Of a DNA stretch of 64,000 nt, positions 1 to 64,000 are shown piece by piece. The position numbers were made by a program, and so were the translations under genes. Below the pieces are notes generated by a model. It did no database searches. It was not told the origin of the DNA and saw only the letters and a list, made by a program, of their open reading frames with translations. Within the stretch, counting starts at the first letter, position 1. Each line of letters starts with the position of its first letter. The DNA lies in the NCBI RefSeq assembly GCF_018327705.1, contig NZ_BNEM01000002.1, forward strand, positions 62,001-126,000, in the 5' to 3' direction. This DNA is from Catellatospora sp. TT07R-123 (lineage in GTDB: Bacteria; Actinomycetota; Actinomycetes; Mycobacteriales; Micromonosporaceae).

Positions 1-53
1 TCGCCGGTGGTCGGCAGGTCCGGGCGGGTGGTCGGCGGGGCGGTCCACGTCAT
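1..53 (-). CDS. N-terminus of a probable DinB/DUF664 family protein (partial)
   Basis: Reading leftward from an ATG at 53 gives MTWTAPPTTRPDLPTTG and then runs off the window. This resembles the usual opening of actinobacterial DinB/DUF664 proteins, which continue with an ERxMLDGWLD segment lying outside the window. A GAGG motif sits about 9 bases upstream of this ATG. An in-frame ATG at 62 is an alternative start but has poorer ribosome-binding context. The gene diverges from the GNAT gene at 114. Only 17 residues are visible, so the family call rests on N-terminal similarity recalled from memory. Confidence 0.4.
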   Translation of the reverse strand, partial: MTWTAPPTTRPDLPTTG

Positions 54-113
54 GGCAGTCATCCTCGCCGATGAGCGGGCCGGGCGCTCGCCCGCGTGCG
101 GGAGTAAGGTTCC

Positions 114-599
114 GTGGTGGTGATCGAGACGGCGCGGCTGGTGCTGCACCCGTACACCCCGATCCTGGCGGCGCGCATCGCCGACGCCGCGCCGCGTGAT
201 CCGCGCTGGGCGCCGGACTATCCGTTCGAGGGTGACCAGGTCACGGCCCGGATGTATCTGGAGGCGGGGGCGCCGGGCGGGCTGTGGGTGCCGTACGCGG
301 TCCAGGTCCGCGACAGCGGCCTGTTCGTCGGCGGAGCCGGTTTCCACGGTCTGCCCGACGGCGACGGCACGGTCGAGATCGGCTACGGGCTGGCCCGGTC
401 GGCCCGCGGCAACGGTTACGCCACCGAGGCGGCGGGCGCGCTGGTCGGGGCGGCCGCGCGGGCCGGTGCCCGGCGGGTCACGGCCGAACTGGAGTTCGAC
501 AACCAGCCCAGCGCCGCCGTCCTGGCCCGCCTCGGCTTCACCCGAACCGACCCCCTGCGCTGGTCCCTCCCCCTGCCCGGCTGGACGGGTTCGCATTGA
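114..599 (+). CDS. GNAT family N-acetyltransferase
   Basis: A 161-residue protein of the RimJ/RimL-like branch of GNAT acetyltransferases, which move an acetyl group from acetyl-CoA to an amine. It opens with the typical ETARLVLHPYTP strand. The acetyl-CoA loop is visible as GLARSARGNGYATEA around residues 101-115, followed by the late strand-helix element LEFDNQPSAAVLARLGF, which is characteristic of the family. The start is the first of three tandem GTG codons; GGAG at 101-104 is 9 bases upstream. The substrate cannot be inferred. It diverges from the partial gene at the window edge and is followed by the DUF1918 gene after about 50 bases. Confidence 0.85.
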   Translation: MVVIETARLVLHPYTPILAARIADAAPRDPRWAPDYPFEGDQVTARMYLEAGAPGGLWVPYAVQVRDSGLFVGGAGFHGLPDGDGTVEIGYGLARSARGNGYATEAAGALVGAAARAGARRVTAELEFDNQPSAAVLARLGFTRTDPLRWSLPLPGWTGSH

Positions 600-648
600 C
601 CTGCGGCGGAGCCCCACCGACCGGACAATGGACGAGGAGGTGAGCCCC

Positions 649-837
649 ATGAAAGCCAAGATCGGGGACACGATCATCGTCGAGGGCGCGCACGTCGGCG
701 ACCACCGCCGCATCGGTGTGATCGTCGCGGTGCCGCACGAGGACGGCAGCCCGCCGTACACGGTGCGCTGGGAGGACGACCAGCACGAGGGCCTGCTGTA
801 CCCGGGCCCGGACACCCGCATCAAGTCCGACAACTGA
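649..837 (+). CDS. DUF1918 domain small protein
   Basis: A 62-residue protein that matches the DUF1918 family end to end: an N-terminal GDTIIVEG element, a central RIGVIVAVPHEDGSPPYTVRW core and an acidic HEGLLYPGPD tail. These are small SH3-like beta-barrel proteins common in actinobacteria and of unknown function. The start is chosen at the ATG preceded by a strong GAGGAGG at 634-640; a longer upstream reading in the same frame is only an overlap with the GNAT gene. It ends in a hairpin terminator shared with the convergent TipA-like gene. Confidence 0.85.
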   Translation: MKAKIGDTIIVEGAHVGDHRRIGVIVAVPHEDGSPPYTVRWEDDQHEGLLYPGPDTRIKSDN

Positions 838-876
838 CCGCCGCAGGCCCGCGCACCTGGCGGGACCTGCGGCGGT
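837..876. terminator. Bidirectional hairpin terminator between DUF1918 and tipA-like genes
   Basis: A perfect 11-bp inverted repeat (837-847 pairs with 866-876) encloses an 18-base loop between two convergent genes. It begins on the last base of the DUF1918 stop codon and ends 10 bases before the stop of the TipA-like gene. No U-tract follows, which is common for G+C-rich actinomycete terminators. Confidence 0.65.
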
Positions 877-885
877 ACGGGGTGC

Positions 886-1644
886 CTACGCCCGGTCGAC
901 GGCGTTGGCGTGGATGGCGTCGTGCAGGAACTGCGTCAGCCCCGGCTTCATCGCCTCGTACGTGGCCGTGAACCGCTCGTCGGCCAGGTACATGTCGGCC
1001 AGGCCGGTGTGGATCTCGTACGAGCACTCGTAGAACCACCGGCTGATGATCTGCCGGTGCGCCTCGGCCAGTTCCTTCGCGGCCGGGCTGTCGGCGGCGG
1101 CACCGGAGTCCATCAGCTCGGTGACGCGCCGCCCCCAGTCCTCGTTCTCGGACTTGTGCCGCAGCCAGTCGTCCTTGCTGTACTGCGCGGTACGCCGTGC
1201 CGACTCCTGGTACGCGTCGGTGCCGCCCCAGCGCTGCCGCGCCTCCTCGGCGTGGTCGTCGGGGTTGAAGTCCCCGAACACCTCGAAGCGCTCCTCCGGC
1301 GTGAGCTGGATTCCCACCTTGTCTGCCTCCATCGCGAACTCGATCGCGGTGACCATCTCCTGCATCCGCTTGATCCGGCCGGTCAGCAGTTCGTGCTGGC
1401 GGCGCAGGTGCGCCGTGGCGTCGGCGCGCGGATCGGCGAGGATGGCCGCGATCTCTTCCAGTGAGAACCCCAGCTCCCGGTAGTACATGATCTGCTGCAG
1501 GCGTTCCAGGTCGGCGTCGTCGTAGCGGCGGTAGCCGCTGTGCGAGCGCCCACCGGGCGACAGCAGGCCGATCTCGTCGTAGTGGTGCAGCGTGCGCACG
1601 GTCACTCCGGCCAGGTCGGCGACCTTTCCCACGGTGTATGCCAC
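886..1644 (-). CDS. MerR family regulator with TipAS drug-sensing domain
   Basis: 252 residues. Residues 1-75 form the MerR winged helix-turn-helix (YTVGKVADLAGVTVRTLHHYDEIGLL, then SGYRRYDDADLERLQQI); residues 75-115 form the dimerising coiled coil. The C-terminal 135 residues match the TipAS antibiotic-recognition domain, with the family's FGDFNPDDHAEEARQRWG segment and a helical WFYECSYEIHTGLADMY segment. In Streptomyces TipAL this domain covalently traps thiopeptides and activates its own promoter. Whether this protein traps thiopeptides is unknown. A candidate MerR-type promoter lies directly upstream, overlapping the end of the preceding membrane-protein gene. Confidence 0.88.
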   Translation of the reverse strand: MAYTVGKVADLAGVTVRTLHHYDEIGLLSPGGRSHSGYRRYDDADLERLQQIMYYRELGFSLEEIAAILADPRADATAHLRRQHELLTGRIKRMQEMVTAIEFAMEADKVGIQLTPEERFEVFGDFNPDDHAEEARQRWGGTDAYQESARRTAQYSKDDWLRHKSENEDWGRRVTELMDSGAAADSPAAKELAEAHRQIISRWFYECSYEIHTGLADMYLADERFTATYEAMKPGLTQFLHDAIHANAVDRA

Positions 1645-1671
1645 GGTTCTCTCCCTTCCGTGGACAAGGCT

Positions 1672-1697
1672 GTGGGCTGCCGTTACGTGAGAGTCAA
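1672..1697 (-). promoter_or_regulatory. Candidate MerR-type promoter/operator of the tipA-like gene
   Basis: On the minus strand a TTGACT -35-like hexamer (1697-1692) is followed by CTCACGTAACG, which resembles one arm of the palindrome seen in front of many actinobacterial TipA-like genes. The second arm is degenerate and the -10 box is weak. The site overlaps the stop codon of the 1694-2578 gene. Assigned by motif and position only. Confidence 0.35.
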
Positions 1698-2578
1698 GCC
1701 GGTTGTGCCGCGACGCGGGCCGGTTTGGCCGTGACCGCGCTCACGGTCAGCGCGAACACGGTGCACACGGTGAGCATCGCGGGCAGGAACTTGATGACGT
1801 CGGCGAGCTGGAGGTACGCGCCGTCGACCACGCCGCGGTCGAGGTTCGTCATCGCCGCGGGATACCACAGCAGGGCGTAGTGGCGGGGGGCGCGGACCTG
1901 GTCGAGGCTGATCAGCACGTACGCCATGGTGGCCAGTTCGAGCACGGCCAGGGCCCCGAGCACCTGCGCGGGCCGGCGCCACCGGCCGCGGCCGCGCTCA
2001 CCCGGGGCCGGGCTGAGCCGGGCCAGCGCGGCCGTGCCCGCCGCCCACAGCGCGATCGCGGCCGCGCTGGCGCCGGTGTGCTCGCCGAGGATCTGCCCGG
2101 CCCCGGGCACCGACGCGATCGCCACCAGGCCCAGCGCCATCGCGACGGGCACCGTCAGCCAGGCCCGGGCCACGCCGCGGCGACCGGTCCAGGCGCCCAG
2201 CAGCGCCGCCAGCGCGGCGGTGGGCAGGACCATCACCGCGTACGCGGTGTGCGCGGCGTGCTCGTCGACCCGGGTGAACCGTTCGGCCAGGAACAGGGCC
2301 GGGCCCGCCGCGGCCATGAACGCGACCAGGACGGCGGTCAGCGCGGCCGGGGACGCCAGCAGCCAGGCGGCGCGCAGCGCGGTGGTGCGGGCACGGGCCA
2401 TGGTGATCGTCTCCGCTCGGTGGGTGACCCGGTCGCCGAGGGCGCACCAGGTCACGTCGGCCAGGTCCCGCCACGGGCGGGTCGAGTCATGCAGCAGGTC
2501 CGCGATCTCGTCGCCATAGCGTTCGCGGATGCCGCGCGGGTACAGGGCGAGCACGAGCGTGATCAGGCGGCGGCGCAT
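1694..2578 (-). CDS. Multi-pass membrane protein coupled to a PadR regulator
   Basis: 294 residues. The N-terminus has RLITLVLALYPRGIRERYGDEIADLL, a motif common to membrane proteins encoded next to PadR regulators in actinobacteria. A cytoplasmic stretch follows, then about six hydrophobic segments between residues 65 and 290 with Ala/Val/Leu-rich composition. No enzymatic motif is visible. Its ATG overlaps the PadR stop codon (ATGA, 2576-2580), so the two genes are translationally coupled and probably both under PadR control. Function is unknown; a role in membrane stress or export is only inferred from context. Confidence 0.7.
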   Translation of the reverse strand: MRRRLITLVLALYPRGIRERYGDEIADLLHDSTRPWRDLADVTWCALGDRVTHRAETITMARARTTALRAAWLLASPAALTAVLVAFMAAAGPALFLAERFTRVDEHAAHTAYAVMVLPTAALAALLGAWTGRRGVARAWLTVPVAMALGLVAIASVPGAGQILGEHTGASAAAIALWAAGTAALARLSPAPGERGRGRWRRPAQVLGALAVLELATMAYVLISLDQVRAPRHYALLWYPAAMTNLDRGVVDGAYLQLADVIKFLPAMLTVCTVFALTVSAVTAKPARVAAQPA

Positions 2579-2892
2579 CAGGCCACCGCCAGGCGGCGCA
2601 GGCCGGTGCCGGCCAGGTGTTCGATCCGGCGCAGTTCGGCGGTCAGGGCGGCACGGCCGGTGTCGGTGAGCCGGTACGGCTTGCGCCGGTCCTGCTCGGG
2701 CAGGGCCTCGATGTAGCCGTGCTCCTCCAGCCGCCGGACGGCGCCGTAGAGGGTCCCGGGTCCGGGGCGGGTGCCGGTGAGCGCGCCGATGTCGTCCTGC
2801 ATCGCGTACCCGTGCTTGGGGCCCTCGGCGAGGCTGATCAGCACGTACAGGGCGGGTTCGGAGTACCGGCCGAGGTCGGACAGTCCTGCCAC
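2578..2892 (-). CDS. PadR family transcriptional regulator
   Basis: 104 residues, the size of short PadR-s1 regulators. The winged helix-turn-helix reads YVLISLAEGPKHGYAMQDDI, then GTRPGPGTLYGAVRRLEEHGYI and a beta-wing DRRKPYRLTDTGRAAL. The C-terminal dimerisation helix is short. It heads a two-gene operon with the membrane-protein gene, whose start overlaps its stop by 4 bases. A tandem repeat directly upstream is its likely autoregulatory operator. Start at 2892 (GTG) is preceded on the minus strand by AGGTGGTG. Confidence 0.88.
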   Translation of the reverse strand: MAGLSDLGRYSEPALYVLISLAEGPKHGYAMQDDIGALTGTRPGPGTLYGAVRRLEEHGYIEALPEQDRRKPYRLTDTGRAALTAELRRIEHLAGTGLRRLAVA

Positions 2893-2914
2893 GACACCAC
2901 CTTTCTATTACGTT

Positions 2915-2939
2915 GCGCGTAGCATCGCAGCGCGTAGCA
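2915..2939 (-). promoter_or_regulatory. Tandem-repeat operator candidate upstream of padR
   Basis: The 10-mer GCGCGTAGCA occurs twice in direct orientation, at 2915-2924 and 2930-2939, 15 bp apart and 23 bases before the PadR start. It lies in a relatively A/T-rich patch of the padR upstream region. PadR regulators usually bind repeated or palindromic sites over their own promoter, so this is a plausible autoregulatory site. Confidence 0.5.
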
Positions 2940-3007
2940 AGACCGTCAAGCCCCCCGGCGGCACCGTCCGATCACGACCCGGCGCCCGAGGGCTAAGCTC
3001 GGCGTCC

Positions 3008-4108
3008 GTGACCTACGCCGACCTGCCCGTGGCCGAGTTCGCCTTCCCAGGCCCGCTGCGCGACCAGCTCACCGCCGCGATCCTCGCCGGAGCCAAGACC
3101 TCCTCCACCGGCCTGCTCGCCGAGTACGAGCACGACGGCGAGCCCCTGCCCGCCCCCGGCGAGCGCAGCGTCGTCATCGACTCCGCCGGCGCCCCGCTCG
3201 CGATCATCCAGCTCACCGGCGTACGGCTGGTCGCCCTCGCCGACGTCGACCTCGACCATGCCGTCGACGAGGGCGAGGGCTACACGTCGGTCGCGCAGTG
3301 GCGCGCCGCGCACGAGCGGTTCTGGCACAGCGAGCAGTTGCGCGCCCACCTGGGCGATCCCGGGTTCACCGTCGGCGACGACACCGTGTGCGTGGCCGAA
3401 CGGTTCCGGGTCGTGTCGCTGGTCCCCGACGCCGAGACCGTCAACGCCGCACTCGCCGCCGAGGCTGCGGCCCTGGCCGCGGGGCTGCGGGCCGCCCCCG
3501 AGGCGGACCTGGACTCCCCCACCTGCTGCCCGCCCTGGTCGGTGCGCGACGAGCTGGCCCATACCGCCGTCGCGGTCTGGCGCACCCTGGAGATGCTCGA
3601 CGCCGACCCGCCGCAGGCGCTGCCGATCAGCACCCCCGCCTACTACGCCCCCGACGACCGGTTCGCCCCGGCCGCCGACAGCGCCCGGGTCGCCGCCGCG
3701 CACGAGTTCGCCGCCGCCCGGACCGGCCCGCAGCTGATCGACTGGTGCGAGCAGCAGTGCACGGCGGTCGTGCAGCGGGTGGCCGCCACCGGTGAGCGGC
3801 TCGTCGCGACCCGGCACGGCGACCCGATGCGGCTGACCGACTTCCAGGTGACCCGGGTGGTGGAGCTGGCCGTGCACGGCCTGGACCTGGCCGACGCCCT
3901 CGGCGCGGACCCGTGGCTGACCCCGCAGGCCGCCGACGTCGTCACCGGGCTGCTGTTCGGCCACCAGGCCGGCGCGGCCGCCGCCCTGCTGGGCGCCGAC
4001 CGGGCGGACCTGCTGCGCGCCGCGATGGGCCGCACCCCGCTGACGGCCGCGCAGCGCAGCGGCCTCGACGCCCTGGGGACCACCTGGCTGGCCACCGGCC
4101 CCAGCTGA
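3008..4108 (+). CDS. ASCH domain fused to a DinB/mycothiol-dependent maleylpyruvate isomerase-like domain
   Basis: 366 residues with two parts. Residues 1-140 resemble ASCH domains (AILAGAKTSSTGLLAEYEH, ERSVVIDSAGAPLAIIQLTGV, and EGYTSVAQWRAAHERFW), a PUA-like fold thought to bind RNA or nucleotides. Residues 145-366 resemble the four-helix DinB/MDMPI fold (CPPWSVRDELAHTAVAVWRTLEML; ELAVHGLDLADALG), which in related enzymes binds a metal and uses mycothiol. The GTG start is 9 bases after a TAAGCT box (2994-2999), suggesting a leaderless transcript. An ASCH-MDMPI fusion is uncommon; the function is not known. Confidence 0.7.
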   Translation: MTYADLPVAEFAFPGPLRDQLTAAILAGAKTSSTGLLAEYEHDGEPLPAPGERSVVIDSAGAPLAIIQLTGVRLVALADVDLDHAVDEGEGYTSVAQWRAAHERFWHSEQLRAHLGDPGFTVGDDTVCVAERFRVVSLVPDAETVNAALAAEAAALAAGLRAAPEADLDSPTCCPPWSVRDELAHTAVAVWRTLEMLDADPPQALPISTPAYYAPDDRFAPAADSARVAAAHEFAAARTGPQLIDWCEQQCTAVVQRVAATGERLVATRHGDPMRLTDFQVTRVVELAVHGLDLADALGADPWLTPQAADVVTGLLFGHQAGAAAALLGADRADLLRAAMGRTPLTAAQRSGLDALGTTWLATGPS

Positions 4109-4151
4109 CGCCCGCCCCCCACGCGGGCGCGGCGCGTGGCACGATGCCGCC

Positions 4152-4724
4152 GTGCCCCGCACCGAGACCCTCACCGAGCAGCTCGGCCAGTGGCGGGCCT
4201 GGCTGGCCCGCCTCGACCTGCCGTCCGCGCCGCTGCTACTGCCCGGCCGCAGCCGGGCCGAGATCGAGGCCGCGCTCGGCCCCGGCATCCCCGACGCCGT
4301 CGTCGAGTGGTTCGCCTGCTGCGACGGCGTCGCCGACGCCCCGGGCCAGACCGTCGACGAGGCCTACACCATGCCCTGGTACTGGCACGCGAGCCTGGAC
4401 GAGGCCCTGGCCGTCAAAGCCGCCCACAGCGGCGGCGACGACCCGCTGCTGGCCGGGGCGTGGCTGCCGCTGCTGGTCTGCTGCGGCACCGACCTGTACG
4501 CGGCGGTGTGGACCGACGGCGCCGAACCGGCGGTGGCGGCGGTGCTGCCGGAGGCGGGCCCGGCCGCGATCGAGTTCGACAGCATCGCCCAGCTCGCCGC
4601 CGTCGTGAACGCGTGCTTCGCCAACGGCGCGTTCCACCGCGACGCCGCCGGGCACCTGGACCTCGACGACGACCGCTACGAGCAGGCGTACCAGGCGGTC
4701 GTCGGCCGCCCCGTGCCCGGCTGA
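4152..4724 (+). CDS. SMI1/KNR4-like protein
   Basis: 190 residues. The pattern of an N-terminal amphipathic helix, a segment SRAEIEAALGPGIPDAVVEWFACCDGV and a later GAWLPLLVCCGTDLYAAVW strand fits the SMI1/KNR4 (SUKH) fold. In bacteria this fold is often found in immunity proteins of contact-dependent toxin systems, but many members stand alone, and no toxin gene lies next to this one. A GTG start follows an ACGAT-like box by about 6 bases and may be leaderless. It is codirectional with its neighbours with a gap of about 43 bases. Confidence 0.6.
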   Translation: MPRTETLTEQLGQWRAWLARLDLPSAPLLLPGRSRAEIEAALGPGIPDAVVEWFACCDGVADAPGQTVDEAYTMPWYWHASLDEALAVKAAHSGGDDPLLAGAWLPLLVCCGTDLYAAVWTDGAEPAVAAVLPEAGPAAIEFDSIAQLAAVVNACFANGAFHRDAAGHLDLDDDRYEQAYQAVVGRPVPG

Positions 4725-4771
4725 CCGCCGCAATCCCGGCGGTGGCCCACCCGGGGCGGCACACTGCACTG

Positions 4772-6037
4772 ATGGACGACAGCCGAGGCGGCGGGCCGGT
4801 GGCGTGGGCGGTGTCGCGGTGGGGCACCGACCCGTACGCGCGCGGCGCCTGGACCGGCCTGCTGCTGGGCGGCACCGCCGCCGACCGGGCCCGGCTGGCC
4901 GCCCCGATCGGCGACCGGCTCGTGCTCGCCGGTGAGGGTGTGCACCCGACCAGCCCCGCGATGGTCCACGGCGCGTACGAGTCCGGCCGCGCCGCCGCCG
5001 CGCACCTGCTGGCCACCGCCCGGCCCGGCGAGACCGTCGCCGTCGTGGGGGCGGGGATGGCGGGGCTGGCCGCGGCCCGGGTGCTGCGCGACCGCGGTCT
5101 GCGCGTGCGGGTGCTGGAGGCCCGCGACCGGGTCGGCGGCCGGGTACGCACCGTCGACCTGGGCGGGGTCGGCGCCGACCTGGGGGCGGCGTGGCTTCAG
5201 CAGTACCCCTGCAACCCGCTGGGCCGCGTGGCCGCCGACCTGGGCCTGGTCGCGGTCGCGACCGACTTCGGCGCCCCGCTGCCGCTGTCACCGGCCGGGC
5301 CGGTCTCCGGGGTGCACGAGGCCCTGGCGGCGCTGCGCGCCCACGCCGCGGCCGCCACCGCGACCGCCGACGCGCCGGTCGCCGACGTCCTGGCCGCCCA
5401 CCGGGCGACCCTGGACCCGGCACGGGCCCGGGTCCTGGACTACGCCGTGGCCGCCGCGATCACCCTGGAGTCGGGGCTGGACTTCAGCGTCGCGTCGGCG
5501 CGCGGGACGTTCGGTGAGCCCGGGGTCGGCGAGGGCGACCGGTGGCTGCCCGCGGGCATGTCCCGGCTGTGCGAGGCCCTGGCCGACGGGCTTGAGGTGG
5601 CCCTGGACCACCCGGTGGCCGGTGTCAGGACCGACCCGGACGGCGTCACCGTCCACGGGCCGTGGGGGCGGCTGCGCGCCGACCGGGCCGTGCTCGCGGT
5701 GCCGCTGGCGGTGCTGCCGACCCTGGTGCTGGAGCCGCCGCTGCCGGCCGGGCACGCGGCCGCGCTGGCGCGAGTCGGCACCGGCCAGGCCGAGAAGGTG
5801 CTGCTGCGCTACCGGGAGCGGTTCTGGCCCGCCGCGCCGGGCGGCTACCTGTGGTGGGGCGAGGACCGGCCGACGTGGAACGAGTGGGCCGACCTGACCG
5901 ACGGGCTGGGCGTGCCGGTGCTGGCCCTGATCGCCGCGGGCGACGCGGCCCGGGCGCTGCACGGCCACCGCCCCGACGCCGACGTGGTCGCCGACGCCCA
6001 CGCCACGGTCGTGCGCCTGGCCCGCAGCGCCAGGTGA
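4772..6037 (+). CDS. Flavin amine oxidase-like protein with a circularly permuted order
   Basis: 421 residues. The FAD Rossmann motif VAVVGAGMAGLAAARVL and the following VLEARDRVGGRVRT, normally at the extreme N-terminus of monoamine oxidase-fold enzymes, start only near residue 90. Residues 10-85 instead carry the segment that normally ends these enzymes: VSRWGTDPYARGAW, RLVLAGEGVHPTSPAMVHGAYESGRAAA. The C-terminus stops just where that segment would begin (after LALIAAGDAARAL and a final helix). All elements of the fold therefore appear present but rotated in sequence. The start is the ATG at 4772; no remnant of a second C-terminal copy is seen after 6037. Substrate unknown. Confidence 0.75.
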   Translation: MDDSRGGGPVAWAVSRWGTDPYARGAWTGLLLGGTAADRARLAAPIGDRLVLAGEGVHPTSPAMVHGAYESGRAAAAHLLATARPGETVAVVGAGMAGLAAARVLRDRGLRVRVLEARDRVGGRVRTVDLGGVGADLGAAWLQQYPCNPLGRVAADLGLVAVATDFGAPLPLSPAGPVSGVHEALAALRAHAAAATATADAPVADVLAAHRATLDPARARVLDYAVAAAITLESGLDFSVASARGTFGEPGVGEGDRWLPAGMSRLCEALADGLEVALDHPVAGVRTDPDGVTVHGPWGRLRADRAVLAVPLAVLPTLVLEPPLPAGHAAALARVGTGQAEKVLLRYRERFWPAAPGGYLWWGEDRPTWNEWADLTDGLGVPVLALIAAGDAARALHGHRPDADVVADAHATVVRLARSAR

Positions 6038-6100
6038 CACGCCGCACCCCGCCGTGCCCCCGCCCCCGCCCCCGCCCCGCCGCGTTCGGGACGCGTTCGC

Positions 6101-6160
6101 GCAGTTTCGGTGAAAGTGCTCGAAAGGAGGCCTTGATTCCAGCACTTTCCCCGAAATTGC
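6101..6160. repeat. Long imperfect inverted repeat between convergent genes
   Basis: Two 20-base arms (6101-6120 and 6141-6160) pair at 18 of 20 positions around a 20-base loop. The arms carry the core GAAAGTGCT/AGCACTTTC. The element lies between convergent genes ending at 6037 and 6202. It may act as a bidirectional terminator, but the long arms and the A/T content, which is higher than that of its surroundings, also fit a dispersed repeat. Confidence 0.6.
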
Positions 6161-6201
6161 ACGCACCCCCGCGCCCGGCGGTCGGGGCCGGGCCGGGTCG
6201 G

Positions 6202-7185
6202 TCAGTTGGTCAGGGCGGAGGCGGGGCGCTGGGTGAAGAACTCGATCTCGTCGCGCAGCTGGCGGGCCACGGCGACGTCGGCGTAGCGGGGCTCGCGCAG
6301 GGCGGTGTACACCCGGTTGACGCTGACCATGACCTCGGTGACGCGTCTGGGCAGGTCGAGTGACAGCACGGGGGCCAGCGCGTCGCGGGCGCCGTCGGGT
6401 TCGCCGGTGTGCACCCGTGACAGCGCCAGCGCGCACCTGGCCGCCGCCTCGTCGCGGTAGGAGCGCTGCTCGGCCGGGCCGGACCCGAACAGGGCCAGGG
6501 CGCGGGTGGCCTCGTGGGCAGCCTGTTGCGCGCACTCGGGCAGCGTCGCGTACGCGTGGGCGGCGTAGCAGTGCTGCCGGGCCGGGCTGAACGTCAGCTG
6601 CCCGCCCAGGGCGTCGAGGTCGTCGCTGACGTGGCGCTCCCGCAGGTCGTCGGCGCGGACCAGGGCCAGGCGGGTCGGTTCGACGGCGCCCAGCATCGCG
6701 TGCGCCCGCGCCAGCAGGCTGGTCAGCCAGCAGGCGACGGTGCCGGTGGACTCGGCGGCCATGGCGCTGCCGGACTCGGCGAACCGGACCGCCTCCTGCG
6801 GTCGGCCGGCCCAGAACGCGATCATGCTCTGCATCCCGCGGGCCCAGGACCGCAGGCAGCCGTGGTCGGCGTTGTCGGCGCACGCGTACATCGTGCGGGC
6901 CAGCGCCATCGCCTGATGGCTGCGGCCCAGGTCGTGGCTGACGTGGGCCATCAACCCGGTCGCGACCGCCACCAGGGCGTACCGGTGCCGGTCGCGGTCG
7001 GGGTCGGGTCCGGCCTCCAGGGCGGTGAAGCCGAGCTCCTGGGTCTCCAGCAGTTGCCCGGCCACGGCGGTGACCGGTTCGACCGGGTAGCGGCGGGCCA
7101 GGTCGGCCAGGTCGCCGTGCAGCCGGACCATGGCCTCGTCGGTCAGGTCGCGGCGCAGATCCATGATCGCGGTGTCGTGGCTCAT
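6202..7185 (-). CDS. TPR-like helical protein related to C-termini of XRE regulators
   Basis: 327 residues, almost all helical, with degenerate tetratricopeptide-like pairs (for example QAMALARTMYACADNADHGCLRSWARGMQSMIAFWAGRPQEAVRFAESG). It resembles the C-terminal sensory half of Streptomyces-type XRE regulators, but the N-terminal helix-turn-helix is missing: it starts directly with MSHDTAIMDLRRDLTDEAMVRLHGDLADLARRY. It lies 13 bases downstream of the POT transporter gene on the same strand, so the two may be co-transcribed. Function unknown; it could be a regulator fragment or a protein-interaction module. Confidence 0.55.
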   Translation of the reverse strand: MSHDTAIMDLRRDLTDEAMVRLHGDLADLARRYPVEPVTAVAGQLLETQELGFTALEAGPDPDRDRHRYALVAVATGLMAHVSHDLGRSHQAMALARTMYACADNADHGCLRSWARGMQSMIAFWAGRPQEAVRFAESGSAMAAESTGTVACWLTSLLARAHAMLGAVEPTRLALVRADDLRERHVSDDLDALGGQLTFSPARQHCYAAHAYATLPECAQQAAHEATRALALFGSGPAEQRSYRDEAAARCALALSRVHTGEPDGARDALAPVLSLDLPRRVTEVMVSVNRVYTALREPRYADVAVARQLRDEIEFFTQRPASALTN

Positions 7186-7198
7186 CGGGTTCCGTTCC

Positions 7199-8689
7199 TC
7201 AGTGCACGCCGTGCATCAGCTGGCCGATCCTGCGGGCGCCGAGCCAGAAGCAGATGCCGACGAGGATCGCCAGCAGGCCCAGGCCGCCGTAGTAGACGCC
7301 CGCGGGCAGCTTCTCGGCCAGCGGGGTGACCCAGGTGTTGAGGGCGTTGCCGGCGGAGCTGGCCAGGAACCACAGGCCCATGATCTGGCTGGCGTAGCGC
7401 AGCGGGGCGAGTTTGGTGGTGACCGACAGGCCTACGGGGCTGAGCAGCAGCTCGGCGCAGGTCTGGATGAAGTAGACCAGGACGATCCACCAGGGAGAGA
7501 TCAGACCGCGCCCGGCGGCGGCCCCGGCGGCGCCCATGACCAGGAACGACAGGCCGATGCCCAGCAGCGCCCAGGAGAACTTGACCGGGGTGCCGGGCTG
7601 GCGCCGGTCGAGCCTGGTCCACAGCCAGGCGAACACCGGCGCGAGCAGCAGGATCAGCACCGGGTTGATGGACTGGAACCAGGCGGTGGGGATCTCGAAG
7701 CTGCCGACCTGCCGGTCGACGTCGTTCTCGGTGAACAGGCTGACCAGGCTGCCCGCCTGGTCGTAGATCATCCAGAACAGCGCCGCGCCGATGAAGATCC
7801 ACACATAGGCGCTGACGCGGGAACGCTCCTGCGTGGTCAGCGACTTGTCGCGGAACATCATCAGGAAGTACGCCGCGGGCACGACCAGCGCCATCAGCGT
7901 CAGCGCGGTGATGACGTGCTGGGCCCGGAACGTGCCGGCGGCGACGTCGGCGATGATCAGCACCGCGACGATCGCCACCACGATCGCGGCGACCGTCAGC
8001 AGCTTCCGGCGTTCGTGGGAGAGCAGCGGCTTGTGGGCCTTGAGCCCGACCCCCTCCAGCCGCCGGTGGCCGAAGAGGTACTGGATGACGGCCAGGGTCA
8101 TGCCGACCGCGGCGATGCCGAACGCCACATGCCACTCGTTCTTGGCGGCGAAGTAGCCGGTCAGCAGCGGGGCGAAGAACGCGCCCAGGTTGATGCCGAG
8201 GTAGAACAGGGTGAACCCCGAGTCACGGCGGGACTCGTGCATCTCGGGGTGCTTGTCGTACAGCTCGCCGACCATGGCGGAGATGTTGGGTTTGAGCAGC
8301 CCGGTGCCGAGCACGATGAGCACCAGTCCGAGGTAGAACATGGCCTTCGACCCGGCGGCGAGGCTGTAGTGGCCCAGGGCGATGACGATGGCGCCGTACA
8401 GGACGCTGCGGCGGGTGCCCAGCAGCCGGTCGGCGACCCAGCCGCCGGGCAGGGCCATGAAGTAGACCATCGAGTTGTAGATCGAGTACAGCACCGCCGC
8501 CGCGGCCGCGGTCATGCCGAAGCCCCCGGCGCTGGCCGAACCGGCCAGGAACAGCACGAGGATCGCCCGCATGCCGTAGAAGCTGAACCGCTCCCACATC
8601 TCGGTGAGGAACAGCACCACCAGGCCGCCGGGGTGACCCATCCAGGTCTTGACCGGCCTGGCGGCGGCCGCCGCCGTGGTGCTGGCCAT
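7199..8689 (-). CDS. POT/PTR2 family proton-dependent oligopeptide transporter
   Basis: 496 residues with 12-14 predicted membrane helices. The PTR2 signatures are clear: GHPGGLVVLFLTEMWERFSFYGMRAIL in the first helix (ExxERFxYY-like motif) and FTLFYLGINLGAFFAPLLTGY in the fifth. The family imports di- and tripeptides with protons across the cell membrane. The start is the ATG at 8689, preceded by GGGAGG; an in-frame ATG at 8731 lacks such a site. The downstream TPR gene probably shares its transcript. Confidence 0.9.
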   Translation of the reverse strand: MASTTAAAAARPVKTWMGHPGGLVVLFLTEMWERFSFYGMRAILVLFLAGSASAGGFGMTAAAAAVLYSIYNSMVYFMALPGGWVADRLLGTRRSVLYGAIVIALGHYSLAAGSKAMFYLGLVLIVLGTGLLKPNISAMVGELYDKHPEMHESRRDSGFTLFYLGINLGAFFAPLLTGYFAAKNEWHVAFGIAAVGMTLAVIQYLFGHRRLEGVGLKAHKPLLSHERRKLLTVAAIVVAIVAVLIIADVAAGTFRAQHVITALTLMALVVPAAYFLMMFRDKSLTTQERSRVSAYVWIFIGAALFWMIYDQAGSLVSLFTENDVDRQVGSFEIPTAWFQSINPVLILLLAPVFAWLWTRLDRRQPGTPVKFSWALLGIGLSFLVMGAAGAAAGRGLISPWWIVLVYFIQTCAELLLSPVGLSVTTKLAPLRYASQIMGLWFLASSAGNALNTWVTPLAEKLPAGVYYGGLGLLAILVGICFWLGARRIGQLMHGVH

Positions 8690-8821
8690 CGCGTCCTCCC
8701 GGATGTGATGTTCCCCGCAATACAGGTCCAATCGGACAATATCGCGGTCGGGGGTACGGGTGAGGCAGACTCACGAATCCGGGGCCGCTACAGTTCTACG
8801 ACACGCTGCGTCACCTTCGAG

Positions 8822-8847
8822 GGAATCTTGGACCCGTCCGGCGTGTT
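8822..8847 (+). promoter_or_regulatory. SigR-type promoter of rbpA
   Basis: GGAAT at 8822-8826 and GTT at 8845-8847 are separated by exactly 18 bases, matching the consensus of the thiol-oxidation sigma factor SigR. They lie about 40 bases upstream of the rbpA start. In Streptomyces coelicolor rbpA is a known SigR target, so motif and gene agree. Confidence 0.65.
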
Positions 8848-8885
8848 GCACCACCCGAAGTCTGTTCTCAACGTGAGGAGCTGGT

Positions 8886-9224
8886 ATGGGCGAGCGCATG
8901 CTGCGGGGAAGCCGACTGGGAGCCGTGAGTTACGAGTCGGACCGCAACACCGAACTCGCGCCCCGGCAGATCCGCGAATTCCAGTGCGCCAACGGCCACC
9001 GCTTCGAGGTGCCGTTCGCCGTCGACGCCGAGGTCCCGTCGATGTGGGAGTGCAAGTTCGACGGCAGCGTCGCCCGTCTCATCGACGGCACCGAGCCGGA
9101 GCAGAAGAAGGTCAAGCCTCCGCGCACCCACTGGGACATGCTGCTGGAGCGCCGCTCCATCGAGGAGCTCGAGGAGATCCTCAACGAGCGCCTGGCCGAG
9201 GTCCGCGTCAAGCGCGGCCGCTGA
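8886..9224 (+). CDS. rbpA: RNA polymerase-binding protein RbpA
   Basis: 112 residues, the full length of RbpA. The central region (FQCANGHRFEVPFAVDAEVPSMWECKFDGSVA) is the RbpA core domain with two cysteines; the C-terminal helix HWDMLLERRSIEELEEILNERL is the sigma interaction domain that contacts group I sigma factors. RbpA is actinobacteria-specific, stabilises the open promoter complex and affects rifampicin tolerance. GAGGAGC precedes the ATG. A SigR-type promoter lies upstream and a strong hairpin terminator follows, so it is monocistronic. Confidence 0.97.
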   Translation: MGERMLRGSRLGAVSYESDRNTELAPRQIREFQCANGHRFEVPFAVDAEVPSMWECKFDGSVARLIDGTEPEQKKVKPPRTHWDMLLERRSIEELEEILNERLAEVRVKRGR

Positions 9225-9231
9225 ACCGACA

Positions 9232-9264
9232 CGAAGGCGCCCCGGGTGAACCGGGGCGCCTTCG
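9232..9264 (+). terminator. Hairpin terminator of rbpA
   Basis: A perfect 14-bp stem (9232-9245 with 9251-9264) closes a GTGAA loop 7 bases after the rbpA stop codon. The convergent acetyltransferase gene ends at 9289, so it may serve both strands. A short TTCGCCGTGTTCAG duplication follows at about 9261-9291. Confidence 0.8.
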
Positions 9265-9288
9265 CCGTGTTCAGCGCCTTCGCCGTGT

Positions 9289-9927
9289 TCAGAGCCCGAA
9301 CTCGGGCAGGCACGCCGCCAGCCCGTCCACCTCGACCGGGACCTGGGCGGCCTGCTCCCACCGCTGCCGGGTCAGCCGCAGCCGCTGCGTGAGCGCCACC
9401 TGCCCGTCCAGTACATCGCGGACCAGACCGTCCAGCTCGTAGCCCAGCCGCTGCGACACCCGCAGCGGTGCCGGGTTGTCGGCGAACGACGCGCTGGTCG
9501 CGTCGGCCGCACCCAGGCCCGCGAACGCCAGTTGCAGCACCGCGGCCCGCATCTCGGTGCCCAGCCCCTGGCCGTGGTGGGCCAGGCCCAGCCACGACGC
9601 GCTGCGCACCTCCCGCCGCACGGCGAACTCCCGCCCCGCCAGCTCCTGCTCCCCGATCGGCTGCCCGTCGCGGAACACCGCGAACCCCAGCGCCCAGTCC
9701 TGCCGGTCCCAGGTGCCGATCCGGCGCCACTGCCGCTGGATCACCGCCCGGCCCCGCTCGGCCGGCGCGGCCTCGGTCCACGGGGTCAGGAACGGGCGCC
9801 GGTCCGGCGCGTGCACCCCGGCGGCGGCCGCGTCGGCCAGTGCGGCCAGCTCGTCCCCGACGGGCAGCCGCAGTTCCAGCCTCGGGGTGCGCAGCCGCAG
9901 CCCGTATAGGGGCCAGTAGTCGATCAT
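9289..9927 (-). CDS. GNAT family acetyltransferase (RimJ/RimL type)
   Basis: 212 residues. It opens with the family's LRLRTPRLELRLPVGDEL strand. The acetyl-CoA-binding region reads SASWLGLAHHGQGLGTEMRAAVLQLAF at about residues 113-139, and the late element ATSASFADNPAPLRVSQRLGYEL follows. Such proteins often acetylate N-terminal or antibiotic amines, but the substrate is not predictable. The start is taken at the ATG at 9927; a GTG immediately before it and an ATG at 9966 are alternatives. It converges on rbpA. Confidence 0.8.
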   Translation of the reverse strand: MIDYWPLYGLRLRTPRLELRLPVGDELAALADAAAAGVHAPDRRPFLTPWTEAAPAERGRAVIQRQWRRIGTWDRQDWALGFAVFRDGQPIGEQELAGREFAVRREVRSASWLGLAHHGQGLGTEMRAAVLQLAFAGLGAADATSASFADNPAPLRVSQRLGYELDGLVRDVLDGQVALTQRLRLTRQRWEQAAQVPVEVDGLAACLPEFGL

Positions 9928-9990
9928 CACTGCGGCATTCTCCGCCCCGACCGCCCCGTACCGCACCAGGTTTCCGCCCCGGTCCCTGGG

Positions 9991-10512
9991 TCAGTCGACG
10001 ATCTCGCCTTCGATGACCTCGGACGAGGCCGTGCCGGGCGGCGTCGGGGGCGCGGCGCCCGGGGGCTGGGCGGGCGGGTGGTGCGGGGTCGTGGTCGTCA
10101 CCCGGACCCGGCGCGGCCCGAACACGCTGTTGGCCGCCCCCGCCGGGATCCGCTTCTCGGTGGCCGCCCGCGCCCGCGAGCGCACCAGCCGCCGCACCGG
10201 CGGGATGAGCAGCAGCAGGCCGACCACCGCCGTCAGCAGCCCGGGGATGATCAGCAGCAGTGCCGCGACCAGGCCCACGACCGCGTCCAGGGCCTGCTCG
10301 CCGCGCGGATCGCCGCCCTGCCGGGCCGCGCGCAGCCTTCGCCACGCCGCCATGCCCTCCCGGCGCATCAGCACGATGCCGAGAATCGACAGCACCGCGA
10401 CCAGCAGCAGCGCCCAGCCCGCCCCGATCTGCGACGCCAGCCACAGGAAGATCAGGAACTCGACCGCCCCGACGAGCAGGACAGCCGCCGGAACCCACCG
10501 CAGCCTGCGCAA
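9991..10512 (-). CDS. FxsA family membrane protein
   Basis: 173 residues. The N-terminal 110 residues fit FxsA: a first membrane helix (AAVLLVGAVEFLIFLWLASQIG), a second (WALLLVAVLSILGIVLMRREG), a cytoplasmic loop with ALDAVVG, and a third hydrophobic stretch (AALLLIIPGLLTAVVGLLLLIPPVRRLV). The 60-residue tail is Pro/Thr-rich and ends acidic (SEVIEGEIVD), as in many actinobacterial members. E. coli FxsA interferes with exclusion of phage T7 by the F plasmid when overproduced; the role here is unknown. It is followed by ppm1-lnt on the same strand. Confidence 0.85.
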   Translation of the reverse strand: MRRLRWVPAAVLLVGAVEFLIFLWLASQIGAGWALLLVAVLSILGIVLMRREGMAAWRRLRAARQGGDPRGEQALDAVVGLVAALLLIIPGLLTAVVGLLLLIPPVRRLVRSRARAATEKRIPAGAANSVFGPRRVRVTTTTPHHPPAQPPGAAPPTPPGTASSEVIEGEIVD

Positions 10513-10536
10513 ATCCGTTTCACCTCCGCGCCGGCC

Positions 10537-11322
10537 TCACGGCCAGCGGTCGCTGGGCTTGAACGCGCGACGCAGCGCGTCCCGCCGAGCCTGTGCCCCC
10601 CACACGGTCACCCGCCACAGCGCCTCTTTCACGATAGACCCGCTCATCTTGCTCGCGCCGTGCTCGCGCTCGGCGAAGGTGATGGGGACCTCCACGATCC
10701 GGAAGCCGTGGCGGAACGTGCGCCAGGTCAGCTCGACCTGGAAACTGTAGCCCTGCGACGCCACCGTCTCGACCTCGATCTTGCGTAGGACGTCGGTGCG
10801 GTACGCCCGGTAGCCGCCGGTGGCGTCCTTGACGCCCATGCCCAGCACGGTGCGGGTGTACAGGTTCCCGCCGCGTGACAGCAGCAGCCGGTGCAGCGGC
10901 CAGTTGACGACCTTGCCGCCCCTGGTCCAGCGGGACCCGATGACCGCGTCGGCGCCGCGCAGCGCGTCCAGCAGCAGCGGCAGCTGCTCCGGGGCGTGCG
11001 AGCCGTCGGCGTCCATCTCCACCGCGGCGTCGTAGCCGTGCTCGTCGGCCCATGCGAACCCGGCCAGGTACGCCGCCCCGAGGCCCTGCTTGCCGGGCCG
11101 GTGCATGACCTTGATCCGGTCGTCGGCGGCGGCCATCGCGTCGGCGATCGCACCGGTGCCGTCGGGGCTGTTGTCGTCGGCGATGAGCACGTCGACCTGC
11201 GGGGTCGCGGCCCGGACCCGCCCGACGATCGAGCCGATGTTCTCCTTCTCGTTGTACGTCGGGATGATCACCAGGACCCGGCCCACACCGGGGTAGCCGT
11301 CCTCGCCGCTTGCCTGACCCAC
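10537..11322 (-). CDS. ppm1: Polyprenol monophosphomannose synthase (Ppm1 catalytic domain)
   Basis: 261 residues, GT2 family. It transfers mannose from GDP-mannose to polyprenyl phosphate at the inner membrane face, supplying donors for protein O-mannosylation and lipoglycans. The fold starts with VLVIIPTYNEKENIG, then DDNSPDGT, the metal-binding DXD-type motif EMDADGSH and RGGNLYTRTVLG. It lacks the C-terminal membrane domain of some dolichol-phosphate mannose synthases. GTG at 11322 is chosen because GAGGAGG lies 6 bases upstream; longer readings overlap lnt. The neighbouring lnt gene is fused to ppm1 in Mycobacterium tuberculosis, which supports the assignment. Confidence 0.92.
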   Translation of the reverse strand: MGQASGEDGYPGVGRVLVIIPTYNEKENIGSIVGRVRAATPQVDVLIADDNSPDGTGAIADAMAAADDRIKVMHRPGKQGLGAAYLAGFAWADEHGYDAAVEMDADGSHAPEQLPLLLDALRGADAVIGSRWTRGGKVVNWPLHRLLLSRGGNLYTRTVLGMGVKDATGGYRAYRTDVLRKIEVETVASQGYSFQVELTWRTFRHGFRIVEVPITFAEREHGASKMSGSIVKEALWRVTVWGAQARRDALRRAFKPSDRWP

Positions 11323-11348
11323 CCGGGGCCTCCTCTGGTCGGGGCCGG

Positions 11349-12977
11349 TCACGCTCCGCGCGACCGGCGCCGGCGCAGCACAGCGGCTGCGATCAGCACC
11401 CCAGCCGCGGCCAGCGCCGCGGCGGCCTCCGGCCACGCACCCACCCTGGTCGCGAGCGTGGACCCGGTGCCCAGCCGCAGCTGCCGTACCACCACCGCTT
11501 CGGTATTGAAACCAGTTGCATCATGCACAGAACCGTCAGCAGTTACAAAACCGGACACACCGACAGTCGAGGCCATCAGGCTGTCGCGGCCGTGCTCGAC
11601 GGCCCGCAGCCGCACCATCGCCAGCTGCTGGGTCGCCTCGGCGACGTCGAACGTCGCGTTGTTGGTCTGCACCGCCAGCAGCTGCGCCCCGTGCCGCACG
11701 GTGTCGGCCACGACGTCGTCGTAGGCGACCTCGAAGCAGATCACGTCGCCGACCTTCGCCGGGCCCAGCGTCAGCACCCCGGGCTCGGTCCCGGCGACGA
11801 AGTCCGTACGCAGCAGCTTCGCCTGGTTCGTGATCGCCTGCGCGATCGGTTCGACGATCGGGCGCAGCGGCAGGTACTCGGCGAACGGCACCGGGTGCTG
11901 CTTGAGGTACATCTGCTGCGGCGGCCCGTACGCCGACTGCCGGGGCAGCCACACCATGCCCGCGTTGCGGGACTGGCCCTCGCCCGGACCGGACAGGACC
12001 GCGCCGACCAGGATCGGGGCGTTGATCGCGGTCGCGGCCTGGTCGATCGCGGCGGCGGCGTCGATGTTGCGCAGCGGGTCGATGTCGGAGGCGTTCTCCG
12101 GCCAGATCACCAGGTCGGGACGGGGCAGCTCACCGGCGCCGACGCGGCGGGCCAGGTCGAGGGTGGCACGGGCGTGGTTGTTGAGCACGGCCTGGCGCTG
12201 GGCGTTGAAGTCCAGGCCGAGCCGCGGCACGTTGCCCTGCACGATCGCGACGGTCACCGGCGCACCGGCGGGGGTCGCGGCGGGCACCGCCAGGCCGATC
12301 CCGGCCACGACGAGCGCCCCGGCCGCGTAGGCGCCCACGGCGCCCCAGCGCGGCCCGGCGACGGCGTCACCGTCGGCGGGACGTGCGCGTACGGCCAGCC
12401 ACGCCGCGGCCAGCAGGCCGCCGCACAGCGCGACCGCGAACGTCACCAGGGGGGCGCCGCCGAACCGGGCCAGCATCAGCGCGGGCGCGTCGGCCTGGCT
12501 GAACGCGAGCCTGCCCCACGGGAACCCGCCGAACGGGGCCCGGTCGCGCAGCGCCTCCTGCGCCGTCCACAGCAGCGCCACCGCCAGCGGCCACAGCCCG
12601 GCCCGGCGCGCCGCCAGCGGGGTCACCCACGCGAGCGCGACACCCAGCAGCGCGAGGTACGACGCCTGGAACAGCGCCAGCAGGATCCACGGCGCATACC
12701 CGACGTGCAGGTTCGTCCACGCCAGCAGCGGCGCGAAGAACACCAGTCCCGAAATCAGACCCAGCCCGGCACCGGCGCGCAGCCGCCGCCCGTGCACCGC
12801 CACCGCCAGCAGCGCCACCCCGACCGGGGCGGCCCACCACTGGCCGTACGGCGGGAACGACACCAGCAGCGCCAGCCCCGACAGGACAGCCAGCCCGAAC
12901 GCGGTCCACAGCCGGGGGCCGGAGCCGGGGGTGCGGGCGGGCGGGCCGGGCGGGGTCGCCGGGGCCAGGGTCTGCAC
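11349..12977 (-). CDS. lnt: Apolipoprotein N-acyltransferase
   Basis: About 542 residues. The N-terminal half has six or more membrane helices (LWTAFGLAVLSGLALLVSFPPYGQWW onwards) and an FGGFPWGRL loop. The C-terminal half is a nitrilase-like periplasmic domain with the catalytic triad in WPENASD (Glu), YLKQHPVPFAEY (Lys) and VICFEVAYDD (Cys), and a last C-terminal membrane helix. It adds the third acyl chain to the N-terminal cysteine of lipoproteins. Start is placed at a GTG (12977) 9 bases after AGGTGA; GTGs at 12983 and 12986 are possible. It forms an operon with ppm1 27 bases downstream. Confidence 0.92.
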   Translation of the reverse strand: MQTLAPATPPGPPARTPGSGPRLWTAFGLAVLSGLALLVSFPPYGQWWAAPVGVALLAVAVHGRRLRAGAGLGLISGLVFFAPLLAWTNLHVGYAPWILLALFQASYLALLGVALAWVTPLAARRAGLWPLAVALLWTAQEALRDRAPFGGFPWGRLAFSQADAPALMLARFGGAPLVTFAVALCGGLLAAAWLAVRARPADGDAVAGPRWGAVGAYAAGALVVAGIGLAVPAATPAGAPVTVAIVQGNVPRLGLDFNAQRQAVLNNHARATLDLARRVGAGELPRPDLVIWPENASDIDPLRNIDAAAAIDQAATAINAPILVGAVLSGPGEGQSRNAGMVWLPRQSAYGPPQQMYLKQHPVPFAEYLPLRPIVEPIAQAITNQAKLLRTDFVAGTEPGVLTLGPAKVGDVICFEVAYDDVVADTVRHGAQLLAVQTNNATFDVAEATQQLAMVRLRAVEHGRDSLMASTVGVSGFVTADGSVHDATGFNTEAVVVRQLRLGTGSTLATRVGAWPEAAAALAAAGVLIAAAVLRRRRSRGA

Positions 12978-13067
12978 CGTCACCACTTCACCTATCTGTC
13001 GCAGTCGGGCGCTTCGCGCCGCCCAGGGAAGATCACACCCGGGGTGCTGCACAGGCTACACAAGAAT

Positions 13068-13094
13068 CGGGGCGCGGCCGACGGCCGCGCCCCG
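13068..13094 (-). terminator. Hairpin terminator downstream of the kam operon
   Basis: An 11-bp perfect stem (13068-13078 with 13084-13094) and a 5-base loop are followed on the minus strand by ATTCTTG. It lies in the 348-base gap between the end of the lysine operon (13326) and the start of lnt (12977). The rest of the gap shows no open reading frame or other motif that I can support. Confidence 0.6.
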
Positions 13095-13325
13095 CACTCC
13101 CCAACTCCTACAGGCGGCCGCGGCCGGTGGCCTTCGGGCCGATCCGCGCCAAACCGGCTGCCGGGCGTCGGATCGTTGTCTACTGGCCACCGCCGTGCCG
13201 CCTGCCGCACCATCGAGTCGATCGCTGATGCGGCGGAGGACCTTACGACGGTACGCGTGAGCGCACCGCCGGGTCAATTTGAGCATGCGTGCACGCAGCG
13301 TGACCATTACCCGTCCGGGGACTCG

Positions 13326-14657
13326 TCACCGCAGCTCAGCGGCGAGTAACGCACCCGCGGCGGCCGGATGTTCGGCGGCCAGCAGCCCCGCCGCCGCCAG
13401 GATGTAGGACGAGTCGACGAAGGTGCGGGGGGCACGTGGCAGGGGCCACCCGCCCGCGCTGTCGGTCAACCCGGCCGCCAGGATCCGCTGCGCCACCGGC
13501 GGCGGGTTGTGCCGCAGCACCCCGCCGGACCCGATCGCGAGCGCCACGTCACGCAGGTCACGACCGCCACGACGCGGCCCGCCGGTCACGGCAGCCTCAC
13601 CCCGGGCGTGACGGCGCAGCGCGACGGTCACCGCCAGCTCGGCCAACCGCCAGTCGACAGCCTGCTCCAGGGCACTGTCGGCGACGAAACCAGGATGCTC
13701 GGCCCGCAGGTCGGCGGCCTGCTGCAACGCATGGGTGTCGTCGTGGGGCAGCAGCTTCTCCCCCAGCGCCGCCGCGACGACACCGGGCGCCGACCAGCGC
13801 ATCCCCAGGTCCCCCTCGACGGTACGGGCCGCCCACAGCGTCCCGGCGACCTCGTCGCGGACCCCGGCCAGCCGCTCGGCGTCGGGGATCAGCACCGAGT
13901 ACACGTCGGTGGTCGCCCCGCCCACATCCACGACCAGCAGATCCTGGCCCAGGTTCGAGGCCAGCAGCTCGACGCCGGTCAGGACCGCGTCCGGGGTCGC
14001 CGCCCGCACCAGGGACGCGAACCGGGGACCCCGCGACAGCTTCTTGCCGCCGATGACGTGCTGGAGGAACACCTGCCGGATCGCCGCCCGCGCCGGACCC
14101 GGATCCAGGGTCCCGATGGCGGGCAGCACGTTGGCCACCGCGACCGTCGGCACCCCGGCGTCGGCGAGCAGGGCGTGCAGCCGGTCGCGGCAGTCGGCGT
14201 TGCCGGCCAGCACGACCGGGACCCGCCATCTGGCCTTGGCCAGGCGGGTCGCATTGGCCGTGATGGTGTCGGCGTCGCCGCCGTCGGTGCCGCCCACGAG
14301 GAGCACCACGTCCGGTCGGGCGGCCCGCAGCGCGGTGAGGCCGTCGCGGTCGAGGACCCCGGCGGCGACGTGGACGACCTTCGCCCCGGCCGACAGCCCG
14401 ACCCGGTGCCCCGCCTGCGCGGTGACCAGGCGCTCGTACCCGATGACGGCCAGGCGCAGCCCGCCACCCGCCGACGAGCACACCAGCAGCCCGTCGGGGG
14501 TGTGCCCGGTCGCCGCGACCGCCGCGTCCAGGCCGTGCAGCACGTCCGTGCCGACGGTCGTGCGGTGGCTGCCGGTGGCGACCAGCCGCCCGCCGTCGGT
14601 GTCGACCACGGCCGCCTTCGTGAACGTCGACCCGACGTCGACGCAGCAGATCAGCAC
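13326..14657 (-). CDS. GlmL/MutL-type actin-fold protein, probable reactivase of the B12 aminomutase
   Basis: 443 residues of the glutamate mutase accessory (GlmL/MutL) family. Actin-like phosphate motifs are visible: CVDVGSTFTKAAVVD at the N-terminus and LLVVDVGGATTDVYSV near residue 240. The family hydrolyses ATP and is thought to release damaged cobalamin from B12 mutases. Here it ends the operon carrying lysine 5,6-aminomutase, so it probably reactivates KamDE and would correspond to KamB of anaerobe clusters; that equivalence is inference. The start codon is GTG, 1 base after the kal stop. Confidence 0.75.
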   Translation of the reverse strand: MLICCVDVGSTFTKAAVVDTDGGRLVATGSHRTTVGTDVLHGLDAAVAATGHTPDGLLVCSSAGGGLRLAVIGYERLVTAQAGHRVGLSAGAKVVHVAAGVLDRDGLTALRAARPDVVLLVGGTDGGDADTITANATRLAKARWRVPVVLAGNADCRDRLHALLADAGVPTVAVANVLPAIGTLDPGPARAAIRQVFLQHVIGGKKLSRGPRFASLVRAATPDAVLTGVELLASNLGQDLLVVDVGGATTDVYSVLIPDAERLAGVRDEVAGTLWAARTVEGDLGMRWSAPGVVAAALGEKLLPHDDTHALQQAADLRAEHPGFVADSALEQAVDWRLAELAVTVALRRHARGEAAVTGGPRRGGRDLRDVALAIGSGGVLRHNPPPVAQRILAAGLTDSAGGWPLPRAPRTFVDSSYILAAAGLLAAEHPAAAGALLAAELR

Positions 14658-14658
14658 G

Positions 14659-15042
14659 TCACGCCTTCGGCGGCACGACCACGGTGCCGGTCGCGGTCAC
14701 GGCGACCACCGGCGGGTCCAGCACCTCGGCCGCCGACTCCGACACGTCGGGCCGGCCCCGGCACACGACCCGGGCCTCGAAGTCGATGGTGCGGCTGCGG
14801 GTGCCCATCCTGGTCACCGTCGCCGAGATCTCCAGCACGTCACCGGCCCGCATCGGAGCCTTGAACTGCACGTCGGAGTACGACGCGAACAGGCCCTCGT
14901 CACCGTCGGTGCGGATGCACACCTCGGTCGCGACGTCCCCGAACGCGGCCAGGGCGTACGCGCCATCAACGAGGTTGCCCGCGTAGTGGGCGTGGCTGTA
15001 GGGCACATACCGGCGGTGCGTGACAGTCAGTCCGACGCTCAT
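14659..15042 (-). CDS. kal: 3-aminobutyryl-CoA ammonia lyase
   Basis: 127 residues with a single hotdog fold, the size of Kal from Fusobacterium and Clostridium. Family features are YVPYSHAHYAGNLVDGAYALAAFGD, TDGDEGLFASYSDVQFKAPMRAGDVLEI and RTIDFEARVVC. It removes ammonia from L-3-aminobutyryl-CoA to give crotonyl-CoA, a late step of lysine fermentation. Its ATG overlaps the kamE stop by 4 bases (ATGA), and the reactivase gene starts 1 base after its stop, so it is firmly inside the operon. Confidence 0.85.
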   Translation of the reverse strand: MSVGLTVTHRRYVPYSHAHYAGNLVDGAYALAAFGDVATEVCIRTDGDEGLFASYSDVQFKAPMRAGDVLEISATVTRMGTRSRTIDFEARVVCRGRPDVSESAAEVLDPPVVAVTATGTVVVPPKA

Positions 15043-15803
15043 GCGGCAGCCTTCTCCTTCTTGCGCTCGGCGCGCTGGGTGATCAGGGCGTGCACGAGGT
15101 AGCTGGCGACCTCGCGCGGGGTCGTGCCGCGGCCGAAGATCCGGTCCACGCCCAGCTCGTCGGCCATCAGCTCGTCGAAGCGGGGCCCGCCGACGATCAG
15201 CAGCGGCCGCTTGTCGGCCGGCATCGCCTCCCGGAACGCCGCCGACATCTCGCGGGTGTTGTGCAGGTGCGCGTCGCGCTGCGTCACGACCTGCGACACC
15301 AGGACCGCGTCGGCCTTCTCCGCCTTCGCGGCGGCGACCAGCTCGGGGACCGTGACCTGGGCGCCCATGTTGACGACCTTCAGCTCCCGGTAGTACTCCA
15401 GGCCCTTCTCGCCCGCGATGCCCTTGACGTTGAGGATCGCGTCGATGCCGACGGTGTGGGCGTCGGTGCCGATGGTCGCGCCGACGACCGACAGCTTGCG
15501 CCGCAGCCTCTGCTTCACGACCGTGTTGACCTCCTTCGCGCCCAGCAGCGGGAAGTCCCGCTCGACCACCTGCACCTTGTCGAGCTCGACCAGGTGCCGG
15601 ACCGAGCCGTACACGACGAAGAACGTGAACCCGTCGCCCATCTGCTTGGCGTGCACCAGCATCGCCGGGTCCAGGCCCATCTTCGCCGCCAGCTGGAGCG
15701 CCGCGCCCTCGGCCTTCTTGTCGTGCGGCAGCGGCAGCGTGAAGCTGACCTGGGTCATGCCGTCGCCGGTGGTGTCGCCGTACGGGCGGATGACCGTGCT
15801 CAC
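15039..15803 (-). CDS. kamE: Lysine 5,6-aminomutase beta subunit
   Basis: 254 residues. Residues 1-100 hold the dimerisation domain; the rest is a Rossmann-type cobalamin domain. The B12 base-off/His-on motif is DAHTVG (114-119), with His116 as the expected lower ligand. Lys127 (in ILNVKG) is 11 residues later, the same spacing as the PLP-binding Lys144 and His133 of the Clostridium enzyme. With KamD it moves the terminal amino group of beta-lysine (or D-lysine) from C6 to C5. It starts with GTG overlapping the kamD stop (GTGA), giving 1:1 coupled translation of the subunits. Confidence 0.95.
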   Translation of the reverse strand: MSTVIRPYGDTTGDGMTQVSFTLPLPHDKKAEGAALQLAAKMGLDPAMLVHAKQMGDGFTFFVVYGSVRHLVELDKVQVVERDFPLLGAKEVNTVVKQRLRRKLSVVGATIGTDAHTVGIDAILNVKGIAGEKGLEYYRELKVVNMGAQVTVPELVAAAKAEKADAVLVSQVVTQRDAHLHNTREMSAAFREAMPADKRPLLIVGGPRFDELMADELGVDRIFGRGTTPREVASYLVHALITQRAERKKEKAAA

Positions 15804-17389
15804 TGCTGCTCCCCCTTGGCCGGCTGCTCCAGGATGTCGGTGGCCGGGTTGTAGTAGCCGTCCTCGTGCGCGGCGACGCCGTCACGGCCCTTGCCCCGGT
15901 CGGCGGGCCGCTTCATGATCCCGAACGTGCCGTCGGCGATCGCCTTGAGCAGGGTGTCGTCCTCGATCTTCGCCAGCAGGTCGATCGCCTCGTCCAGGAC
16001 CTGGTGGGCGCGCTGCTGGATGAACCCGCCGGGCGCGGGCATGAAGTCCTCGTGCAGCTTGCCCGCCGCGTTCAGCACGTACCGGACGTTCTGCAGGGCG
16101 ATGTCGCGGTCGGACAGCCACGGCGTCACCACCGCCTCGGTCATCATGCCGACCAGCAGGATGCCCTGCCCGGTCAGCGCCCCGACCAGGTTGAAGAACC
16201 CGTCGAGCAGGTTGCCGCGGAAGACGTCGCCGGTCATGTGCTTGGTCGGCGGCATCCACTTCAGCGGCGCGTCCGGGAACAGCTCCCGGGCCAGCAGCGC
16301 GTGCGCCAGTTCGAGGCGGAACGACTCCGGCAGATCCGGGTTGATCTCGAACGCGTGCCCGAGGCCCAGCTGCCAGTCGGCCAGCCCGGCCTCGTGCGCG
16401 AAGTACTCGTTGAGCAGCTGCGACACCGTGACCGTGTGCGCGGCCTCGACCGCGTCGGCGGTGGTGAGGTAGTTGTCCTCGCCGGTGTTGATGACGATCC
16501 CCGCGCGGGCGTGGATCTGGCGGGAGAACCGCTGGTCGACGAAGGTGCGGATCGGGTTGATGTCGCGGAACAGGATGCCGTACATCGAGTCGTTGAGCAT
16601 CATGTCCAGCCGCTGGAGCCCGGCCAGGGTCGCGATCTCCGGCATGCACAGGCCCGACGCGTAGTTGGTCAGGCGCACATAGCGGCCCAGCTCGCGGCTC
16701 GACTCGTCCAGGGCGGCGCGCATCAGGCGGAAGTTCTCCTGCGTGGCGTACGTGCCCGCGAAGCCCTCGCGGGTCGCGCCCTCGGGGACGTAGTCCAGCA
16801 GCGACTGGCCGGTCGAGCGGATCACCGCGATCACGTCGGCGCCCGCGCGGGCGGCGGCCTGCGCCTGCGGGATGTCCTCGTAGATGTCGCCGGTCGCCAC
16901 GATCAGGTAGATCCACGGGCGCTGCTTCGGGTCGCCGTACTTCTTGATCATCTTGTCGCGTTCGACGCGGTTGCGGTCGACCTGCCTGATCCCGGCGGCG
17001 ACCGCCCGGCGCGACGCCTTGCGCGCCGCCGTCGCGGCCTTGCCGCCGGGCAGGTCGAACCGCAACGACCCCGACGCCGCCTTCTGCGCCAGCAGCGTCA
17101 GGTCCGCACCTGACCCGGCCAGGCCGTGCTCGGCCACGGCGTGGAACACCGGCAGCGCCACCCCGTGCCCCAGCCCCACGTCGGCGCGCACCGCGTCGAC
17201 CAGGCGGTTCACCCACGGAATACCGTCGGCGTCGGCGCCGGTGATCCCGGCCAACCGCAGCACCGCCCGCTCCACCGACACGGTGGTGTGCGAGCGGGCC
17301 ATGTCCACGACCGGCCGCCCGGCCCGTGCCGCCAGGGCACGGGCACGGGCGACCAGTTCCGGGTCCAGATGCAGCTTATTGCTGTGCAT
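15800..17389 (-). CDS. kamD: Lysine 5,6-aminomutase alpha subunit
   Basis: 529 residues, close to the 516 of Clostridium KamD. It is a TIM-barrel subunit that binds adenosylcobalamin and PLP phosphate together with KamE. Characteristic stretches are PWIYLIVATGDIYEDIPQAQ, IAVIRSTGQSLLDYVPEGAT, YVRLTNYASGLCMPEI, MYGILFRDINPIRTFVDQ and KWMPPTKHMTGDVFRG. The product with KamE is 3,5-diaminohexanoate. The ATG at 17389 follows GGAGAAA and lies 14 bases inside the end of the amidohydrolase gene; its stop overlaps the kamE start. Confidence 0.95.
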   Translation of the reverse strand: MHSNKLHLDPELVARARALAARAGRPVVDMARSHTTVSVERAVLRLAGITGADADGIPWVNRLVDAVRADVGLGHGVALPVFHAVAEHGLAGSGADLTLLAQKAASGSLRFDLPGGKAATAARKASRRAVAAGIRQVDRNRVERDKMIKKYGDPKQRPWIYLIVATGDIYEDIPQAQAAARAGADVIAVIRSTGQSLLDYVPEGATREGFAGTYATQENFRLMRAALDESSRELGRYVRLTNYASGLCMPEIATLAGLQRLDMMLNDSMYGILFRDINPIRTFVDQRFSRQIHARAGIVINTGEDNYLTTADAVEAAHTVTVSQLLNEYFAHEAGLADWQLGLGHAFEINPDLPESFRLELAHALLARELFPDAPLKWMPPTKHMTGDVFRGNLLDGFFNLVGALTGQGILLVGMMTEAVVTPWLSDRDIALQNVRYVLNAAGKLHEDFMPAPGGFIQQRAHQVLDEAIDLLAKIEDDTLLKAIADGTFGIMKRPADRGKGRDGVAAHEDGYYNPATDILEQPAKGEQQ

Positions 17390-18926
17390 AGATGGTTTCT
17401 CCACGAAGGACGGTACGGACACAAACCGGCAGCTCGTCATGCTGCCCAAGCATCGGAAGGGTTCCCTGCAGCCCGGCCGGGGCGCGCCACACCGCGAAAG
17501 TCGCCGGCGCCCCCGGCACCAGCACCCCCTCGCCGTCGCGGTGCACCGACCGCCAGCCGCCACGCGTGTGCGCCGCGAACGCCGACTTCGCACTCATCCG
17601 CTGCTGCGGGTTGAAGTGCCACATCGCCGCCCGGACGCTGCCCCACGGGTCCAGGGGTGTCACCGGGCTGTCCGACCCGAACGCCAGCGCCACCCCGGTG
17701 TTGTGCATCTGCCCCATCGGGTTGGACGCCAGGCTCCGCTCCACGCCCAGGCGCTGGGCGTACATCTGGGCGGTGCCGCCCCAGAGGCGGTCGAACGCCG
17801 GCTGCATGCTCGCCACGATCCCGAACTCCACGAACGCCGCGATCAGCCGCTTGTCCATGATCTCGGCATGCTCCACCCGGTGCCGGGCGTCGCGGATCGC
17901 GTCCACGCCGAGCCGCTGCTCGGCCAGCGCGAACCCCGCCACCACCGTGGAGATCGCCTCGTCGCCGATGGCGTGGAAGCCGCCCTGCATCCGGTGCGCG
18001 TGGCAGTCCAGCAGGTGGTCGCGCACCTGCTCGGCGGTGACGTAGCCGTGCCCGCAGCCCTGCTCGCCGTCCAGGTAGTTCTTCGTGACGTGCGCGGTGC
18101 GCGAACCCAGGGCGCCGTCGGCGTACAGGTCACCGCCCGCGCCCACCGCGCCGAGCTCCCGGGCCTTGGCCGCGCCCATCAGCTCGCCCCAGAACCCGTA
18201 CACCTCGGGCAGGCCCTGGCCCGACAGGCGGAGCAGGTCGGTGAAGTCGTTCTCGCTCGACGTGCCGGGGCCGCCGCACTCGTGCACCGCCGCGATCCCC
18301 AGCGACGCCGCATGCCGCAGCGCCGTCACCTGCGCCTGCTGCCGCTGCCCGTACGTGATCTGCCCGAACGCCTTCTCCCGCACCACATGGTGGGCGTCCC
18401 GGCGGACCCAGCCCGACTCGTCGTAGCCCGGCACGCCGACGGCCAGAGCCAGCAGGTCCGAGGAGACCAGCGCCGAATGGATCGACGCCTGCGACAGGTA
18501 CACGCTGCGCCCGCCCGCCGCCCGGTCCAGCTCCGCCGCGCTCGGCGGCGTCTGCGCCGCGCCCCAGGTGCTCTCGTCGAACCCGTGTCCCAGCACCACC
18601 GCGTCCTGCCCCAGCCCGTCGGCGAACCCCGACACCGCCTTCAGCAGGTCCGTCGCGCTGCGCACGGCCGACAGGTCCAGCCCCGCCAACGCCAGCCCCG
18701 TGTCCGTGGCGTGCACGTGCGCGTCCACGAACGCCGGGGTCACCAGCGCACCACCGAGATCGACCCGCACGTCGGCCGACGGCGCGTCGGCCAGGGGGCC
18801 CAGCCACACGATCGTCTGGCCGCGCGTCAGCATCGCCGTCGCGGCCGGGTCGGCGGGACTGCGAACGACGGCGTTGCACCACAGCGTCGTGGGCTCGGCC
18901 GGCAGGGGGGTCACCGAAGTCTGCAT
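17376..18926 (-). CDS. Metal-dependent amidohydrolase (YtcJ-like, amidohydrolase_3)
   Basis: 516 residues. The N-terminal beta-sandwich contains LGPLADAPSADVRVDLGGALVTPAFVDAHVHATD, where HVH is the first metal site of the TIM barrel. Later metal-site candidates are HECGG, FHAIGDEA and VEHAEI, and FGSDSPVTPLDPW carries the catalytic Asp. Family members hydrolyse C-N bonds of formamides, hydantoins and related amides. It sits between kdd (4-base gap) and kamD (14-base overlap), so it is co-transcribed with the lysine pathway, although no such enzyme belongs to the known route. It might release lysine or a pathway intermediate from an amide. Confidence 0.85.
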   Translation of the reverse strand: MQTSVTPLPAEPTTLWCNAVVRSPADPAATAMLTRGQTIVWLGPLADAPSADVRVDLGGALVTPAFVDAHVHATDTGLALAGLDLSAVRSATDLLKAVSGFADGLGQDAVVLGHGFDESTWGAAQTPPSAAELDRAAGGRSVYLSQASIHSALVSSDLLALAVGVPGYDESGWVRRDAHHVVREKAFGQITYGQRQQAQVTALRHAASLGIAAVHECGGPGTSSENDFTDLLRLSGQGLPEVYGFWGELMGAAKARELGAVGAGGDLYADGALGSRTAHVTKNYLDGEQGCGHGYVTAEQVRDHLLDCHAHRMQGGFHAIGDEAISTVVAGFALAEQRLGVDAIRDARHRVEHAEIMDKRLIAAFVEFGIVASMQPAFDRLWGGTAQMYAQRLGVERSLASNPMGQMHNTGVALAFGSDSPVTPLDPWGSVRAAMWHFNPQQRMSAKSAFAAHTRGGWRSVHRDGEGVLVPGAPATFAVWRAPAGLQGTLPMLGQHDELPVCVRTVLRGETIYAQQ

Positions 18927-18930
18927 GTGG

Positions 18931-20004
18931 TCAGTGTGCCGTGTCCGGCCCGGCCGACGAGGACTCCTGCCGCAGGCGGGACTCGAACAATTCCCGAACC
19001 GCCGGGACCGACCGCAGCAGCCCCAGCGCGTACGCCGCGTGCCCCGGCACGTAGCCGTTGCCGACCAGCATCGTCACATCCGCGGCCAGGCCCTCGGCGC
19101 CCAGCGCCGCCGCCGCGAAACTCGTCGCCATCGAGAAGAAGATCACGGTGCCGCCGTCGGCGGTCGACAGGATCGCCCCGTGCTCGCAGCCGGGCACGTC
19201 CACGCAGACCACCGTCACGTCGGCCGGGCCGCCCAGCGCCGCCGACACCGCCGCGGCCAGGGCCACCGGGTCGCGGGCGTCGGCCAGCGCGACGACGTCG
19301 GCCAGGCCGGTCGGCTCCAGCAGGGCGCGCTCGCGCTCCACCGGCACGATCCCGACGGTACGGGCCGCGCCGGCCGCCCGCGCCGCCGCCAGGGACAGCG
19401 ACCCGCTCTTGCCGGCCCCGCCGATCACCGCGACCGTGGGCGCGTTGCCGCGCTCGGCGTGCTGGCGCACCACCCGCGCCGTCAGCGCCGGGGCGCCGCA
19501 CACGTCCATCACCGCGAGCGACAGCTCCGGGTCCAGGTCGGCGGGCAGCACCGCCGCGATCGAACGCGCGAACAGGACCGCGTGGCCCTCGCACGGCACC
19601 TGCTCGCTGCGGCCGTCCCAGCGCTTGAGCCCGTCGGTGACGGCGAGCGGGGTGAGGGTCAGCGAGACCAGGGTCGCGACGCGGTCGCCGACGCTCAGGC
19701 CGAGCGGGGACTGCGGGCCGACGGCCTCGACGGTGCCGATGAGCATGCCGCCGGACCCGGTCACCGGGTTCTGCATCTTGCCGCGCGCCCCGATGATGTC
19801 CAGGACCTCGGCGCGGACGGCGTCGCCGTCACCGGCGTGCTTGGTCTCCAGTTGCCGGAAGCTCGCCGCGTCCAGGTTCAGGCGCTCGACGGAGATGCGC
19901 ACCTCGTCCTGCCCGATCTGCGCCGAATTGTCCAGCCGAAGCGCCGCCTGGGGCAGCACGCCCTTCGGCTCCAGCACCCGGTGCAGCCCGATCGGTGACG
20001 TCAT
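18931..20004 (-). CDS. kdd: L-erythro-3,5-diaminohexanoate dehydrogenase
   Basis: 357 residues, matching Kdd of lysine-fermenting bacteria. The N-terminus (GLHRVLEPKGVLPQAALRLDN; DEVRISVERLNLDAASFRQL) is family-specific; the NAD site is TVAVIGGAGKSGSLSLAAARAAGA near residues 186-209. It oxidises 3,5-diaminohexanoate to 3-keto-5-aminohexanoate with release of ammonia. GGAG precedes the ATG. It is the first gene of the minus-strand operon and diverges from kamA across a 153-base promoter region. Confidence 0.92.
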   Translation of the reverse strand: MTSPIGLHRVLEPKGVLPQAALRLDNSAQIGQDEVRISVERLNLDAASFRQLETKHAGDGDAVRAEVLDIIGARGKMQNPVTGSGGMLIGTVEAVGPQSPLGLSVGDRVATLVSLTLTPLAVTDGLKRWDGRSEQVPCEGHAVLFARSIAAVLPADLDPELSLAVMDVCGAPALTARVVRQHAERGNAPTVAVIGGAGKSGSLSLAAARAAGAARTVGIVPVERERALLEPTGLADVVALADARDPVALAAAVSAALGGPADVTVVCVDVPGCEHGAILSTADGGTVIFFSMATSFAAAALGAEGLAADVTMLVGNGYVPGHAAYALGLLRSVPAVRELFESRLRQESSSAGPDTAH

Positions 20005-20071
20005 TGTCCGTTTCTCCTCAAAAAGTGCCGCTCCCCCGCGATCACGGAGGCAAATATGCTGCCCGACATGG

Positions 20072-20101
20072 TTGTCGCGGGAAATTCTACGGCAGAATAG
20101 T
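20072..20101 (+). promoter_or_regulatory. Candidate promoter of kamA
   Basis: TTGTCG (20072-20077) and AATAGT (20096-20101) are spaced by 18 bases in the divergent kdd-kamA region, about 57 bases before the kamA start. Both boxes are fair matches to vegetative -35 and -10 hexamers in an otherwise G+C-rich context. A minus-strand promoter for kdd must lie in the same 153 bases but is not clear. Confidence 0.4.
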
Positions 20102-20157
20102 TGGTGAGCCGAAGAAGTTCCAGTATGGTCATCTGGACCGCAAAGGAGAGGCCACCG

Positions 20158-21519
20158 ATGAACGCTGGGCAGCCCTACGAGTACCGCCGCGTGGAACTCG
20201 TCGAACCCGACTGGACCCGGTTCCCGGGCTGGCGGAACGTCACCCCCGCGCAGTGGGACTCCGCACAGTGGCAGCGCGTCAACTGCGTCAAGAACATCAA
20301 GCAGCTGCGCGCCCTGCTCGGTGACACCGTCGACGAGCGGTTCTACGCCGACCTCGAAGCCGACCAGAAGCACATGGCCACCATGTCGATGCTGGTCCCG
20401 CCGCAGATGCTCAACACCATGGCGCGCGAGGAGCTGACCACCGAGGCGTTCTACGCCGACCCGGTCCGCCGCTACATGATCCCGGTGGCCTCCGACCGGC
20501 TCACCGAGTGGGCCAGTCACCCGCACGCCAGCCGCGACAGCCTGCACGAGCACGACATGTGGGTCGCCGAGGGCCTCACCCACCGGTACCCGACCAAGGT
20601 GCTCGCCGAGCTGCTGTCCACCTGCCCGCAGTACTGCGGCCACTGCACCCGCATGGACCTGGTCGGCAACTCCACGCCCGCCGTCGAGAAGCTCAAGCTG
20701 GAGCTCAAGCCGGTCGACCGCTACGACGCCCACATCGCCTACCTCAAGGCCCACCCGGGCGTGCGCGACGTCGTCGTGTCCGGCGGCGACGTGGCCAACG
20801 TCCCGTGGAAGAGCCTCGAGTCGTACCTGATGCGGCTGCTGGAGATCGACACCATCCGCGACATCCGCCTGGCCACCAAGGCGCTGATGGGCCTGCCCCA
20901 GCACTGGCTGCAGCCCGACGTCGTCGAGGGCCTGGAGCGCGTCGCCCGCACCGCCCGCCGCCGCGGCGTCAACCTGGCCATCCACACCCACGTCAACCAC
21001 GTCAACTCGATCACCCCGACCGTCGCCCGCGCCGCCAAGACGGCGCTGGAGGTCGGCGTGCGCGACGTGCGCAACCAGGGCGTGCTCATGCGCGGCGTCA
21101 ACGCCACCAGCCCGGACCTGCTCGACCTGTGCTTCGCGCTCCAGGGCGAGGCCAACATCCTGCCGTACTACTTCTACATGTGCGACATGATCCCCAACGC
21201 CGAGCACTGGCGCGTCTCGGTCGCGCACGCCCAGGCCCTGCAGCACGACATCATGGGCTACCTGCCCGGCTACGCCACCCCGCGCATCGTCTGCGACGTG
21301 CCGTTCGTCGGCAAGCGCTGGGTGCACATGCTCACCGAGTACGACCGCGACAACGGCATCTCGTACTGGACCAAGAACTACCGCACCTCGATCGAGGCCA
21401 CCCAGGACTCCGAGGTGCTCGCCAAGCGCTACGCCTACTACGACCCGATCGACACCCTGCCCGAGTCGGGCCAGAAGTGGTGGCGCAAGCAGGTCGAGGA
21501 GCAGCAGCACCAGGACTGA
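20158..21519 (+). CDS. kamA: KamA family radical SAM aminomutase, probable lysine 2,3-aminomutase
   Basis: 453 residues. The radical SAM cluster motif is CPQYCGHC (Cys156, Cys160, Cys163 as CxxxCxxC). Other KamA-family stretches are VVVSGGDVANVPWKSLESYL, NLAIHTHVNHVNSITP, NQGVLMRGVNA and YYFYMCDMIP. KamA converts L-lysine to L-beta-lysine with SAM, a [4Fe-4S] cluster and PLP. The ATG at 20158 is chosen over an in-frame ATG at 20101 because AAAGGAGAG lies just upstream. It is somewhat longer than Clostridium KamA (416), and a glutamate- or other amino-acid-specific variant is possible. The divergent kamDE/kdd/kal operon strongly supports lysine. Confidence 0.88.
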   Translation: MNAGQPYEYRRVELVEPDWTRFPGWRNVTPAQWDSAQWQRVNCVKNIKQLRALLGDTVDERFYADLEADQKHMATMSMLVPPQMLNTMAREELTTEAFYADPVRRYMIPVASDRLTEWASHPHASRDSLHEHDMWVAEGLTHRYPTKVLAELLSTCPQYCGHCTRMDLVGNSTPAVEKLKLELKPVDRYDAHIAYLKAHPGVRDVVVSGGDVANVPWKSLESYLMRLLEIDTIRDIRLATKALMGLPQHWLQPDVVEGLERVARTARRRGVNLAIHTHVNHVNSITPTVARAAKTALEVGVRDVRNQGVLMRGVNATSPDLLDLCFALQGEANILPYYFYMCDMIPNAEHWRVSVAHAQALQHDIMGYLPGYATPRIVCDVPFVGKRWVHMLTEYDRDNGISYWTKNYRTSIEATQDSEVLAKRYAYYDPIDTLPESGQKWWRKQVEEQQHQD

Positions 21520-21540
21520 CCACCCTGACCGTACGACCTT

Positions 21541-21574
21541 CGAAGGCGCCTGCCGGGCTCAGCAGGCGCCTTCG
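21541..21574. terminator. Bidirectional hairpin terminator after kamA
   Basis: A 13-bp perfect stem (21541-21553 with 21562-21574) encloses an 8-base loop, 21 bases after the kamA stop. The stop codon of the convergent methyltransferase lies in the loop, so the hairpin serves both genes. Confidence 0.75.
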
Positions 21575-22462
21575 GCGTATCCGGCCGACGGCGCCGTCCC
21601 GGCCACCACCCAGATCGTCAGCGCCACCAGGAACTCGTCGCGCTCGGCCGCGTCCGCCACCGCGGCCAGCCATCGCCCCACCATCTCGTCGTTGCCCGGA
21701 TCGTGGCCCACGATCTGCATCAGCAGGTCGTGCTCGAAGTACGGCACCACGTGCTGTGCCTCGACCGGGTCGCAGAAGTGCAGCGTCACCGGGTGGCACT
21801 CGACCTCGACCGCCCCGGCCTGCTTCAGCCGGTTGCGCAGCGTACGCCCGATCGACGGGTTGCTCATCACCGACCGCTGCCGCATCCGCCACAGCATCGG
21901 CGTCAGCACCTCGTAGGCGATGCCCTCGAACGTCAGCGACTCCCAGTTCGGTGTCGACCAGGCACACCCGCCCGCCGGGCCGCGTCACCCGCACCAGCTC
22001 CGCCACCACCGCCTCGGCGTCGTCGAGATGTTGCAGCGTACGTTCGCAGCGCACCGCGTCGAAGCTGCTCGACGGATAGTCCAGCGCCGTCAGGTCACCG
22101 GCGACGAAACGCACCGGCGCCGCGCCCGGATGCGCCTTCAGCCACACCGCGTACCGGCGGTCGGCCAGCGCGAGCATGTTCTGCGAGTTGTCGACGCCGT
22201 CCACCGACCCCTCGGGGCCGACCCGCAGCGCCAGCGGATAGACCGCCTCGCCCAGCCCGCAGCCGCCGTCGAGCACCCGGTGGCCGGGCGCCAGCCGCAT
22301 CGCATCGGCCGCCAGCGCGCGGATGCGCCCGATCGACGGGTGCGCCGCCGCCGACTCCAGGTATGCCGCCATCCTCGCCCGGATCTCCGCCGGGGTGCGG
22401 TCCACCACGGCGTAGTGCGGGATGAGCGGCTGTTCGCCCACCTCTCCATTCTCGGAGCGCAC
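21559..22462 (-). pseudogene. SAM-dependent methyltransferase interrupted by a single-base frameshift
   Basis: Two reading frames together give a full class I methyltransferase of about 300 residues. The first frame holds the SAM site VLDGGCGLGEAVYPLALRVG and CERTLQHLDDAEAVVAELVRVTRPGGRVCLVDTEL; the protein then continues in another frame with SLTFEGIAYEVLTPMLWRM to the end FLVALTIWVVAG. The break lies near 21946-21949, where removing one T (A on the coding strand) restores a VDTDWESLTF sequence expected of the family. It is either a recent pseudogene or a sequencing error. Target of methylation unknown. Confidence 0.75.
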
Positions 22463-22584
22463 CGGCCCGCCCGGCCCCGCCCTTCGGTATGTCGCGGCCC
22501 GAAGGCGGGCATCCGGTGACGTGGGGAATGCGACTCGGCGGCGGATAGCGCCCGGAGGCGGCCAGGCACCGCTAACGTGTGATC

Positions 22585-23148
22585 ATGCGTGAGATCGTGC
22601 TGATCCGGCACGGGCAGACCGAATGGAGCGCCAACGGGCGCCATACCTCCTTCACCGACCTGCCGCTGACCGCCGAGGGCGAACGGCAGGCCGGGCGGCT
22701 GGCGTCGCAGCTGGCCGGGCGGGCGTTCGCGGCCGTGCTCTGCTCGCCCCTGCAGCGCGCCGTGCGCACCGCGGCGCTGGCCGGGCTGGACGTCACCGCC
22801 ACCGACGACGACCTGCTGGAATGGAACTACGGCGCGTACGAGGGCCGCACCACCAGCGAGATCAGGCTGGAACGTCCCGACTGGACGCAGTGGCAGCACG
22901 GCTGCCCCGGCGGCGAGACGGCCGGGCAGGTCGGCACCCGGGCCGACCGGGTCCTCGAACGCGCCCGCACGATGCTGGCCACCGGCGACGTCGCCCTGGT
23001 CGGCCACGGCCACCAGCTGCGGGTGCTCACCTCCCGCTGGCTCGGACTGCCTCCGGCCGACGGCGCGCTGTTCCGGCTGGAGACCGGCACGACCAGCGTG
23101 CTCGGCTACGAACGCGAGACCCCTGTGCTGCTGCGCTGGAACGCCTGA
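22585..23148 (+). CDS. Histidine phosphatase (phosphoglycerate mutase-like)
   Basis: 187 residues. The phosphohistidine motif IRHGQTEWS is at residues 7-15; the second catalytic region is ALVGHGHQLRVLTSRWLGL. CSPLQRAVRTA gives the conserved Arg. The short length and motif spacing fit the broad-specificity phosphatase/acid phosphatase branch (CobC/GpmB-like) rather than glycolytic GpmA. A TAACGT box (22573-22578) ends 6 bases before the ATG, suggesting a leaderless transcript. Substrate not predictable. Confidence 0.85.
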   Translation: MREIVLIRHGQTEWSANGRHTSFTDLPLTAEGERQAGRLASQLAGRAFAAVLCSPLQRAVRTAALAGLDVTATDDDLLEWNYGAYEGRTTSEIRLERPDWTQWQHGCPGGETAGQVGTRADRVLERARTMLATGDVALVGHGHQLRVLTSRWLGLPPADGALFRLETGTTSVLGYERETPVLLRWNA

Positions 23149-23160
23149 GGGCGCGGCCGG

Positions 23161-23718
23161 CTAGGCGGCCCGGCGACCGTCCAGCCGCGGCAGTGTCGGC
23201 CAGCGGGCGCTGGCCCAGTGCTGCCAGCTGTCGAAACCTGACGGCGGTGCCGGGACCGGTGCCTGGTCAAGCTCCGCCGCCGTGGGCGGCTGGCACAGGG
23301 CCAGGAACCGATCATGGTCCGCGTCGGTCATCGGGAACGTCGTCTCAGGGTGCTCGCGCCAGCGACGGCTCGCCCGCGCCCGGCGCTCCGACTCGTCGAT
23401 CTTGAGATATCTCAGCTCGAATCCCGCACCGGTCGACTCCGCGATCGTCCGAATCGCGTACCGCTCGTCGCTCGACCAGCACCCGAAGTCGAGGATGACC
23501 GAGGCTCCGCTGCGAAGTACCTCGTGCGCCGTCCAGATCATCCGGCCCTCAAGGATGTCCCGTCGACCGTCCGCCTCGCTGTCTCCGAACAGCGGAGCCA
23601 TCCAGTCGTCCGGGGTGAGGCGGAGTATGCGCCGCTCATCCGCGAGCTGCTTCGCCAGCGTCGTCTTCCCGGCACCCGGCAGGCCGACCGTCAGGAGGAG
23701 CGTGGGTCGCGTGATCAT
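23161..23718 (-). CDS. P-loop AAA/zeta-like kinase
   Basis: 185 residues. The Walker A motif GLPGAGKTTLAKQL lies near the N-terminus, followed by RLTPDDWM and ILEGRMIWTAHEVLRSGASVILDFG, then ERYAIRTIAESTGAGFELRYLK and a basic ARASRRW helix, a layout typical of small nucleotide/sugar kinases annotated as AAA family ATPases. It converges on the histidine phosphatase with a 12-base gap. The ATG at 23718 places the P-loop near the N-terminus, as usual; an ATG at 23796 would add 26 residues without family similarity. No antitoxin partner is seen. Confidence 0.7.
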   Translation of the reverse strand: MITRPTLLLTVGLPGAGKTTLAKQLADERRILRLTPDDWMAPLFGDSEADGRRDILEGRMIWTAHEVLRSGASVILDFGCWSSDERYAIRTIAESTGAGFELRYLKIDESERRARASRRWREHPETTFPMTDADHDRFLALCQPPTAAELDQAPVPAPPSGFDSWQHWASARWPTLPRLDGRRAA

Positions 23719-23833
23719 CTGCTCACGGTGCCAGCCGCCTTCACGGCCGGGCAACTGGTTTGCCCGCCTGGTCGTCCATCGCACGAGCAAGATCAAAGAT
23801 TGACGGCGTGGATCGGCGGTACGAGCGTGGGGC

Positions 23834-25143
23834 TTAGCCGGCCGAAGTTCGGTCGCGGTTCAGGCCGTCGGTGAAGATGTGCTCGGCGACGAAGGCGACC
23901 ACGGCCGCGATCAGCACGACCGGTGCCATGCCGACCGCGTAGCCGCCGAGCAGCAGCAGGACCAGGACGGTGGCGCTGACCGGGGCGGGCAGCGCGGCGA
24001 CCGTGGCTGCGGCCATGCCTGCCGCGAGGCCGCCGATCAGCCCGAGGCCGGGCAGCGGTGCGGCCAGGGCCCCGAGCACGCCGCCGAGGCAGACCGCCGG
24101 GAACACCGGACCGCCGCGCAGCGAACCCAGGGACAGCGCGTAGCCGAGGCCCTTGGTCAGCAGCAGGAGCACCAGCGCCGCCTCGGACCAGTTCTGCGGG
24201 GCGGACGCCACCGCCGCGAGGGTCTGCTGGCCCGAGGAGGCGACGTCGATCGGGTCGCGGCCGGTGAGCAGGGCGTACGCGCAGGCGCAGGCGGCCACGG
24301 CGAGGGCGATCAGTGGGGTGCGGGTCAGCGGCCGGGCGGCGACGTACGGGGCGACCGTGCGGGCCAGGCCCCGGACCCAGCGGACGCCCAGCGCGGCGAC
24401 CAGGGCGATCGGGACGCTCCACAGCAGGTCGGCGGGGTCGGGGCGGATCGTGCCGGGTGCCAGCGGCAGGGTCAGGTGGCTGATGGGAGGCCGGTCCAGG
24501 CGCCCAGGCCGGTGAAGACGACGGCGCCGATACCGGCGGCCATCAGGCACGGCAGGATGACCAGCGACAGGGCGAGGCCGCTGAGCTGCACTATCTCCAT
24601 GAGCATGATGGCGGCGACGACGGGGCTGCCAAAGACGGTCGCGATGGCGGCGGCCGCGCCGGACACTCCGATCACGGCGACGCGGCGCTGGTCCATGCGC
24701 AGACCGCCCGCGATCCAGGCGGCCAGGCCGCTGCCCAGGGCCATCAGCGGGGCCTCGGGGCCGAGGACCGCGCCGAGCGGGAGGCTGGCGAACGCGGCGA
24801 GGACCACGCCGGGCAGTTCGGGTGGTGGGCAGACACCCGCCCCCATCCCCCCGGCGGGGACGTGGCCGCCGTGGCCGGGCAGGGTGTACACGATCGCGCC
24901 GACGGCCAGGCCCGCGACGAGCAGCAGCGGCACCGGCCACCACCAGGGCGTGGCGGTGCCGCCGGTCAGGGCGTGCGGGAGGGTGTCCCAGGCCCAGTGC
25001 TCCAGCTGGTGGACGGCGGCCAGGAAGCCGAACGCGGCCAGCGAGATCGGCACGCCCAGCGCTCCGGCCAGCCCGAGCAGTCGCAGGTAGTCCGGGCGCC
25101 GTACCAGCTCGTCCGGGGTCGGCGCGGTGGCCGTTTGCGCCAT
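23834..25143 (-). pseudogene. ClC-type chloride channel/antiporter with a frameshift
   Basis: The N-terminal half (from ATG at 25143) and the C-terminal half are both ClC-like but are in different frames. N-terminal features: LPLGAVLGPEAPLMALGSGLA (in place of the GxEGP loop). C-terminal: SLGSLRGGPVFPAVCLGGVLG, the GxFxP anion-site motif. The frames meet near 24481-24487, where one additional C on the coding strand in a CCC run would join GAWTGLP to ISHLTLP. As written, the first frame stops about 4 codons later. About ten membrane helices are spread over both halves. It may be a pseudogene or a homopolymer error in the assembly. Confidence 0.7.
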
Positions 25144-25207
25144 ATCGTCACGATACGGGCGTACGGGTCCGGACGGGTGTGATCCGCCACTGCCGCTGCG
25201 ACCTCCC

Positions 25208-26617
25208 ATGAGCCTGGAAAGTTCCTCGGAACCTCGGGCGTCGCCGGGGACTCGCCTGTGCGTGATCCTCCTCCACCTCGCCGCGCTGGGGCGCGGCCTG
25301 ACCGCCATGGCGGGTGCGGCCGTGCTCGGCGGCCCGTGCGCGCTGTGGCTCGACCGCGGCGGCCTGCGGGACCTGGCCGCGCAGCCGTATGTCTCGGCCG
25401 GTCGGCTGACCGGACTGCTCGCCGCGGCGCTGCTGCTGCTCCAGGTGTTCACGATGGCGCGGGTGCCGTGGCTGGAACGCGCCTGGGGGCAGGACCGGCT
25501 GGCGCGCTGGCACCGGCTGACCGGGTTCGCCTCGGTCTGGCTCCTGCTGGCGCACCTGTCGCTGATCAGCGTCGGCTACGCGGCGACGGCGGACGCCGGG
25601 CCGGTGCGCCGGTTCGTGCAGCTGGTGCTGACGTACCCGGGGATGCTGCTGGCGGCGGCCGGGGCCGGGCTGCTGCTGGCGGTGGCGGTGCTGTCGGTGC
25701 GGGCGGCGCGGCGGCGGCTGCGGTACGAGAACTGGCACCTGCTGCACCTGTACGCCTATCTCGGCATCGGCCTGGCGCTGCCGCACCAGCTGTGGAACGG
25801 CACCGAGTTCGTCACCGGCGCCGCCGCGCGCGCCTACTGGTGGACGCTGTACCTGGCGGCGGCCGGTTCGGTGCTGGCGTTCCGGCTGGCGCTGCCGTGG
25901 TGGCGCAGCATGCGGCACCGGCTGCGGGTGGAGCGGGTGGCGCACGAGGCGTCGGACGTGTACTCGGTGTACCTGTCGGGGCGGCGGCTGGACCGGCTGG
26001 CGGCGCGGCCGGGTCAGTTCCTGCTGTGGCGGCTGCGTACGGGTCCTGGCTGGACGCGGGCGCACCCGTTCTCGCTGTCGGAGGCACCCCGGCCGGACCG
26101 GCTGCGGTTCACGTTCCGGTCCGGCGGCGACGACGGGGCGCGGCTGGCCGCGGCGGCGCCGGGCACGGCGGTGCTGGTGGAGGGCCCGTTCGGGACGCTG
26201 ACCGAGTCCCGGCGGCGCGGGCGCGGGGTGCTGCTGCTGGCGGCCGGGATCGGGATCACGCCGATGCGGGCGCTGCTGGAGGGCATGGCCTGCGACGGCG
26301 GCCTGACGCTGATCTACCGGGCGCGCAGCGAGCAGGAGCTCGTGCTGCGGGCCGAGCTGGACGAGATCGCGGCCCGGCGCGGCGCCGAGGTGGTGTACCT
26401 GCCCGGCCCTCCCCCGCCGGACCGGGTGTCGTGGCTGACCGCCGACCTGGCGGCGCGCCGGGCCGATCACGAGGTGCTGGCCGAGCTGGTGCCGGGGCTC
26501 GCGGAGCGGGACGTGTACCTGTGCGGGCCGCCGCCGTGGATGGACGCGGCGCGGTCGGCGCTGCGGTCCGCCGGGGTGCCCGCGCGGCAGATCCACAGCG
26601 AGCGGTTCGGGTGGTGA
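25208..26617 (+). CDS. Membrane ferric reductase-like oxidoreductase (heme membrane domain plus FAD/NAD domains)
   Basis: 469 residues. The first 250 contain about six membrane helices of the ferric reductase-like type with paired histidines (LARWHRLTGFASVWLLLAHLSLIS; ENWHLLHLYAYLGIGLALPHQ). A ferredoxin-reductase module follows: FAD site RAHPFSLSEAP, NAD(P) site GVLLLAAGIGITPMRALLEGM, and the terminal DVYLCGPPPWMDAARSAL. It would pass electrons from cytosolic NAD(P)H through FAD and heme across the membrane. It is followed after 3 bases by an FMN-binding protein and then ApbE, which suggests those receive the electrons. Start at ATG 25208; an upstream in-frame start would run into the divergent ClC gene. 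Confidence 0.88.
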   Translation: MSLESSSEPRASPGTRLCVILLHLAALGRGLTAMAGAAVLGGPCALWLDRGGLRDLAAQPYVSAGRLTGLLAAALLLLQVFTMARVPWLERAWGQDRLARWHRLTGFASVWLLLAHLSLISVGYAATADAGPVRRFVQLVLTYPGMLLAAAGAGLLLAVAVLSVRAARRRLRYENWHLLHLYAYLGIGLALPHQLWNGTEFVTGAAARAYWWTLYLAAAGSVLAFRLALPWWRSMRHRLRVERVAHEASDVYSVYLSGRRLDRLAARPGQFLLWRLRTGPGWTRAHPFSLSEAPRPDRLRFTFRSGGDDGARLAAAAPGTAVLVEGPFGTLTESRRRGRGVLLLAAGIGITPMRALLEGMACDGGLTLIYRARSEQELVLRAELDEIAARRGAEVVYLPGPPPPDRVSWLTADLAARRADHEVLAELVPGLAERDVYLCGPPPWMDAARSALRSAGVPARQIHSERFGW

Positions 26618-26620
26618 GCC

Positions 26621-27073
26621 GTGCGTAAGATCGCGTTCTTCCTGATCGGAACCGTGGCCGGGCTGGTCGCGCTGTTCAGCTACCGGACCAGCCGGGGTGA
26701 GGCGCTGCCCGCCCCGGCGGCGCCGCACTCCCCCGAGCCGTCGGCGTCGGGTTCCGCAGCGCCCTCGGGTTCGCCGCTGCCGTCGCGGCCGCCGGGTGCG
26801 CGGGACGTGGACGGGCCGGTGATCACGACGGAGTTCGGCACGGTGCAGGTCCGGGCCGTACTGGACGGGAACCGGCTGGTCGACGTCGTCCCGCTGAAGG
26901 TCCACGACATCCACGCCCACTCGCTGGAGCTCAACGAGTACGCGCTGCCGCTGCTGCGGGCGGCGGTGCTGGCCGCGCAGAGTGCCGAGGTGGACACGGT
27001 CACGGGTGCGACGGTCACCAGCCAGGCGTACCTGACGTCGTTGCAGGCGGCGCTGGACGCGGCGGCGAAGTGA
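26621..27073 (+). CDS. Exported FMN-binding domain protein
   Basis: 150 residues. One N-terminal membrane anchor or uncleaved signal (KIAFFLIGTVAGLVALFSY) is followed by a Pro/Ser-rich linker (about 30-60) and an FMN-binding domain. The flavinylation site is DTVTGATVTSQAY; the Thr after GA is expected to carry covalent FMN attached by ApbE. The protein would act on the outer face of the cell membrane as an electron carrier. The start is 3 bases after the reductase stop, and its stop overlaps the apbE start by 4 bases. Confidence 0.9.
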   Translation: MRKIAFFLIGTVAGLVALFSYRTSRGEALPAPAAPHSPEPSASGSAAPSGSPLPSRPPGARDVDGPVITTEFGTVQVRAVLDGNRLVDVVPLKVHDIHAHSLELNEYALPLLRAAVLAAQSAEVDTVTGATVTSQAYLTSLQAALDAAAK

Positions 27074-27840
27074 GCGTGAGCGCCGCGGCGCGGCGGGCCT
27101 GGGTCGAGCAGATCATGGGCCTGCCGGTGAGCGTGCACCTGCGCGGGGACGGGGTGCACGGCGAGGAGGCGGCCCGCGCGGCGGCTCGGGTGTTCGCGCA
27201 CCTGCGGTCGGTGGACCGGCTGCTCAGCCCGTACCGGCCGGACAGCGAGCTGTGCCGGTGGAACCGGGGTGAGCTGCCGCTGGGGCGGTGTGCGGCGGCG
27301 GTGCGGGAGGTGGTGGCGCTGTGCGGGCAGGCGCGGGAGCGTACCGGCGGGTGGTTCGACCCGTGGCGGGTCGGGACGCTGCCGTGCGACCCGACGGGGC
27401 TGGTGAAGGGGTGGGCGGTGCAGGAGGCCGCGGGGCTGCTGGCCGGGTGGGAGTTCTGCCTGAACGCCGGGGGTGACCTGGTGGCGGCCGCCGGGGACGG
27501 GGGTGCGGCGTGGCGGGTCGGGATCGAGGACCCGGCCGACCCGGCGCGGCTGGTCGGGGTGCTGCACACGGCCGCGGGGGCGGTGGCGACGTCGGGGACG
27601 GCGCGGCGCGGGGCGCACCTGGTGGACCCGTACCGGGGCGTGGCCGCGACCGGGGTGGCGAGCGTGACCGTGGTCGGGCCGTCGCTGCTGTGGGCCGACG
27701 TGTACGCCACCGCGGTGGCCGCGTGCGGCACGGACGGGCTGTCGCTGCTGGCCGGGACCGGTTACGAGGGGCTGCTGCTGACGCCGGACGGGGCCCGGCG
27801 GGCCACGCCCGGTTTCCGGTATGCGCCGCTTGTCCGATGA
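27070..27840 (+). CDS. apbE: FAD:protein FMN transferase
   Basis: 256 residues of the ApbE family. Recognisable parts are MGLPVSVHL, RSVDRLLSPYRPDSELCRWNRGE, FDPWRVG, DPTGLVKGWAVQEAA and the FAD-binding LNAGGDLVAAAG; VATSGTARRGAHLVDPYRG and the late WADVYATAVAACG metal-site segment follow. It transfers FMN from FAD onto the Thr of the preceding gene's product. The translational overlap with that gene supports a dedicated pair. No lipoprotein signal is visible, so it may act in the cytoplasm before export or use an unrecognised signal; this is unusual for ApbE. Confidence 0.92.
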   Translation: MSVSAAARRAWVEQIMGLPVSVHLRGDGVHGEEAARAAARVFAHLRSVDRLLSPYRPDSELCRWNRGELPLGRCAAAVREVVALCGQARERTGGWFDPWRVGTLPCDPTGLVKGWAVQEAAGLLAGWEFCLNAGGDLVAAAGDGGAAWRVGIEDPADPARLVGVLHTAAGAVATSGTARRGAHLVDPYRGVAATGVASVTVVGPSLLWADVYATAVAACGTDGLSLLAGTGYEGLLLTPDGARRATPGFRYAPLVR

Positions 27841-27876
27841 CAGAATCGACGGTGTGAGCCCCGCGCGAGCTGAGCC

Positions 27877-29100
27877 GTGTACGAACTGATCGGACTGAGC
27901 GTGGTCCTGATCGCCTGGGCCGTGGTGTCCGGGCGGGCGGCGCGCTACAGCATCACGGTCCCGATCGCGCTGATGCTGGCCGGTCACCTGCTGGCGGGCG
28001 GGTCCGCACCGCTGATCACGATCGACGCGAGCTCGACCGTGTTGCAGCATCCGCTCCAGGCGACGCTGGCGCTGATCCTGTTCGCCGACGGCACCGGGAT
28101 CGCGCTGGGGCGGCTGCGCGGGACCGGGCACCTGCCGCTGCGGCTGCTGCTGATCGCCTTCCCGCTGACGGTGCTGCTGGGATACCTCGCCGGGTCGCTG
28201 CTGTTCCCGGCCGCGAGCGGCTGGGTGATCGCGCTGGTGGCCGCGGCGGTGGCCGCCTCCGACGTGAGCCTGGCCGAGGCGGCGGTGCACGACGAGCGGA
28301 TCCCGCACGACGTGCGGCTGGCGGTGAAGGTCGAGAGCGGGTTCAACGACGGGCTGGCCGCCCCGCTGGTGCTGTTCTTCCTGGGCGGGGCGCTGGCGGC
28401 CGGGCATGAGGAGGGCACGGCGCCGCTGCTGTCGCACACCGTCCGGGAACTGGCGATCGCGCTGGTGGTCGGCGTGGCGGCGGGAGCGGGCGCCGGGCGG
28501 CTGCTGCGGTGGGCGCGCAAGCGGGCGTGGTCGGCGGTGGCGGCCGAGCGGCTGGCGTACGTGGCGGTCGGGGTGCTGGCGTTCGAGGCCGCGCACGCGC
28601 TGCACGGCAACGGGATCGTGGCCGGGTTCGTGGCGGGGCTGGCGGTGCGGGCCGCCGACCGGGACCTGCCCGCCGCGCACGTGCAGACGGTGCACGACGT
28701 GGTGATGCTGCTGTCGGCCGGGGTGTGGTTCGTGTTCGGGTCGATGGTGTGGCAGTCGATGGCCGCCCTGAACTGGCAGGTGGCGGTGTACGCGCTGCTG
28801 AGCCTGACCGTGGTGCGGATGCTGCCGGTGGCGCTGAGCCTGGCCGGATCGCACCGGTCGCGCCGGGAGGTGCTGCTGCTGGGCTGGCTGGGCCCGTGCG
28901 GCCTGCCCAGCGTGATCTTCGCGCTGCTGGCGGTGGAGGAGCTGCGCGGACCGGCGGCCGCGCTGACGGCGGTGCTGATCACGGCGACGGTGCTGCTGAG
29001 CGTGCTGGCGCACGGGCTGTCGGCGGCGCCGATCGCGCAGCGGTGGGAACTCGGCCCGGTCAGGCCAGCAGGGCCGCGAGGGCGAGCAGCACGACGGTGA
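27877..29100 (+). CDS. Cation:proton antiporter (CPA1/NhaP type)
   Basis: 407 residues with about 12 membrane helices. Features of the CPA family are the repeat of gated helices and VAASDVSLAEAAVHDERIPHDVRLAVKVESGFNDGLAAPLVLFFLGG, where SDVSLAEAAV and ESGFNDG carry the ion-binding acidic residues. It would exchange Na+ or K+ for protons. The GTG start (27877) is 36 bases after apbE. Its last 41 bases overlap the end of the convergent YfcC-type gene, which is unusual but leaves both C-termini intact. Confidence 0.85.
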   Translation: MYELIGLSVVLIAWAVVSGRAARYSITVPIALMLAGHLLAGGSAPLITIDASSTVLQHPLQATLALILFADGTGIALGRLRGTGHLPLRLLLIAFPLTVLLGYLAGSLLFPAASGWVIALVAAAVAASDVSLAEAAVHDERIPHDVRLAVKVESGFNDGLAAPLVLFFLGGALAAGHEEGTAPLLSHTVRELAIALVVGVAAGAGAGRLLRWARKRAWSAVAAERLAYVAVGVLAFEAAHALHGNGIVAGFVAGLAVRAADRDLPAAHVQTVHDVVMLLSAGVWFVFGSMVWQSMAALNWQVAVYALLSLTVVRMLPVALSLAGSHRSRREVLLLGWLGPCGLPSVIFALLAVEELRGPAAALTAVLITATVLLSVLAHGLSAAPIAQRWELGPVRPAGPRGRAARR

Positions 29101-30559
29101 CCCCGGCCAGGATCGCCAGCAGCGGCCAAACCCAGCGCAGGTAGCGGCCGTAGGGCACGCGGGCGATGGCCAGGCCGCCCATGACCACGGCCGAGGTGGG
29201 GATGAACAGGTTCATCAGCCCGGACGCGCTCTGGTAGGCGGTGACGACCAGGTCCTGCGGGACGCCGAGGAACGACGCCAGCGGCGCCATGATCGGCATC
29301 GCGACGGTGGCCAGCCCGGACGAGGACGGGATGAGGAACGACAGCGGCAGGAACAGCACGTACATGACGATCGAGAACGCGGCCTTGCCGACGTCGCCCA
29401 GGGCCAGTTCGGCCCAGTGCAGCACGGTGTCGGTGATCTGGCCGTTGTTCATGATGACGGTGATGCCGCGGGCGATGCCGATGATCAGGGCGACGCCGAG
29501 CAGGTCGCGGCCGCCGTCGACGAACGCCTCGGTCAGCGCCGCTTCCCGCATCCGGCCCAGCAGGCCGATCAGGATCGCGAACAGCAGGAACGACGCGGTC
29601 ATCTCCGGGAACCACCACCACAGGGTCGGCAGCGGGATGCCCAGGTCCGACCAGGGGATGACGCCGTACATCATGACGCCGAAGGCGAGCGCGAACACGC
29701 CGAGGATCAGTTTGTGGCGTCCGGTCAGCGCGGCGGTGGACGCCTCGTCGGACAGGTGGAAGTGGGCGTCGTTGTCGGCCTTCATGTCGTACACGGCCGA
29801 GGTGGCGGGGTCGCGTTTGACCCTGTCGGCGTAGCGCAGCACGAACACCGTGCCGACGGCCAGGCACACGATCAGGATCATCAGCCGCAGCAGGAAGCCC
29901 TGGCTGATCGGGATGCCCGCGAACCCGGACGCGATGCCGGTGGCGAACGGGTTGATGGTCGAGCCGAGCACCCCGATGCCGCAGCCCAGCAGCAGCACCG
30001 CCGCGCCGGTGAGGGTGTCGTAGCCCGCGGCGACCATGACCGCGATGACCAGGCTGTAGAAGGCCAGGCTCTCCTCGGCCATGCCGAAGGTGGTGCCGCC
30101 GAGGGCGAACACGGCCATCAGGATCGGGATCATCCAGCGTTCGCGGCCGTGCAGGCGCTGCACCAGGCGGCCGATCCCGGCCTGGATCGCACCCGTGCGC
30201 ATGGTGACGCCGAGGAACCCGCCGATGACGATGATGAACAGCGCGACGTCGATCGCGCCGAACAGCACGCCGGAGTTGTAGTAGCTGATCTTCCCGGCTT
30301 TGTCCTCGATACCGTAGAGGCCGTTGATGGGCGCGGTCAGCGAGTCGACGACGATCCGCTGCGGGCTGGCCGGGACCGAGTGGTAGGTGCCGGGGATCGG
30401 GTTGCCGTCGGCGTCGAGCTCGTAGGCGCCCGCGGGCACCAGCCAGGTCGCGACCGCCATCAGCACGATCAGGGCGAACAGGATGGTGTACGCCGAGGGC
30501 AGGGTGAACCTCCGCCGCCCGCCCGCCGGTGTCGCCGGTTCAGTGCTCTGGGCTGTCAT
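29060..30559 (-). CDS. YfcC family basic amino acid or dicarboxylate transporter (arginine/ornithine antiporter candidate)
   Basis: 499 residues with 12-14 membrane helices. Similarity to YfcC/ArcD2-type proteins is seen in FALGGTTFGMAEESLAFYSLVIAVMVAAGYD, GIGVLGSTINPFATGIASGFAGI and FLPLSFLIPSSSGLATVAMPIMAPLA. Such proteins often accompany arginine deiminase genes and are proposed to exchange arginine for ornithine. The ATG at 30559 follows GGGAGG and lies 20 bases inside the end of the NhaC-type gene. It is the last gene of the arc operon. Confidence 0.82.
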   Translation of the reverse strand: MTAQSTEPATPAGGRRRFTLPSAYTILFALIVLMAVATWLVPAGAYELDADGNPIPGTYHSVPASPQRIVVDSLTAPINGLYGIEDKAGKISYYNSGVLFGAIDVALFIIVIGGFLGVTMRTGAIQAGIGRLVQRLHGRERWMIPILMAVFALGGTTFGMAEESLAFYSLVIAVMVAAGYDTLTGAAVLLLGCGIGVLGSTINPFATGIASGFAGIPISQGFLLRLMILIVCLAVGTVFVLRYADRVKRDPATSAVYDMKADNDAHFHLSDEASTAALTGRHKLILGVFALAFGVMMYGVIPWSDLGIPLPTLWWWFPEMTASFLLFAILIGLLGRMREAALTEAFVDGGRDLLGVALIIGIARGITVIMNNGQITDTVLHWAELALGDVGKAAFSIVMYVLFLPLSFLIPSSSGLATVAMPIMAPLASFLGVPQDLVVTAYQSASGLMNLFIPTSAVVMGGLAIARVPYGRYLRWVWPLLAILAGVTVVLLALAALLA

Positions 30560-32075
30560 CGCCGCCTCCCGCCGGGGCCGGGCCGCCGCCCGCCGCAACC
30601 GGTTCCGGTGCGGCGGTCGGCACCTTGAAGCCGAGGTAGCCGTACGCGACGTCCAGCAGCGGGCTGAGGATGTTGAAGAAGCAGTAGGGCAGGTACGCCA
30701 CCGTCGGGACGCCGAGCACCCCGGAGATGTACGCCCCGCAGGTGTTCCACGGCACCAGCACCGAGGTGACCGTGCCGGAGTCCTCCACCGCCCGCGACAG
30801 CACCTGCGGGGCCAGCCCGCGCCGGGCGAACTCGTCGCGGAACATGCGGCTGGGCAGCACGTCGGCGACGTACTGGTCGCCGGCGATGACGTTGAGGCCC
30901 ACGCCGCTGGCGTTGACGGCCAGGATCAGCGAGCCGCGGCTGCGGGCGCGGGCCACGACCGGGGCCAGCAGCCGCTGGAGGAACCCGGCGTGCTCCATGA
31001 CCGCGGCGAACGACAGCGCGCCCAGGATCAGCCAGACCGTGGTGAGCATGCTGGCCATGCCGCCCCGGGAGAACAGCTGGTCGACCTTCGGGGCGCCGGT
31101 GTTGCTCACGAACCCGGTGGCCATCGCGCTGAACAGGGCCTCCACTCCGGTGGCGACCGGGCCCAGCGACGGGTCGTCCACGAACGCCCGCACCGCGGCG
31201 GGCTGCGTGAACGGGGCGAGCACGCCCGCGAACAGGGCCGAGCCGAGGATCGCCAGGAACGGCGGGTAGCGGCGGGCCGCGAAGTAGACCAGCAGCGCCA
31301 GCGGGAGCAGGCACACCACCGAGACGCGGTAGGCGCCTTCCAGTGCCCGCTCGGCGGCTTCGGTGCTGGCGGCGGTCTCGGGCTGGTTCCGCAGCCCGAT
31401 GATCAGGAACAGGATCAGGCTGATGCCTAGGGCGGGCCCGGCGGTCCAGGCCATGTTGCGGATGTGCATACCGACGGTCAGGCCCCGGCCGACCAGTTGC
31501 GGCACCAGGATGGTGGTCTCCGACAGGGGCGTCATCTTGTCGCCGAAGTACGCCCCGCAGATCACCGCCCCGGCCGCGGCGGCGGTCGACAGGCCCATCA
31601 CGGTGGCCATCCCGACGAACGCGACCCCGAGCGTGCCCGCGGTCGTCCACGAGCTGCCGGTGACCATGCCGACGACGGCGCAGACCAGCGCGGTGGTGAA
31701 GAAGAACCAGGCCGGGTTGACCAGCCTGATGCCGTAGTCGACGACGGTCGGGATGGTCCCGGCCATGTTCCAGGTGCCGATCAGCGCGCCGACCGCGAGC
31801 AGGATGAACACCGCCCCGATGGCCGAGGTGACCCCGCCGACGGCGGCGTCGGCGACCGACGCGACGCTGTGGCCGTTCTTGAACGCGACCAGGCTGGCGA
31901 ACGCGGCGGCCAGCAGCAGCGCGACCTGCAGCGGCCCGTCGGTGGCACCGGTGCCGAACAGGGCGATGGTGGTGACCAGCAGCGCGATCAGGACCACGAC
32001 GGGCGCGAGCGCGTCCAGCATGGTCGGCGGCCGTACGGGACGGTGCGGCAGCGCCGCCTCGGGGCCCTCAGCCAT
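30540..32075 (-). CDS. NhaC-type Na+/H+ antiporter family protein
   Basis: 511 residues, about 12 membrane helices. NhaC features are SSWTTAGTLGVAFVGMATVMG, AAAGAVICGAYFGDKMTPLSETTILVPQLVG, ASGVGLNVIAGDQYVADVLPSRMF and DSGTVTSVLVPWNTCGAYISGVLG. NhaC homologues in amino-acid catabolic operons sometimes carry amino acids instead of Na+; position inside an arc operon makes arginine/ornithine or Na+/H+ exchange both plausible. It overlaps the small membrane protein by 8 bases and the YfcC-type gene by 20. Confidence 0.88.
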   Translation of the reverse strand: MAEGPEAALPHRPVRPPTMLDALAPVVVLIALLVTTIALFGTGATDGPLQVALLLAAAFASLVAFKNGHSVASVADAAVGGVTSAIGAVFILLAVGALIGTWNMAGTIPTVVDYGIRLVNPAWFFFTTALVCAVVGMVTGSSWTTAGTLGVAFVGMATVMGLSTAAAAGAVICGAYFGDKMTPLSETTILVPQLVGRGLTVGMHIRNMAWTAGPALGISLILFLIIGLRNQPETAASTEAAERALEGAYRVSVVCLLPLALLVYFAARRYPPFLAILGSALFAGVLAPFTQPAAVRAFVDDPSLGPVATGVEALFSAMATGFVSNTGAPKVDQLFSRGGMASMLTTVWLILGALSFAAVMEHAGFLQRLLAPVVARARSRGSLILAVNASGVGLNVIAGDQYVADVLPSRMFRDEFARRGLAPQVLSRAVEDSGTVTSVLVPWNTCGAYISGVLGVPTVAYLPYCFFNILSPLLDVAYGYLGFKVPTAAPEPVAAGGGPAPAGGGDDSPEH

Positions 32076-32217
32076 GGTGCGGTTCCGCCGCCGACGACGG
32101 CAGTCGGCCGTCGATCTGCCGGCCGTGGTGGTGGGCGATGCCGCGGGCGTACGCCATCAGCATGAAGATCGCCAGGATCGCGACGATGATCAGCAGCACG
32201 CGGCGGAAGTCGGGCAT
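32068..32217 (-). CDS. 49-residue single-pass membrane protein in the arc operon
   Basis: A short frame starting at ATG 32217 encodes 49 residues: an N-terminal MPDFRR, one membrane helix VLLIIVAILAIFMLMAYA, then a His- and charge-rich tail (GIAHHHGRQ, EPHHG). It starts 11 bases after arcA and overlaps the NhaC-type start by 8 bases, so it fits the operon tightly. The tail's histidines could sense pH or bind metal; that is speculative. No family is recognised. Confidence 0.6.
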   Translation of the reverse strand: MPDFRRVLLIIVAILAIFMLMAYARGIAHHHGRQIDGRLPSSAAEPHHG

Positions 32218-32228
32218 CGCGCGGCCCC

Positions 32229-33491
32229 TCACAGCGGGTCGCGCAGCAGCGGGCAGGTCATGCAGTGCCCGCCGCCGCGGCCCTTGCCGAGTTCGAAGCC
32301 CTCGATGGTGATGACCTCGATGCCGAAGGCGCGCATCTTGGCGATGGTGTGGGTGTTGCGCTCGTACGCCACGACCACGCCGGGCGACAGCGCCACCACG
32401 TTGTTGCCGTCGTCCCACTGCTCGCGTTCCTGCTGGTAGGCGTCGCCGCCGGTCTCCACGACGCGCAGCCGCCCGACGCCGAGCGCGTCGGCCATGGCCG
32501 ACAGCAGGTCGCGTTCCTGGGTGACGTGGAACTTCCCTGGGCTGCTGCCGGGGCGCAGGCTGATCGCCCGGACGCTCTCGACGACCTTCGGGAAGACGGT
32601 GACGGCGTCGCGGTCGAGCATCGTCATGACGGTGTCCAGGTGCATGTGGGCCCGGTCCTTGCTCATCACGACCGCGATGACCCGCTGGGCGGCACCGGCG
32701 GCGAACAGCGCCCGCGCCAGTTCCTCGATCATGCGGGCCTGGGTGCGCTCGCTCATCCCGATGAGGACGGTCCCGTTGCCGATCGGCTGCACGTCGCCGC
32801 CTTCGAGCGTGGACCGGCCGAAGTCGACGACGTTGAACCGGCCGTCGTCGCCGAGGTCGGGATACCAGTAGTCGAACTTGGCGTCGGCGAACATCGGGTG
32901 CGCCCGGTAGACCGCGGCGACGTTGTACGCCTCGGGCCGCCGCGCGGGCCAGTACATCGGGTTGACGGAGACCCCGCCGTAGATCCAGCAGGACGAGTCG
33001 CGGGTGAACAGGGTGTTGGGCAGCGGCGGCAGGATGAACGCGCTGTCGTCCTCGGCGGCGGCCGCCCCGAGCGAGGTGCCCCGGAACAGGCCGAGGTCGA
33101 GCCCGGCCTCGCCGACGGTGAGGCCGCCGATGAGGTGGCGGGCCAGTTCCTGCGGCGGCAGCGCGTCCAGGGCGGCGCGGACCGGGTCGACCAGCGAGAT
33201 GCCCACGGTGTACTCCGAGGCCGACAGCTCGACCATCCGCTGCCGCGCCGGTTCGCTGGCGGCGAGGGTCTCGGCGAGCAGGTCCTGCAGGTGGTAGACC
33301 TCGACGCCGCGTTCGCGCATGCGGGCGACGAACTGGTCGTGCTCGTACTGCGCCCGCTCGACCCACAGCACGTCGTCGAAGAGCAGGTCGTCATGGTTGG
33401 ACGGGGTCAGCCGCCGCAGGCTCAGGTCGGGCCGGTGCACCAGCACCTTGCGCAGCGTGCCGACCTCCGAGTGGACGCCGAAGCCTTCCAT
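32229..33491 (-). CDS. arcA: Arginine deiminase
   Basis: 420 residues, the usual length. It hydrolyses arginine to citrulline and ammonia. Conserved parts: [67 protein letters not shown] and the catalytic cysteine in GGGHCMTCP (Cys410). The ATG at 33491 lies 2 bases from the arcC stop; a GTG 6 bases earlier is possible. Confidence 0.97.
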
Positions 33492-33493
33492 GC

Positions 33494-34429
33494 TCACCCC
33501 GCTCCTTCCGCGGCCGTGCCGGCGGCGACCACCTGGGTGCCCGCCCGGCCGTGCACGACGTCTTCGATCTGCGCCAGGCTGCCGATGGCGGCGCGCCTGC
33601 CGGTGTGCTCCACGAACCGGACCGCCGCGGCGACCTTCGGGCCCATCGAGCCGGCGGCGAACGACTGCGCGGCCAGCTCGCCGGGCGTGACCCGGTCCAG
33701 GCGGCGCTGCCGGTCGGTGCCCCAGTCGAGGTAGACCGCGTCGACGTCGGTGGCCATCACGAACAGGTCGGCGTCGACCTCCCGGGCCAGCAGCTCCCCG
33801 GCGAAGTCCTTGTCGATGACCGCCTCGACGCCGGTGAGCGTGCGGCCGCCCGGCTGGTACATGGTCGGCACGCCCCCGCCGCCGCCGCAGATGACGACCA
33901 CGTCGCGTTCGATCAGCCACCGGATCGGCCGGATCTCGAAGATCCGCTTCGGTTCCGGGGACGGCACGACGCGGCGCCAGTGCTCGCCGTCGGGTTTGAC
34001 GGTCCAGCCCTTGTCGGCGGCGAGCTGCTTGGCCTGTTCCAGGTCGTAGACGGGGCCGACGAACTTGGTCGGGTCGCCGAACGCCGGGTCGGCCGGGTCC
34101 ACCTCGATCATGGTGAGGATCGTGGCGAGCGGGGTCTGCTCGGGCAGCAGGTTGCCAAGCTCCTGCTCGATGACATACCCGATCATGCCTTCGGTCTGGG
34201 CGCCGAGCACGTCCAGCGGGAACGGCTCGGCCCCGGCGTAGGCGGCGCCCTGTAACGCCAGCAGCCCCACCTGCGGGCCGTTGCCGTGGGTGAGCACGAG
34301 CTGGTGCGCACCGGCGAGCGCGGCCAGCATCGGCGCGGCGGCGCGCACGTTGGCGCGCTGCGCGTCGGCGGTCATCGGCTCGCCGCGCCGCAGCAGCGCG
34401 TTGCCGCCCAGGGCCACCACGATGCGCAC
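33494..34429 (-). CDS. arcC: Carbamate kinase
   Basis: 311 residues of the amino acid kinase fold. Motifs: [48 protein letters not shown] and [31 protein letters not shown]. It transfers phosphate from carbamoyl phosphate to ADP, the ATP-yielding step of the arginine deiminase pathway. The GTG start at 34429 is 2 bases after the arcB stop. Confidence 0.96.
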
Positions 34430-34431
34430 GG

Positions 34432-35433
34432 TCAGTCGCCCAGCGTGGCGACGAGGACGGCCTTGATGGTGTGCAGGCGGTTCTCGGCCTGGTCGAAGAC
34501 GATCGAGTGCCGGGACTCGAACACCTCGTCGGTGACCTCCAGGGCGTCGAGGCCGAACTGCTGGTAGATCTGCTCGCCGACCTTGGTGTCCCGGTTGTGG
34601 AACGCGGGCAGGCAGTGCATGAACCGCACCTTCGGGTTGCCGGTGCGGCCGATCACGTCCATGTTGACCTGGTACGGCTTGAGCAGCTCGATCCGCTCGC
34701 CCCAGACGCCCTGGTCCTCGCCCATCGACACCCACACGTCGGTGTAGAGGTAGTCGACGCCGCGGACGCCCTCGCCGACGTCGGCGGTGAGGGTGAGCCG
34801 GGCGCCGGTCTCGGCGGCGATCTCGTGACAGGTCTTGACCAGGTCCTCGCGCGGCCACAGGTGCTCGGGCGCGCACAGGCGCACGTCCATGCCGAACTTG
34901 CAGCCGCCGACCATCAGCGAGTTGCCCATGTTGTTGCGGGCGTCGCCGAGGTAGCAGAACGCGACGTCGTGCAGCGGCTTGTCGCTGTGCTCCTGCATGG
35001 TCAGCATGTCGGCCAGGATCTGGGTCGGGTGGAACTCGTCGGTGAGCCCGTTGTAGACCGGCACCCCGGCGAAGGCGGCCAGGGTCTCCACGTGCTCCTG
35101 GGCCGAGCCGCGGTATTCGATGCCGTCGAAGGTGCGCCCGAGCACCCGGGCGGTGTCCTTCATCGACTCCTTGTGGCCGATCTGCGAGCCGGTCGGCTCC
35201 AGGTAGGTGACCTGGGCGCCCTGGTCGTGGGCGGCGGTCTCGAACGCGGTCCGGGTACGGGTCGAGGTCTTCTCGAAGATGAGCGCGATCTCGCGGCCGC
35301 GCAGCCGGGGCTGCTCGTAGCCGCCGCGCTTGGCCGCTTTCAGCTCGGCCGACAGCTGGAGCAGGTAGTGCAGCTCCTCGGGCGTGAAGTCGAGCTCCTT
35401 GAGGAAGCTGCGGTTGCGAAGGTTGAACGCCAT
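34432..35433 (-). CDS. arcB: Ornithine carbamoyltransferase, catabolic type
   Basis: 333 residues, the length of catabolic enzymes. The carbamoyl phosphate loop [44 protein letters not shown] and the ornithine motif [11 protein letters not shown] are all present. In this operon it runs in reverse, splitting citrulline to ornithine and carbamoyl phosphate for ArcC. It lies 22 bases downstream of the P-type ATPase gene. Confidence 0.96.
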
Positions 35434-35455
35434 GGCGGGTGCCTCCTCGGGCGGG

Positions 35456-38218
35456 TCAGGCCGGGACCGGTGCGGGTGCCGGTTCGACCAGGACCGGCAG
35501 GGTCTGGTGGGCGCGCCGCCGCAGCACCAGCTTGATCAGCTCCTCGACGACGAGCAGGGTCAGCGCGATCCCGATGCAGATCAGCCACTGGTTGAGGTTC
35601 AGCCAGGCGGTGCCGAAGATCCGGCGCAGCGGCTCCAGTGCCGTGACGGCGATGATGGCGAGCAGCGCGAAGCCGTAGCGGCGCAGCTGGGCGATGCCCG
35701 GGATCGCCGCGCGGCTGAAGATCGTGTTGAGCTGGTCGCGGGAGAGCAGGCCGCCGACCAGGTGGAACAGCGACAGCGTGGTCAGCAGCATGGTCGCGCC
35801 GATGACCGGTCCGCCCTGGCCGTGCCCGATCTGGTATGCCGCGAGCGACCCGATCGTCATCACCGCGCCCTGGATGCACAGCCGCACCCAGTTCGCCGCC
35901 GACAGCACCGGGGCGCGGACCGGGCGCGGCGGCCGGTCCATCAGCCCGGCGGTCGGCTGGTCGAAGCCGAGCGCGATCGCGATCGGGATGTCGATGACCA
36001 TGTTCAGCCACAGGATCTGCAGCGGGTTCAGCGGCGCCCCGGCGGCGATGTTCAGGATGCCCGCCCCCAGGAAGATCGCGATGTAGGCGACCAGGGTCGA
36101 CATCTGGAACCGCAGGTACTTGAGCAGGTTGTCGTAGAGGGAGCGGCCGTACTCGACGGCGCCGACGATGGTGGCGAAGTTGTCGTCGGTGAGGATCATG
36201 ACGGCGGCCTCCTTGGAGACCTCCGTGCCGGTGATGCCCATCGCGACGCCCATGTCGGCGGCCTTGAGCGCCGGGGCGTCGTTGACGCCGTCTCCGGTCA
36301 TCGCGACCACGTTGTCGCTGGCCTTGAGCAGCCGGACCAGGCGGAGCTTGTCCTCGGGCGCGACGCGGGCGATCACGCCGATCTGCGGCAGCTGGGCCAG
36401 CAGTTCCTCGTCGCTCATCGCCGCGAACTGGGTGCCGGTCACCGCCCGGCCCTCGATGCCCAGCTCCTTGGCGATGGCGGCGGCGGTGGCGGCATGGTCG
36501 CCGGTGATCATCCGGACCCTGATGCCCGCCTTGCGGCACTCCGCGATCGCGGCCCTGGCCTCCGGGCGCGGCGGGTCGACGATGCCGACCATGGCCAGCA
36601 GGGTCAGGTCGCGGACCTGCTCGATCAGGTTCGCGGCCGGATCGAACGCGGCCGGATCGAAGTCGCGCTGGGCCACCACCATGACCCGCTCGCCCGCGGC
36701 GGCGATGCGGTCGTTGGCGTCCAGGGCCAGGTGCCGGTTCTCGTCGGTGACCGGCAGGACCGTGCCGTCGGGTTCGCGGTAGGAGGTGCTGCGCGAGATC
36801 AGCACGTCCGGGGCGCCCTTGACGTAGCAGCGGACCACCGGCCGGCCGCCGTCGCCCGTCATGTTGTGGAAGGTGGCCATGAACTTGTAGTCGGAGTCGA
36901 ACGGCACCTCGGCGATGCGCGGATACGCCGCCCGGGTGTCCTCGACGTCCAGCCCGCCCTTGGCCCCGAGCACGATCAGCGCGCCTTCGGTCGGGTCGCC
37001 GATCAGGTTGTCGCCGTCGAGCACCGCGTCGGCGCACAGCACCATCGGCAGCAGGTACGGGTCGAGGTCGATGCGCAGGCCGCCGACGTGCTTGATCTCG
37101 CCGTCGGTGCGGTAGCCCTCGCCGGTGACGGTGAACCGGTGCTTTCCCGGGATCACCAGCTCGCGGGCGGTCATCTTGTTCAGGGTGAGCGTGCCGGTCT
37201 TGTCCGAGCAGATCACCGAGGTCGAGCCGAGGGTCTCCACGGCGGGCAGCCGCTTGACGATGGCGTTGCGGCGGGCGATCTCGCGGGTGCCGATCGACAG
37301 CAGCGCGGTGACCACGGCGGGAAGGCCGGTCGGGATCGCCGCGACGGCCAGCGCGACACCGGTGATGAACAGGGTGTTGAACGACTCGCCCCGGGCCAGG
37401 CCGAGCAGGATGACCAGCACCAGCGCGATGCCCGCGATCGTCGCGATGATCTTCGAGAGGCTGTCGAGCTGCTTCTGCAGCGGCGTCTTGTCGGCCTCGG
37501 TCGCGGCGAGCAGGTGCGCGATGTGGCCGATCTCGGTGCCCATCCCGGTCGCGGTCACGACCATCTCGCCGCGTCCCCGGGTCACCGACGTGTTCATGTA
37601 CGCCACGCAGGTCCGGTCGCCCAGCGGCACGTCGGTGCCGGGAACGGGCTCGGCGCTCTTGGCGACCGGCAGGCTCTCGCCGGTCAGGGCCGCCTCCTCG
37701 ATCTCCAGCGTGGCCGCGACGGTGACGCGCCCGTCGGCGGGGACCCGGTTGCCGGCCTCCATGAGCACGACGTCGCCGGGGACCAGCTGCTCGGCGTCGA
37801 CCTCGACCGCCTGGCCGTCGCGGCGTACCCGGGCGATGGTCTTGAGCATCTGGGCCAGGGCGCGCACGCTCTCCTCGGCCTTGGCCTCCTGGCGCAGGCC
37901 GACCACGGCGTTGAACACGGTCAGGCCGACCAGCACCAGGGTGGTGCCCCACTCGCGGGTGACCAGCTGGTTCACCACGGCCGCGGCGAGCAGCACGATC
38001 TGCATGAAGTCGTGGTACTGCCGCAGGAACGCCGCGAACGCGGACTCCTTCCGGCCGCCAGCGAGACGGTTGGGGCCGTGCTCGGCGAGCCGATCGGCGG
38101 CCTGCGCGGCGGTGAGGCCGCGCTCGGGCCGCACGTCGAACGACTGGGCGACGTCGGCGGCACTGCGGCTGTACCACGGCGTGGGGTTGCCCTTGTCGGC
38201 CTCCTGATCCACGTCCAT
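35456..38218 (-). CDS. Type II P-type cation ATPase
   Basis: 920 residues with 10 predicted membrane helices. TGES at 179-182 (actuator domain), the phosphorylation site DKTGT at Asp339, MVKGAPD-like [28 protein letters not shown] and [22 protein letters not shown] are all intact. In helix 4 the calcium-ATPase PEGLP motif reads PTGLP (296-300), so the ion-ligating Glu is Thr297; NxxxD of helix 6 is kept. Ion specificity is therefore uncertain (Ca2+, Mn2+, Na+/K+ or protons). It is the first gene of the operon with arcBCA and would consume the ATP the pathway generates. Confidence 0.92.
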
Positions 38219-38309
38219 GGCCGCTCGCTTTCTGGTGAACCGGCCGCCCGCGAGCCACAGCCGGGCCGAATCCGACTAGACGGGCGTAGGCGGCGTACCG
38301 ATGTAGAAC

Positions 38310-38336
38310 ACTATATTTACGGCACCCATAGGGTGC
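38310..38336 (-). promoter_or_regulatory. Candidate promoter and palindromic operator of the ATPase-arc operon
   Basis: In the A/T-rich 219-base divergent region, the minus strand carries a TATAGT -10-like hexamer (38315-38310). Directly upstream of it lies the palindrome GCACCC-ATA-GGGTGC (38322-38336), which would overlap the -35 region. A regulator bound there could control the operon and possibly the divergent permease. The regulator is not encoded next to it. Confidence 0.45.
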
Positions 38337-38437
38337 AGCGGATATGCGAAAGACCCACAGAAAACCAACAGACCCGATTACAGGCAGTGACGACCGTGAC
38401 CAGCCGTACGATGAGGTCACGGCTAGGGAGCGTCATC

Positions 38438-39733
38438 ATGGTCGATGGCACGTCGGACGGCGGCCGCCAGACCCTCAGCGTGCGGCAGGCCGCCTTCATC
38501 GGAGTCGGCGCCATGGTCGGGGCCGGGATCTTCGCCCTGCTCGGTGCGGCGGGCGAGGTCGCCGGCGCGGCTGTGTGGCTGTCGTTCCTGCTCGCGGGCG
38601 GCGTCGCGGCGCTGCAGGGATACTCCTTCGCCAAGCTCGGCGCGCGCTACCCGTCCGCGGGCGGCTTCGCCGACTACCTGGTGCGCTGCTACGGCAACGG
38701 GCATGTCACCGGCGTGGTCGCCTGGCTGCTGTACGCCGTCAACGCCATCATCACCGCGATGGTGGCCGTGTCGTTCGGCAGCTACGCCGCCGGGCTCCTC
38801 CACGGCGGCCCCTGGCTGATCAAGCTGTTCGCCGTCCTGGTCATCCTGGTGATGACCCTGCTCAACGTGCTCGGCTCCCAGGCCGTCGCCCATGCGCAGA
38901 CCGTCGTGGTGGTGGTCGTCGTCGGCATCCTGGCGGTCTTCGCCGCCGTGACGCTGTCCGGCGCGAACCCGTCCCTGCTGGCACCGGCCGACTACCCACC
39001 GGCGCGCGACATCGTCTCCAGCGTCGCGCTGACGTTCTTCGCCTTCCTCGGCTTCGGCGTCATCACCTTCACCGCGCACGAACTGCGCGACCCGGCCCGC
39101 CAGCTGCCCCGCGCGGTGTTCCTGGCCCTGGGCATCGCCACGGTCATCTACGTGGCGGTGGCGCTGGGCGTGTTCGGCACCCTCACCGTCGATCAGGTCG
39201 TCGCCTCGGGCGGCACCGCGCTGGCCGTCGCGGCCCAGCCCACGCTCGGGCAGGCCGGTTACACGCTGATGACCCTCACCGCGCTGTTCGCCACCGCGGG
39301 AGCGACCAACTCCGGCCTGTACCCGGCCGCCGGGCTGTGCGAGCACATGGCCGGGATCGGGCAGTTCCCACCGGCGCTGGGCCGCCGCCACCGGTCCGGC
39401 GCCTCGGTGGGGCTGCTCGTCACCGCGGCCCTGGCCGCGATCATGGCCATCGGCTTCGACCTGACCGCGATCGCCTCGATCGGCAGTGCGGTGGCGCTGG
39501 TCGTGTTCGCGCTGGCCACTTCGGGCCACCTGCGCGTCCGGCGTGAGACCGGGGCGAAGGCGTGGCTGCTGGTGCTGGCCGTGGTGACGACGGTCGTGGT
39601 GCTGGCGGCGTTCGCGTTCACGACACTGGTCGCCGAACCCGCGACCGCCGTGACCCTGCTCGTGATCCTGCTGGTCGGGGTGGGTCTGGACTACTGGTGG
39701 AAGCGCAGTCGCGACCGGGCCGTGAAACGGTGA
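38438..39733 (+). CDS. APC family amino acid permease
   Basis: 431 residues with about 12 membrane helices. The first helix carries the APC substrate motif GVGAMVGAGIFALLG; later FFAFLGFGVITFTAHELRDPARQLPRAVFLALG matches the conserved helix 6-loop region. It would import an amino acid; divergence from the arc operon suggests arginine or another catabolised amino acid, but specificity cannot be read from sequence. The ATG at 38438 follows GGGAG by about 8 bases. Confidence 0.88.
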   Translation: MVDGTSDGGRQTLSVRQAAFIGVGAMVGAGIFALLGAAGEVAGAAVWLSFLLAGGVAALQGYSFAKLGARYPSAGGFADYLVRCYGNGHVTGVVAWLLYAVNAIITAMVAVSFGSYAAGLLHGGPWLIKLFAVLVILVMTLLNVLGSQAVAHAQTVVVVVVVGILAVFAAVTLSGANPSLLAPADYPPARDIVSSVALTFFAFLGFGVITFTAHELRDPARQLPRAVFLALGIATVIYVAVALGVFGTLTVDQVVASGGTALAVAAQPTLGQAGYTLMTLTALFATAGATNSGLYPAAGLCEHMAGIGQFPPALGRRHRSGASVGLLVTAALAAIMAIGFDLTAIASIGSAVALVVFALATSGHLRVRRETGAKAWLLVLAVVTTVVVLAAFAFTTLVAEPATAVTLLVILLVGVGLDYWWKRSRDRAVKR

Positions 39734-39762
39734 ACGGCGTGCCCGGGTGGGCACGCCGTTCA
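39731..39762. terminator. Bidirectional hairpin terminator after the permease gene
   Basis: A perfect 14-bp stem (39731-39744 with 39749-39762) with a 4-base loop begins on the permease stop codon. The convergent protease gene ends at 39774, 12 bases away, so both genes probably use it. Confidence 0.8.
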
Positions 39763-39773
39763 CCCGGGCCGTG

Positions 39774-41909
39774 CTACAGGGTGAGCGACCAGCTGTCGAG
39801 GGTGCCCGTGTCGCCGGGGCCGTAGTCGGTGACCCGCAGGCGCCAGGTCCCCGTCGCGGTGCTGAGCACGTTGGCGACCGTGAAGGTCTTCGTGCCGTGC
39901 CACGGGGTGCAGGTGTACTGCCCGCTGCCGCTGTACTTCACGGGGTAGGAGAAGCCGTTGGGGGCGTACAGGGAGATGCCGATGTCCTCGGCACAGGTGT
40001 GGTCGACGGTGACGGACACCGTCACCGTGCTCGGGGACGACCCGGTCACCGTCGACTGCACCGGGCTGTAGAACTGCTGGTTGTCGAGGATCGCGTAGTC
40101 GGTGCCGTTGGTGAAGGTGCGCCCGGTGCCCGGATCGGTGCGCACGGACACCGCCGCACTGGCCGGCGACCGGTTGCCCGCCGCGTCACGCGCCCTGACC
40201 GTGAACGAGTACGCCGTGTCGGCGGCCAGGCCCGTGATCGTGGCGGTCAGCCCGGTGACCGTGGTCGCCAGGGCCGTGCCGTTGTACACCTCGTAGCCGG
40301 TCACCCCGACGTTGTCCGTGCTCGCGTCCCAGGCCAGCGTCACCGAGTTGCTCGTCTTCGCCGTCGAGCGCGGATTGCCGGGCGCGGTCGGCGCCTGGGT
40401 GTCGCCGCCCCCGCCCGGCTGGGTGCGCGCGCTGACGGTGTTGGACGCCGGGGAGGTGTTGCCCGCGGCGTCGCGCGCCTTGACCGTGAACGAGTACGCG
40501 GTGTCCGCGCTCAGCCCGCTCACGGTCGCGGACAGGCCCGTGACCGTGGTCGCCAGCGTCGCACCCTGGTAGACGTCGTAGGCCGTCACCCCGACGTTGT
40601 CGGTGCTGGCGTCCCAGGCCAGGGAGACGCTGTTCGCGGTGGTCGCGGTGGAGCGGGCGTTGCCCGGGGCCGTGGGGGCCGCGGTGTCGCCGCCGCCACC
40701 GCCGGTGACCAGGGTCAGGTTCCACTTCGCCAGCGCCTCGTTGACCGGCTGGAACATCGACAGCTCGCCGTCGGACGGGTTGGACACGCACTGCGACGGG
40801 CCGCCGTCGTGCAGGCCGACGGCCTTGTCGCCCAGCAGCCAGCCGCCACCGGAGTCACCACCCAGCGAGCAAGCCGTGGTCCAGGTCAGGTCCTCGATGA
40901 CCAGCCCACCGCCGTAGTCGACCGCCTTGTGGGTGTACTTGACGACGCCGCACTGCCACTTGGACGTGTTGCCCGAGTGGCAGACCCGGTCGCCGACCAT
41001 CGCCTCGGCCGACCCGGTGAGCGTGATGGCGGGCTGGTCCCAGGTGTTGACCGACGCGGACAGGTTCCAGCCCGTCTCGGTCACCGCGACCACGCCCATG
41101 TCGCCCTCGCGGCCGTTGACGCTGCGGCTGCCGCCGACGTTGGACGTGCCGAGCCGGTTCTGCTGGCCCGACGCGCCGTAGGCGGGCTGGTTCACGTCGT
41201 TGGTGCAGTGCCCGGCGGTGAGGAAGTGCTTGCCGCCGCTGCTGTCGGTGGCGGGGAAGCCCACCGAGCAGTTCGACTCGCTGCCCGGCCACCAGGGGCT
41301 GCCGGTCCGGACGTCACCGGCCTGCTGCCGGGGCGCGGAGGTGGTGAACACCAGGCGTACGCCGTCGACGGCGCGCAGCGCGGCCAGGGCGGCGGCGGTC
41401 GCGGCCGTCTGACGGGTGGTGTCGACGTTCACGGTCACGTCGTTGGCCCGGACGTCGGCGCCCCAGCCGTAGACTCCGGCGACGCCGGTGCCGACGACCG
41501 CCCGGACCCGGGCCAGGATCCGTGCCAGGTCCGCCGGACCGCGGGCGACCAGGTGCGGGACGGCCCCGGCGGCGCGGGCCCGAGCCGCGGCGGCCGGGCT
41601 GGTCACCGCGACGGCCAGGCCGCCCGCGTCGGGGTCGAACCAGCTGCCGGCCAGCTGCGCGGTGAGGTCGGCGGGCAGGGTCGCGGCGAGGCGGTGCGCC
41701 CGGTCCTGCGCCACCAGCTGGCGGCGGGCCTCGTCGGTGCTGACACCCAGCGCTCGGGCCAGCCCGGCCGCGGCGGCCTGCGGCGCCGAGGCCGGTGCGG
41801 ACGGTGCGGGGACGGCGGCGGCCGGGCCCGCCTGCCACGCCGTCATCGCGGTCGCGCCGGTGAGTGCCGCGCCGAGCAGCGCGGCGGTGAAGCGTATGCG
41901 TGTTCGCAT
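39774..41909 (-). CDS. Secreted streptogrisin-like serine protease with two FN3 domains and a P domain
   Basis: 711 residues. A signal peptide (residues 1-32, RFTAALLGAALTGATAMTAWQAGPAAA) is followed by an alpha-lytic-protease-type propeptide (about 40-200, GLARALGVSTDEARRQL). The mature S1E protease has the triad in HFLTAGHC (His), GDMGVV (Asp) and ACSLGGDSGGGWL (Ser). Two fibronectin type III domains follow (each starting TAPTAPGN/QAPTAPGN and containing AYSFTVKARDAAGN), then a C-terminal P/homoB domain (TVDHTCAEDIGISLYAPNG to GTLDSWSLTL). It would digest extracellular protein. GGAG precedes the ATG. Confidence 0.93.
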   Translation of the reverse strand: MRTRIRFTAALLGAALTGATAMTAWQAGPAAAVPAPSAPASAPQAAAAGLARALGVSTDEARRQLVAQDRAHRLAATLPADLTAQLAGSWFDPDAGGLAVAVTSPAAAARARAAGAVPHLVARGPADLARILARVRAVVGTGVAGVYGWGADVRANDVTVNVDTTRQTAATAAALAALRAVDGVRLVFTTSAPRQQAGDVRTGSPWWPGSESNCSVGFPATDSSGGKHFLTAGHCTNDVNQPAYGASGQQNRLGTSNVGGSRSVNGREGDMGVVAVTETGWNLSASVNTWDQPAITLTGSAEAMVGDRVCHSGNTSKWQCGVVKYTHKAVDYGGGLVIEDLTWTTACSLGGDSGGGWLLGDKAVGLHDGGPSQCVSNPSDGELSMFQPVNEALAKWNLTLVTGGGGGDTAAPTAPGNARSTATTANSVSLAWDASTDNVGVTAYDVYQGATLATTVTGLSATVSGLSADTAYSFTVKARDAAGNTSPASNTVSARTQPGGGGDTQAPTAPGNPRSTAKTSNSVTLAWDASTDNVGVTGYEVYNGTALATTVTGLTATITGLAADTAYSFTVRARDAAGNRSPASAAVSVRTDPGTGRTFTNGTDYAILDNQQFYSPVQSTVTGSSPSTVTVSVTVDHTCAEDIGISLYAPNGFSYPVKYSGSGQYTCTPWHGTKTFTVANVLSTATGTWRLRVTDYGPGDTGTLDSWSLTL

Positions 41910-42232
41910 CGGGGGTTCTCCTTCAGGGGATGGGGCTGTCGGGGGGCGAGGCGGGCCGACCATATGGCGGTCCGGCCCGGCCGGTGAACCCCGTCGCGGC
42001 GGGCCGGCCGGAAGACAAGGGATTGCCCTGACCTGCCCGGAGGCCGTCAGCACCGGGCCCGCCTGCCGCCGCGTGCCGGTACGGGGGCAGCAGCGGCCGC
42101 GGGCACCCCGCGCGCGACGGCAAGGGTTTCCCCTCTTGCGTCCGGGCAGCCGTGCCGCCACTGTCAGAGCTCAGCCGGGCCGACCCGGCCGCGGTCGCCG
42201 GAGGGCGGCCGCCGACCCGACGTGGTGTGCCG
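41910..42232. other. Intergenic region between divergent protease and LuxR genes
   Basis: This 323-base stretch must hold both promoters. It contains the protease ribosome-binding site near 41919-41922 on the minus strand and a GGGATTGCC-like patch near 42019. I see no convincing -10/-35 pair, palindrome, RNA gene or additional coding frame. Confidence 0.5.
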
Positions 42233-44896
42233 ATGGTGGAACTGATCGGTCGCGAGAAGGCCCGCGCCGACCTGCGCGACCTGCTCGCCGCTGGGCGGCG
42301 CGTGACCGTGCACGCCCCGTCCGGCGGCGGCCGGACCGCGCTGCTGGACGCGGTGGCCCGGGAGCACGGCGCCGCGCTGGTCCTGCGCCCGGCGGCGGCC
42401 GACCGGGCTGTCGCCTTCTGCGCCCTGGCCGACCTGCTGATGCAGCTGCGCAGCACGGGTCAGGTCGGGCAGCTGCCGTCCGGTCGGCAGCGCGAAGCCG
42501 TCGAGGCGGTCCTGGGCGTGCGGCCCGGCGCCGCCGATCCGCTCGCGCTGCGGCTGGCCGTGCTGGCCCTGATGGGCGAGCGCATGCTCATCGTCGATGA
42601 CGCGCATCTGCTCGACCCGGACAGCCGGGACGTGCTCGCGTACGTGTGGCACCGCGCCGGGCCGGGCCTGCACGTGGTCGTGTCCGTGCGCAGCGGGCAC
42701 GAGCCGCTGCCGGGCACCGTCGCGCTGGCGCTGTCCCCGCTGGACCCGGCGCACCTGGCCCGGTTGCTGCACGAGCACGGCCTGCCCGCGCGCCTGGCCG
42801 GACGGGTCCACCGCGCCAGCGGCGGCCTGCCGGGCCTGGCCCTGGCCGTCGGGGCGGCAGGACCCGAACCCGATGCGGCGGCCGCCGACGCGGCCGTGGT
42901 CGCGGCGGTCCGCGACCTGCTGGCCGCGGTCGCCCCGTCGGTGGGCGACACGCTGCTCGCCGCGGCGCTCACCGACCGGCCGAGCCTGCGGACGCTGCGC
43001 CGGGCCGGATACGCGGCCGCGGAGCAGGATCTGGCCGGCGCCCGGCAGGCCGGTCTGGTCACCCTCGGACCGCAGGGCGGCGTCGTGTTCACCGCGACGG
43101 TGCTGGCCGACGTGCTGCGGCACGGTGCCGCCCCCGGCCGCCTGGCCGCCTGCCACGACGCGCTGGCCGCGGCCGCCGACGACGCCGCGACCCGGCTGTG
43201 GCACCACACCGCCGTCCGCACGACCCCGGACGACCCGCTCGCCGAGGCGCTCGCGGAGGCTGCCGAGGCCGCCGCCGCGAACGGCCGTCCCGTCCGCGCC
43301 GCCGAGCTGGCACTGCGCGCCGCCGACCTGGCCGGACCCGCCACGCCCCGGAGCAAGGTCGTCGGCTGGGCGGTCGCGGCCGCGCGGGCCGCCGCCGCGA
43401 CGGGCCGCACCGACCTGGCCACGCGCGCGATGACGCTGCTGGAGGAGTACGGCGCCGCGCCGGCCGAACGCGCGCGGGCCCGCCTGGCCGTCTCCGACGC
43501 CGCGGGACAGGCGCTGGACGACCAGGACGAGATGCTCACCCGCGCGCTGGCGGAGGCCGGCGGCGACGACCGGTTGCTCGCCTCCGTGCACCTGCGCCTG
43601 GCGTGGCGCGCCAACCTCGCCGAAGGCTCACCGCGCCGGGCGGGTGAGCGCGCCGCCGAGGCCGCCCGCCACGCGGGCGCGGCCGGGGACGCCCCGATCG
43701 AGGCGCTGGCACTCACGATGCTGGCCCGCATGCAGCGCATCCTCGGCGACCCCGCCGCCGAGGCGACCCTCACCGCAGCGCTGGCGCTGGCGCCGACGCC
43801 GCCCGAGTACGGCCGCCACAACTCCCCCGCGTACGTCGCCCTGCGGCACGCCGTGTTCGACGACCGCCTCGCCGAGGCCCGCGCGGGGCTGCTGGAGCTG
43901 CTGCCCGCCGCCGAGGACTCGGCGATCACCGAGGACGTGGTCGACATCCTGCGCAGCCTCGCCGAGGTCGACGTCCGCAGCGGCCGCTGCCAGGCCGCGC
44001 ACGCCCGAGCCATGCGCGCGGTCGCGCTGGCCGAGCAGAGCGGCCTGTCCCCCGGACCCGGCTGGTACACCGCGGCGACCACCGAACTGGCGGCCGGCAC
44101 GCCCGCGCGGGCGCTGTCGTACGCCCAGCGGGCGGTCCGCGCCTCCCAGGAGGAGGGCGACCAGGTCTACCTGGCCCGCGCCTGGCACGTCACGGGGCAG
44201 ATCCACCTCGCGGTGCGCGACACCGGCAGCGCCGTGGCGGCGCTGCGCCGGGTCCAGGCGCTGGAGCAGGCGCAGCAGGTGCGCGATCCGTCACTGCTGC
44301 GGTGGCACGCCGACCTCGCCGAGGCGCTCACCGCCACGGGCGAGGCCGACGCGGCGTACCAGCTGATCATCGAGACCCGGCAGGTGGCCGCCGAGCTGGG
44401 CCGGGCCGGGGTGCTCGCCGGGCTGGACCGGGCCGAGGGGCTGCACCACTGCGCGCGCGGCGACGCCGCGCAGGCGGTGTCGCTGCTGCGCCGCTCGCAG
44501 GAGCAGTTCGCCGCGCTCGGGCTGCCGCTGGAGCGCGGGCGCAGCCTCGTCGCGCTCACCGCGGCCGAGCGCCGCCGCCGCCACCGCACCGCCGCGCTCG
44601 CGGCCCAGCAGCTCGCCGAGGAGGTGTTCGCGCACGCGGGCGCGCCCGGCTGGGCTGCCGCGGCCCGGATCACCGGGGCCGGACGCCACCAGCGCGGGCG
44701 CGACACCGACGCGCGGTTGCAGCTCACCGAGACGGAGAGCCGGATCGTCGAACTGGCCGCCGGAGGTGCCTCCAACCGCGAGATCGCCACCGCGCTGTTC
44801 CTCAGCGTCAAGACGGTCGAGGCGGCGCTGACGCGGGTCTACCGGCGGGCCGGCATCCGCTCCCGTACCCAGTTGCAGCAGGTCCGGCACCGGTGA
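42233..44896 (+). CDS. LAL-type LuxR family transcriptional regulator
   Basis: About 887 residues. An N-terminal AAA/STAND-like ATPase contains a degenerate Walker A (APSGGGRTALLDAV, Arg in place of Lys) and Walker B (RMLIVDDAHLLD). A long helical TPR-like middle region (about 350-790) follows. The C-terminal LuxR helix-turn-helix is LTETESRIVELAAGGASNREIATALFLSVKTVEAALTRVYRRAGI. LAL proteins are large activators of secondary metabolism or sugar genes. The Lys-to-Arg change may weaken ATP hydrolysis. The start is uncertain: ATG 42233 is chosen; ATG 42152 in frame would add 27 residues without similarity. Confidence 0.88.
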   Translation: MVELIGREKARADLRDLLAAGRRVTVHAPSGGGRTALLDAVAREHGAALVLRPAAADRAVAFCALADLLMQLRSTGQVGQLPSGRQREAVEAVLGVRPGAADPLALRLAVLALMGERMLIVDDAHLLDPDSRDVLAYVWHRAGPGLHVVVSVRSGHEPLPGTVALALSPLDPAHLARLLHEHGLPARLAGRVHRASGGLPGLALAVGAAGPEPDAAAADAAVVAAVRDLLAAVAPSVGDTLLAAALTDRPSLRTLRRAGYAAAEQDLAGARQAGLVTLGPQGGVVFTATVLADVLRHGAAPGRLAACHDALAAAADDAATRLWHHTAVRTTPDDPLAEALAEAAEAAAANGRPVRAAELALRAADLAGPATPRSKVVGWAVAAARAAAATGRTDLATRAMTLLEEYGAAPAERARARLAVSDAAGQALDDQDEMLTRALAEAGGDDRLLASVHLRLAWRANLAEGSPRRAGERAAEAARHAGAAGDAPIEALALTMLARMQRILGDPAAEATLTAALALAPTPPEYGRHNSPAYVALRHAVFDDRLAEARAGLLELLPAAEDSAITEDVVDILRSLAEVDVRSGRCQAAHARAMRAVALAEQSGLSPGPGWYTAATTELAAGTPARALSYAQRAVRASQEEGDQVYLARAWHVTGQIHLAVRDTGSAVAALRRVQALEQAQQVRDPSLLRWHADLAEALTATGEADAAYQLIIETRQVAAELGRAGVLAGLDRAEGLHHCARGDAAQAVSLLRRSQEQFAALGLPLERGRSLVALTAAERRRRHRTAALAAQQLAEEVFAHAGAPGWAAAARITGAGRHQRGRDTDARLQLTETESRIVELAAGGASNREIATALFLSVKTVEAALTRVYRRAGIRSRTQLQQVRHR

Positions 44897-44912
44897 TGCC
44901 CGGAGCCGGACC
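44881..44912. terminator. Hairpin terminator after the LuxR gene
   Basis: GGTCCGGC (44881-44888) pairs with GCCGGACC (44905-44912); inner CCGG pairs extend the stem. It overlaps the last codons of the LuxR gene and lies 22 bases before the stop of the convergent SHOCT gene. Confidence 0.45.
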
Positions 44913-44934
44913 TGCCGTGGGTGCGCGCGGCGGG

Positions 44935-45303
44935 TCAGCCCGCCAGGATCGCGTTCTTCTGCTGCTCGAACTCCGCGTCGGTCAGGATGCCCTGCGCCTT
45001 GAGGTCGGCCAGCGTCTTGAGCTGCTCCAGCTTCGCCGCCATCGGGTCACCGGCCGCCGCGGCGGCCGGTGCCGCGGGCGGAGGCGCGTACTGCTGCTGT
45101 TGCTGGGCCGCCAGTTGCTGCTGCTGCGCCGCGTACTGCTGCTGGGCCGCGTACTGCTGCTGCATCTGCTGGTCCTGCTGGTATTGCTCCATCTGCTCCT
45201 GGTCGGCCCAGCGGCCGGCCTGGCGGCGTGACACGCGGTTGGAGACCGCCGTGGCGGTGCCCGCGATGACCGCGGTGCGCGCCACTCCCCGTAGAAGTCC
45301 CAT
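44935..45303 (-). CDS. SHOCT domain protein with a glutamine-rich linker
   Basis: 122 residues. The N-terminal segment RGVARTAVIAGTATAVSNRVSRRQAGRW is followed by a Gln/Ala/Tyr-rich low-complexity region (about 38-72), a Pro/Ala spacer and a C-terminal SHOCT domain (KLEQLKTLADLKAQGILTDAEFEQQKNAIL). SHOCT is a short oligomerisation motif frequently placed at protein termini. Function unknown. It precedes the DUF6325-like gene's position by about 20 bases on the same strand and may be co-transcribed with it. Confidence 0.85.
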   Translation of the reverse strand: MGLLRGVARTAVIAGTATAVSNRVSRRQAGRWADQEQMEQYQQDQQMQQQYAAQQQYAAQQQQLAAQQQQQYAPPPAAPAAAAAGDPMAAKLEQLKTLADLKAQGILTDAEFEQQKNAILAG

Positions 45304-45323
45304 GATCTCTCCCCCGTCCGTGT

Positions 45324-45767
45324 TCAGGTGCCGACGCCGGTCCCGGACTCGGCCGCGGCGATGAGTGCCTGCACCGAGATCCGCCCGGTGGCGATCATCT
45401 GCGCGCCGCCCTTGCGCCAGGCTATGGCCAGCGGCGCCGCCCAGGTGTTCTCGTAGATCAGGATGCCCGCCGAGTTGCCGGGCTCGATGACCTCGGCCGC
45501 CTCCTGGAACTCCTCCTGGCCGAGCAGGCCGGAGGAGGCACCGACGAACACCTCGAAGTCCTTGGCGCCCATGGAGTCCATGTCCTCGACCTTGACCGCC
45601 GTGATGGTGCCGTCGAGGTCCTTGCGGATGAAGGCCAGGTCGAGGATGCGGACGATGCCGCGGTCGACCAGGTCCAGCAGCAGCGGGATGCCCTCACCGG
45701 TCATCTTGTTGCCGGGAAACTCCAGGATCAGGTAGTCGACCGGGCCCAGCTCCTCGATCTCTTTCAT
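45324..45767 (-). CDS. DUF6325/DUF1269-like small protein
   Basis: 147 residues. It begins EIEELGPVDYLILEFPGNKMTGEGIPLLLDLVDRGIVRILDLAFIRKDLDGT and ends with APLAIAWRKGGAQMIATGRISVQALIAA, a pattern of actinobacterial DUF6325 proteins (related to DUF1269 membrane-associated proteins), here without an obvious membrane helix. ATG 45767 is preferred because GGGGGGCG precedes it; ATG 45779 and 45815 are alternatives. It lies upstream of the SHOCT gene, a pairing I believe recurs in actinobacteria. Function unknown. Confidence 0.65.
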   Translation of the reverse strand: MKEIEELGPVDYLILEFPGNKMTGEGIPLLLDLVDRGIVRILDLAFIRKDLDGTITAVKVEDMDSMGAKDFEVFVGASSGLLGQEEFQEAAEVIEPGNSAGILIYENTWAAPLAIAWRKGGAQMIATGRISVQALIAAAESGTGVGT

Positions 45768-45860
45768 CTCGCCCCCCATGGCGGGCGGCGGGCGCACGCC
45801 GCCGCGTAACTGCATCGTAGGTCCGCTGTCGGCGGCCGCACCGGCGTTTGGCCAGGGCCG

Positions 45861-47930
45861 TCAGCGGCGGCCCGTGCCGAGCTCCCGGCGCAGCCGGCTG
45901 GGCGTCTCGACCTTGACCCGGCCGCGCCCGAACGCGTCGACCCGGCCCCACCGGCCCGGGATGTCCAGCAGCTCCATGCGCCCGATGCCCTCCGGCAGCG
46001 CCGCGTCGACGACCAGGCTGTCACCCAGCGGCTGAAGGCCGAGCATCGTACGCAGCAGCAGCAGCGGCGCCCCCGTCGACCACGCCTGCGGGCTGCACGC
46101 CGTCGGATACTGCACCGGGTAGCGGGTGTCGGCGCGCGGATAGCCGCCGAACGCCTCCGGCAGCCGCCCGTCGAAGTACTCGGCCGCGTCGAGGATGCCC
46201 GCCGCGATCTGCGCCGCCTCCCGCTTGAAGCCGTACCGGCGCAGCCCCCAGGCGATGAACGAGTTGTCGTACGGCCACACCGTGCCGACGTGGTAGCCGA
46301 TCGGGTTGTAGCGCCGCTCCCCCTCGGCCAGGGTGCGCACGCCCCAGCCGGAGAACAGCCGCGGCCCGAGCAGGTGCTTGACCAGCGCCCTGGCGCGCGG
46401 CTTGTCGACGATGCCGCTCCACAGCAGGTGCCCGATGTTGGACGACAGCGCGTCGACCTGCCCGCCCTCGCTGTCCAGCGCCAGGGCGTAGTACTGCCCG
46501 TCGGCGACCCAGAAGTCGCGGTTGAACCGCTTCTTCAGGTCGGCGGCCTGCCGCTCCAGCTCCTGGGCGTAGTCGGGGTCGCGCCAGATCTCGCGGGCCA
46601 GCCGGGCGCCGCGCACGCGGGCGTCGTAGGCGTAGCCCTGCAGCTCGCAGGTGGCACGCGGGAAGCCGGGCAGTCGGCCGTCGCGGTAGGAGATGGAGTC
46701 CCACGAGTCCTTCCAGCACTGGTTCTCCAGGCCGGTCTTCTCGTTGCGGCGGCGGTACCAGACGTAGCCGTTGCCGAGCAGGTCGGCGTACTCGTGCACC
46801 CAGCGCAGGGCGGCGCGGGCCTCGATCTCCAGGTCCTGCACCAGAGTCTTGTCGCCGGTCCAGCGCTCGTACTCGTCCAGCAGCACCACGAACAGGGCGG
46901 TGGCGTCGGCGTTGCCGTAGTACGGGGTGTGCGGCTGCTCCAGGAACGCCGCGCTCTCGCCGTACCGGATCTCGTGCAGGATGCGGCCGGGGTCCTCGTC
47001 GCGGAAGTCGTCGAACCGGCTGCCCTGCCGCTCGGCGAGCTCGCGCAGCGTGGTCGCGGCCAGGTCCGGGGCGAACGGCAGCGCCTGCAGGCTGGTGAAG
47101 ATGCTGTCGCGGCCGAACATGGTCATGAACCAGGGCAGCCCGGCGGCGGGCAGGGCGCGGCCGCCGGAGGTCAGCGGGGAGAACCGCAGCGCGGCCAGGT
47201 CGATGAGGCTGCGGCGGTAGGTGTGGCGCAGCGGCTCCCAGTCGCACTCCAGCCGGGGCGCCGCGGCCAGCCACCGGTCGAGGTCTCCGGCCAGGTCGAC
47301 CGGTCCGGTCAGGGCCAGGTTCGCGGGCTTGCCGTTGAGCCCGACCACGGTCGGGGTGACCCGGATCGTGGTCGACCAGCTCTGCTGCGGTTGCAGCCGG
47401 ATGGTCCAGGTCAGCCCGTGCTCGTCGAGGTCGGCCCGGGGCTGGGAGCTGATGGTGGTGGTGCGGTGGAAGGTCTCCCGCTGGTAGCCGAGGACGAGCT
47501 TGTCGCCGTCGATCCGGCGGTAGACCTTGCCCTTCTTCTTCTGGTCGTTCTTGACGTCGAACAGGTCGGCGAAGTCGGAGGCGGCGTCGATGCGTACCGT
47601 CAGGTCCGTCGGACCGTCCCCGTGGTTGATCAGCTCAAGGGTCTCCGTGACGCCGGTGTCGACCGAGCGCCGCCGGATCACCGACAGCTTCGCGTCGACG
47701 TACACCGTCCCGGTGCCGGGCACGAGGAAGTACGTCGTCTCGAAGTACTGCAGCACGTCGACCGACAGCGGGTTGAGGCGCTGGCCGTCGACGGTGAGCA
47801 CCCAGGTGGACAGGAACCGGGTGTCCCAGGTGAACAGCCCGGACGGGTCGGCGGAGGTCGCCTCGATGTCGCCGCGCTCGTCGCTGACGACGTAGGTGTT
47901 GCCGTTGAGGATGCGCACCTGGTCGGCCAT
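45861..47930 (-). CDS. Glycogen debranching enzyme-like amylo-alpha-1,6-glucosidase
   Basis: 689 residues. The N-terminal glycogen-debranching domain (VRILNGNTYVVSDERGDIEATSADPSGLFTWDTRFLSTW) is followed by an (alpha/alpha)6 barrel with GLPWFMTMFGRDSIFTSLQAL, ENQCWKDSWDSISYRDG, NPIGYHVGTVWPYDNSFIAWGLRRYG and PTACSPQAWSTGAPLLLLR. These match the GH63/GH133-like proteins often annotated as amylo-alpha-1,6-glucosidases; the acidic pair in the FGRDS and WPYDN regions is likely catalytic. It may act on alpha-glucans or trehalose-like sugars. The SCP2 gene lies 2 bases upstream, so both are one unit. Confidence 0.85.
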   Translation of the reverse strand: MADQVRILNGNTYVVSDERGDIEATSADPSGLFTWDTRFLSTWVLTVDGQRLNPLSVDVLQYFETTYFLVPGTGTVYVDAKLSVIRRRSVDTGVTETLELINHGDGPTDLTVRIDAASDFADLFDVKNDQKKKGKVYRRIDGDKLVLGYQRETFHRTTTISSQPRADLDEHGLTWTIRLQPQQSWSTTIRVTPTVVGLNGKPANLALTGPVDLAGDLDRWLAAAPRLECDWEPLRHTYRRSLIDLAALRFSPLTSGGRALPAAGLPWFMTMFGRDSIFTSLQALPFAPDLAATTLRELAERQGSRFDDFRDEDPGRILHEIRYGESAAFLEQPHTPYYGNADATALFVVLLDEYERWTGDKTLVQDLEIEARAALRWVHEYADLLGNGYVWYRRRNEKTGLENQCWKDSWDSISYRDGRLPGFPRATCELQGYAYDARVRGARLAREIWRDPDYAQELERQAADLKKRFNRDFWVADGQYYALALDSEGGQVDALSSNIGHLLWSGIVDKPRARALVKHLLGPRLFSGWGVRTLAEGERRYNPIGYHVGTVWPYDNSFIAWGLRRYGFKREAAQIAAGILDAAEYFDGRLPEAFGGYPRADTRYPVQYPTACSPQAWSTGAPLLLLRTMLGLQPLGDSLVVDAALPEGIGRMELLDIPGRWGRVDAFGRGRVKVETPSRLRRELGTGRR

Positions 47931-47932
47931 GG

Positions 47933-48319
47933 TCAGACCTCCGCTCCACGCCGGCGGGCCGACTCGGGCGGGCCCGCGAACATGCGCTGGAACAGCTGGA
48001 GCAGCTCCAGTTGGCCGGTCGCGATGACCACCCCGCGCAGGTATGCCGCCATCCCGTTGTCCCGGCCCGTGATGATCTTCTCGAAGGAGTCGGCGTCGGC
48101 CTGCACGACGCAGTCGGCCTTGCCGCCGCGCCGGGACACCGCGATGTCGCCGCGGTCGAGAGTGACCAGCCAGCGCTGCGGTCTGGCCGCCGGACCGATG
48201 TCAAAGCGGATCGTGCCCCGGGTCCGCCGCAGGAGCGGCTCGTGGCCCCGGCGGCCCAGCGCCGCGAAGAACTCCTCGGTCGCGGTCGCGGTCGTCGCCG
48301 TTTTCGCCATCGTCATCAC
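47933..48319 (-). CDS. SCP2 sterol-binding domain protein
   Basis: 128 residues, one SCP2-like domain: EEFFAALGRRGHEPLLRRTRGTIRFDI, WLVTLDRGDIAVSRRGGKADCVVQADADSFEKIITGRDNGMAAYLRGVVIATGQLELLQLFQRMF. SCP2 folds bind lipids or other hydrophobic ligands. It starts the two-gene operon with the debranching-like enzyme. The exact start among ATGs at 48319, 48316 and 48310 is unclear. An A/T-rich inverted repeat lies upstream. Confidence 0.82.
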   Translation of the reverse strand: MMTMAKTATTATATEEFFAALGRRGHEPLLRRTRGTIRFDIGPAARPQRWLVTLDRGDIAVSRRGGKADCVVQADADSFEKIITGRDNGMAAYLRGVVIATGQLELLQLFQRMFAGPPESARRRGAEV

Positions 48320-48378
48320 CCGCTCTGGGAGCTGTCGCTTACCGGCGCATGCTCCCCGAGCGTACTACCGCACTGTAT

Positions 48379-48400
48379 AAATCGTACTCAAATACGACTT
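48379..48400 (-). promoter_or_regulatory. A/T-rich inverted repeat upstream of the SCP2-debranching operon
   Basis: AAATCGTA (48379-48386) and TACGACTT (48393-48400) are inverted with one mismatch around CTCAAA. They lie between the end of the Lrp gene and the start of the SCP2 gene, and the minus strand reads TATACAGT just downstream, a possible -10 box. Lrp-type regulators bind A/T-rich repeats, so the adjacent Lrp is a candidate binder. Confidence 0.45.
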
Positions 48401-48421
48401 ATGCGGAGGTGACGACTCAGC

Positions 48422-48883
48422 TCACTCCTTGAGGTTGATCTTCGGGGCGCGCTGCTCGAACGGGGTCGACAGGACCACCGTGGTGCGGGTGGTGACGTTG
48501 GCGGAGGTGCGGATCTCCTGCAGCAGCCGCTCCAGGTCGGCCGGGGACGCGACCCGGACCAGCAGGATGTAGAAGTCCTCACCGGCCACCGAGAAGCACG
48601 ACTCGATCTCCGACAGGTGCGCCAGCCGCTCCGGGGCGTCGTCGGGCTGGGCCGGGTCGAACGGCCGGATCGCCACGAACGCCGTCAGCGGCAGCCCGAT
48701 CGCCTGGTAGTCCACTCGCGCGCCGTACCCGGTGATGACGCCGCGCTGCTCCAGTCGGCGCACCCGCTGATGCACCGCGGATACGGAGAGTCCGACCTTC
48801 TCGGCCAGGTCCGTGTACGACATCCGCCCGTCGGCGGTCAGGGCCGAAACGATGGCCTGGTCGGTCTCTTCCACGGCGCTCAA
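48422..48883 (-). CDS. Lrp/AsnC family transcriptional regulator
   Basis: 153 residues. N-terminal helix-turn-helix: VEETDQAIVSALTADGRMSYTDLAEKVGLSVSAVHQRVRRLEQRGVITGYGARVDYQAIG. The C-terminal RAM ligand domain contains SCFSVAGEDFYILLVRVASPADLERLLQEI and VTTRTTVVLSTPFEQRAP. It probably senses an amino acid. It ends one base pair away from the ADH gene's stop (48885) on the same strand, so the ADH gene may read into it. Confidence 0.93.
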   Translation of the reverse strand: MSAVEETDQAIVSALTADGRMSYTDLAEKVGLSVSAVHQRVRRLEQRGVITGYGARVDYQAIGLPLTAFVAIRPFDPAQPDDAPERLAHLSEIESCFSVAGEDFYILLVRVASPADLERLLQEIRTSANVTTRTTVVLSTPFEQRAPKINLKE

Positions 48884-48884
48884 G

Positions 48885-49937
48885 CTACACCGACCCCCCG
48901 CCGGGGCGCACCAGCACTTTGAGCGCCTTCCGGTCGTTCATCGCGGCATATCCGTCGGGCACCCCGTCGAGCCCCACGGACACGTCGAAGACCGGGCTCG
49001 GGTCGAGCCTGCCCGCCAGCACGTCGGCCAGCAGCTCCGGGATGTACGCCCGCGCCGGGGCGACCCCGCCGCGCAGGGCGATGTTGCGGCCGAACATGTC
49101 GCCGATGTCGACTCCGGCCGAGCCGCCGTGCGGCACCCCGACGAACCCGACCGCGCCGCCGTCGCGGGCCACGCCGATCGCGGTACGCATCGACTGCTCG
49201 GTGCCGACCGCCTCGATCACCGCGTGCGCGCCGTGCCCGCCGGTCAGCTCCCGCACCCGAGCCACCGCCTCGTCGCCCCGCTCGGCGACCACGTCGGTGG
49301 CGCCGAACCGGCGCGCCAGCTCGGTGCGCGCGTCGTGGCGGCCCAGCGCGATGATCCGTTCAGCGCCCAGCCGGTGCGCGGCCAGCACGCCGCACAGCCC
49401 GACCGCGCCGTCGCCGACGACCGCGACCGTGGCGCCCGGCCGGGCACCCGCCGCGAGCGCCGCATGGTGCCCGGTGGACATCACGTCCGACAGCGCCAGG
49501 ATCTTCACCAGCTCCGCGTCGCCGAGCCCGGACGGCAGCGGCACCAGGGTGCCGTCGGCGTGCGGCACCCGCACGGCCTCGCCCTGGCCGCCGTCGGAAC
49601 CGGGCTGGCCCCAGAAGCCGCCGTCGGGGCAGGAGGTGTGCAGGCCCTCGCGGCAGAACTGGCAGGTCCCGTCCGACCACACGAACGGCGCCACCACCAG
49701 GTCGCCCTGCCTGACGGTGCTGACGTCGGCGCCGACGGCCTCGACCACGCCCAGGAACTCGTGCCCGATGCGCTGGCCCGGCTGCCGGCTGGCCACCCCC
49801 TGGTAGGCCCACAGGTCGCTGCCGCAGATGCAGGCGTGCGTCACCCGCACCACCGCGTCGGTCGGCTCCCGCAGGCTCGGGTCGGGCACGTCCTCGACGC
49901 GGACGTCGTGCGGGGCGTAGATCACCGTTGCGCGCAT
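48885..49937 (-). CDS. Zinc-dependent alcohol dehydrogenase family protein
   Basis: 350 residues, medium-chain dehydrogenase fold. Catalytic zinc ligands lie in THACICGSDLW (Cys) and GQRIGHEFLG (His-Glu); the structural zinc loop is GTCQFCREGLHTSC. The NAD(P) site is VAVVGDGAVGLCGVLAAHRLGAERII. It would oxidise an alcohol or reduce an aldehyde; substrate unknown. It lies upstream of the Lrp gene with a 1-base gap, so the two probably form an operon in which Lrp may control the dehydrogenase. Confidence 0.92.
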   Translation of the reverse strand: MRATVIYAPHDVRVEDVPDPSLREPTDAVVRVTHACICGSDLWAYQGVASRQPGQRIGHEFLGVVEAVGADVSTVRQGDLVVAPFVWSDGTCQFCREGLHTSCPDGGFWGQPGSDGGQGEAVRVPHADGTLVPLPSGLGDAELVKILALSDVMSTGHHAALAAGARPGATVAVVGDGAVGLCGVLAAHRLGAERIIALGRHDARTELARRFGATDVVAERGDEAVARVRELTGGHGAHAVIEAVGTEQSMRTAIGVARDGGAVGFVGVPHGGSAGVDIGDMFGRNIALRGGVAPARAYIPELLADVLAGRLDPSPVFDVSVGLDGVPDGYAAMNDRKALKVLVRPGGGSV

Positions 49938-49988
49938 GTGATCATCGTAGTGGCCGGGGCGGCACGCCCACGGCCGGATGCCGCCGCC

Positions 49989-50351
49989 TCAGTGGCGCTC
50001 GCGCAGCAGGCAGAACTCGTTGCCCTCGGGATCGGCGAAGACGGTCAGGTCCTCCTGCTCGCGGACCAGGGTCGCCCCGGCCGCGACGATCTCGGCGCGC
50101 TCGTCGTCGTCGGCGACGATGTCGAGGTGGATCCGCCCTACCGGCGGCAGGTCGACCGCCACGGCGATCCACACGTCGGGCTCGGTGCCCGACGGGTCGT
50201 GCAGCAGCACCGACTCCCGCTCGGCCAGGGAGCGGTCGGCGAGCTTGACCGCGTCCTCGTCCACGATGGGCAGGCCCGTGACCAGGCTCCAGAACGGCGC
50301 CATGACATACGGGTCACGGCAGTGGATGACGACCGAGGAGATGTACGGCAT
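49989..50351 (-). CDS. VOC family (glyoxalase/bleomycin resistance-like) protein
   Basis: 120 residues forming two beta-alpha-beta-beta-beta modules. VVIHCRDPYVMAPFWSLVTGLPIV begins the first, RIHLDIVADDDERAEIVAAGATLV the second, and FADPEGNEFCLLRE the last strand with its conserved Glu. Metal-site residues His and Glu are present. Members range from glyoxalase I to drug-binding proteins; the short DPEGNEFCL end fits the glyoxalase-like domain (Glyoxalase_6). It diverges from the LacI gene. Confidence 0.85.
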   Translation of the reverse strand: MPYISSVVIHCRDPYVMAPFWSLVTGLPIVDEDAVKLADRSLAERESVLLHDPSGTEPDVWIAVAVDLPPVGRIHLDIVADDDERAEIVAAGATLVREQEDLTVFADPEGNEFCLLRERH

Positions 50352-50404
50352 GGCGCCAACTTAGTGCCAGGTTTGGGACCGGGCGCCACCGGATATCCCG
50401 GCCC

Positions 50405-50468
50405 TTGACATCCGGAGCCGGGCGAGCCTTACCGTAGGTGACCGTTACCGCTTCCGGTACCGGTACCG
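50405..50468 (+). promoter_or_regulatory. Promoter and palindromic operator of the lacI-type gene
   Basis: TTGACA (50405-50410) is followed after 19 bases by TACCGT (50430-50435), a workable -35/-10 pair. Downstream lies the 14-base perfect palindrome CGGTACCGGTACCG (50455-50468), 14 bases before the ATG. LacI regulators bind palindromes with a central CG, and this site would allow autorepression. Confidence 0.55.
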
Positions 50469-50482
50469 CAGCGGAGGTGCCC

Positions 50483-51538
50483 ATGCGCACGACCATCGCC
50501 GACATCGCGCGGATGGCCGGGGTGAGCAAGGCGACGGTGTCCCGGGTGCTCAACGCCCGCCCCGATGTCGACCCGGCCACTCAGCAGCGTGTTCAGCAGA
50601 TCATGGCCGACACCGGGTACGTGCCCAGCTCGCACGCCGTCGATCTGGCGCGGGGCCGCACCCGCGCGCTCGGCGTGCTCACCCCGGACCTCCGCACGCC
50701 CTGGCTGGCCGAGCTGCTGCACGGCGCCGCGGAGACGATGCAGACAGTGGGTTACACGCTGTCACTGCATCCGGCCGGTGACGGCACCGGCTGGGACCGG
50801 TTCGCCTCCCGCGCCGCCGCGCAGTCCTTCGACGGCATTCTCGCGGTCTGCCCCGCCGACACCACCGCTGAGCTGGAGCAGCTCAGCGAGCGCGGGGTGC
50901 CGGTGGTCGTCGTGGACGCCGGGAGCGGGTCCGGGCTGCCGTCGGTGGCCACCGACCACGCCGACGGCGGCCGCCGCGCGGCCGAGCACCTGCTGCTGGC
51001 GGGACGGCTGAAGCTGGCCATGATCACAGGGCCTGCCGATCATGAGGCGGTGGCGGAGTGCGCGGCCGGTTTCGGCGACCGGCTGGCCGACACCGGGGCG
51101 GTGCTGCGGGCCAGTTGCGTGACCGAGGCCGACGGCACCGAGCAGGGCGGCTACGACGCCGCGCAGCGGCTGCTGCGGGCAAGGCTGTTCTTCGACGGCC
51201 TGTTCGTGCACGGGGACGCGATGGCGGCCGGAGCGCTGCGGGCCCTGCGGGAGGCGGGCCGGTCGGTGCCGGGCGAGGTCGCGGTGATCGGCTTCGACGA
51301 TCTGCCGCTGGCGGCGTTCACGCATCCGACGCTGACGACGGTGCGGGTGCCGTGGCCGGAGCTGGGCGGTGCGGCGGCGCGGCTGCTGCTCGACCTGATC
51401 GGCGGCGCGGCGGCGCCGCGGCAGCCGGTGCGGCTGGCGACGTCGCTGGTGGTGCGGGGCACGACGCCGCAGGTGGCCCGGATCCCGGGGCAGCGCAGCC
51501 GCCGCGCCACGGGCCGTCCGGCGCTGCCGCGCACGTGA
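50483..51538 (+). CDS. LacI family transcriptional regulator
   Basis: 351 residues. The N-terminal helix-turn-helix and hinge are TTIADIARMAGVSKATVSRVLNARPDVDPATQQRVQQIMADTGYVPSSHA. The periplasmic-binding-like domain follows (ALGVLTPDLRTPWLAELLHGAAE; VIGFDDLPLAAFTHPTLTTVRVPWPELG), which binds a sugar effector. GCGGAGG precedes the ATG at 50483; a longer in-frame reading from 50438 would cover the operator and is rejected. No sugar operon is adjacent; the ABC transporter at 61129 or the glucanase at 52778 are possible targets, which is only inference. Confidence 0.93.
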   Translation: MRTTIADIARMAGVSKATVSRVLNARPDVDPATQQRVQQIMADTGYVPSSHAVDLARGRTRALGVLTPDLRTPWLAELLHGAAETMQTVGYTLSLHPAGDGTGWDRFASRAAAQSFDGILAVCPADTTAELEQLSERGVPVVVVDAGSGSGLPSVATDHADGGRRAAEHLLLAGRLKLAMITGPADHEAVAECAAGFGDRLADTGAVLRASCVTEADGTEQGGYDAAQRLLRARLFFDGLFVHGDAMAAGALRALREAGRSVPGEVAVIGFDDLPLAAFTHPTLTTVRVPWPELGGAAARLLLDLIGGAAAPRQPVRLATSLVVRGTTPQVARIPGQRSRRATGRPALPRT

Positions 51539-51561
51539 GCCCCGGAACCGGTTCCGGGGCT
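51538..51561. terminator. Palindromic terminator after the lacI-type gene
   Basis: A perfect 24-base palindrome (12+12) starts at the last base of the LacI stop codon and is followed by TTCTA. The convergent ATP-grasp gene ends at 51587, so it may serve both strands. Confidence 0.65.
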
Positions 51562-51586
51562 TCTACCAGCGCGTATACGCGACCGG

Positions 51587-52465
51587 TCAGGTCAGATTTG
51601 TCAGGATCGTCGCCGGGTCGGCGCCGCTGGGCAGATCGCTGACCTGGCCGTCGCCGACCTCCACCACCCGCCACACGCCGTCGTCACGCAGCGCGACATC
51701 GGTGGTGACGAACGGGCGGCCGAACGAGGCCACCAGCGGCGCGATCGCGCCCAGGTCCGGGTCGGCGGCCAGCTCCGGCGTGTCCGGGTGGGCGCTGACC
51801 AGGACAGCCCGGCCGCCGACCCACCACACGCGGGCCTCGACGGCGCGGTCGCCGACCCGCTGGAACGGCTCGAAGCGCCGCACCACCACGCCTCCGGCGA
51901 GGAAGTCGTCCTGAAGCTCGACCATCCGCGCCACGACCCGGTGCGCATGCGCGGTATCGGCCAGGTCGGGGATGAAGCACGCCTCATCCCACTCGTGCTT
52001 GCGGGACTTGACGTAGTCCTTGACCACCGCCGCTCCCCCGCCCAGCGGGGCGACCAGCGTCGCGACCTCCTCCTGCGACGGCGGCCGGCCCGGCGTCCAC
52101 GGCAGCCAGACGCTGTCCGGCGTCACCGCGGCGAAGTGGGCGTACCAGCCGGGCAGCTCGTGCGCGGCCCGGTAGTCCTGCGGCGGCACCCGCAGCGCCG
52201 CGCCGCGCTCGGCCAGCGCGGCCGCCAGGTCGGTGTAGCGGTCGGCGGGGATCATCCAGCCGCGGTACCAGCACGCCCCGGCATCGGACGGCACCCGCCG
52301 CGCCGCGCCCGCCGCGTCCCCGGCCAGCAGCGCGTCGTGGTCGACCAGCGCCACCGTGCGGCCCAGCTCACGCGCGGCGGCGACCTCCCGGGCGAAGTGC
52401 GGGTCGGCGCGGCGCTCGTGCAGCGGATCGGCGGGCAGCAGCAATGTGGACGACGTCACCGCCAC
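51587..52465 (-). CDS. ATP-grasp domain protein
   Basis: 292 residues. The N-terminal part has a short Rossmann-like region (AREVAAARELGRTVALVDHDALL) and a SDAGACWYRGWMIP segment. The middle and C-terminal parts show ATP-grasp features: GGGAAVVKDYVKSRKHEWDEACF with the ATP-binding Lys, VVVRRFEPFQRVG, RVWWVGGRAVLVSAHPD and VWRVVEVGDGQVSDLPSG as the metal-binding acidic strand. Related proteins include ligases for peptides or modified amino acids, but many are uncharacterised. Substrate unknown. Confidence 0.72.
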   Translation of the reverse strand: MAVTSSTLLLPADPLHERRADPHFAREVAAARELGRTVALVDHDALLAGDAAGAARRVPSDAGACWYRGWMIPADRYTDLAAALAERGAALRVPPQDYRAAHELPGWYAHFAAVTPDSVWLPWTPGRPPSQEEVATLVAPLGGGAAVVKDYVKSRKHEWDEACFIPDLADTAHAHRVVARMVELQDDFLAGGVVVRRFEPFQRVGDRAVEARVWWVGGRAVLVSAHPDTPELAADPDLGAIAPLVASFGRPFVTTDVALRDDGVWRVVEVGDGQVSDLPSGADPATILTNLT

Positions 52466-52499
52466 ATCCTAGGCACAGCCCGGAAGTCGCGATCTTTCG

Positions 52500-52565
52500 C
52501 GTAACAACGCAAGCCCATGCATGAATTCGGTACGGATATTGCGCCCGTGTGTCTTGCGCGTTACG
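52500..52565. repeat. Spaced inverted repeat in the gap before the glucanase gene
   Basis: In the 312-base gap between 52465 and 52778, CGTAACAACGCAAG (52500-52513) and CTTGCGCGTTACG (52553-52565) are near-perfect inverted arms about 40 bases apart. They could be a pair of operator half-sites for the divergent genes. Nothing else in the gap is supportable; the region 52566-52770 shows no motif apart from the GAGAGCGAG ribosome-binding site near 52764. Confidence 0.4.
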
Positions 52566-52777
52566 GTCCATCCAGCACCGTCCCAACCGCTCCGGTGCGG
52601 CAGAACCCAGACCTCCATCGTCCGGGCCGTACCTAGTCCTCCCAGGTCGGCGCGGCGGTGTGGTCGTCATCGCGCCGAGCCGACCGCCCGTCGGCGGATG
52701 CCGCGCCCCGCTTGCCGGGACGTTGCACCCGCGTCCCCCGACGGCGGCCTCTCGGCGCCCGTCGAGAGCGAGCTGTG

Positions 52778-55700
52778 ATGTCCAGACTCCCCTCGGGGCC
52801 CGGCCGGGCGATCCGCGCCGCAGCCCTCCTGTCCACCGGGCTGCTCGTCGCGGCCGGTCTCGTGGCCCTGTCGGCGCAGCCCGCGCTGGCGGCCGCGACC
52901 GGCGGCGTGGGCGCGACCCTGCCCTACGTCCAGGTGCAGGCCGAGAACTCCACCACCAACGGCTCGGTCATCGGGCCGACCGCCGCCTACAACACGCTCG
53001 CCGCCGAGGCGTCCTACCGCAAGGCGGTGACGCTGTCCGGCTCGGGCAAGTATGTCGAGTTCACCACCCCGGTGGCCACGAACTCGTTCGTGTTCCGGTA
53101 CAGCATCCCGGACTCGGGCAGCGGCTCGGTGTACACGGCGCCGCTGTCGCTGTACATCAACGGGACCCGGCAGACGAACTTCACCCTGACCAACGCCTAC
53201 AGCTGGTACTACGGCGGCTACCCGTTCACCAACTCCCCGGGCAGCAACCCGCACCACTTCTACGACGACGCCAACCGGCTGTTCGGCACGACGTACCCGC
53301 AGGGGACGAAGTTCAAGCTGCAGGTCGACTCGGACTCGACGGCCTCGTCGTACACGATCGACTTCGCCGACTTCGAGAACGTGGCCGGGCCGCTGTCCCA
53401 GCCCGCCGGGTCGGTCTCGATCACCAGCAAGGGCGCCGACGCGACCGGTGTCGCCGACTCCACCTCGGCGATGAACTCCGCGATCGCCTCGGCGGGCGCG
53501 GGCGGCACGGTGTGGATCCCGCAGGGCACCTTCAAGATCCTCGGGCACATCGCGGTCAACAACATCACCATCAAGGGTGCGGGCATGTGGCACTCGCGCA
53601 CCACCGGTGACCGGATCGGCTTCTACGGCAACTACCCGCCGACGCCGAGCAGCAACGTGCACCTGGCCGACTTCGCGATCTTCGGCAACGTGCAGGAGCG
53701 CAACGACGGCGACCAGGTCAACGGTATCGGCGGCGCGATGAGCAACTCCACCGTGGACCGGGTGTGGATCGAGCACACCAAGGTCGGCGCGTGGATGGAC
53801 GGCCCGTTCGACAACCTGGTGTTCAGCGGCATGCGGCTGCGCAACTACACCGCCGACGGCATCAACTTCCACAACGGCGTCACCAACTCCAGGGTCACCA
53901 ACAGCGACGTGCGCAACGCCGGTGACGACGCCCTGGCCATGTGGGCCGAGAGCAACGCCGACGCGAACAACAGCTTCGACCACAACACGGTGCAGTACCC
54001 GATCCTGGCCAACGGCATCGCGATCTACGGCGGCCACGACAACTTCGTGACCGACAACCGGGTCATCGACTCCGGCCTGACCCAGGGCGGCGGCATCCAC
54101 GTCGCGCAGCGGTTCGCCTCGACCACGCTGGGCCGCACCGACGTGCTGCGCAACACCATCATCCGCTCGGGGGCGCTCGACCCGAACTGGAACTTCGGCG
54201 TGGGCGCCCTGTGGTTCGACGCCCGCGACGGCGGGATGACCGGCCTGACCAACGTCGACAACATCCTGATCCAGCAGAGCCCGTACGAGGCGATCCAGTT
54301 CGTCTCGGGCTCGAACATCACCAACGTTAAGATCAACAACGCGACGATCCAGAACACCGGCACCTGGGTGGTCCAGGAGCAGGTCGGCGGCTCGGCGACG
54401 ATCACCAACAGCACCGCCACCGGCACCGGCGCCCCCAACGCCGTCTACAACTGCGGCGTCGGGTTCACCCTCACCGACGGCGGCGGCAACTCCGGCATCT
54501 TCGGATCCACCGGCTGCACCAACATCACCAACCCGGCGTTCCCGCCCTACCTGCCCGACAACGGGTCGGCGATCTCGGTGAGCCCGAGCGCCCTGGGCTT
54601 CGGCTCGGTCGCCACCGGCACCACCACCGCCGCACAGGCCGTGACCGTCACCAACACCGGCACCGCCGCGGCGGCCGTCGGCTCGATCGCCGTCTCGGGT
54701 GACTTCGGCCAGAGCAACAACTGCGGCAGCAGCATCGCCGCGGGCGCGTCCTGCACGGTCAACGTCACGTTCACGCCGGCCGCCGCGGGCAACCGCACCG
54801 GCAACCTCACCGTGGTCGCCGCGGGCGTCACCAGCACCGTGCCGCTGTCGGGCACCGGTGTCGCGCCCGGTCCGATCCTGAACGCCAACCCGACCGCGCT
54901 GAGCTTCCCGGCCACCACCGTCGGCAGCCAGTCGGCGACCCAGACGGTCACCGTCAGCAACACCGGCACCACCTCCGCGACCGTCTCGGCGGTGAGCGCC
55001 ACCGGCGACTTCAGCCAGACCAACACCTGCGGCAGCATCGCGGTCGGCGCCAGCTGCACCGTCACGGTCCGGTTCGCCCCGACCGCGTCGGGCGCCCGCA
55101 CCGGCACGCTGACCGTCACCAGCAACGCCAACAACAGCCCCACCACCGTCAGCCTGTCCGGCAGCGGCGTGGGCACCAACACCAACATCGCGCTGGGCCG
55201 CCCGGCCACCGCCAGCAGCCAGGTCAACGGGACGCAGACCCCGAACCTGGTCACCGACGGCAACGCCGACACGTACTGGGAGAGCGTCAACAACGCGTTC
55301 CCGCAGTGGGTGCAGACCGACCTCGGCGCCGCCACCAGCATCAACAAGGTGACCCTCAAGCTGCCGCCGGCCACGGCGTGGGCGACCCGCACGCAGACGC
55401 TGTCGGTGCAGACCAGCACCAACGGCAGCTCGTTCACCACGGTCGCGTCGGGGACGTACACGTTCAACCCGGCCAGCGGCAACACCGCGTCGATCACCTT
55501 CACGGCGACCAGCGCGCAGTACGTCCGGATCAACATCACCGCCAACTCGGGCTGGCCCGCCGGGCAGCTGTCGGAGCTGGAGGTCTACCCCAGCGGCGGC
55601 AACCCGCCGACCTCGGCGACGCTGAGCACCAACCCGTCCTCGCTCACCTTCGCCAGCCAGGCGCTGAACACCACCAGCGCCGCCCAGGCCGTGACGGTGA

Positions 55701-56341
55701 CCAACACCGGCAACGCCGCCGCGGCCATCTCGGCCGTGTCGGTCAGCGGCGACTACCTGCAGACCAACACCTGCGGCAGCTCGCTGGCCGCCGGGGCGTC
55801 CTGCACCGTGAACGTCAGCTTCCGGCCGACCGCCTCGGGCACCCGCACCGGCACCCTCACCGTCACCAGCAACGCGACCAACAGCCCGACCACGGTCGCG
55901 CTGACGGGCACCGGGGCCGGGGCGGTCGCCACCAACCTGGCGGCGGGCAAGCCGACCAGCGAGTCCAGCCACACCCAGGTGTACGGCTCCGGCAACGTCA
56001 CCGACGCCGACCAGAACACCTACTGGGAGAGCAACAACAACGCGTTCCCGCAGTGGGTGCAGATCGACCTCGGCTCGGCGCAGTCGGCGAGCAAGGTCGT
56101 GCTCCAGCTGCCCGCCTCGTGGGGTTCGCGCAGCCAGACGCTGTCCATCCTGGGCAGCACCGACGGCACCAACTTCAGCACCCTGAAGGCGTCGGCGGCG
56201 TACACGTTCGACCCGGCCGGCGGCAACACCGTGACCATCACGTTCACCGCCACCACCCAGCGCTACTTCCGGGTGAACATCACGGCCAACACCGGCTGGC
56301 CCGCGGGCCAGCTCTCCAGCGTCCAGGTCTGGAACTTCTGA
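52778..56341 (+). CDS. Secreted alpha-1,3-glucanase-like (GH87) protein with three SPD-2-type and two discoidin domains
   Basis: 1187 residues. Signal peptide 1-38 (AALLSTGLLVAAGLVALSAQPALA). Residues 40-205 form a CBM6/35-like module (YVQVQAENSTTNGSVIG). A right-handed beta-helix (about 210-590) carries GH87 features: VDRVWIEHTKVGAWMDG, the catalytic-type Asp in TADGINF and the Asp pair in NAGDDALAMW. Three repeats with CTVNVTF/CTVTVRF/CTVNVSF strands (choice-of-anchor-D/SPD-2-like) and two F5/8 discoidin domains (NTYWESNNNAFPQWVQIDLG type) alternate to the C-terminus. It probably binds and hydrolyses alpha-1,3-glucan of fungal walls or biofilms. A strong terminator follows. Confidence 0.85.
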   Translation: MSRLPSGPGRAIRAAALLSTGLLVAAGLVALSAQPALAAATGGVGATLPYVQVQAENSTTNGSVIGPTAAYNTLAAEASYRKAVTLSGSGKYVEFTTPVATNSFVFRYSIPDSGSGSVYTAPLSLYINGTRQTNFTLTNAYSWYYGGYPFTNSPGSNPHHFYDDANRLFGTTYPQGTKFKLQVDSDSTASSYTIDFADFENVAGPLSQPAGSVSITSKGADATGVADSTSAMNSAIASAGAGGTVWIPQGTFKILGHIAVNNITIKGAGMWHSRTTGDRIGFYGNYPPTPSSNVHLADFAIFGNVQERNDGDQVNGIGGAMSNSTVDRVWIEHTKVGAWMDGPFDNLVFSGMRLRNYTADGINFHNGVTNSRVTNSDVRNAGDDALAMWAESNADANNSFDHNTVQYPILANGIAIYGGHDNFVTDNRVIDSGLTQGGGIHVAQRFASTTLGRTDVLRNTIIRSGALDPNWNFGVGALWFDARDGGMTGLTNVDNILIQQSPYEAIQFVSGSNITNVKINNATIQNTGTWVVQEQVGGSATITNSTATGTGAPNAVYNCGVGFTLTDGGGNSGIFGSTGCTNITNPAFPPYLPDNGSAISVSPSALGFGSVATGTTTAAQAVTVTNTGTAAAAVGSIAVSGDFGQSNNCGSSIAAGASCTVNVTFTPAAAGNRTGNLTVVAAGVTSTVPLSGTGVAPGPILNANPTALSFPATTVGSQSATQTVTVSNTGTTSATVSAVSATGDFSQTNTCGSIAVGASCTVTVRFAPTASGARTGTLTVTSNANNSPTTVSLSGSGVGTNTNIALGRPATASSQVNGTQTPNLVTDGNADTYWESVNNAFPQWVQTDLGAATSINKVTLKLPPATAWATRTQTLSVQTSTNGSSFTTVASGTYTFNPASGNTASITFTATSAQYVRINITANSGWPAGQLSELEVYPSGGNPPTSATLSTNPSSLTFASQALNTTSAAQAVTVTNTGNAAAAISAVSVSGDYLQTNTCGSSLAAGASCTVNVSFRPTASGTRTGTLTVTSNATNSPTTVALTGTGAGAVATNLAAGKPTSESSHTQVYGSGNVTDADQNTYWESNNNAFPQWVQIDLGSAQSASKVVLQLPASWGSRSQTLSILGSTDGTNFSTLKASAAYTFDPAGGNTVTITFTATTQRYFRVNITANTGWPAGQLSSVQVWNF

Positions 56342-56355
56342 CCCGGAACTGACAC

Positions 56356-56389
56356 GCGGGGCCGCCGGGATCACTCCCGGCGGCCCCGC
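56356..56389. terminator. Bidirectional hairpin terminator after the glucanase gene
   Basis: A perfect 15-bp stem (56356-56370 with 56375-56389) and a 4-base TCAC loop lie 15 bases after the glucanase stop and 33 bases before the stop of the convergent peptidase gene. Confidence 0.85.
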
Positions 56390-56421
56390 CTCACATCCGC
56401 CGCAGAAAGGGGCCGCGCGCC

Positions 56422-57828
56422 TCAGGACGCGACGCGGTGCATCCAGGACTCGACGTCGTCGGCCGTACGCGGCAGCCCGTCGGACAGCATCCGGTAGCCG
56501 GTATCGGTGATGAGCAGGTCCTCCTCGATCCGGAAGCCGTATCCGCGCAGCTCCGCCGGGATCAGCGCGTCGTCAGGCTGGAAGTAGATCCCCGGCTCGA
56601 CGGTCAGCACGTGCCCCGGCGCCAGCCGCCCGTCCAGGTAGTTGTCGGCGCGGGCCGCGGCGCAGTCGTGCACGTCCAGCCCGAGCATGTGGCCGGACCC
56701 GCACAGCGTCCACCGGCGGTAGAGCCCGCTGTCCTCCTCCAGCGCCTGCTCCGCCGAGCACGGCAGGATGCCCAGGTCGGCCAGGCCGTACGCGAACACC
56801 CGCATCGCGGCGCGGTGGAAGTCGCGGTACGCCGCGCCCGGCACCAGCGCGGCCAGGGCGGCGTCGTTGGCGGCGCGGCACAGCTCGTACAGGTCGCGCT
56901 GCAGCGGGGTGAACCGGCCGGAGACCGGCAGCACCCGGGTGATGTCGGCGGTGTACAGGTCGCGGGTCTCCACCCCCGCGTCGAGCAGCAGCAGCTCGCC
57001 GTCGCGGACGGGGCCGTCGTTGTCGATCCAGTGCAGCGTGGCGGCGTGGGCGCCCGCGGCGACGATCGAGTGGTAGCCGACGTCGTTGCCCTCCAGCCGG
57101 GCGCGCTGCCAGAAGACGCCTTCGAGCAGGCGCTCGGAGGCGGCCTTGGCCTGTGGCAGGGCCCGCACCACGTCCTCGAAGCCGCGGGTGGTGATCGCCA
57201 CCGCCTGCTCCAGCTGCCCGATCTCCCAGGCGTCCTTGACCAGCCGCAGCTCGGCCAGCACCGCCCTGAGCTCGGCGTCGGCGGTGGCCGGGGCCACCAG
57301 GGCGTCGACGTCGGCGTCGAGACCGCGCAGGACCAGGGTCGGGGTGTCGGGCTTGAGCGCGGCGGCCAGCTCGGCCAGGTGCCGGGTGGGTAGGCCGAGG
57401 CGGCGGGTGCTCTCCCCCAGCGTGGCGCGGCGACCGGCCCACAGCTCGCCGTAGCGGCGGTCGCGGAAAAACTCGCCGTTGTCGCGGGCCGAGCGCGGCC
57501 GCAGGTAGAGGGTGCTGTCGCCGTCGGGTTCGAGCACGAACACGCCGTCGCTGGACTGGTCGCCGGTCAGCCACACGTAGGCCGAGTGCGGCCGGAAGCG
57601 GTAGTCCTGGTCGTTGGAGCGGGACTTGAAACCGCCCGCCGGGACGACGACGCGGTGCCCGGGGAACGCCTGGTGCAGCCGTCGGCGGCGGGCCGGGGTC
57701 CAGGCGGCGACCTCGGCCGCGGCCAGGTCGTGGTGCTCGGAGTCGAGCCACCCGGTGCGCATGAACTCTTCCAGGGCCGCCGACACGGGCAGGTCGTGAC
57801 TGCCGGTGTGGAACTTCTGCTCAGCCAT
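56422..57828 (-). CDS. pepP: Xaa-Pro aminopeptidase P
   Basis: 468 residues. N-terminal AMP_N domain (RRRLHQAFPGHRVVVPAGGFKSRSNDQDYRFRPHSAYVWLTG) and C-terminal pita-bread M24 domain. The five metal ligands are visible in LLLLDAGVETRDLYTADITRVLPVSG (two Asp), GSGHMLGLDVHD (His), VLTVEPGIYF (Glu) and GFRIEEDLLITD (Glu). It removes N-terminal residues preceding proline in the cytoplasm. ATG 57828 follows GAGGGAGCGGGT; an ATG at 57861 in frame is less likely. Confidence 0.95.
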   Translation of the reverse strand: MAEQKFHTGSHDLPVSAALEEFMRTGWLDSEHHDLAAAEVAAWTPARRRRLHQAFPGHRVVVPAGGFKSRSNDQDYRFRPHSAYVWLTGDQSSDGVFVLEPDGDSTLYLRPRSARDNGEFFRDRRYGELWAGRRATLGESTRRLGLPTRHLAELAAALKPDTPTLVLRGLDADVDALVAPATADAELRAVLAELRLVKDAWEIGQLEQAVAITTRGFEDVVRALPQAKAASERLLEGVFWQRARLEGNDVGYHSIVAAGAHAATLHWIDNDGPVRDGELLLLDAGVETRDLYTADITRVLPVSGRFTPLQRDLYELCRAANDAALAALVPGAAYRDFHRAAMRVFAYGLADLGILPCSAEQALEEDSGLYRRWTLCGSGHMLGLDVHDCAAARADNYLDGRLAPGHVLTVEPGIYFQPDDALIPAELRGYGFRIEEDLLITDTGYRMLSDGLPRTADDVESWMHRVAS

Positions 57829-58039
57829 ACCCGCTCCCTCGCCGTCGAGACGAGCAGACACTACCGGATCGCCATACGGTCCTTACACCCCAGGTGTGTC
57901 CGGCCGCACTGCCCCTACGGCGTCCCAGGAAAGGAGGTGGCCCGACCAGGGGCGGCTTGCGCGGTCGGCGAGCACCTCAATAGACTCATGTGGATCGATC
58001 GATCAATGATCTCTCCCCGCCACCCTTCGAGGAGCACCC

Positions 58040-58285
58040 ATGCGCCGTATGGCCCGCCGTGCCGCCCTGCTGACCGCAGCCGCCTGCGCCCTGGTCACCG
58101 TCACCACCGCCGTCCCGGCCGCCGCCATCCCGCCGGCCGGCCCGAACCAGAGCGTCACGTTCACCTACTTCTCCAGCGCCGCCAAGACGACCGTGGTCGG
58201 CGGATGGTCGTACGGCTACTGCGGCGAGCCGTTCCAGTGGGGCAAGAAGACCTCGTACACGACGATGGTCATCGTCAACTGCTGA
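58040..58285 (+). CDS. Small secreted protein (DUF6289-like)
   Basis: 81 residues. A signal peptide (RRAALLTAAACALVTVTTAVPAAA) releases a mature domain of about 52 residues: TFTYFSSAAKTTVVGGWSYGYCGEPFQWGKKTSYTTMVIVNC, with two cysteines likely forming a disulfide. The YFSxAAKTTVVGG...C pattern resembles actinobacterial DUF6289 proteins of unknown function. GAGGAGC precedes the ATG. The 211-base gap before it contains a GATCGATCGATCA run near 57993 but no clear promoter. Confidence 0.7.
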   Translation: MRRMARRAALLTAAACALVTVTTAVPAAAIPPAGPNQSVTFTYFSSAAKTTVVGGWSYGYCGEPFQWGKKTSYTTMVIVNC

Positions 58286-58377
58286 GACCCGACCCCGGTC
58301 CGCCGCGCCTCACCGACCGTGGCGGACCGGGCACCGTGCGGCGTTCCGGATCGGACAGCCGTAATACACTGCGCCGC

Positions 58378-58704
58378 ATGGACTCCACGCCCGGCGGCAC
58401 GCTCTCGGTCATCACCGTCGAAGGTTCCCCCGTGGACGGCGAGAAGGGCGTCTTCTCGGCCGCGCGCAAGGCCGCCGCCCACGTCGGCGTGCTCGACGCC
58501 GGGGTGCTGGCCGGGAACCTGTCCGCGGTCTGCGACCAGCTCGGCCAGGTCGTCGCGGCCGCCGAGACCGCCCGCGGCGGCTACGAGCTGGAGTCGTTCG
58601 AGGTGTCGCTGGACGTGTCGGCGACCGGCGAGGTCCGGATGATCGGGTCGGTGTCCAGCGAGGTCCGGGGCGGCATCAAGCTGACCTTCCGGCGCCGCGC
58701 GTGA
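58378..58704 (+). CDS. Pepco-like effector-associated small protein
   Basis: 108 residues. After an N-terminal strand (GTLSVITVEGSPVDGE) a helical middle (SAARKAAAHVGVLDAGVLAGNLSAVCDQLGQVVAAAETA) leads to a beta-rich end YELESFEVSLDVSATGEVRMIGSVSSEVRGGIKLTFRRRA. This end matches the pattern of Pepco/Trypco-type domains that accompany trypsin- or caspase-like peptidases in bacterial conflict systems. Its TGA overlaps the GTG start of the caspase-Hsp70 gene (GTGA), so the two are made together. The domain name is from memory of the pattern; role (sensor, adaptor or inhibitor) is unknown. Confidence 0.65.
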   Translation: MDSTPGGTLSVITVEGSPVDGEKGVFSAARKAAAHVGVLDAGVLAGNLSAVCDQLGQVVAAAETARGGYELESFEVSLDVSATGEVRMIGSVSSEVRGGIKLTFRRRA

Positions 58705-61013
58705 ACACCGCGATCGTCGTCGGCTGCTCGTCGTACGAGGATCCCGACATCGCGCCGCTGCGGTTCGCCGCCCGCGACGCCCAGGCCGTGGCCCAGGTGC
58801 TGCGGGACGGCTGCGACGTGCCCGAGCAGCGGCTGGTCCTGATGCACGACCAGGCCGGCGACCCGTGGCTGCGCCCGACGAAGTCGAACATCCTGCGCCA
58901 GCTGGTGCGGGCGCGGGACCTGACCCCGGACGGCATCCTCTACTTCTTCTTCAGCGGCCACGGCATCCAGTCCCGGTCGGGCACGCAGTACCTGCTGCCG
59001 CTGGACTGCGTCGCCGAGGAGCTGGAGGACACCGCGCTGCCGTTCGACCGGATCGTGCAGCACCTCGGGCGGGCCGACGCGCCCCACACCGTGCTGATGC
59101 TCGACGCCTGCCGCAACGTCGTCGAGGGCGGCAAGTCGGCGGGCGGGGCCGGGCAGGTCGACATCGCGGCCCTGTGCCCGTCCGGGGTGGTGTCACTGTG
59201 CTCGTGCCAGCCCGGCCGCGTGTCGTACGAGGCCGAGGCGTTGCAGTCGGGGATCTTCTCGGCCGCGCTGTGCGAGGCGCTCAGCGACGTCGGGCGCTGC
59301 CGCACCGTGCACGAGCTGGACACCTACCTGGCCCGGCGGGTGCCCGAACTGGCCGCCGCGCACGGCAAGCCGCGCCAGACGCCGTTCTCGCGGGTCGAGC
59401 CGCTGGGCGTGCAGCATCTGCAACTGGTGTCACCGGCGCGCGGCGGTGCCTGGACGGCGGCGACCCCGCTCGGCACCGAGGTCCGGAGCCGGCCGGTCCC
59501 GCAGCTGCTGCGGCTGTCGGCGAAACCCGTGGTCGCGGTGGACTTCGGGACGTCGTACTCCCTGGTCGCGGCCCTGGACGACGCGGGCAGGCCGGTGGTG
59601 CTGCCCGGCCCGGACAACCGCCTGGTCGTGCCGTCGGTGGTGCACTTCCTGCCCGGCTCGGACTACCTGGTGGGCACGGCGGCCGTGGAGGCGGAGCGGT
59701 TCCGGCCCGAGGCCACGATCCGGCACGTCAAGCGGCGCCTGGGCTCCGACCGGGGGTACGCCGTCGACGGCCGCTCGGTCAGTCCCGAGCTGGTCGCCAG
59801 CCTGATCCTGCGCTCGCTGCGCCGCAACGCCGAGGAGGCGCTCGGCGCCCCCGTCACAAGGTGTGTCGCCTCCTATCCCGCCAACTTCAACCGGGCCCAG
59901 GTCGCCGCGCTGCATGAGGCGTTCCGGCTGGCGGAGTGGGAGGTCATCCGGTTCGTCGGCGAACCCAACCTCGCCGGAATCGTCACCGACGCGGGCGAGG
60001 ACGACCAGATCCTCGTCGTCGACCTCGGCGGCGGCACGTTCGACGTCGCGCTGCTGGAGTACGAGCACGGCGTCGCCGAACTCAAGTCATCGGTGGGCAG
60101 CCAGTTCATCGGCGGCCTCGACTTCGACGAGGCACTGTTCGACTACGCCGTGGACCAGCTGCGCGGCCGCCACGGCTATCACAACGAGCTGACCCCGGAG
60201 ATCGAGGCGCTGATCCGGCAGGAGGCCGAGCGGGCCAAGCGCGAACTCGGGCGGCAGGAGGCGGCGTCGCTGCTGCTGACCGACCTCCCCGACGGGCAGC
60301 AGGGCTACCGCGACGTCAGCATCGGCATCGACCGGCCGACGTTCCGGTTGCTGACGCAGCACATGTCGGCCGGGATCCGCGCCAAGATCCGCGAAGCGCT
60401 GCGGTACACCCTGCCCGGAGAAGACAAACCGGTGGTGTTCCTGGCCGGCCAGGGCGGACGGATCTTCACCGTCGGCGAGATCCTGGCCGAACTAGGTCTC
60501 GACCGAGTCGTCGGCGGATCGCCGGAGACCGCGGTGGTCCGCGGTGGCGCGGTGCAGGCCGGGATCCTCACCGGGCAAGTCAACGACCTGCTGATACTGA
60601 ACCTGCTCCACTACGACATCGTGGTCGGCTGCACGAAGACCGCCCATCCCGACAACGACGAGGACTTCGCGGTCGTCGCCGTCGATCCGGTCCGCCACCG
60701 CGCCCATGAGAAACTCGTCGAGGCGCAGACCACGATCCCGACCAAGCGCAGCGAGGCTTTCCAGCTCTCCGACGGCCCTGGCCGGGCGCATGTGGTGGAG
60801 GTGTTCGAGCGGCTGGCCGGTGAGCTGCAGCCGATCGAACGCCGCGAGGTCAGCTCCCGGACCGGGTATGTCGAGGTGATCATCGACGTCGATGCCAACG
60901 CGCTGGTCCGGGTCGAGGTCAGGGAGGCCGACCGCGCCGAGTTCGTCGCGTCGCGCAAGCGGGTCCGCGAGAGCGTACGCCAGGAGCTCGAACGCCAGCG
61001 CCGCAAACCCTGA
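58701..61013 (+). CDS. Caspase-like peptidase fused to an Hsp70-type ATPase
   Basis: 770 residues. Residues 1-240 form a C14 caspase-like domain with the His-Cys dyad in FFFSGHGIQ (His87) and VLMLDACRNV (Cys137). Residues 275-640 form an Hsp70/DnaK ATPase: phosphate 1 VAVDFGTSYSLVAAL (Asp281), phosphate 2 VVDLGGGTFDVAL (441-448), the SQFIGGLDFDE motif, and adenosine-site elements VFLAGQGGRIF and AVVRGGAVQAGIL. The last 130 residues resemble a short DnaK substrate-binding region (VVGCTKTAHPDNDEDFAVVAVDP; RTGYVEVIIDVDANALVRVEVRE) followed by a charged helix. It may use substrate recognition by Hsp70 to switch on proteolysis. No signal peptide, so cytoplasmic. Confidence 0.9.
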   Translation: MNTAIVVGCSSYEDPDIAPLRFAARDAQAVAQVLRDGCDVPEQRLVLMHDQAGDPWLRPTKSNILRQLVRARDLTPDGILYFFFSGHGIQSRSGTQYLLPLDCVAEELEDTALPFDRIVQHLGRADAPHTVLMLDACRNVVEGGKSAGGAGQVDIAALCPSGVVSLCSCQPGRVSYEAEALQSGIFSAALCEALSDVGRCRTVHELDTYLARRVPELAAAHGKPRQTPFSRVEPLGVQHLQLVSPARGGAWTAATPLGTEVRSRPVPQLLRLSAKPVVAVDFGTSYSLVAALDDAGRPVVLPGPDNRLVVPSVVHFLPGSDYLVGTAAVEAERFRPEATIRHVKRRLGSDRGYAVDGRSVSPELVASLILRSLRRNAEEALGAPVTRCVASYPANFNRAQVAALHEAFRLAEWEVIRFVGEPNLAGIVTDAGEDDQILVVDLGGGTFDVALLEYEHGVAELKSSVGSQFIGGLDFDEALFDYAVDQLRGRHGYHNELTPEIEALIRQEAERAKRELGRQEAASLLLTDLPDGQQGYRDVSIGIDRPTFRLLTQHMSAGIRAKIREALRYTLPGEDKPVVFLAGQGGRIFTVGEILAELGLDRVVGGSPETAVVRGGAVQAGILTGQVNDLLILNLLHYDIVVGCTKTAHPDNDEDFAVVAVDPVRHRAHEKLVEAQTTIPTKRSEAFQLSDGPGRAHVVEVFERLAGELQPIERREVSSRTGYVEVIIDVDANALVRVEVREADRAEFVASRKRVRESVRQELERQRRKP

Positions 61014-61075
61014 CGCTCCGGTGGCGACGGATCGGCGCCGGTCGCCCGGTCGCCGGGTGCGGCGCGGACGTGGAG

Positions 61076-61117
61076 AAGGGCACCTCATACCGCGCAATGC
61101 GATGAGAAGGTGCCCTT
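61076..61117. terminator. Hairpin between the caspase-Hsp70 gene and the ABC operon
   Basis: AAGGGCACCT (61076-61085) pairs perfectly with AGGTGCCCTT (61108-61117); CAT/ATG pairs extend the stem with a bulge. It lies between the convergent ends at 61013 and 61129 and shares its stem core with the hairpin at 62929-62971. Confidence 0.6.
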
Positions 61118-61128
61118 CCTCAGCTCTG

Positions 61129-62016
61129 TCAGCTCTTGACGGAGCCCGCCATCAGGCCGCCGATGAACCAGCGCCCCAGCAGGATGTACACCACCAGCGT
61201 GGGCAGCGACGTGATCAGCGCCCCCGCCATCGACGCGGCGTAGTCCGGCGACTGCGCCCCCGCCAGGGCGTTCAGCGCGATGGTGATCGGCCCGTTGCGC
61301 GTGTTCGACATGAAGATCGCGAACAGGTAGTCGTTCCACGACGAGGTGAACTGCCAGATGACCGTGACCACGAAGCCCGGGATCGAGATCGGCAGGATCA
61401 GCGAGCGGAAGGTGCGCAGCAGGCCGGCGCCGTCCATCATGCCCGCCTCGATCAGCTCCTCCGGCACCACGGTCGCGTAGTAGTTGCGGAAGATCAGCGT
61501 GCAGATCGGGATGCCGTACACGGTGTGCACGAAGATCAGCGTCGGGATGCCGGGGGCGACGCCCAGCCACAGGACGACCTCCCGCAGCGGGATCATGACC
61601 GCCTGGTACGGGATGAACATGCCGAACAGGATCAGCGTGAACACCACGTCTGCGCCCGGGAACCGCCAGCGCGCCAGCACGAACCCGTTGGCCGCCCCGA
61701 TGAACGAGGACAGCAGCGCGACGGGGATCGCCAACTGGAAGGTGCGCCCGAACGACGGTCCGAGCGAGATCCAGGCCTTCTCCCAGGAGGCGAAGGTCCA
61801 CGTCTCGGGCAGGGTCCATTGGCCGTTGACGCCGATCTCGCGGCCGGACTTGAAGCTGGTCACGATCAGCACGTACAGCGGCATCAGCACGATCAGCACG
61901 AAGAACAGCAGCAGGGCGTAGCGCACCACGTTGGGCAGCACCCGCCGCGCCGCTCCCGGCGGGGGCGTCACCGGCGGGGCGGCCGTCGTCGGGGCGGCCA
62001 TGGTCTGGGTGGTCAT
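61129..62016 (-). CDS. Carbohydrate ABC transporter permease (MalG type)
   Basis: 295 residues with six membrane helices. The EAA loop contacting the ATPase is EELIEAGMMDGAGLLRTFRSLILPISIPG (EAxxxDGA-type). N-terminal poly-Ala/Pro tail, then VRYALLLFFVLIVLMPLYVLIVTSFK as helix 1. It is the inner permease of a CUT1 sugar uptake system; the ATPase is not encoded here, so a shared MsiK-like ATPase elsewhere is likely, as in other actinomycetes. Its ATG overlaps the upstream permease stop by 4 bases. Confidence 0.92.
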   Translation of the reverse strand: MTTQTMAAPTTAAPPVTPPPGAARRVLPNVVRYALLLFFVLIVLMPLYVLIVTSFKSGREIGVNGQWTLPETWTFASWEKAWISLGPSFGRTFQLAIPVALLSSFIGAANGFVLARWRFPGADVVFTLILFGMFIPYQAVMIPLREVVLWLGVAPGIPTLIFVHTVYGIPICTLIFRNYYATVVPEELIEAGMMDGAGLLRTFRSLILPISIPGFVVTVIWQFTSSWNDYLFAIFMSNTRNGPITIALNALAGAQSPDYAASMAGALITSLPTLVVYILLGRWFIGGLMAGSVKS

Positions 62017-62909
62017 GACCGCTTCTCCGACCGGTTGACGTGGACCAGGTACGGCACGACCACGACCGCGACGACCAGCAGCAGGAACACCGAGATGGCG
62101 GCGGCCTTGGCATAGTCGCGGGTGAGCAGGGTCTGCCAGACGTACACGGCCGGGACCTCGGTCAGCCACTGCGCCCCGGACACCGACATGATCAGGTCGA
62201 ACATCTTCATCGACATGTGCCCGGTGACGATGAGCGCCGACAGGATCGTCGGGGTGAGCTGCGGGAACAGGACCCGGCGGTAGAGCTGGAAGGTGGTCGC
62301 CCCGTCGACGACCGCGGCCTCGCGCAGCTCGTCGGGGATGCCCCGGAACCCGGCCAGGAACAGCGCCATGACATACCCGGACAGCTGCCAGACGGCGGGC
62401 ATCGCCATGGCCGCCATGCCCCAGTCCGGGTCGGTCCACCAGGGCCCTTCCAGGAAGTGCAGCCCGAGGCCCTCGAAGACGGCGTTGATGCCGCCCGCGT
62501 TCTCGCCCTGGCCGGGGTTCATCAGCCAGCGCCACACCACGCCCGAGGCGACGAACGACACCGCCATCGGGAACAGGTAGATGGTGCGGAAGAAGCCCTC
62601 GGCGCGGGCGCCGCGCTCCAGCAGCAGCGACCAGAGCAGGCCGAGCACGATGGTGCCGACGATGAAGACGACGGTGAACACCAGCAGGTTCATCAGCGAG
62701 TGCGTGAACCGGTCGTTGATGTCGTTGTTGAACAGCTTGTCGTAGTTGTCGAGGCCGACGAAGCCCTTCGACGGTCGCGCGTTGTGGCGATCCTGCATCG
62801 AGAGGTCGACGGTCCAGCCGATCAGTCCGTACACGAAGACGGCCAGCAGGATCAGTGAGGGGGAGATGAGCAGCAGACCGGGGATCCAGGTCCGCTTACG
62901 GTGGCGCAA
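62013..62909 (-). CDS. Carbohydrate ABC transporter permease (MalF type)
   Basis: 298 residues with six membrane helices. Helix 1 is TWIPGLLLISPSLILLAVFVYGLIGW; the EAA loop is DELREAAVVDGATTFQLYRRVLFPQLTP. It pairs with the MalG-type permease encoded directly downstream with an ATGA overlap. The substrate-binding protein gene lies upstream on the same strand, separated by a hairpin that could lower permease expression relative to the binding protein. Confidence 0.92.
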   Translation of the reverse strand: MRHRKRTWIPGLLLISPSLILLAVFVYGLIGWTVDLSMQDRHNARPSKGFVGLDNYDKLFNNDINDRFTHSLMNLLVFTVVFIVGTIVLGLLWSLLLERGARAEGFFRTIYLFPMAVSFVASGVVWRWLMNPGQGENAGGINAVFEGLGLHFLEGPWWTDPDWGMAAMAMPAVWQLSGYVMALFLAGFRGIPDELREAAVVDGATTFQLYRRVLFPQLTPTILSALIVTGHMSMKMFDLIMSVSGAQWLTEVPAVYVWQTLLTRDYAKAAAISVFLLLVVAVVVVPYLVHVNRSEKRS

Positions 62910-62928
62910 CGCGACCTCCTAGGGGTGA

Positions 62929-62971
62929 GGAAGGGCACCTTCCCAACGTGTATCGGGGAAGGTGCCCTTCC
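62929..62971 (-). repeat. Hairpin element between binding protein and permease genes
   Basis: A 16-base arm (62929-62944) pairs perfectly with 62956-62971 around an 11-base loop. It lies 15 bases after the binding-protein stop (minus strand) and 19 bases before the permease start. Such intercistronic hairpins in ABC operons often act as partial terminators or mRNA stabilisers that raise binding-protein yield. Its core AAGGGCACCT also occurs at 61076. Confidence 0.65.
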
Positions 62972-62985
62972 TATCACGTACTCGA

Positions 62986-64000
62986 CTACTTGGCCTTGGG
63001 GCCGAACTCCGCGGCCGCCGACGCGAGCGCCGCCTGCAGCGCCGCGACGTCACCGTCGGTGGAGAACTTGCCCTGGGCCGAGCCGACCGCGCCCTGCCAG
63101 GTCTGCGCGCAGGCCGAGCCGTGCGGGCAGCTGGGGACCTGGGTGGCGGTCTTCCAGTCGTTCATGGCCGCCTGCTGGTAGGCCGGGAAGCCGTCCGCTG
63201 GGACGTCGGTGCGGGCCGGGATCGAGCCCTTCTTCTTGTTGAACTCGGCCTGACCGGCCGCGCTGCCGACGGTCTTCAGCCAGCACTTGGTGCCCTCGGC
63301 GTTCTTGGCGCCCTTGGGCAGCACGAACGAGTCGGCCAGCCACTGGAACACGGCGCCGTTGCCCGGGAACACCGAGTAGCTGTAGTCCTTGAAGCCCTTG
63401 GCGTCGAGGTCGGCGGCCTCCCAGTCGCCCATCAGCTGGTAGGCGGCCTTGCCGTCCATCAGCATCTTCTCGGCGTCGGTCCAGTCGAAGGTGTCACGGT
63501 CCTTGTTGGTGTACGTGAGCAGCTTCTTGTAGTCGTTGATCGCGGCCGTCATGTCGGCGCCGGTCCAGTCGCCCGTGCCGTTCCACAGCGCGTTGAACTT
63601 CTCCGGGCCGAGCTTGCTGATGAGCAGGGCCTCGAACAGCATCTGCTGCGTCCAGTCCTTGCCCAGCGCGAGCGGCGCGGCCACACCGGAGGCCTTCAGC
63701 TTGTCCAGGTCGGCGAAGAACCCGTCGAGGGTGGTCGCGTCCTTGGTGATGCCCGCCTTGGCCAGCACGGTCTTGTTGCCCCACAGCACGTTGGCGCGGT
63801 GGATGTTGGCCGGCACGGAGTAGATCTTGCCGTCCACGGTGAGGTTGTCGATCAGGCCCTTCGGGAAGGCGTTGGTCAGACCCCACTCGGTGTACTGCGC
63901 CGACAGGTCCTGGACCTGGTCGTCGTTGATGTAGTCCGACAGCTCGGCACCGGCGTGGGCCTGGAACGTGTCCGGCGGGGTGCCCTGCTGCAGCCGGGAG
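62986..64000 (-). CDS. Sugar ABC transporter substrate-binding protein (partial)
   Basis: About 338 C-terminal residues; the N-terminus with the lipoprotein signal lies beyond the window. It fits the family-1 extracellular solute-binding proteins (COG1653): QQGTPPDTFQAHAGAELSDYIN, TEWGLTNAFPKGLIDNLTVDGKIYSVPANIHRANVLWGNKTVL, MLMDGKAAYQLMGDWEAADLDAKGFKDYSYSVFPGN and FVLPKGAKNAEGTKCWLKTVGS. It would deliver a mono- or oligosaccharide to the two permeases downstream. A cysteine pair near the end (VPSCPHGSACAQTW) is uncommon in the family. Confidence 0.92.
   Translation of the reverse strand, partial: SRLQQGTPPDTFQAHAGAELSDYINDDQVQDLSAQYTEWGLTNAFPKGLIDNLTVDGKIYSVPANIHRANVLWGNKTVLAKAGITKDATTLDGFFADLDKLKASGVAAPLALGKDWTQQMLFEALLISKLGPEKFNALWNGTGDWTGADMTAAINDYKKLLTYTNKDRDTFDWTDAEKMLMDGKAAYQLMGDWEAADLDAKGFKDYSYSVFPGNGAVFQWLADSFVLPKGAKNAEGTKCWLKTVGSAAGQAEFNKKKGSIPARTDVPADGFPAYQQAAMNDWKTATQVPSCPHGSACAQTWQGAVGSAQGKFSTDGDVAALQAALASAAAEFGPKAK

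What the first reader, a model, noticed from the sequence alone, without database searches (positions are those of the whole stretch)
58378..61013. Caspase-Hsp70 fusion coupled to a Pepco-like small protein
One polypeptide joins an intact caspase dyad (His87, Cys137) to an intact Hsp70 ATPase (Asp281 and the 441-448 phosphate loop) and a short DnaK-like substrate region. A 108-residue protein with a Pepco/Trypco-like C-terminus overlaps its start by 4 bases. Established: caspase-like and trypsin-like effectors with such small partner domains occur in predicted NTP-dependent conflict systems of multicellular bacteria. Inferred: Hsp70 recognises a misfolded, phage or foreign protein and licenses proteolysis leading to dormancy or death. 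It is not flanked by phage or transposon genes, so it may be a core rather than mobile system.
Basis: partly seen in the sequence, partly recalled or inferred. Interest (0 to 1): 0.72.

Follow-up and report, generated by a model that had tools for sequence, protein, structure and literature searches.

The report
Caspase joined to an Hsp70 chaperone
A soil actinobacterium carries a two-gene switch in which a caspase-type protease is fused to a shortened Hsp70 chaperone and sits beside a small partner protein, which suggests that these bacteria may use a protein-folding machine to decide when to turn on a self-harming protease.

Summary
Gene A (58378-58704, 108 aa) is a Pfam Pepco protein; gene B (58701-61013, 770 aa) is a caspase followed by an Hsp70 with ATPase domain, DnaK-like linker and substrate-binding beta domain but no lid. 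It is not a one-off: 45 of 55 retrieved proteins, this one included, have the fusion, with His87 and Cys137 in 45 of 45. In the host family 5 of 354 genomes (6 loci) carry it, and all 6 loci have Pepco directly upstream. New here: the other Pepco-caspase genes of the family carry an Hsp90-type ATPase instead, so 17 of 17 such loci (two identical) join the caspase to a heat-shock ATPase. Pepco also accompanies CHAT and zincin-like peptidases. The pair is accessory, not core: in five congeners its two neighbours lie 86-1466 bp apart without it. Best reading: a chaperone-gated caspase, with Hsp70 as sensor, caspase as output and Pepco as regulator; direction of control and immune or death purpose are inferred. 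It resembles EACC1-caspase systems but lacks EACC1. New variant of a known kind.

The parts
58365..58370 (+). putative -10 element (TACACT) 7 nt before the Pepco ATG, suggesting a leaderless transcript
   Evidence: CGTAATACACTGCGCCGCATG is identical in window, L037 and L038; not seen in L039/L040; promoter and leaderless reading are inference
58378..58704 (+). Pepco gene, 108 aa, soluble small partner
   Evidence: Pfam PF24393 E 5.4e-25; highest 19-residue Kyte-Doolittle mean 1.35
58701..61013 (+). caspase-Hsp70 fusion gene, 770 aa, GTG start overlapping the Pepco stop
58707..59360 (+). caspase (Peptidase_C14) domain, residues 3-220
58959..58961 (+). catalytic His87 codon
   Evidence: invariant 45 of 45
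59109..59111 (+). catalytic Cys137 codon
   Evidence: invariant 45 of 45
59121..59156 (+). low-confidence (probably disordered) loop, residues 141-152, with Lys145; predicted self-cleavage site
   Evidence: pLDDT <50; 44 Lys + 1 Arg of 45 at position 145; cleavage is inference
59523..60575 (+). Hsp70 nucleotide-binding domain, residues 275-625
   Evidence: D281, K344, E421, T446, D448 in 45 and D441 in 44 of 45
60585..60602 (+). DnaK-like interdomain linker, residues 629-634 (DLLILN)
   Evidence: Leu 43, Leu 42, Leu 40, Asp/Asn 44 of 45 at positions 631-634
60603..60929 (+). substrate-binding beta domain, residues 635-743, with TTIPT motif
60933..61004 (+). single C-terminal helix, residues 745-768, in place of the Hsp70 lid
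   Evidence: 36 of 45 fusions have 80 or fewer residues from position 742 on, two of them ending before it

Best explanation
A chaperone-gated caspase. The lidless Hsp70 half is an ATP-driven sampler of exposed peptide segments; its NBD-linker-SBD-beta allostery (docked, ATP-bound rest state versus undocked, client-bound state) sets a threshold and controls the N-terminal caspase, which is the output. Pepco, probably made from the same transcript, is a dedicated soluble regulator of the peptidase (holding it off, or presenting it or its substrate). When client load passes the threshold (phage or other foreign protein production, or severe misfolding), the caspase is released, clips itself after Lys145 in the loop behind the catalytic Cys, and cuts further targets after basic residues, giving dormancy or death. 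Shown: the domains, intact catalytic residues, conserved linker and SBD-beta, absent lid, pairing in every locus read, accessory distribution. Inferred: direction of control, Pepco's role, autoprocessing, target, immune or death purpose.
For: Domain calls; dyad 45/45 and Hsp70 catalytic positions kept in 44-45 of 45; linker and SBD-beta motifs conserved; model superposes on ATP-bound open DnaK (103). No lid in the model, and 36 of 45 fusions have 80 or fewer residues there: suits sampling rather than folding. Sister Pepco-caspases have an Hsp90-type ATPase as large module: 17 of 17 family loci (16 if the duplicate is dropped) pair the caspase with a heat-shock ATPase, so the variable half looks like an input device. 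Pepco accompanies caspase, CHAT-like and HExxH genes, so it seems to answer to the peptidase, not to Hsp70. Pepco and caspase distances correlate (Mantel r 0.77, 0 of 5000 permutations, n=16). A plasmid kinase-Hsp70 fusion (85) repeats the layout enzyme + Hsp70. Position 145 basic in 45 of 45 in a low-confidence loop.
Against: No experiment. Among the neighbours I read or scanned no DnaJ, GrpE or defence gene was recognised, though I made no dedicated search for them. The GGK loop is not shared by the Hsp90-branch caspases. The Mantel result is confounded by common descent, and the two trees place the Hsp70 branch next to different relatives. Kaur et al. read variable C-terminal domains as effectors, the opposite direction. 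The Pepco model is poor (pLDDT 57.7), so its mode of action is open. Pairing could not be checked for about 40 of the 45 fusions. Two of the three non-caspase partners in the family match their peptidase family only below cut-off.
Confidence: 0.47

Rival explanations
1. The caspase is the regulator and Hsp70 the effector: on a signal sensed through Pepco the caspase cuts itself free, releasing an Hsp70 that binds or ties up invader proteins (the model of Kaur et al. for EACC1-caspase systems).
For: PMC7159879 section 33 proposes this for caspase + variable C-terminus. A conserved segment (W251, G258, E260, R262) between caspase and Hsp70 could be a cleavage region.
Against: A lidless Hsp70 holds clients only loosely (recalled). 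Use of two unrelated heat-shock ATPases with the same Pepco-caspase unit fits an input role better than an effector role, in my judgement.
Confidence: 0.2
2. A stress-time quality-control protease: Hsp70 delivers misfolded host proteins to the fused caspase for clipping, with Pepco as adaptor; no immunity or death.
For: Intact NBD, linker and SBD-beta; small adaptor-like partner.
Against: Rare and accessory (5 of 354 genomes; neighbours that meet without it), unlike housekeeping proteostasis; caspases cut specific sites rather than degrade (general knowledge); Pepco also accompanies CHAT-like and zincin genes without an Hsp70.
Confidence: 0.2
3. A developmental programmed-cell-death switch of a mycelial actinobacterium, not directed at phages.
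For: The host family is mycelial actinobacteria (general knowledge); caspase with a regulatory ATPase.
Against: Not found in 8 of 11 sampled genomes of the same genus, so not needed for the life cycle of the genus.
Confidence: 0.09
4. Fusion by chance or assembly error.
For: None beyond rarity.
Against: 44 further proteins with the same fusion; conserved catalytic residues.
Confidence: 0.01

Closest known systems
EACC1-caspase two-gene systems (System 4 of Kaur et al. 2020, PMC7159879; section 33 read, other passages seen)
   Same: 5' small constant component + 3' N-terminal caspase with a variable C-terminal module; prevalent in actinobacteria.
   Different: The small gene is Pepco, without a membrane helix, not EACC1; NCBIfam caspase_w_EACC1 scores 76.5 against a cut-off of 140. 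The section names some of 'up to 50' C-terminal domains and Hsp70 is not among those named; its figure and source data were not seen.
Pepco-caspase-iHD-CE-Hsp90-type proteins with wHTH-HSP90_Na-assoc repeats (Pfam PF24393, PF24401, PF24410)
   Same: Same small partner, same gene order, caspase at the N-terminus, heat-shock ATPase in the large module.
   Different: Hsp90-type GHKL ATPase, in eight of eleven also iHD-CE and wHTH repeats, instead of Hsp70; 1356-1684 aa. The paper behind these Pfam names is recalled as Nicastro et al. 2023 (NAR gkad879) and is not held.
EACC2-caspase systems (PMC8195603, passages seen)
   Same: Constant module + caspase + variable C-terminus, compared by its authors to EACC1.
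   Different: EACC2 is fused in front of the caspase and the partner gene is TRADD-N or others; no Pepco or Hsp70 in the passages seen.
canu caspase-nuclease defence (PMC12799240, passages seen)
   Same: Caspase-family protease in a small operon; experimentally anti-phage, caspase activates a partner.
   Different: Ig-like domains and a gated nuclease; neither was found here.
CoCoNuT Hsp70 modules (PMC11090510, passages seen)
   Same: Hsp70 NBD/SBD unit recruited into a predicted defence system.
   Different: Fused to McrB/McrC-type parts, ATP-binding motifs described as degenerate, RNA targeting proposed; here ATPase residues are kept and the partner is a caspase.
Caspase homologues with chaperone-type domains in the 2012 census (PMC3501461, passages seen)
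   Same: A prefoldin-like (Prefoldin_2) and an AAA domain joined to cyanobacterial metacaspases: the idea of a caspase with a chaperone domain is not new.
   Different: Hsp70, DnaK and Hsp90 occur 0 times in its main text.
DnaK
   Different: 28-30% identity, no lid, N-terminal caspase, far below the DnaK equivalog cut-off (203 vs 648 bits).

Membership tests
Pfam Pepco (PF24393) | profile score above the gathering cut-off | tested here: met
   88.5 bits vs 27
Caspase family (Peptidase_C14) | profile score above cut-off and His-Cys dyad | tested here: met
   65.8 bits vs 21.4; dyad 45/45
Hsp70 superfamily | NBD with phosphate-binding motifs, linker, SBD-beta | tested here: met
DnaK chaperone (equivalog) | NCBIfam cut-off score; helical lid | tested here: not met
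   203.2 vs 648 and 200.1 vs 822.55 bits; no lid in model
EACC1-caspase System 4 | 3' gene with N-terminal caspase and variable C-terminal module | tested here: met
EACC1-caspase System 4 | 5' gene encodes EACC1 with a conserved transmembrane helix | tested here: not met
   Pepco is the only Pfam hit at E<=1; highest 19-residue hydropathy 1.35 in the window's Pepco and 0 of 38 database Pepcos above 1.6
EACC1-caspase System 4 | NCBIfam caspase_w_EACC1 cut-off | tested here: not met
   76.5 vs 140 bits
Pepco-peptidase pair (my grouping) | Pepco gene abutting a peptidase gene | tested here: met
   window. All 20 over-cut-off places in the family: caspase 17; CHAT-like 2 (L043 31.7 bits, L042 20.5 bits with cut-off 24); HEVAH gene 1 (M78 16.1 bits, cut-off 22)
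canu caspase-nuclease system | adjacent gated nuclease gene | tested here: not met
   neighbours are aminopeptidase P, a DUF6289-like small gene and ABC permease genes
Anti-phage defence system | protection in a phage challenge | not testable with these tools
   PADLOC gives only its generic 'caspase' model, E 2.6e-18

The most novel reading that the evidence does not exclude
Actinobacteria have built a caspase switch read out by the two universal ATP-dependent chaperone folds: the same Pepco-caspase unit has been joined in one branch to Hsp70 and in another to an Hsp90-type ATPase, so that client traffic through a chaperone cycle (for example the burst of nascent phage protein) directly triggers a self-cleaving protease. 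That would make folding load itself the danger signal in a bacterial immune or death system.
Probability: 0.33. Interest if true: 0.83.

Novelty: new variant of a known kind. Interest (0 to 1): 0.6.

Why it matters
In animals caspases and Hsp70 meet as separate proteins (general knowledge); here one bacterial polypeptide joins a caspase to an Hsp70 with its catalytic residues intact, and a sister family uses an Hsp90-type ATPase. If folding state gates the protease, the trigger of a prokaryotic caspase becomes directly testable with two purified proteins, ATP and peptides, and the 'what is sensed' question of peptidase-type conflict systems gets a concrete candidate answer. The source names shown for these proteins are mostly 'Hsp70 family protein' or DnaK, two of them with 'caspase-like' added, so the caspase and the small partner are easily missed.

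Tried and rejected
Core/housekeeping gene: rejected from rarity and from congeners whose neighbours meet without the pair; whether it was gained or lost there was not tested. Plasmid or phage cargo: none of the 286 plasmid records with a match covers 80% of the protein at one place, no phage record matches the caspase half at E<=1e-5, and a scan of IMG/VR with six exact peptide patterns found no relative; these are limited collections. EACC1 membership: not met. Trypco membership of the small gene: not met; a remote link between Pepco and Trypco2 is possible (L055 carries Trypco2 over and Pepco below cut-off).

TAL-effector matches of the caspase half (best E 2.4e-24) are sums of many repeats of 2-14 bits each in the alignments printed, and were set aside as artefact; the metacaspase hits there (E 5e-4 to 4e-3) agree with the family call. 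The Pepco structure prediction is too poor (pLDDT 57.7), so I ran no fold search with it. The fold searches of the fusion were filled by Hsp70 rows, so the caspase half was barely tested by structure. Eleven of 45 fusions have a 19-residue window above hydropathy 1.6, none above 2.0; the peaks shown lie in Hsp70 or caspase core motifs, so I do not read them as membrane helices. (The database Pepco values printed were taken from gapped rows; one search repeats both counts without gaps.) Pairing of fusion and Pepco could not be read for most database fusions, whose contigs were not fetched; equal contig lengths (347080 for P0005/P0058, 3717 for P0014/P0060) only hint at two more pairs, and the contigs of P0011 and P0007, where the DNA does show Pepco (L039, L040), gave no Pepco row, so absence from that list says nothing. 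Literature: 10 searches listed no paper on a bacterial caspase-Hsp70 fusion; several listings were the top 20 of many hundreds or thousands. Hsp70 occurs 0 times in the main texts of PMC3501461, PMC6426788 and PMC4933709. The library lacks most subscription papers and the paper I recall for the HD-CE names.
Full report
WHAT IS THERE. Gene A (58378-58704, +, ATG) encodes 108 aa and gene B (58701-61013, +, GTG) 770 aa; they overlap by four bases. Gene A is a Pfam Pepco protein (88.5 bits, cut-off 27); gene B has a caspase domain at residues 3-220 and an HSP70 match. NCBIfam's best model is DnaK at 203 bits against a cut-off of 648; caspase_w_EACC1 scores 76.5 against 140. So it belongs to the broad families but to neither narrow one. 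The window is G000:C2:62001-126000 of a 9.17-Mb genome; the only relatives that the genome-contig scan returned are from Catellatospora tritici and Catellatospora sp. KI3 (81% identity in the best segment), so I take the host to be a Catellatospora or a close relative.

THE CASPASE HALF. His87 and Cys137 are invariant in 45 of 45 fusions, the window's own protein included. The model's one stretch below pLDDT 50, residues 141-152, lies just behind Cys137. In that loop position 145 is Lys in 44 and Arg in 1 of 45, and Gly144 is nearly invariant, while the residues after it vary. Orthocaspases cut after positively charged residues (abstract of PMC6426788, seen in the listing), so self-cleavage after Lys145 is a concrete prediction. 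It would be specific to this branch: the Hsp90-branch caspases do not share the GGK motif.

IS THE FUSION A FAMILY. A search with residues 1-275 returned 55 proteins at E<=0.001 among the 8000 candidates scored (candidates were capped); 45 of 55 carry both PF00656 and PF00012, nine (P0047-P0055) have caspase without Hsp70 at much lower similarity, and one (P0043, 550 aa) has caspase only. Named hosts include Catellatospora, Plantactinospora, Micromonospora, Jidongwangia, Amycolatopsis, Actinomadura and Catenulispora, plus MAGs labelled Limnocylindrales and Streptosporangiaceae. It is rare: at E<=1e-20, 5 of 354 genomes of the host family, 1 of 394 in a class sample (the host itself), 2 of 397 in an order sample (the host and one of the five).

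IS PEPCO ITS REGULAR PARTNER. Pepco occurs in 21 of 354 family genomes, at 22 places, 20 of them (in 19 genomes) over the Pfam cut-off. All 6 fusion loci (5 genomes; one genome has two identical copies on two contigs and 6% contamination) have Pepco directly upstream: overlap of 4 bases in five, a 4-base gap in one. That the five loci other than the window encode the Hsp70 fusion rests on their equal protein and contig lengths with P0002, P0003, P0007 and P0011, which carry both domains. Of the 20 over-cut-off places, 17 have a caspase gene directly downstream, 2 (L042, L043) lie behind a gene with CHAT similarity (20.5 bits, below the cut-off of 24, and 31.7 bits), and 1 (L051) precedes a gene with an HEVAH motif and a sub-threshold M78 match. 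The two places below cut-off: L055 carries Trypco2 plus a weak Pepco match and no caspase was found near it; L028 was not examined. Outside the family, 5 further genomes of a 396-genome phylum sample match: G410 with CHAT (46.1 bits); G475 with a caspase by my own profile (E 8e-31) and iHD-CE, though Pfam's caspase model was not listed for it at E<=0.01; G1101 overlapping a gene with an HEFGH motif by 17 nt; and two below cut-off (G918, G848) with no caspase found within about 1.5 kb. So Pepco keeps company with peptidases of at least two unrelated folds, caspase/CHAT and probably zincin; it seems to answer to the peptidase.

THE UNEXPECTED PART. The 11 family Pepco-caspases that lack Hsp70 are 1356-1684 aa. 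Eight have caspase, iHD-CE and wHTH-HSP90_Na-assoc matches in Pfam; three (L052-L054) have only the caspase over cut-off. The stretch behind iHD-CE in the eight (alignment A5) shows the motifs of a GHKL ATPase (recalled motifs), and its profile finds 57 distinct PDB sequences at E<=0.01, all named as Hsp90-family or 'heat shock' proteins, best HtpG at 4.7e-9. Pfam's own GHKL models reach only E about 0.01 on single members (6 of 8 and 5 of 8 members at E<=1). The A5 profile also hits L052-L054 (E 3e-74 to 1e-76) and L091 (6e-166), but not the window protein, three other caspases of this genome (L093-L095) or the membrane-type neighbours of the CHAT loci. Hence 17 of 17 Pepco-caspase loci of the family (16 without the duplicate) combine the caspase with a heat-shock ATPase: 6 Hsp70, 11 Hsp90-type. 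Pepco and caspase tree distances correlate over 16 pairs (Mantel r 0.77, 0 of 5000 permutations; the duplicate L036 and the loci without caspase were left out). Shared descent contributes to that, and the two trees differ in where the Hsp70 branch sits: next to L052-L054 for Pepco, next to L041/L044/L045 with support 0.30 for the caspase. A plasmid of Streptomyces anulatus has a protein-kinase-Hsp70 fusion, a second case of a signalling enzyme in front of an Hsp70.

CORE OR ACCESSORY. In the genus, 3 of 11 sampled genomes have the pair (G000, G090, G091). In G083, G087, G084, G085 and G086 the same two flanking regions (aminopeptidase P and sugar-type ABC permease genes) lie 86, 144, 583, 1081 and 1466 bases apart, against 3296 in the window. 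No DNA similar to the window's stretch between them (blastn E<=1e-8) was found there; what fills the three longer gaps was not examined, nor whether the pair was gained or lost. In G088 and G092 the two flanks lie far apart, and in G089 the permease was not found at E<=1e-60. One homologue (L039) has a DDE_5 transposase gene 85 bases downstream. No plasmid, phage or viral-contig copy was found within the limits told under Tried and rejected.

HOW IT MOST LIKELY WORKS. Two facts point to the large module as input and the caspase as output: in both branches the module is a chaperone-type ATPase with its nucleotide-site motifs kept, and the partner Pepco stays with the peptidase when the large module changes. 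A lidless Hsp70 exchanges peptides fast (recalled), which suits a sampler. I propose ATP-bound rest, client-driven undocking, release of the caspase, self-cleavage after Lys145, then cleavage of targets; Pepco restrains or directs the protease. The steps after 'intact ATPase and intact dyad' are inference. The main rival is the published view for EACC1 systems, in which the caspase frees the C-terminal domain as the effector.

KNOWN OR NEW. The two-gene layout with constant small gene, caspase and variable C-terminus is that of System 4 in Kaur et al. 2020 (section 33 read), but its defining membrane component EACC1 is not here. That section names only some of up to 50 C-terminal domains, so Hsp70 could be among the unnamed ones; the figure and source data were not seen. 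An older census already lists cyanobacterial caspase homologues with a prefoldin-like or an AAA domain (PMC3501461, passages). Pepco, iHD-CE and wHTH-HSP90_Na-assoc are Pfam families, so the Hsp90 branch has been noticed by their authors (recalled; not verifiable here). None of the ten listings named under Tried and rejected showed a paper on the Hsp70 branch. I therefore call it a new variant of a known kind.

Noticed in passing
L037 about 12870-14265 and L036 about 10535-11930 (G091, C. tritici-like): A broken second copy of part of the Hsp70 lies about 1 kb downstream of the fusion, mixed with a copy of permease-gene DNA: trace of a local duplication.
   Followed up: partly
L039:12639-13568: DDE_5 transposase gene (E 4.1e-51) 85 bp downstream of the fusion gene.
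   Followed up: partly
L105:6119-8542 (Streptomyces anulatus plasmid pYINM00001): Protein kinase-Hsp70 fusion of 807 aa annotated only as Hsp70 family protein.
   Followed up: partly
L041, L044-L050, L052-L054, L091: Caspase-type proteins with an Hsp90-type ATPase that Pfam's GHKL models barely detect.
   Followed up: yes
L095:6202-9499 (G000, C2): Another caspase of the same genome, with VWA and sub-threshold SBP_bac_11 matches, has a 126-aa gene directly upstream with a hydrophobic Gly/Ala/Leu-rich stretch: perhaps a true EACC1-type system; Pfam gave no hit for the small gene.
   Followed up: partly
L055:9198-9734 (G184): One 178-aa protein carries Trypco2 (45.2 bits) and a sub-threshold Pepco match (23.3 bits), hinting that the two partner families are related.
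   Followed up: partly
L092:4218-5757 (G1101): Pepco gene overlapping a gene with an HEFGH motif by 17 nt.
   Followed up: no
window:58040-58285: 81-aa apparently secreted gene with a DUF6289 match below cut-off (24.0 vs 27.3 bits) upstream of Pepco, with a counterpart in L038.
   Followed up: no
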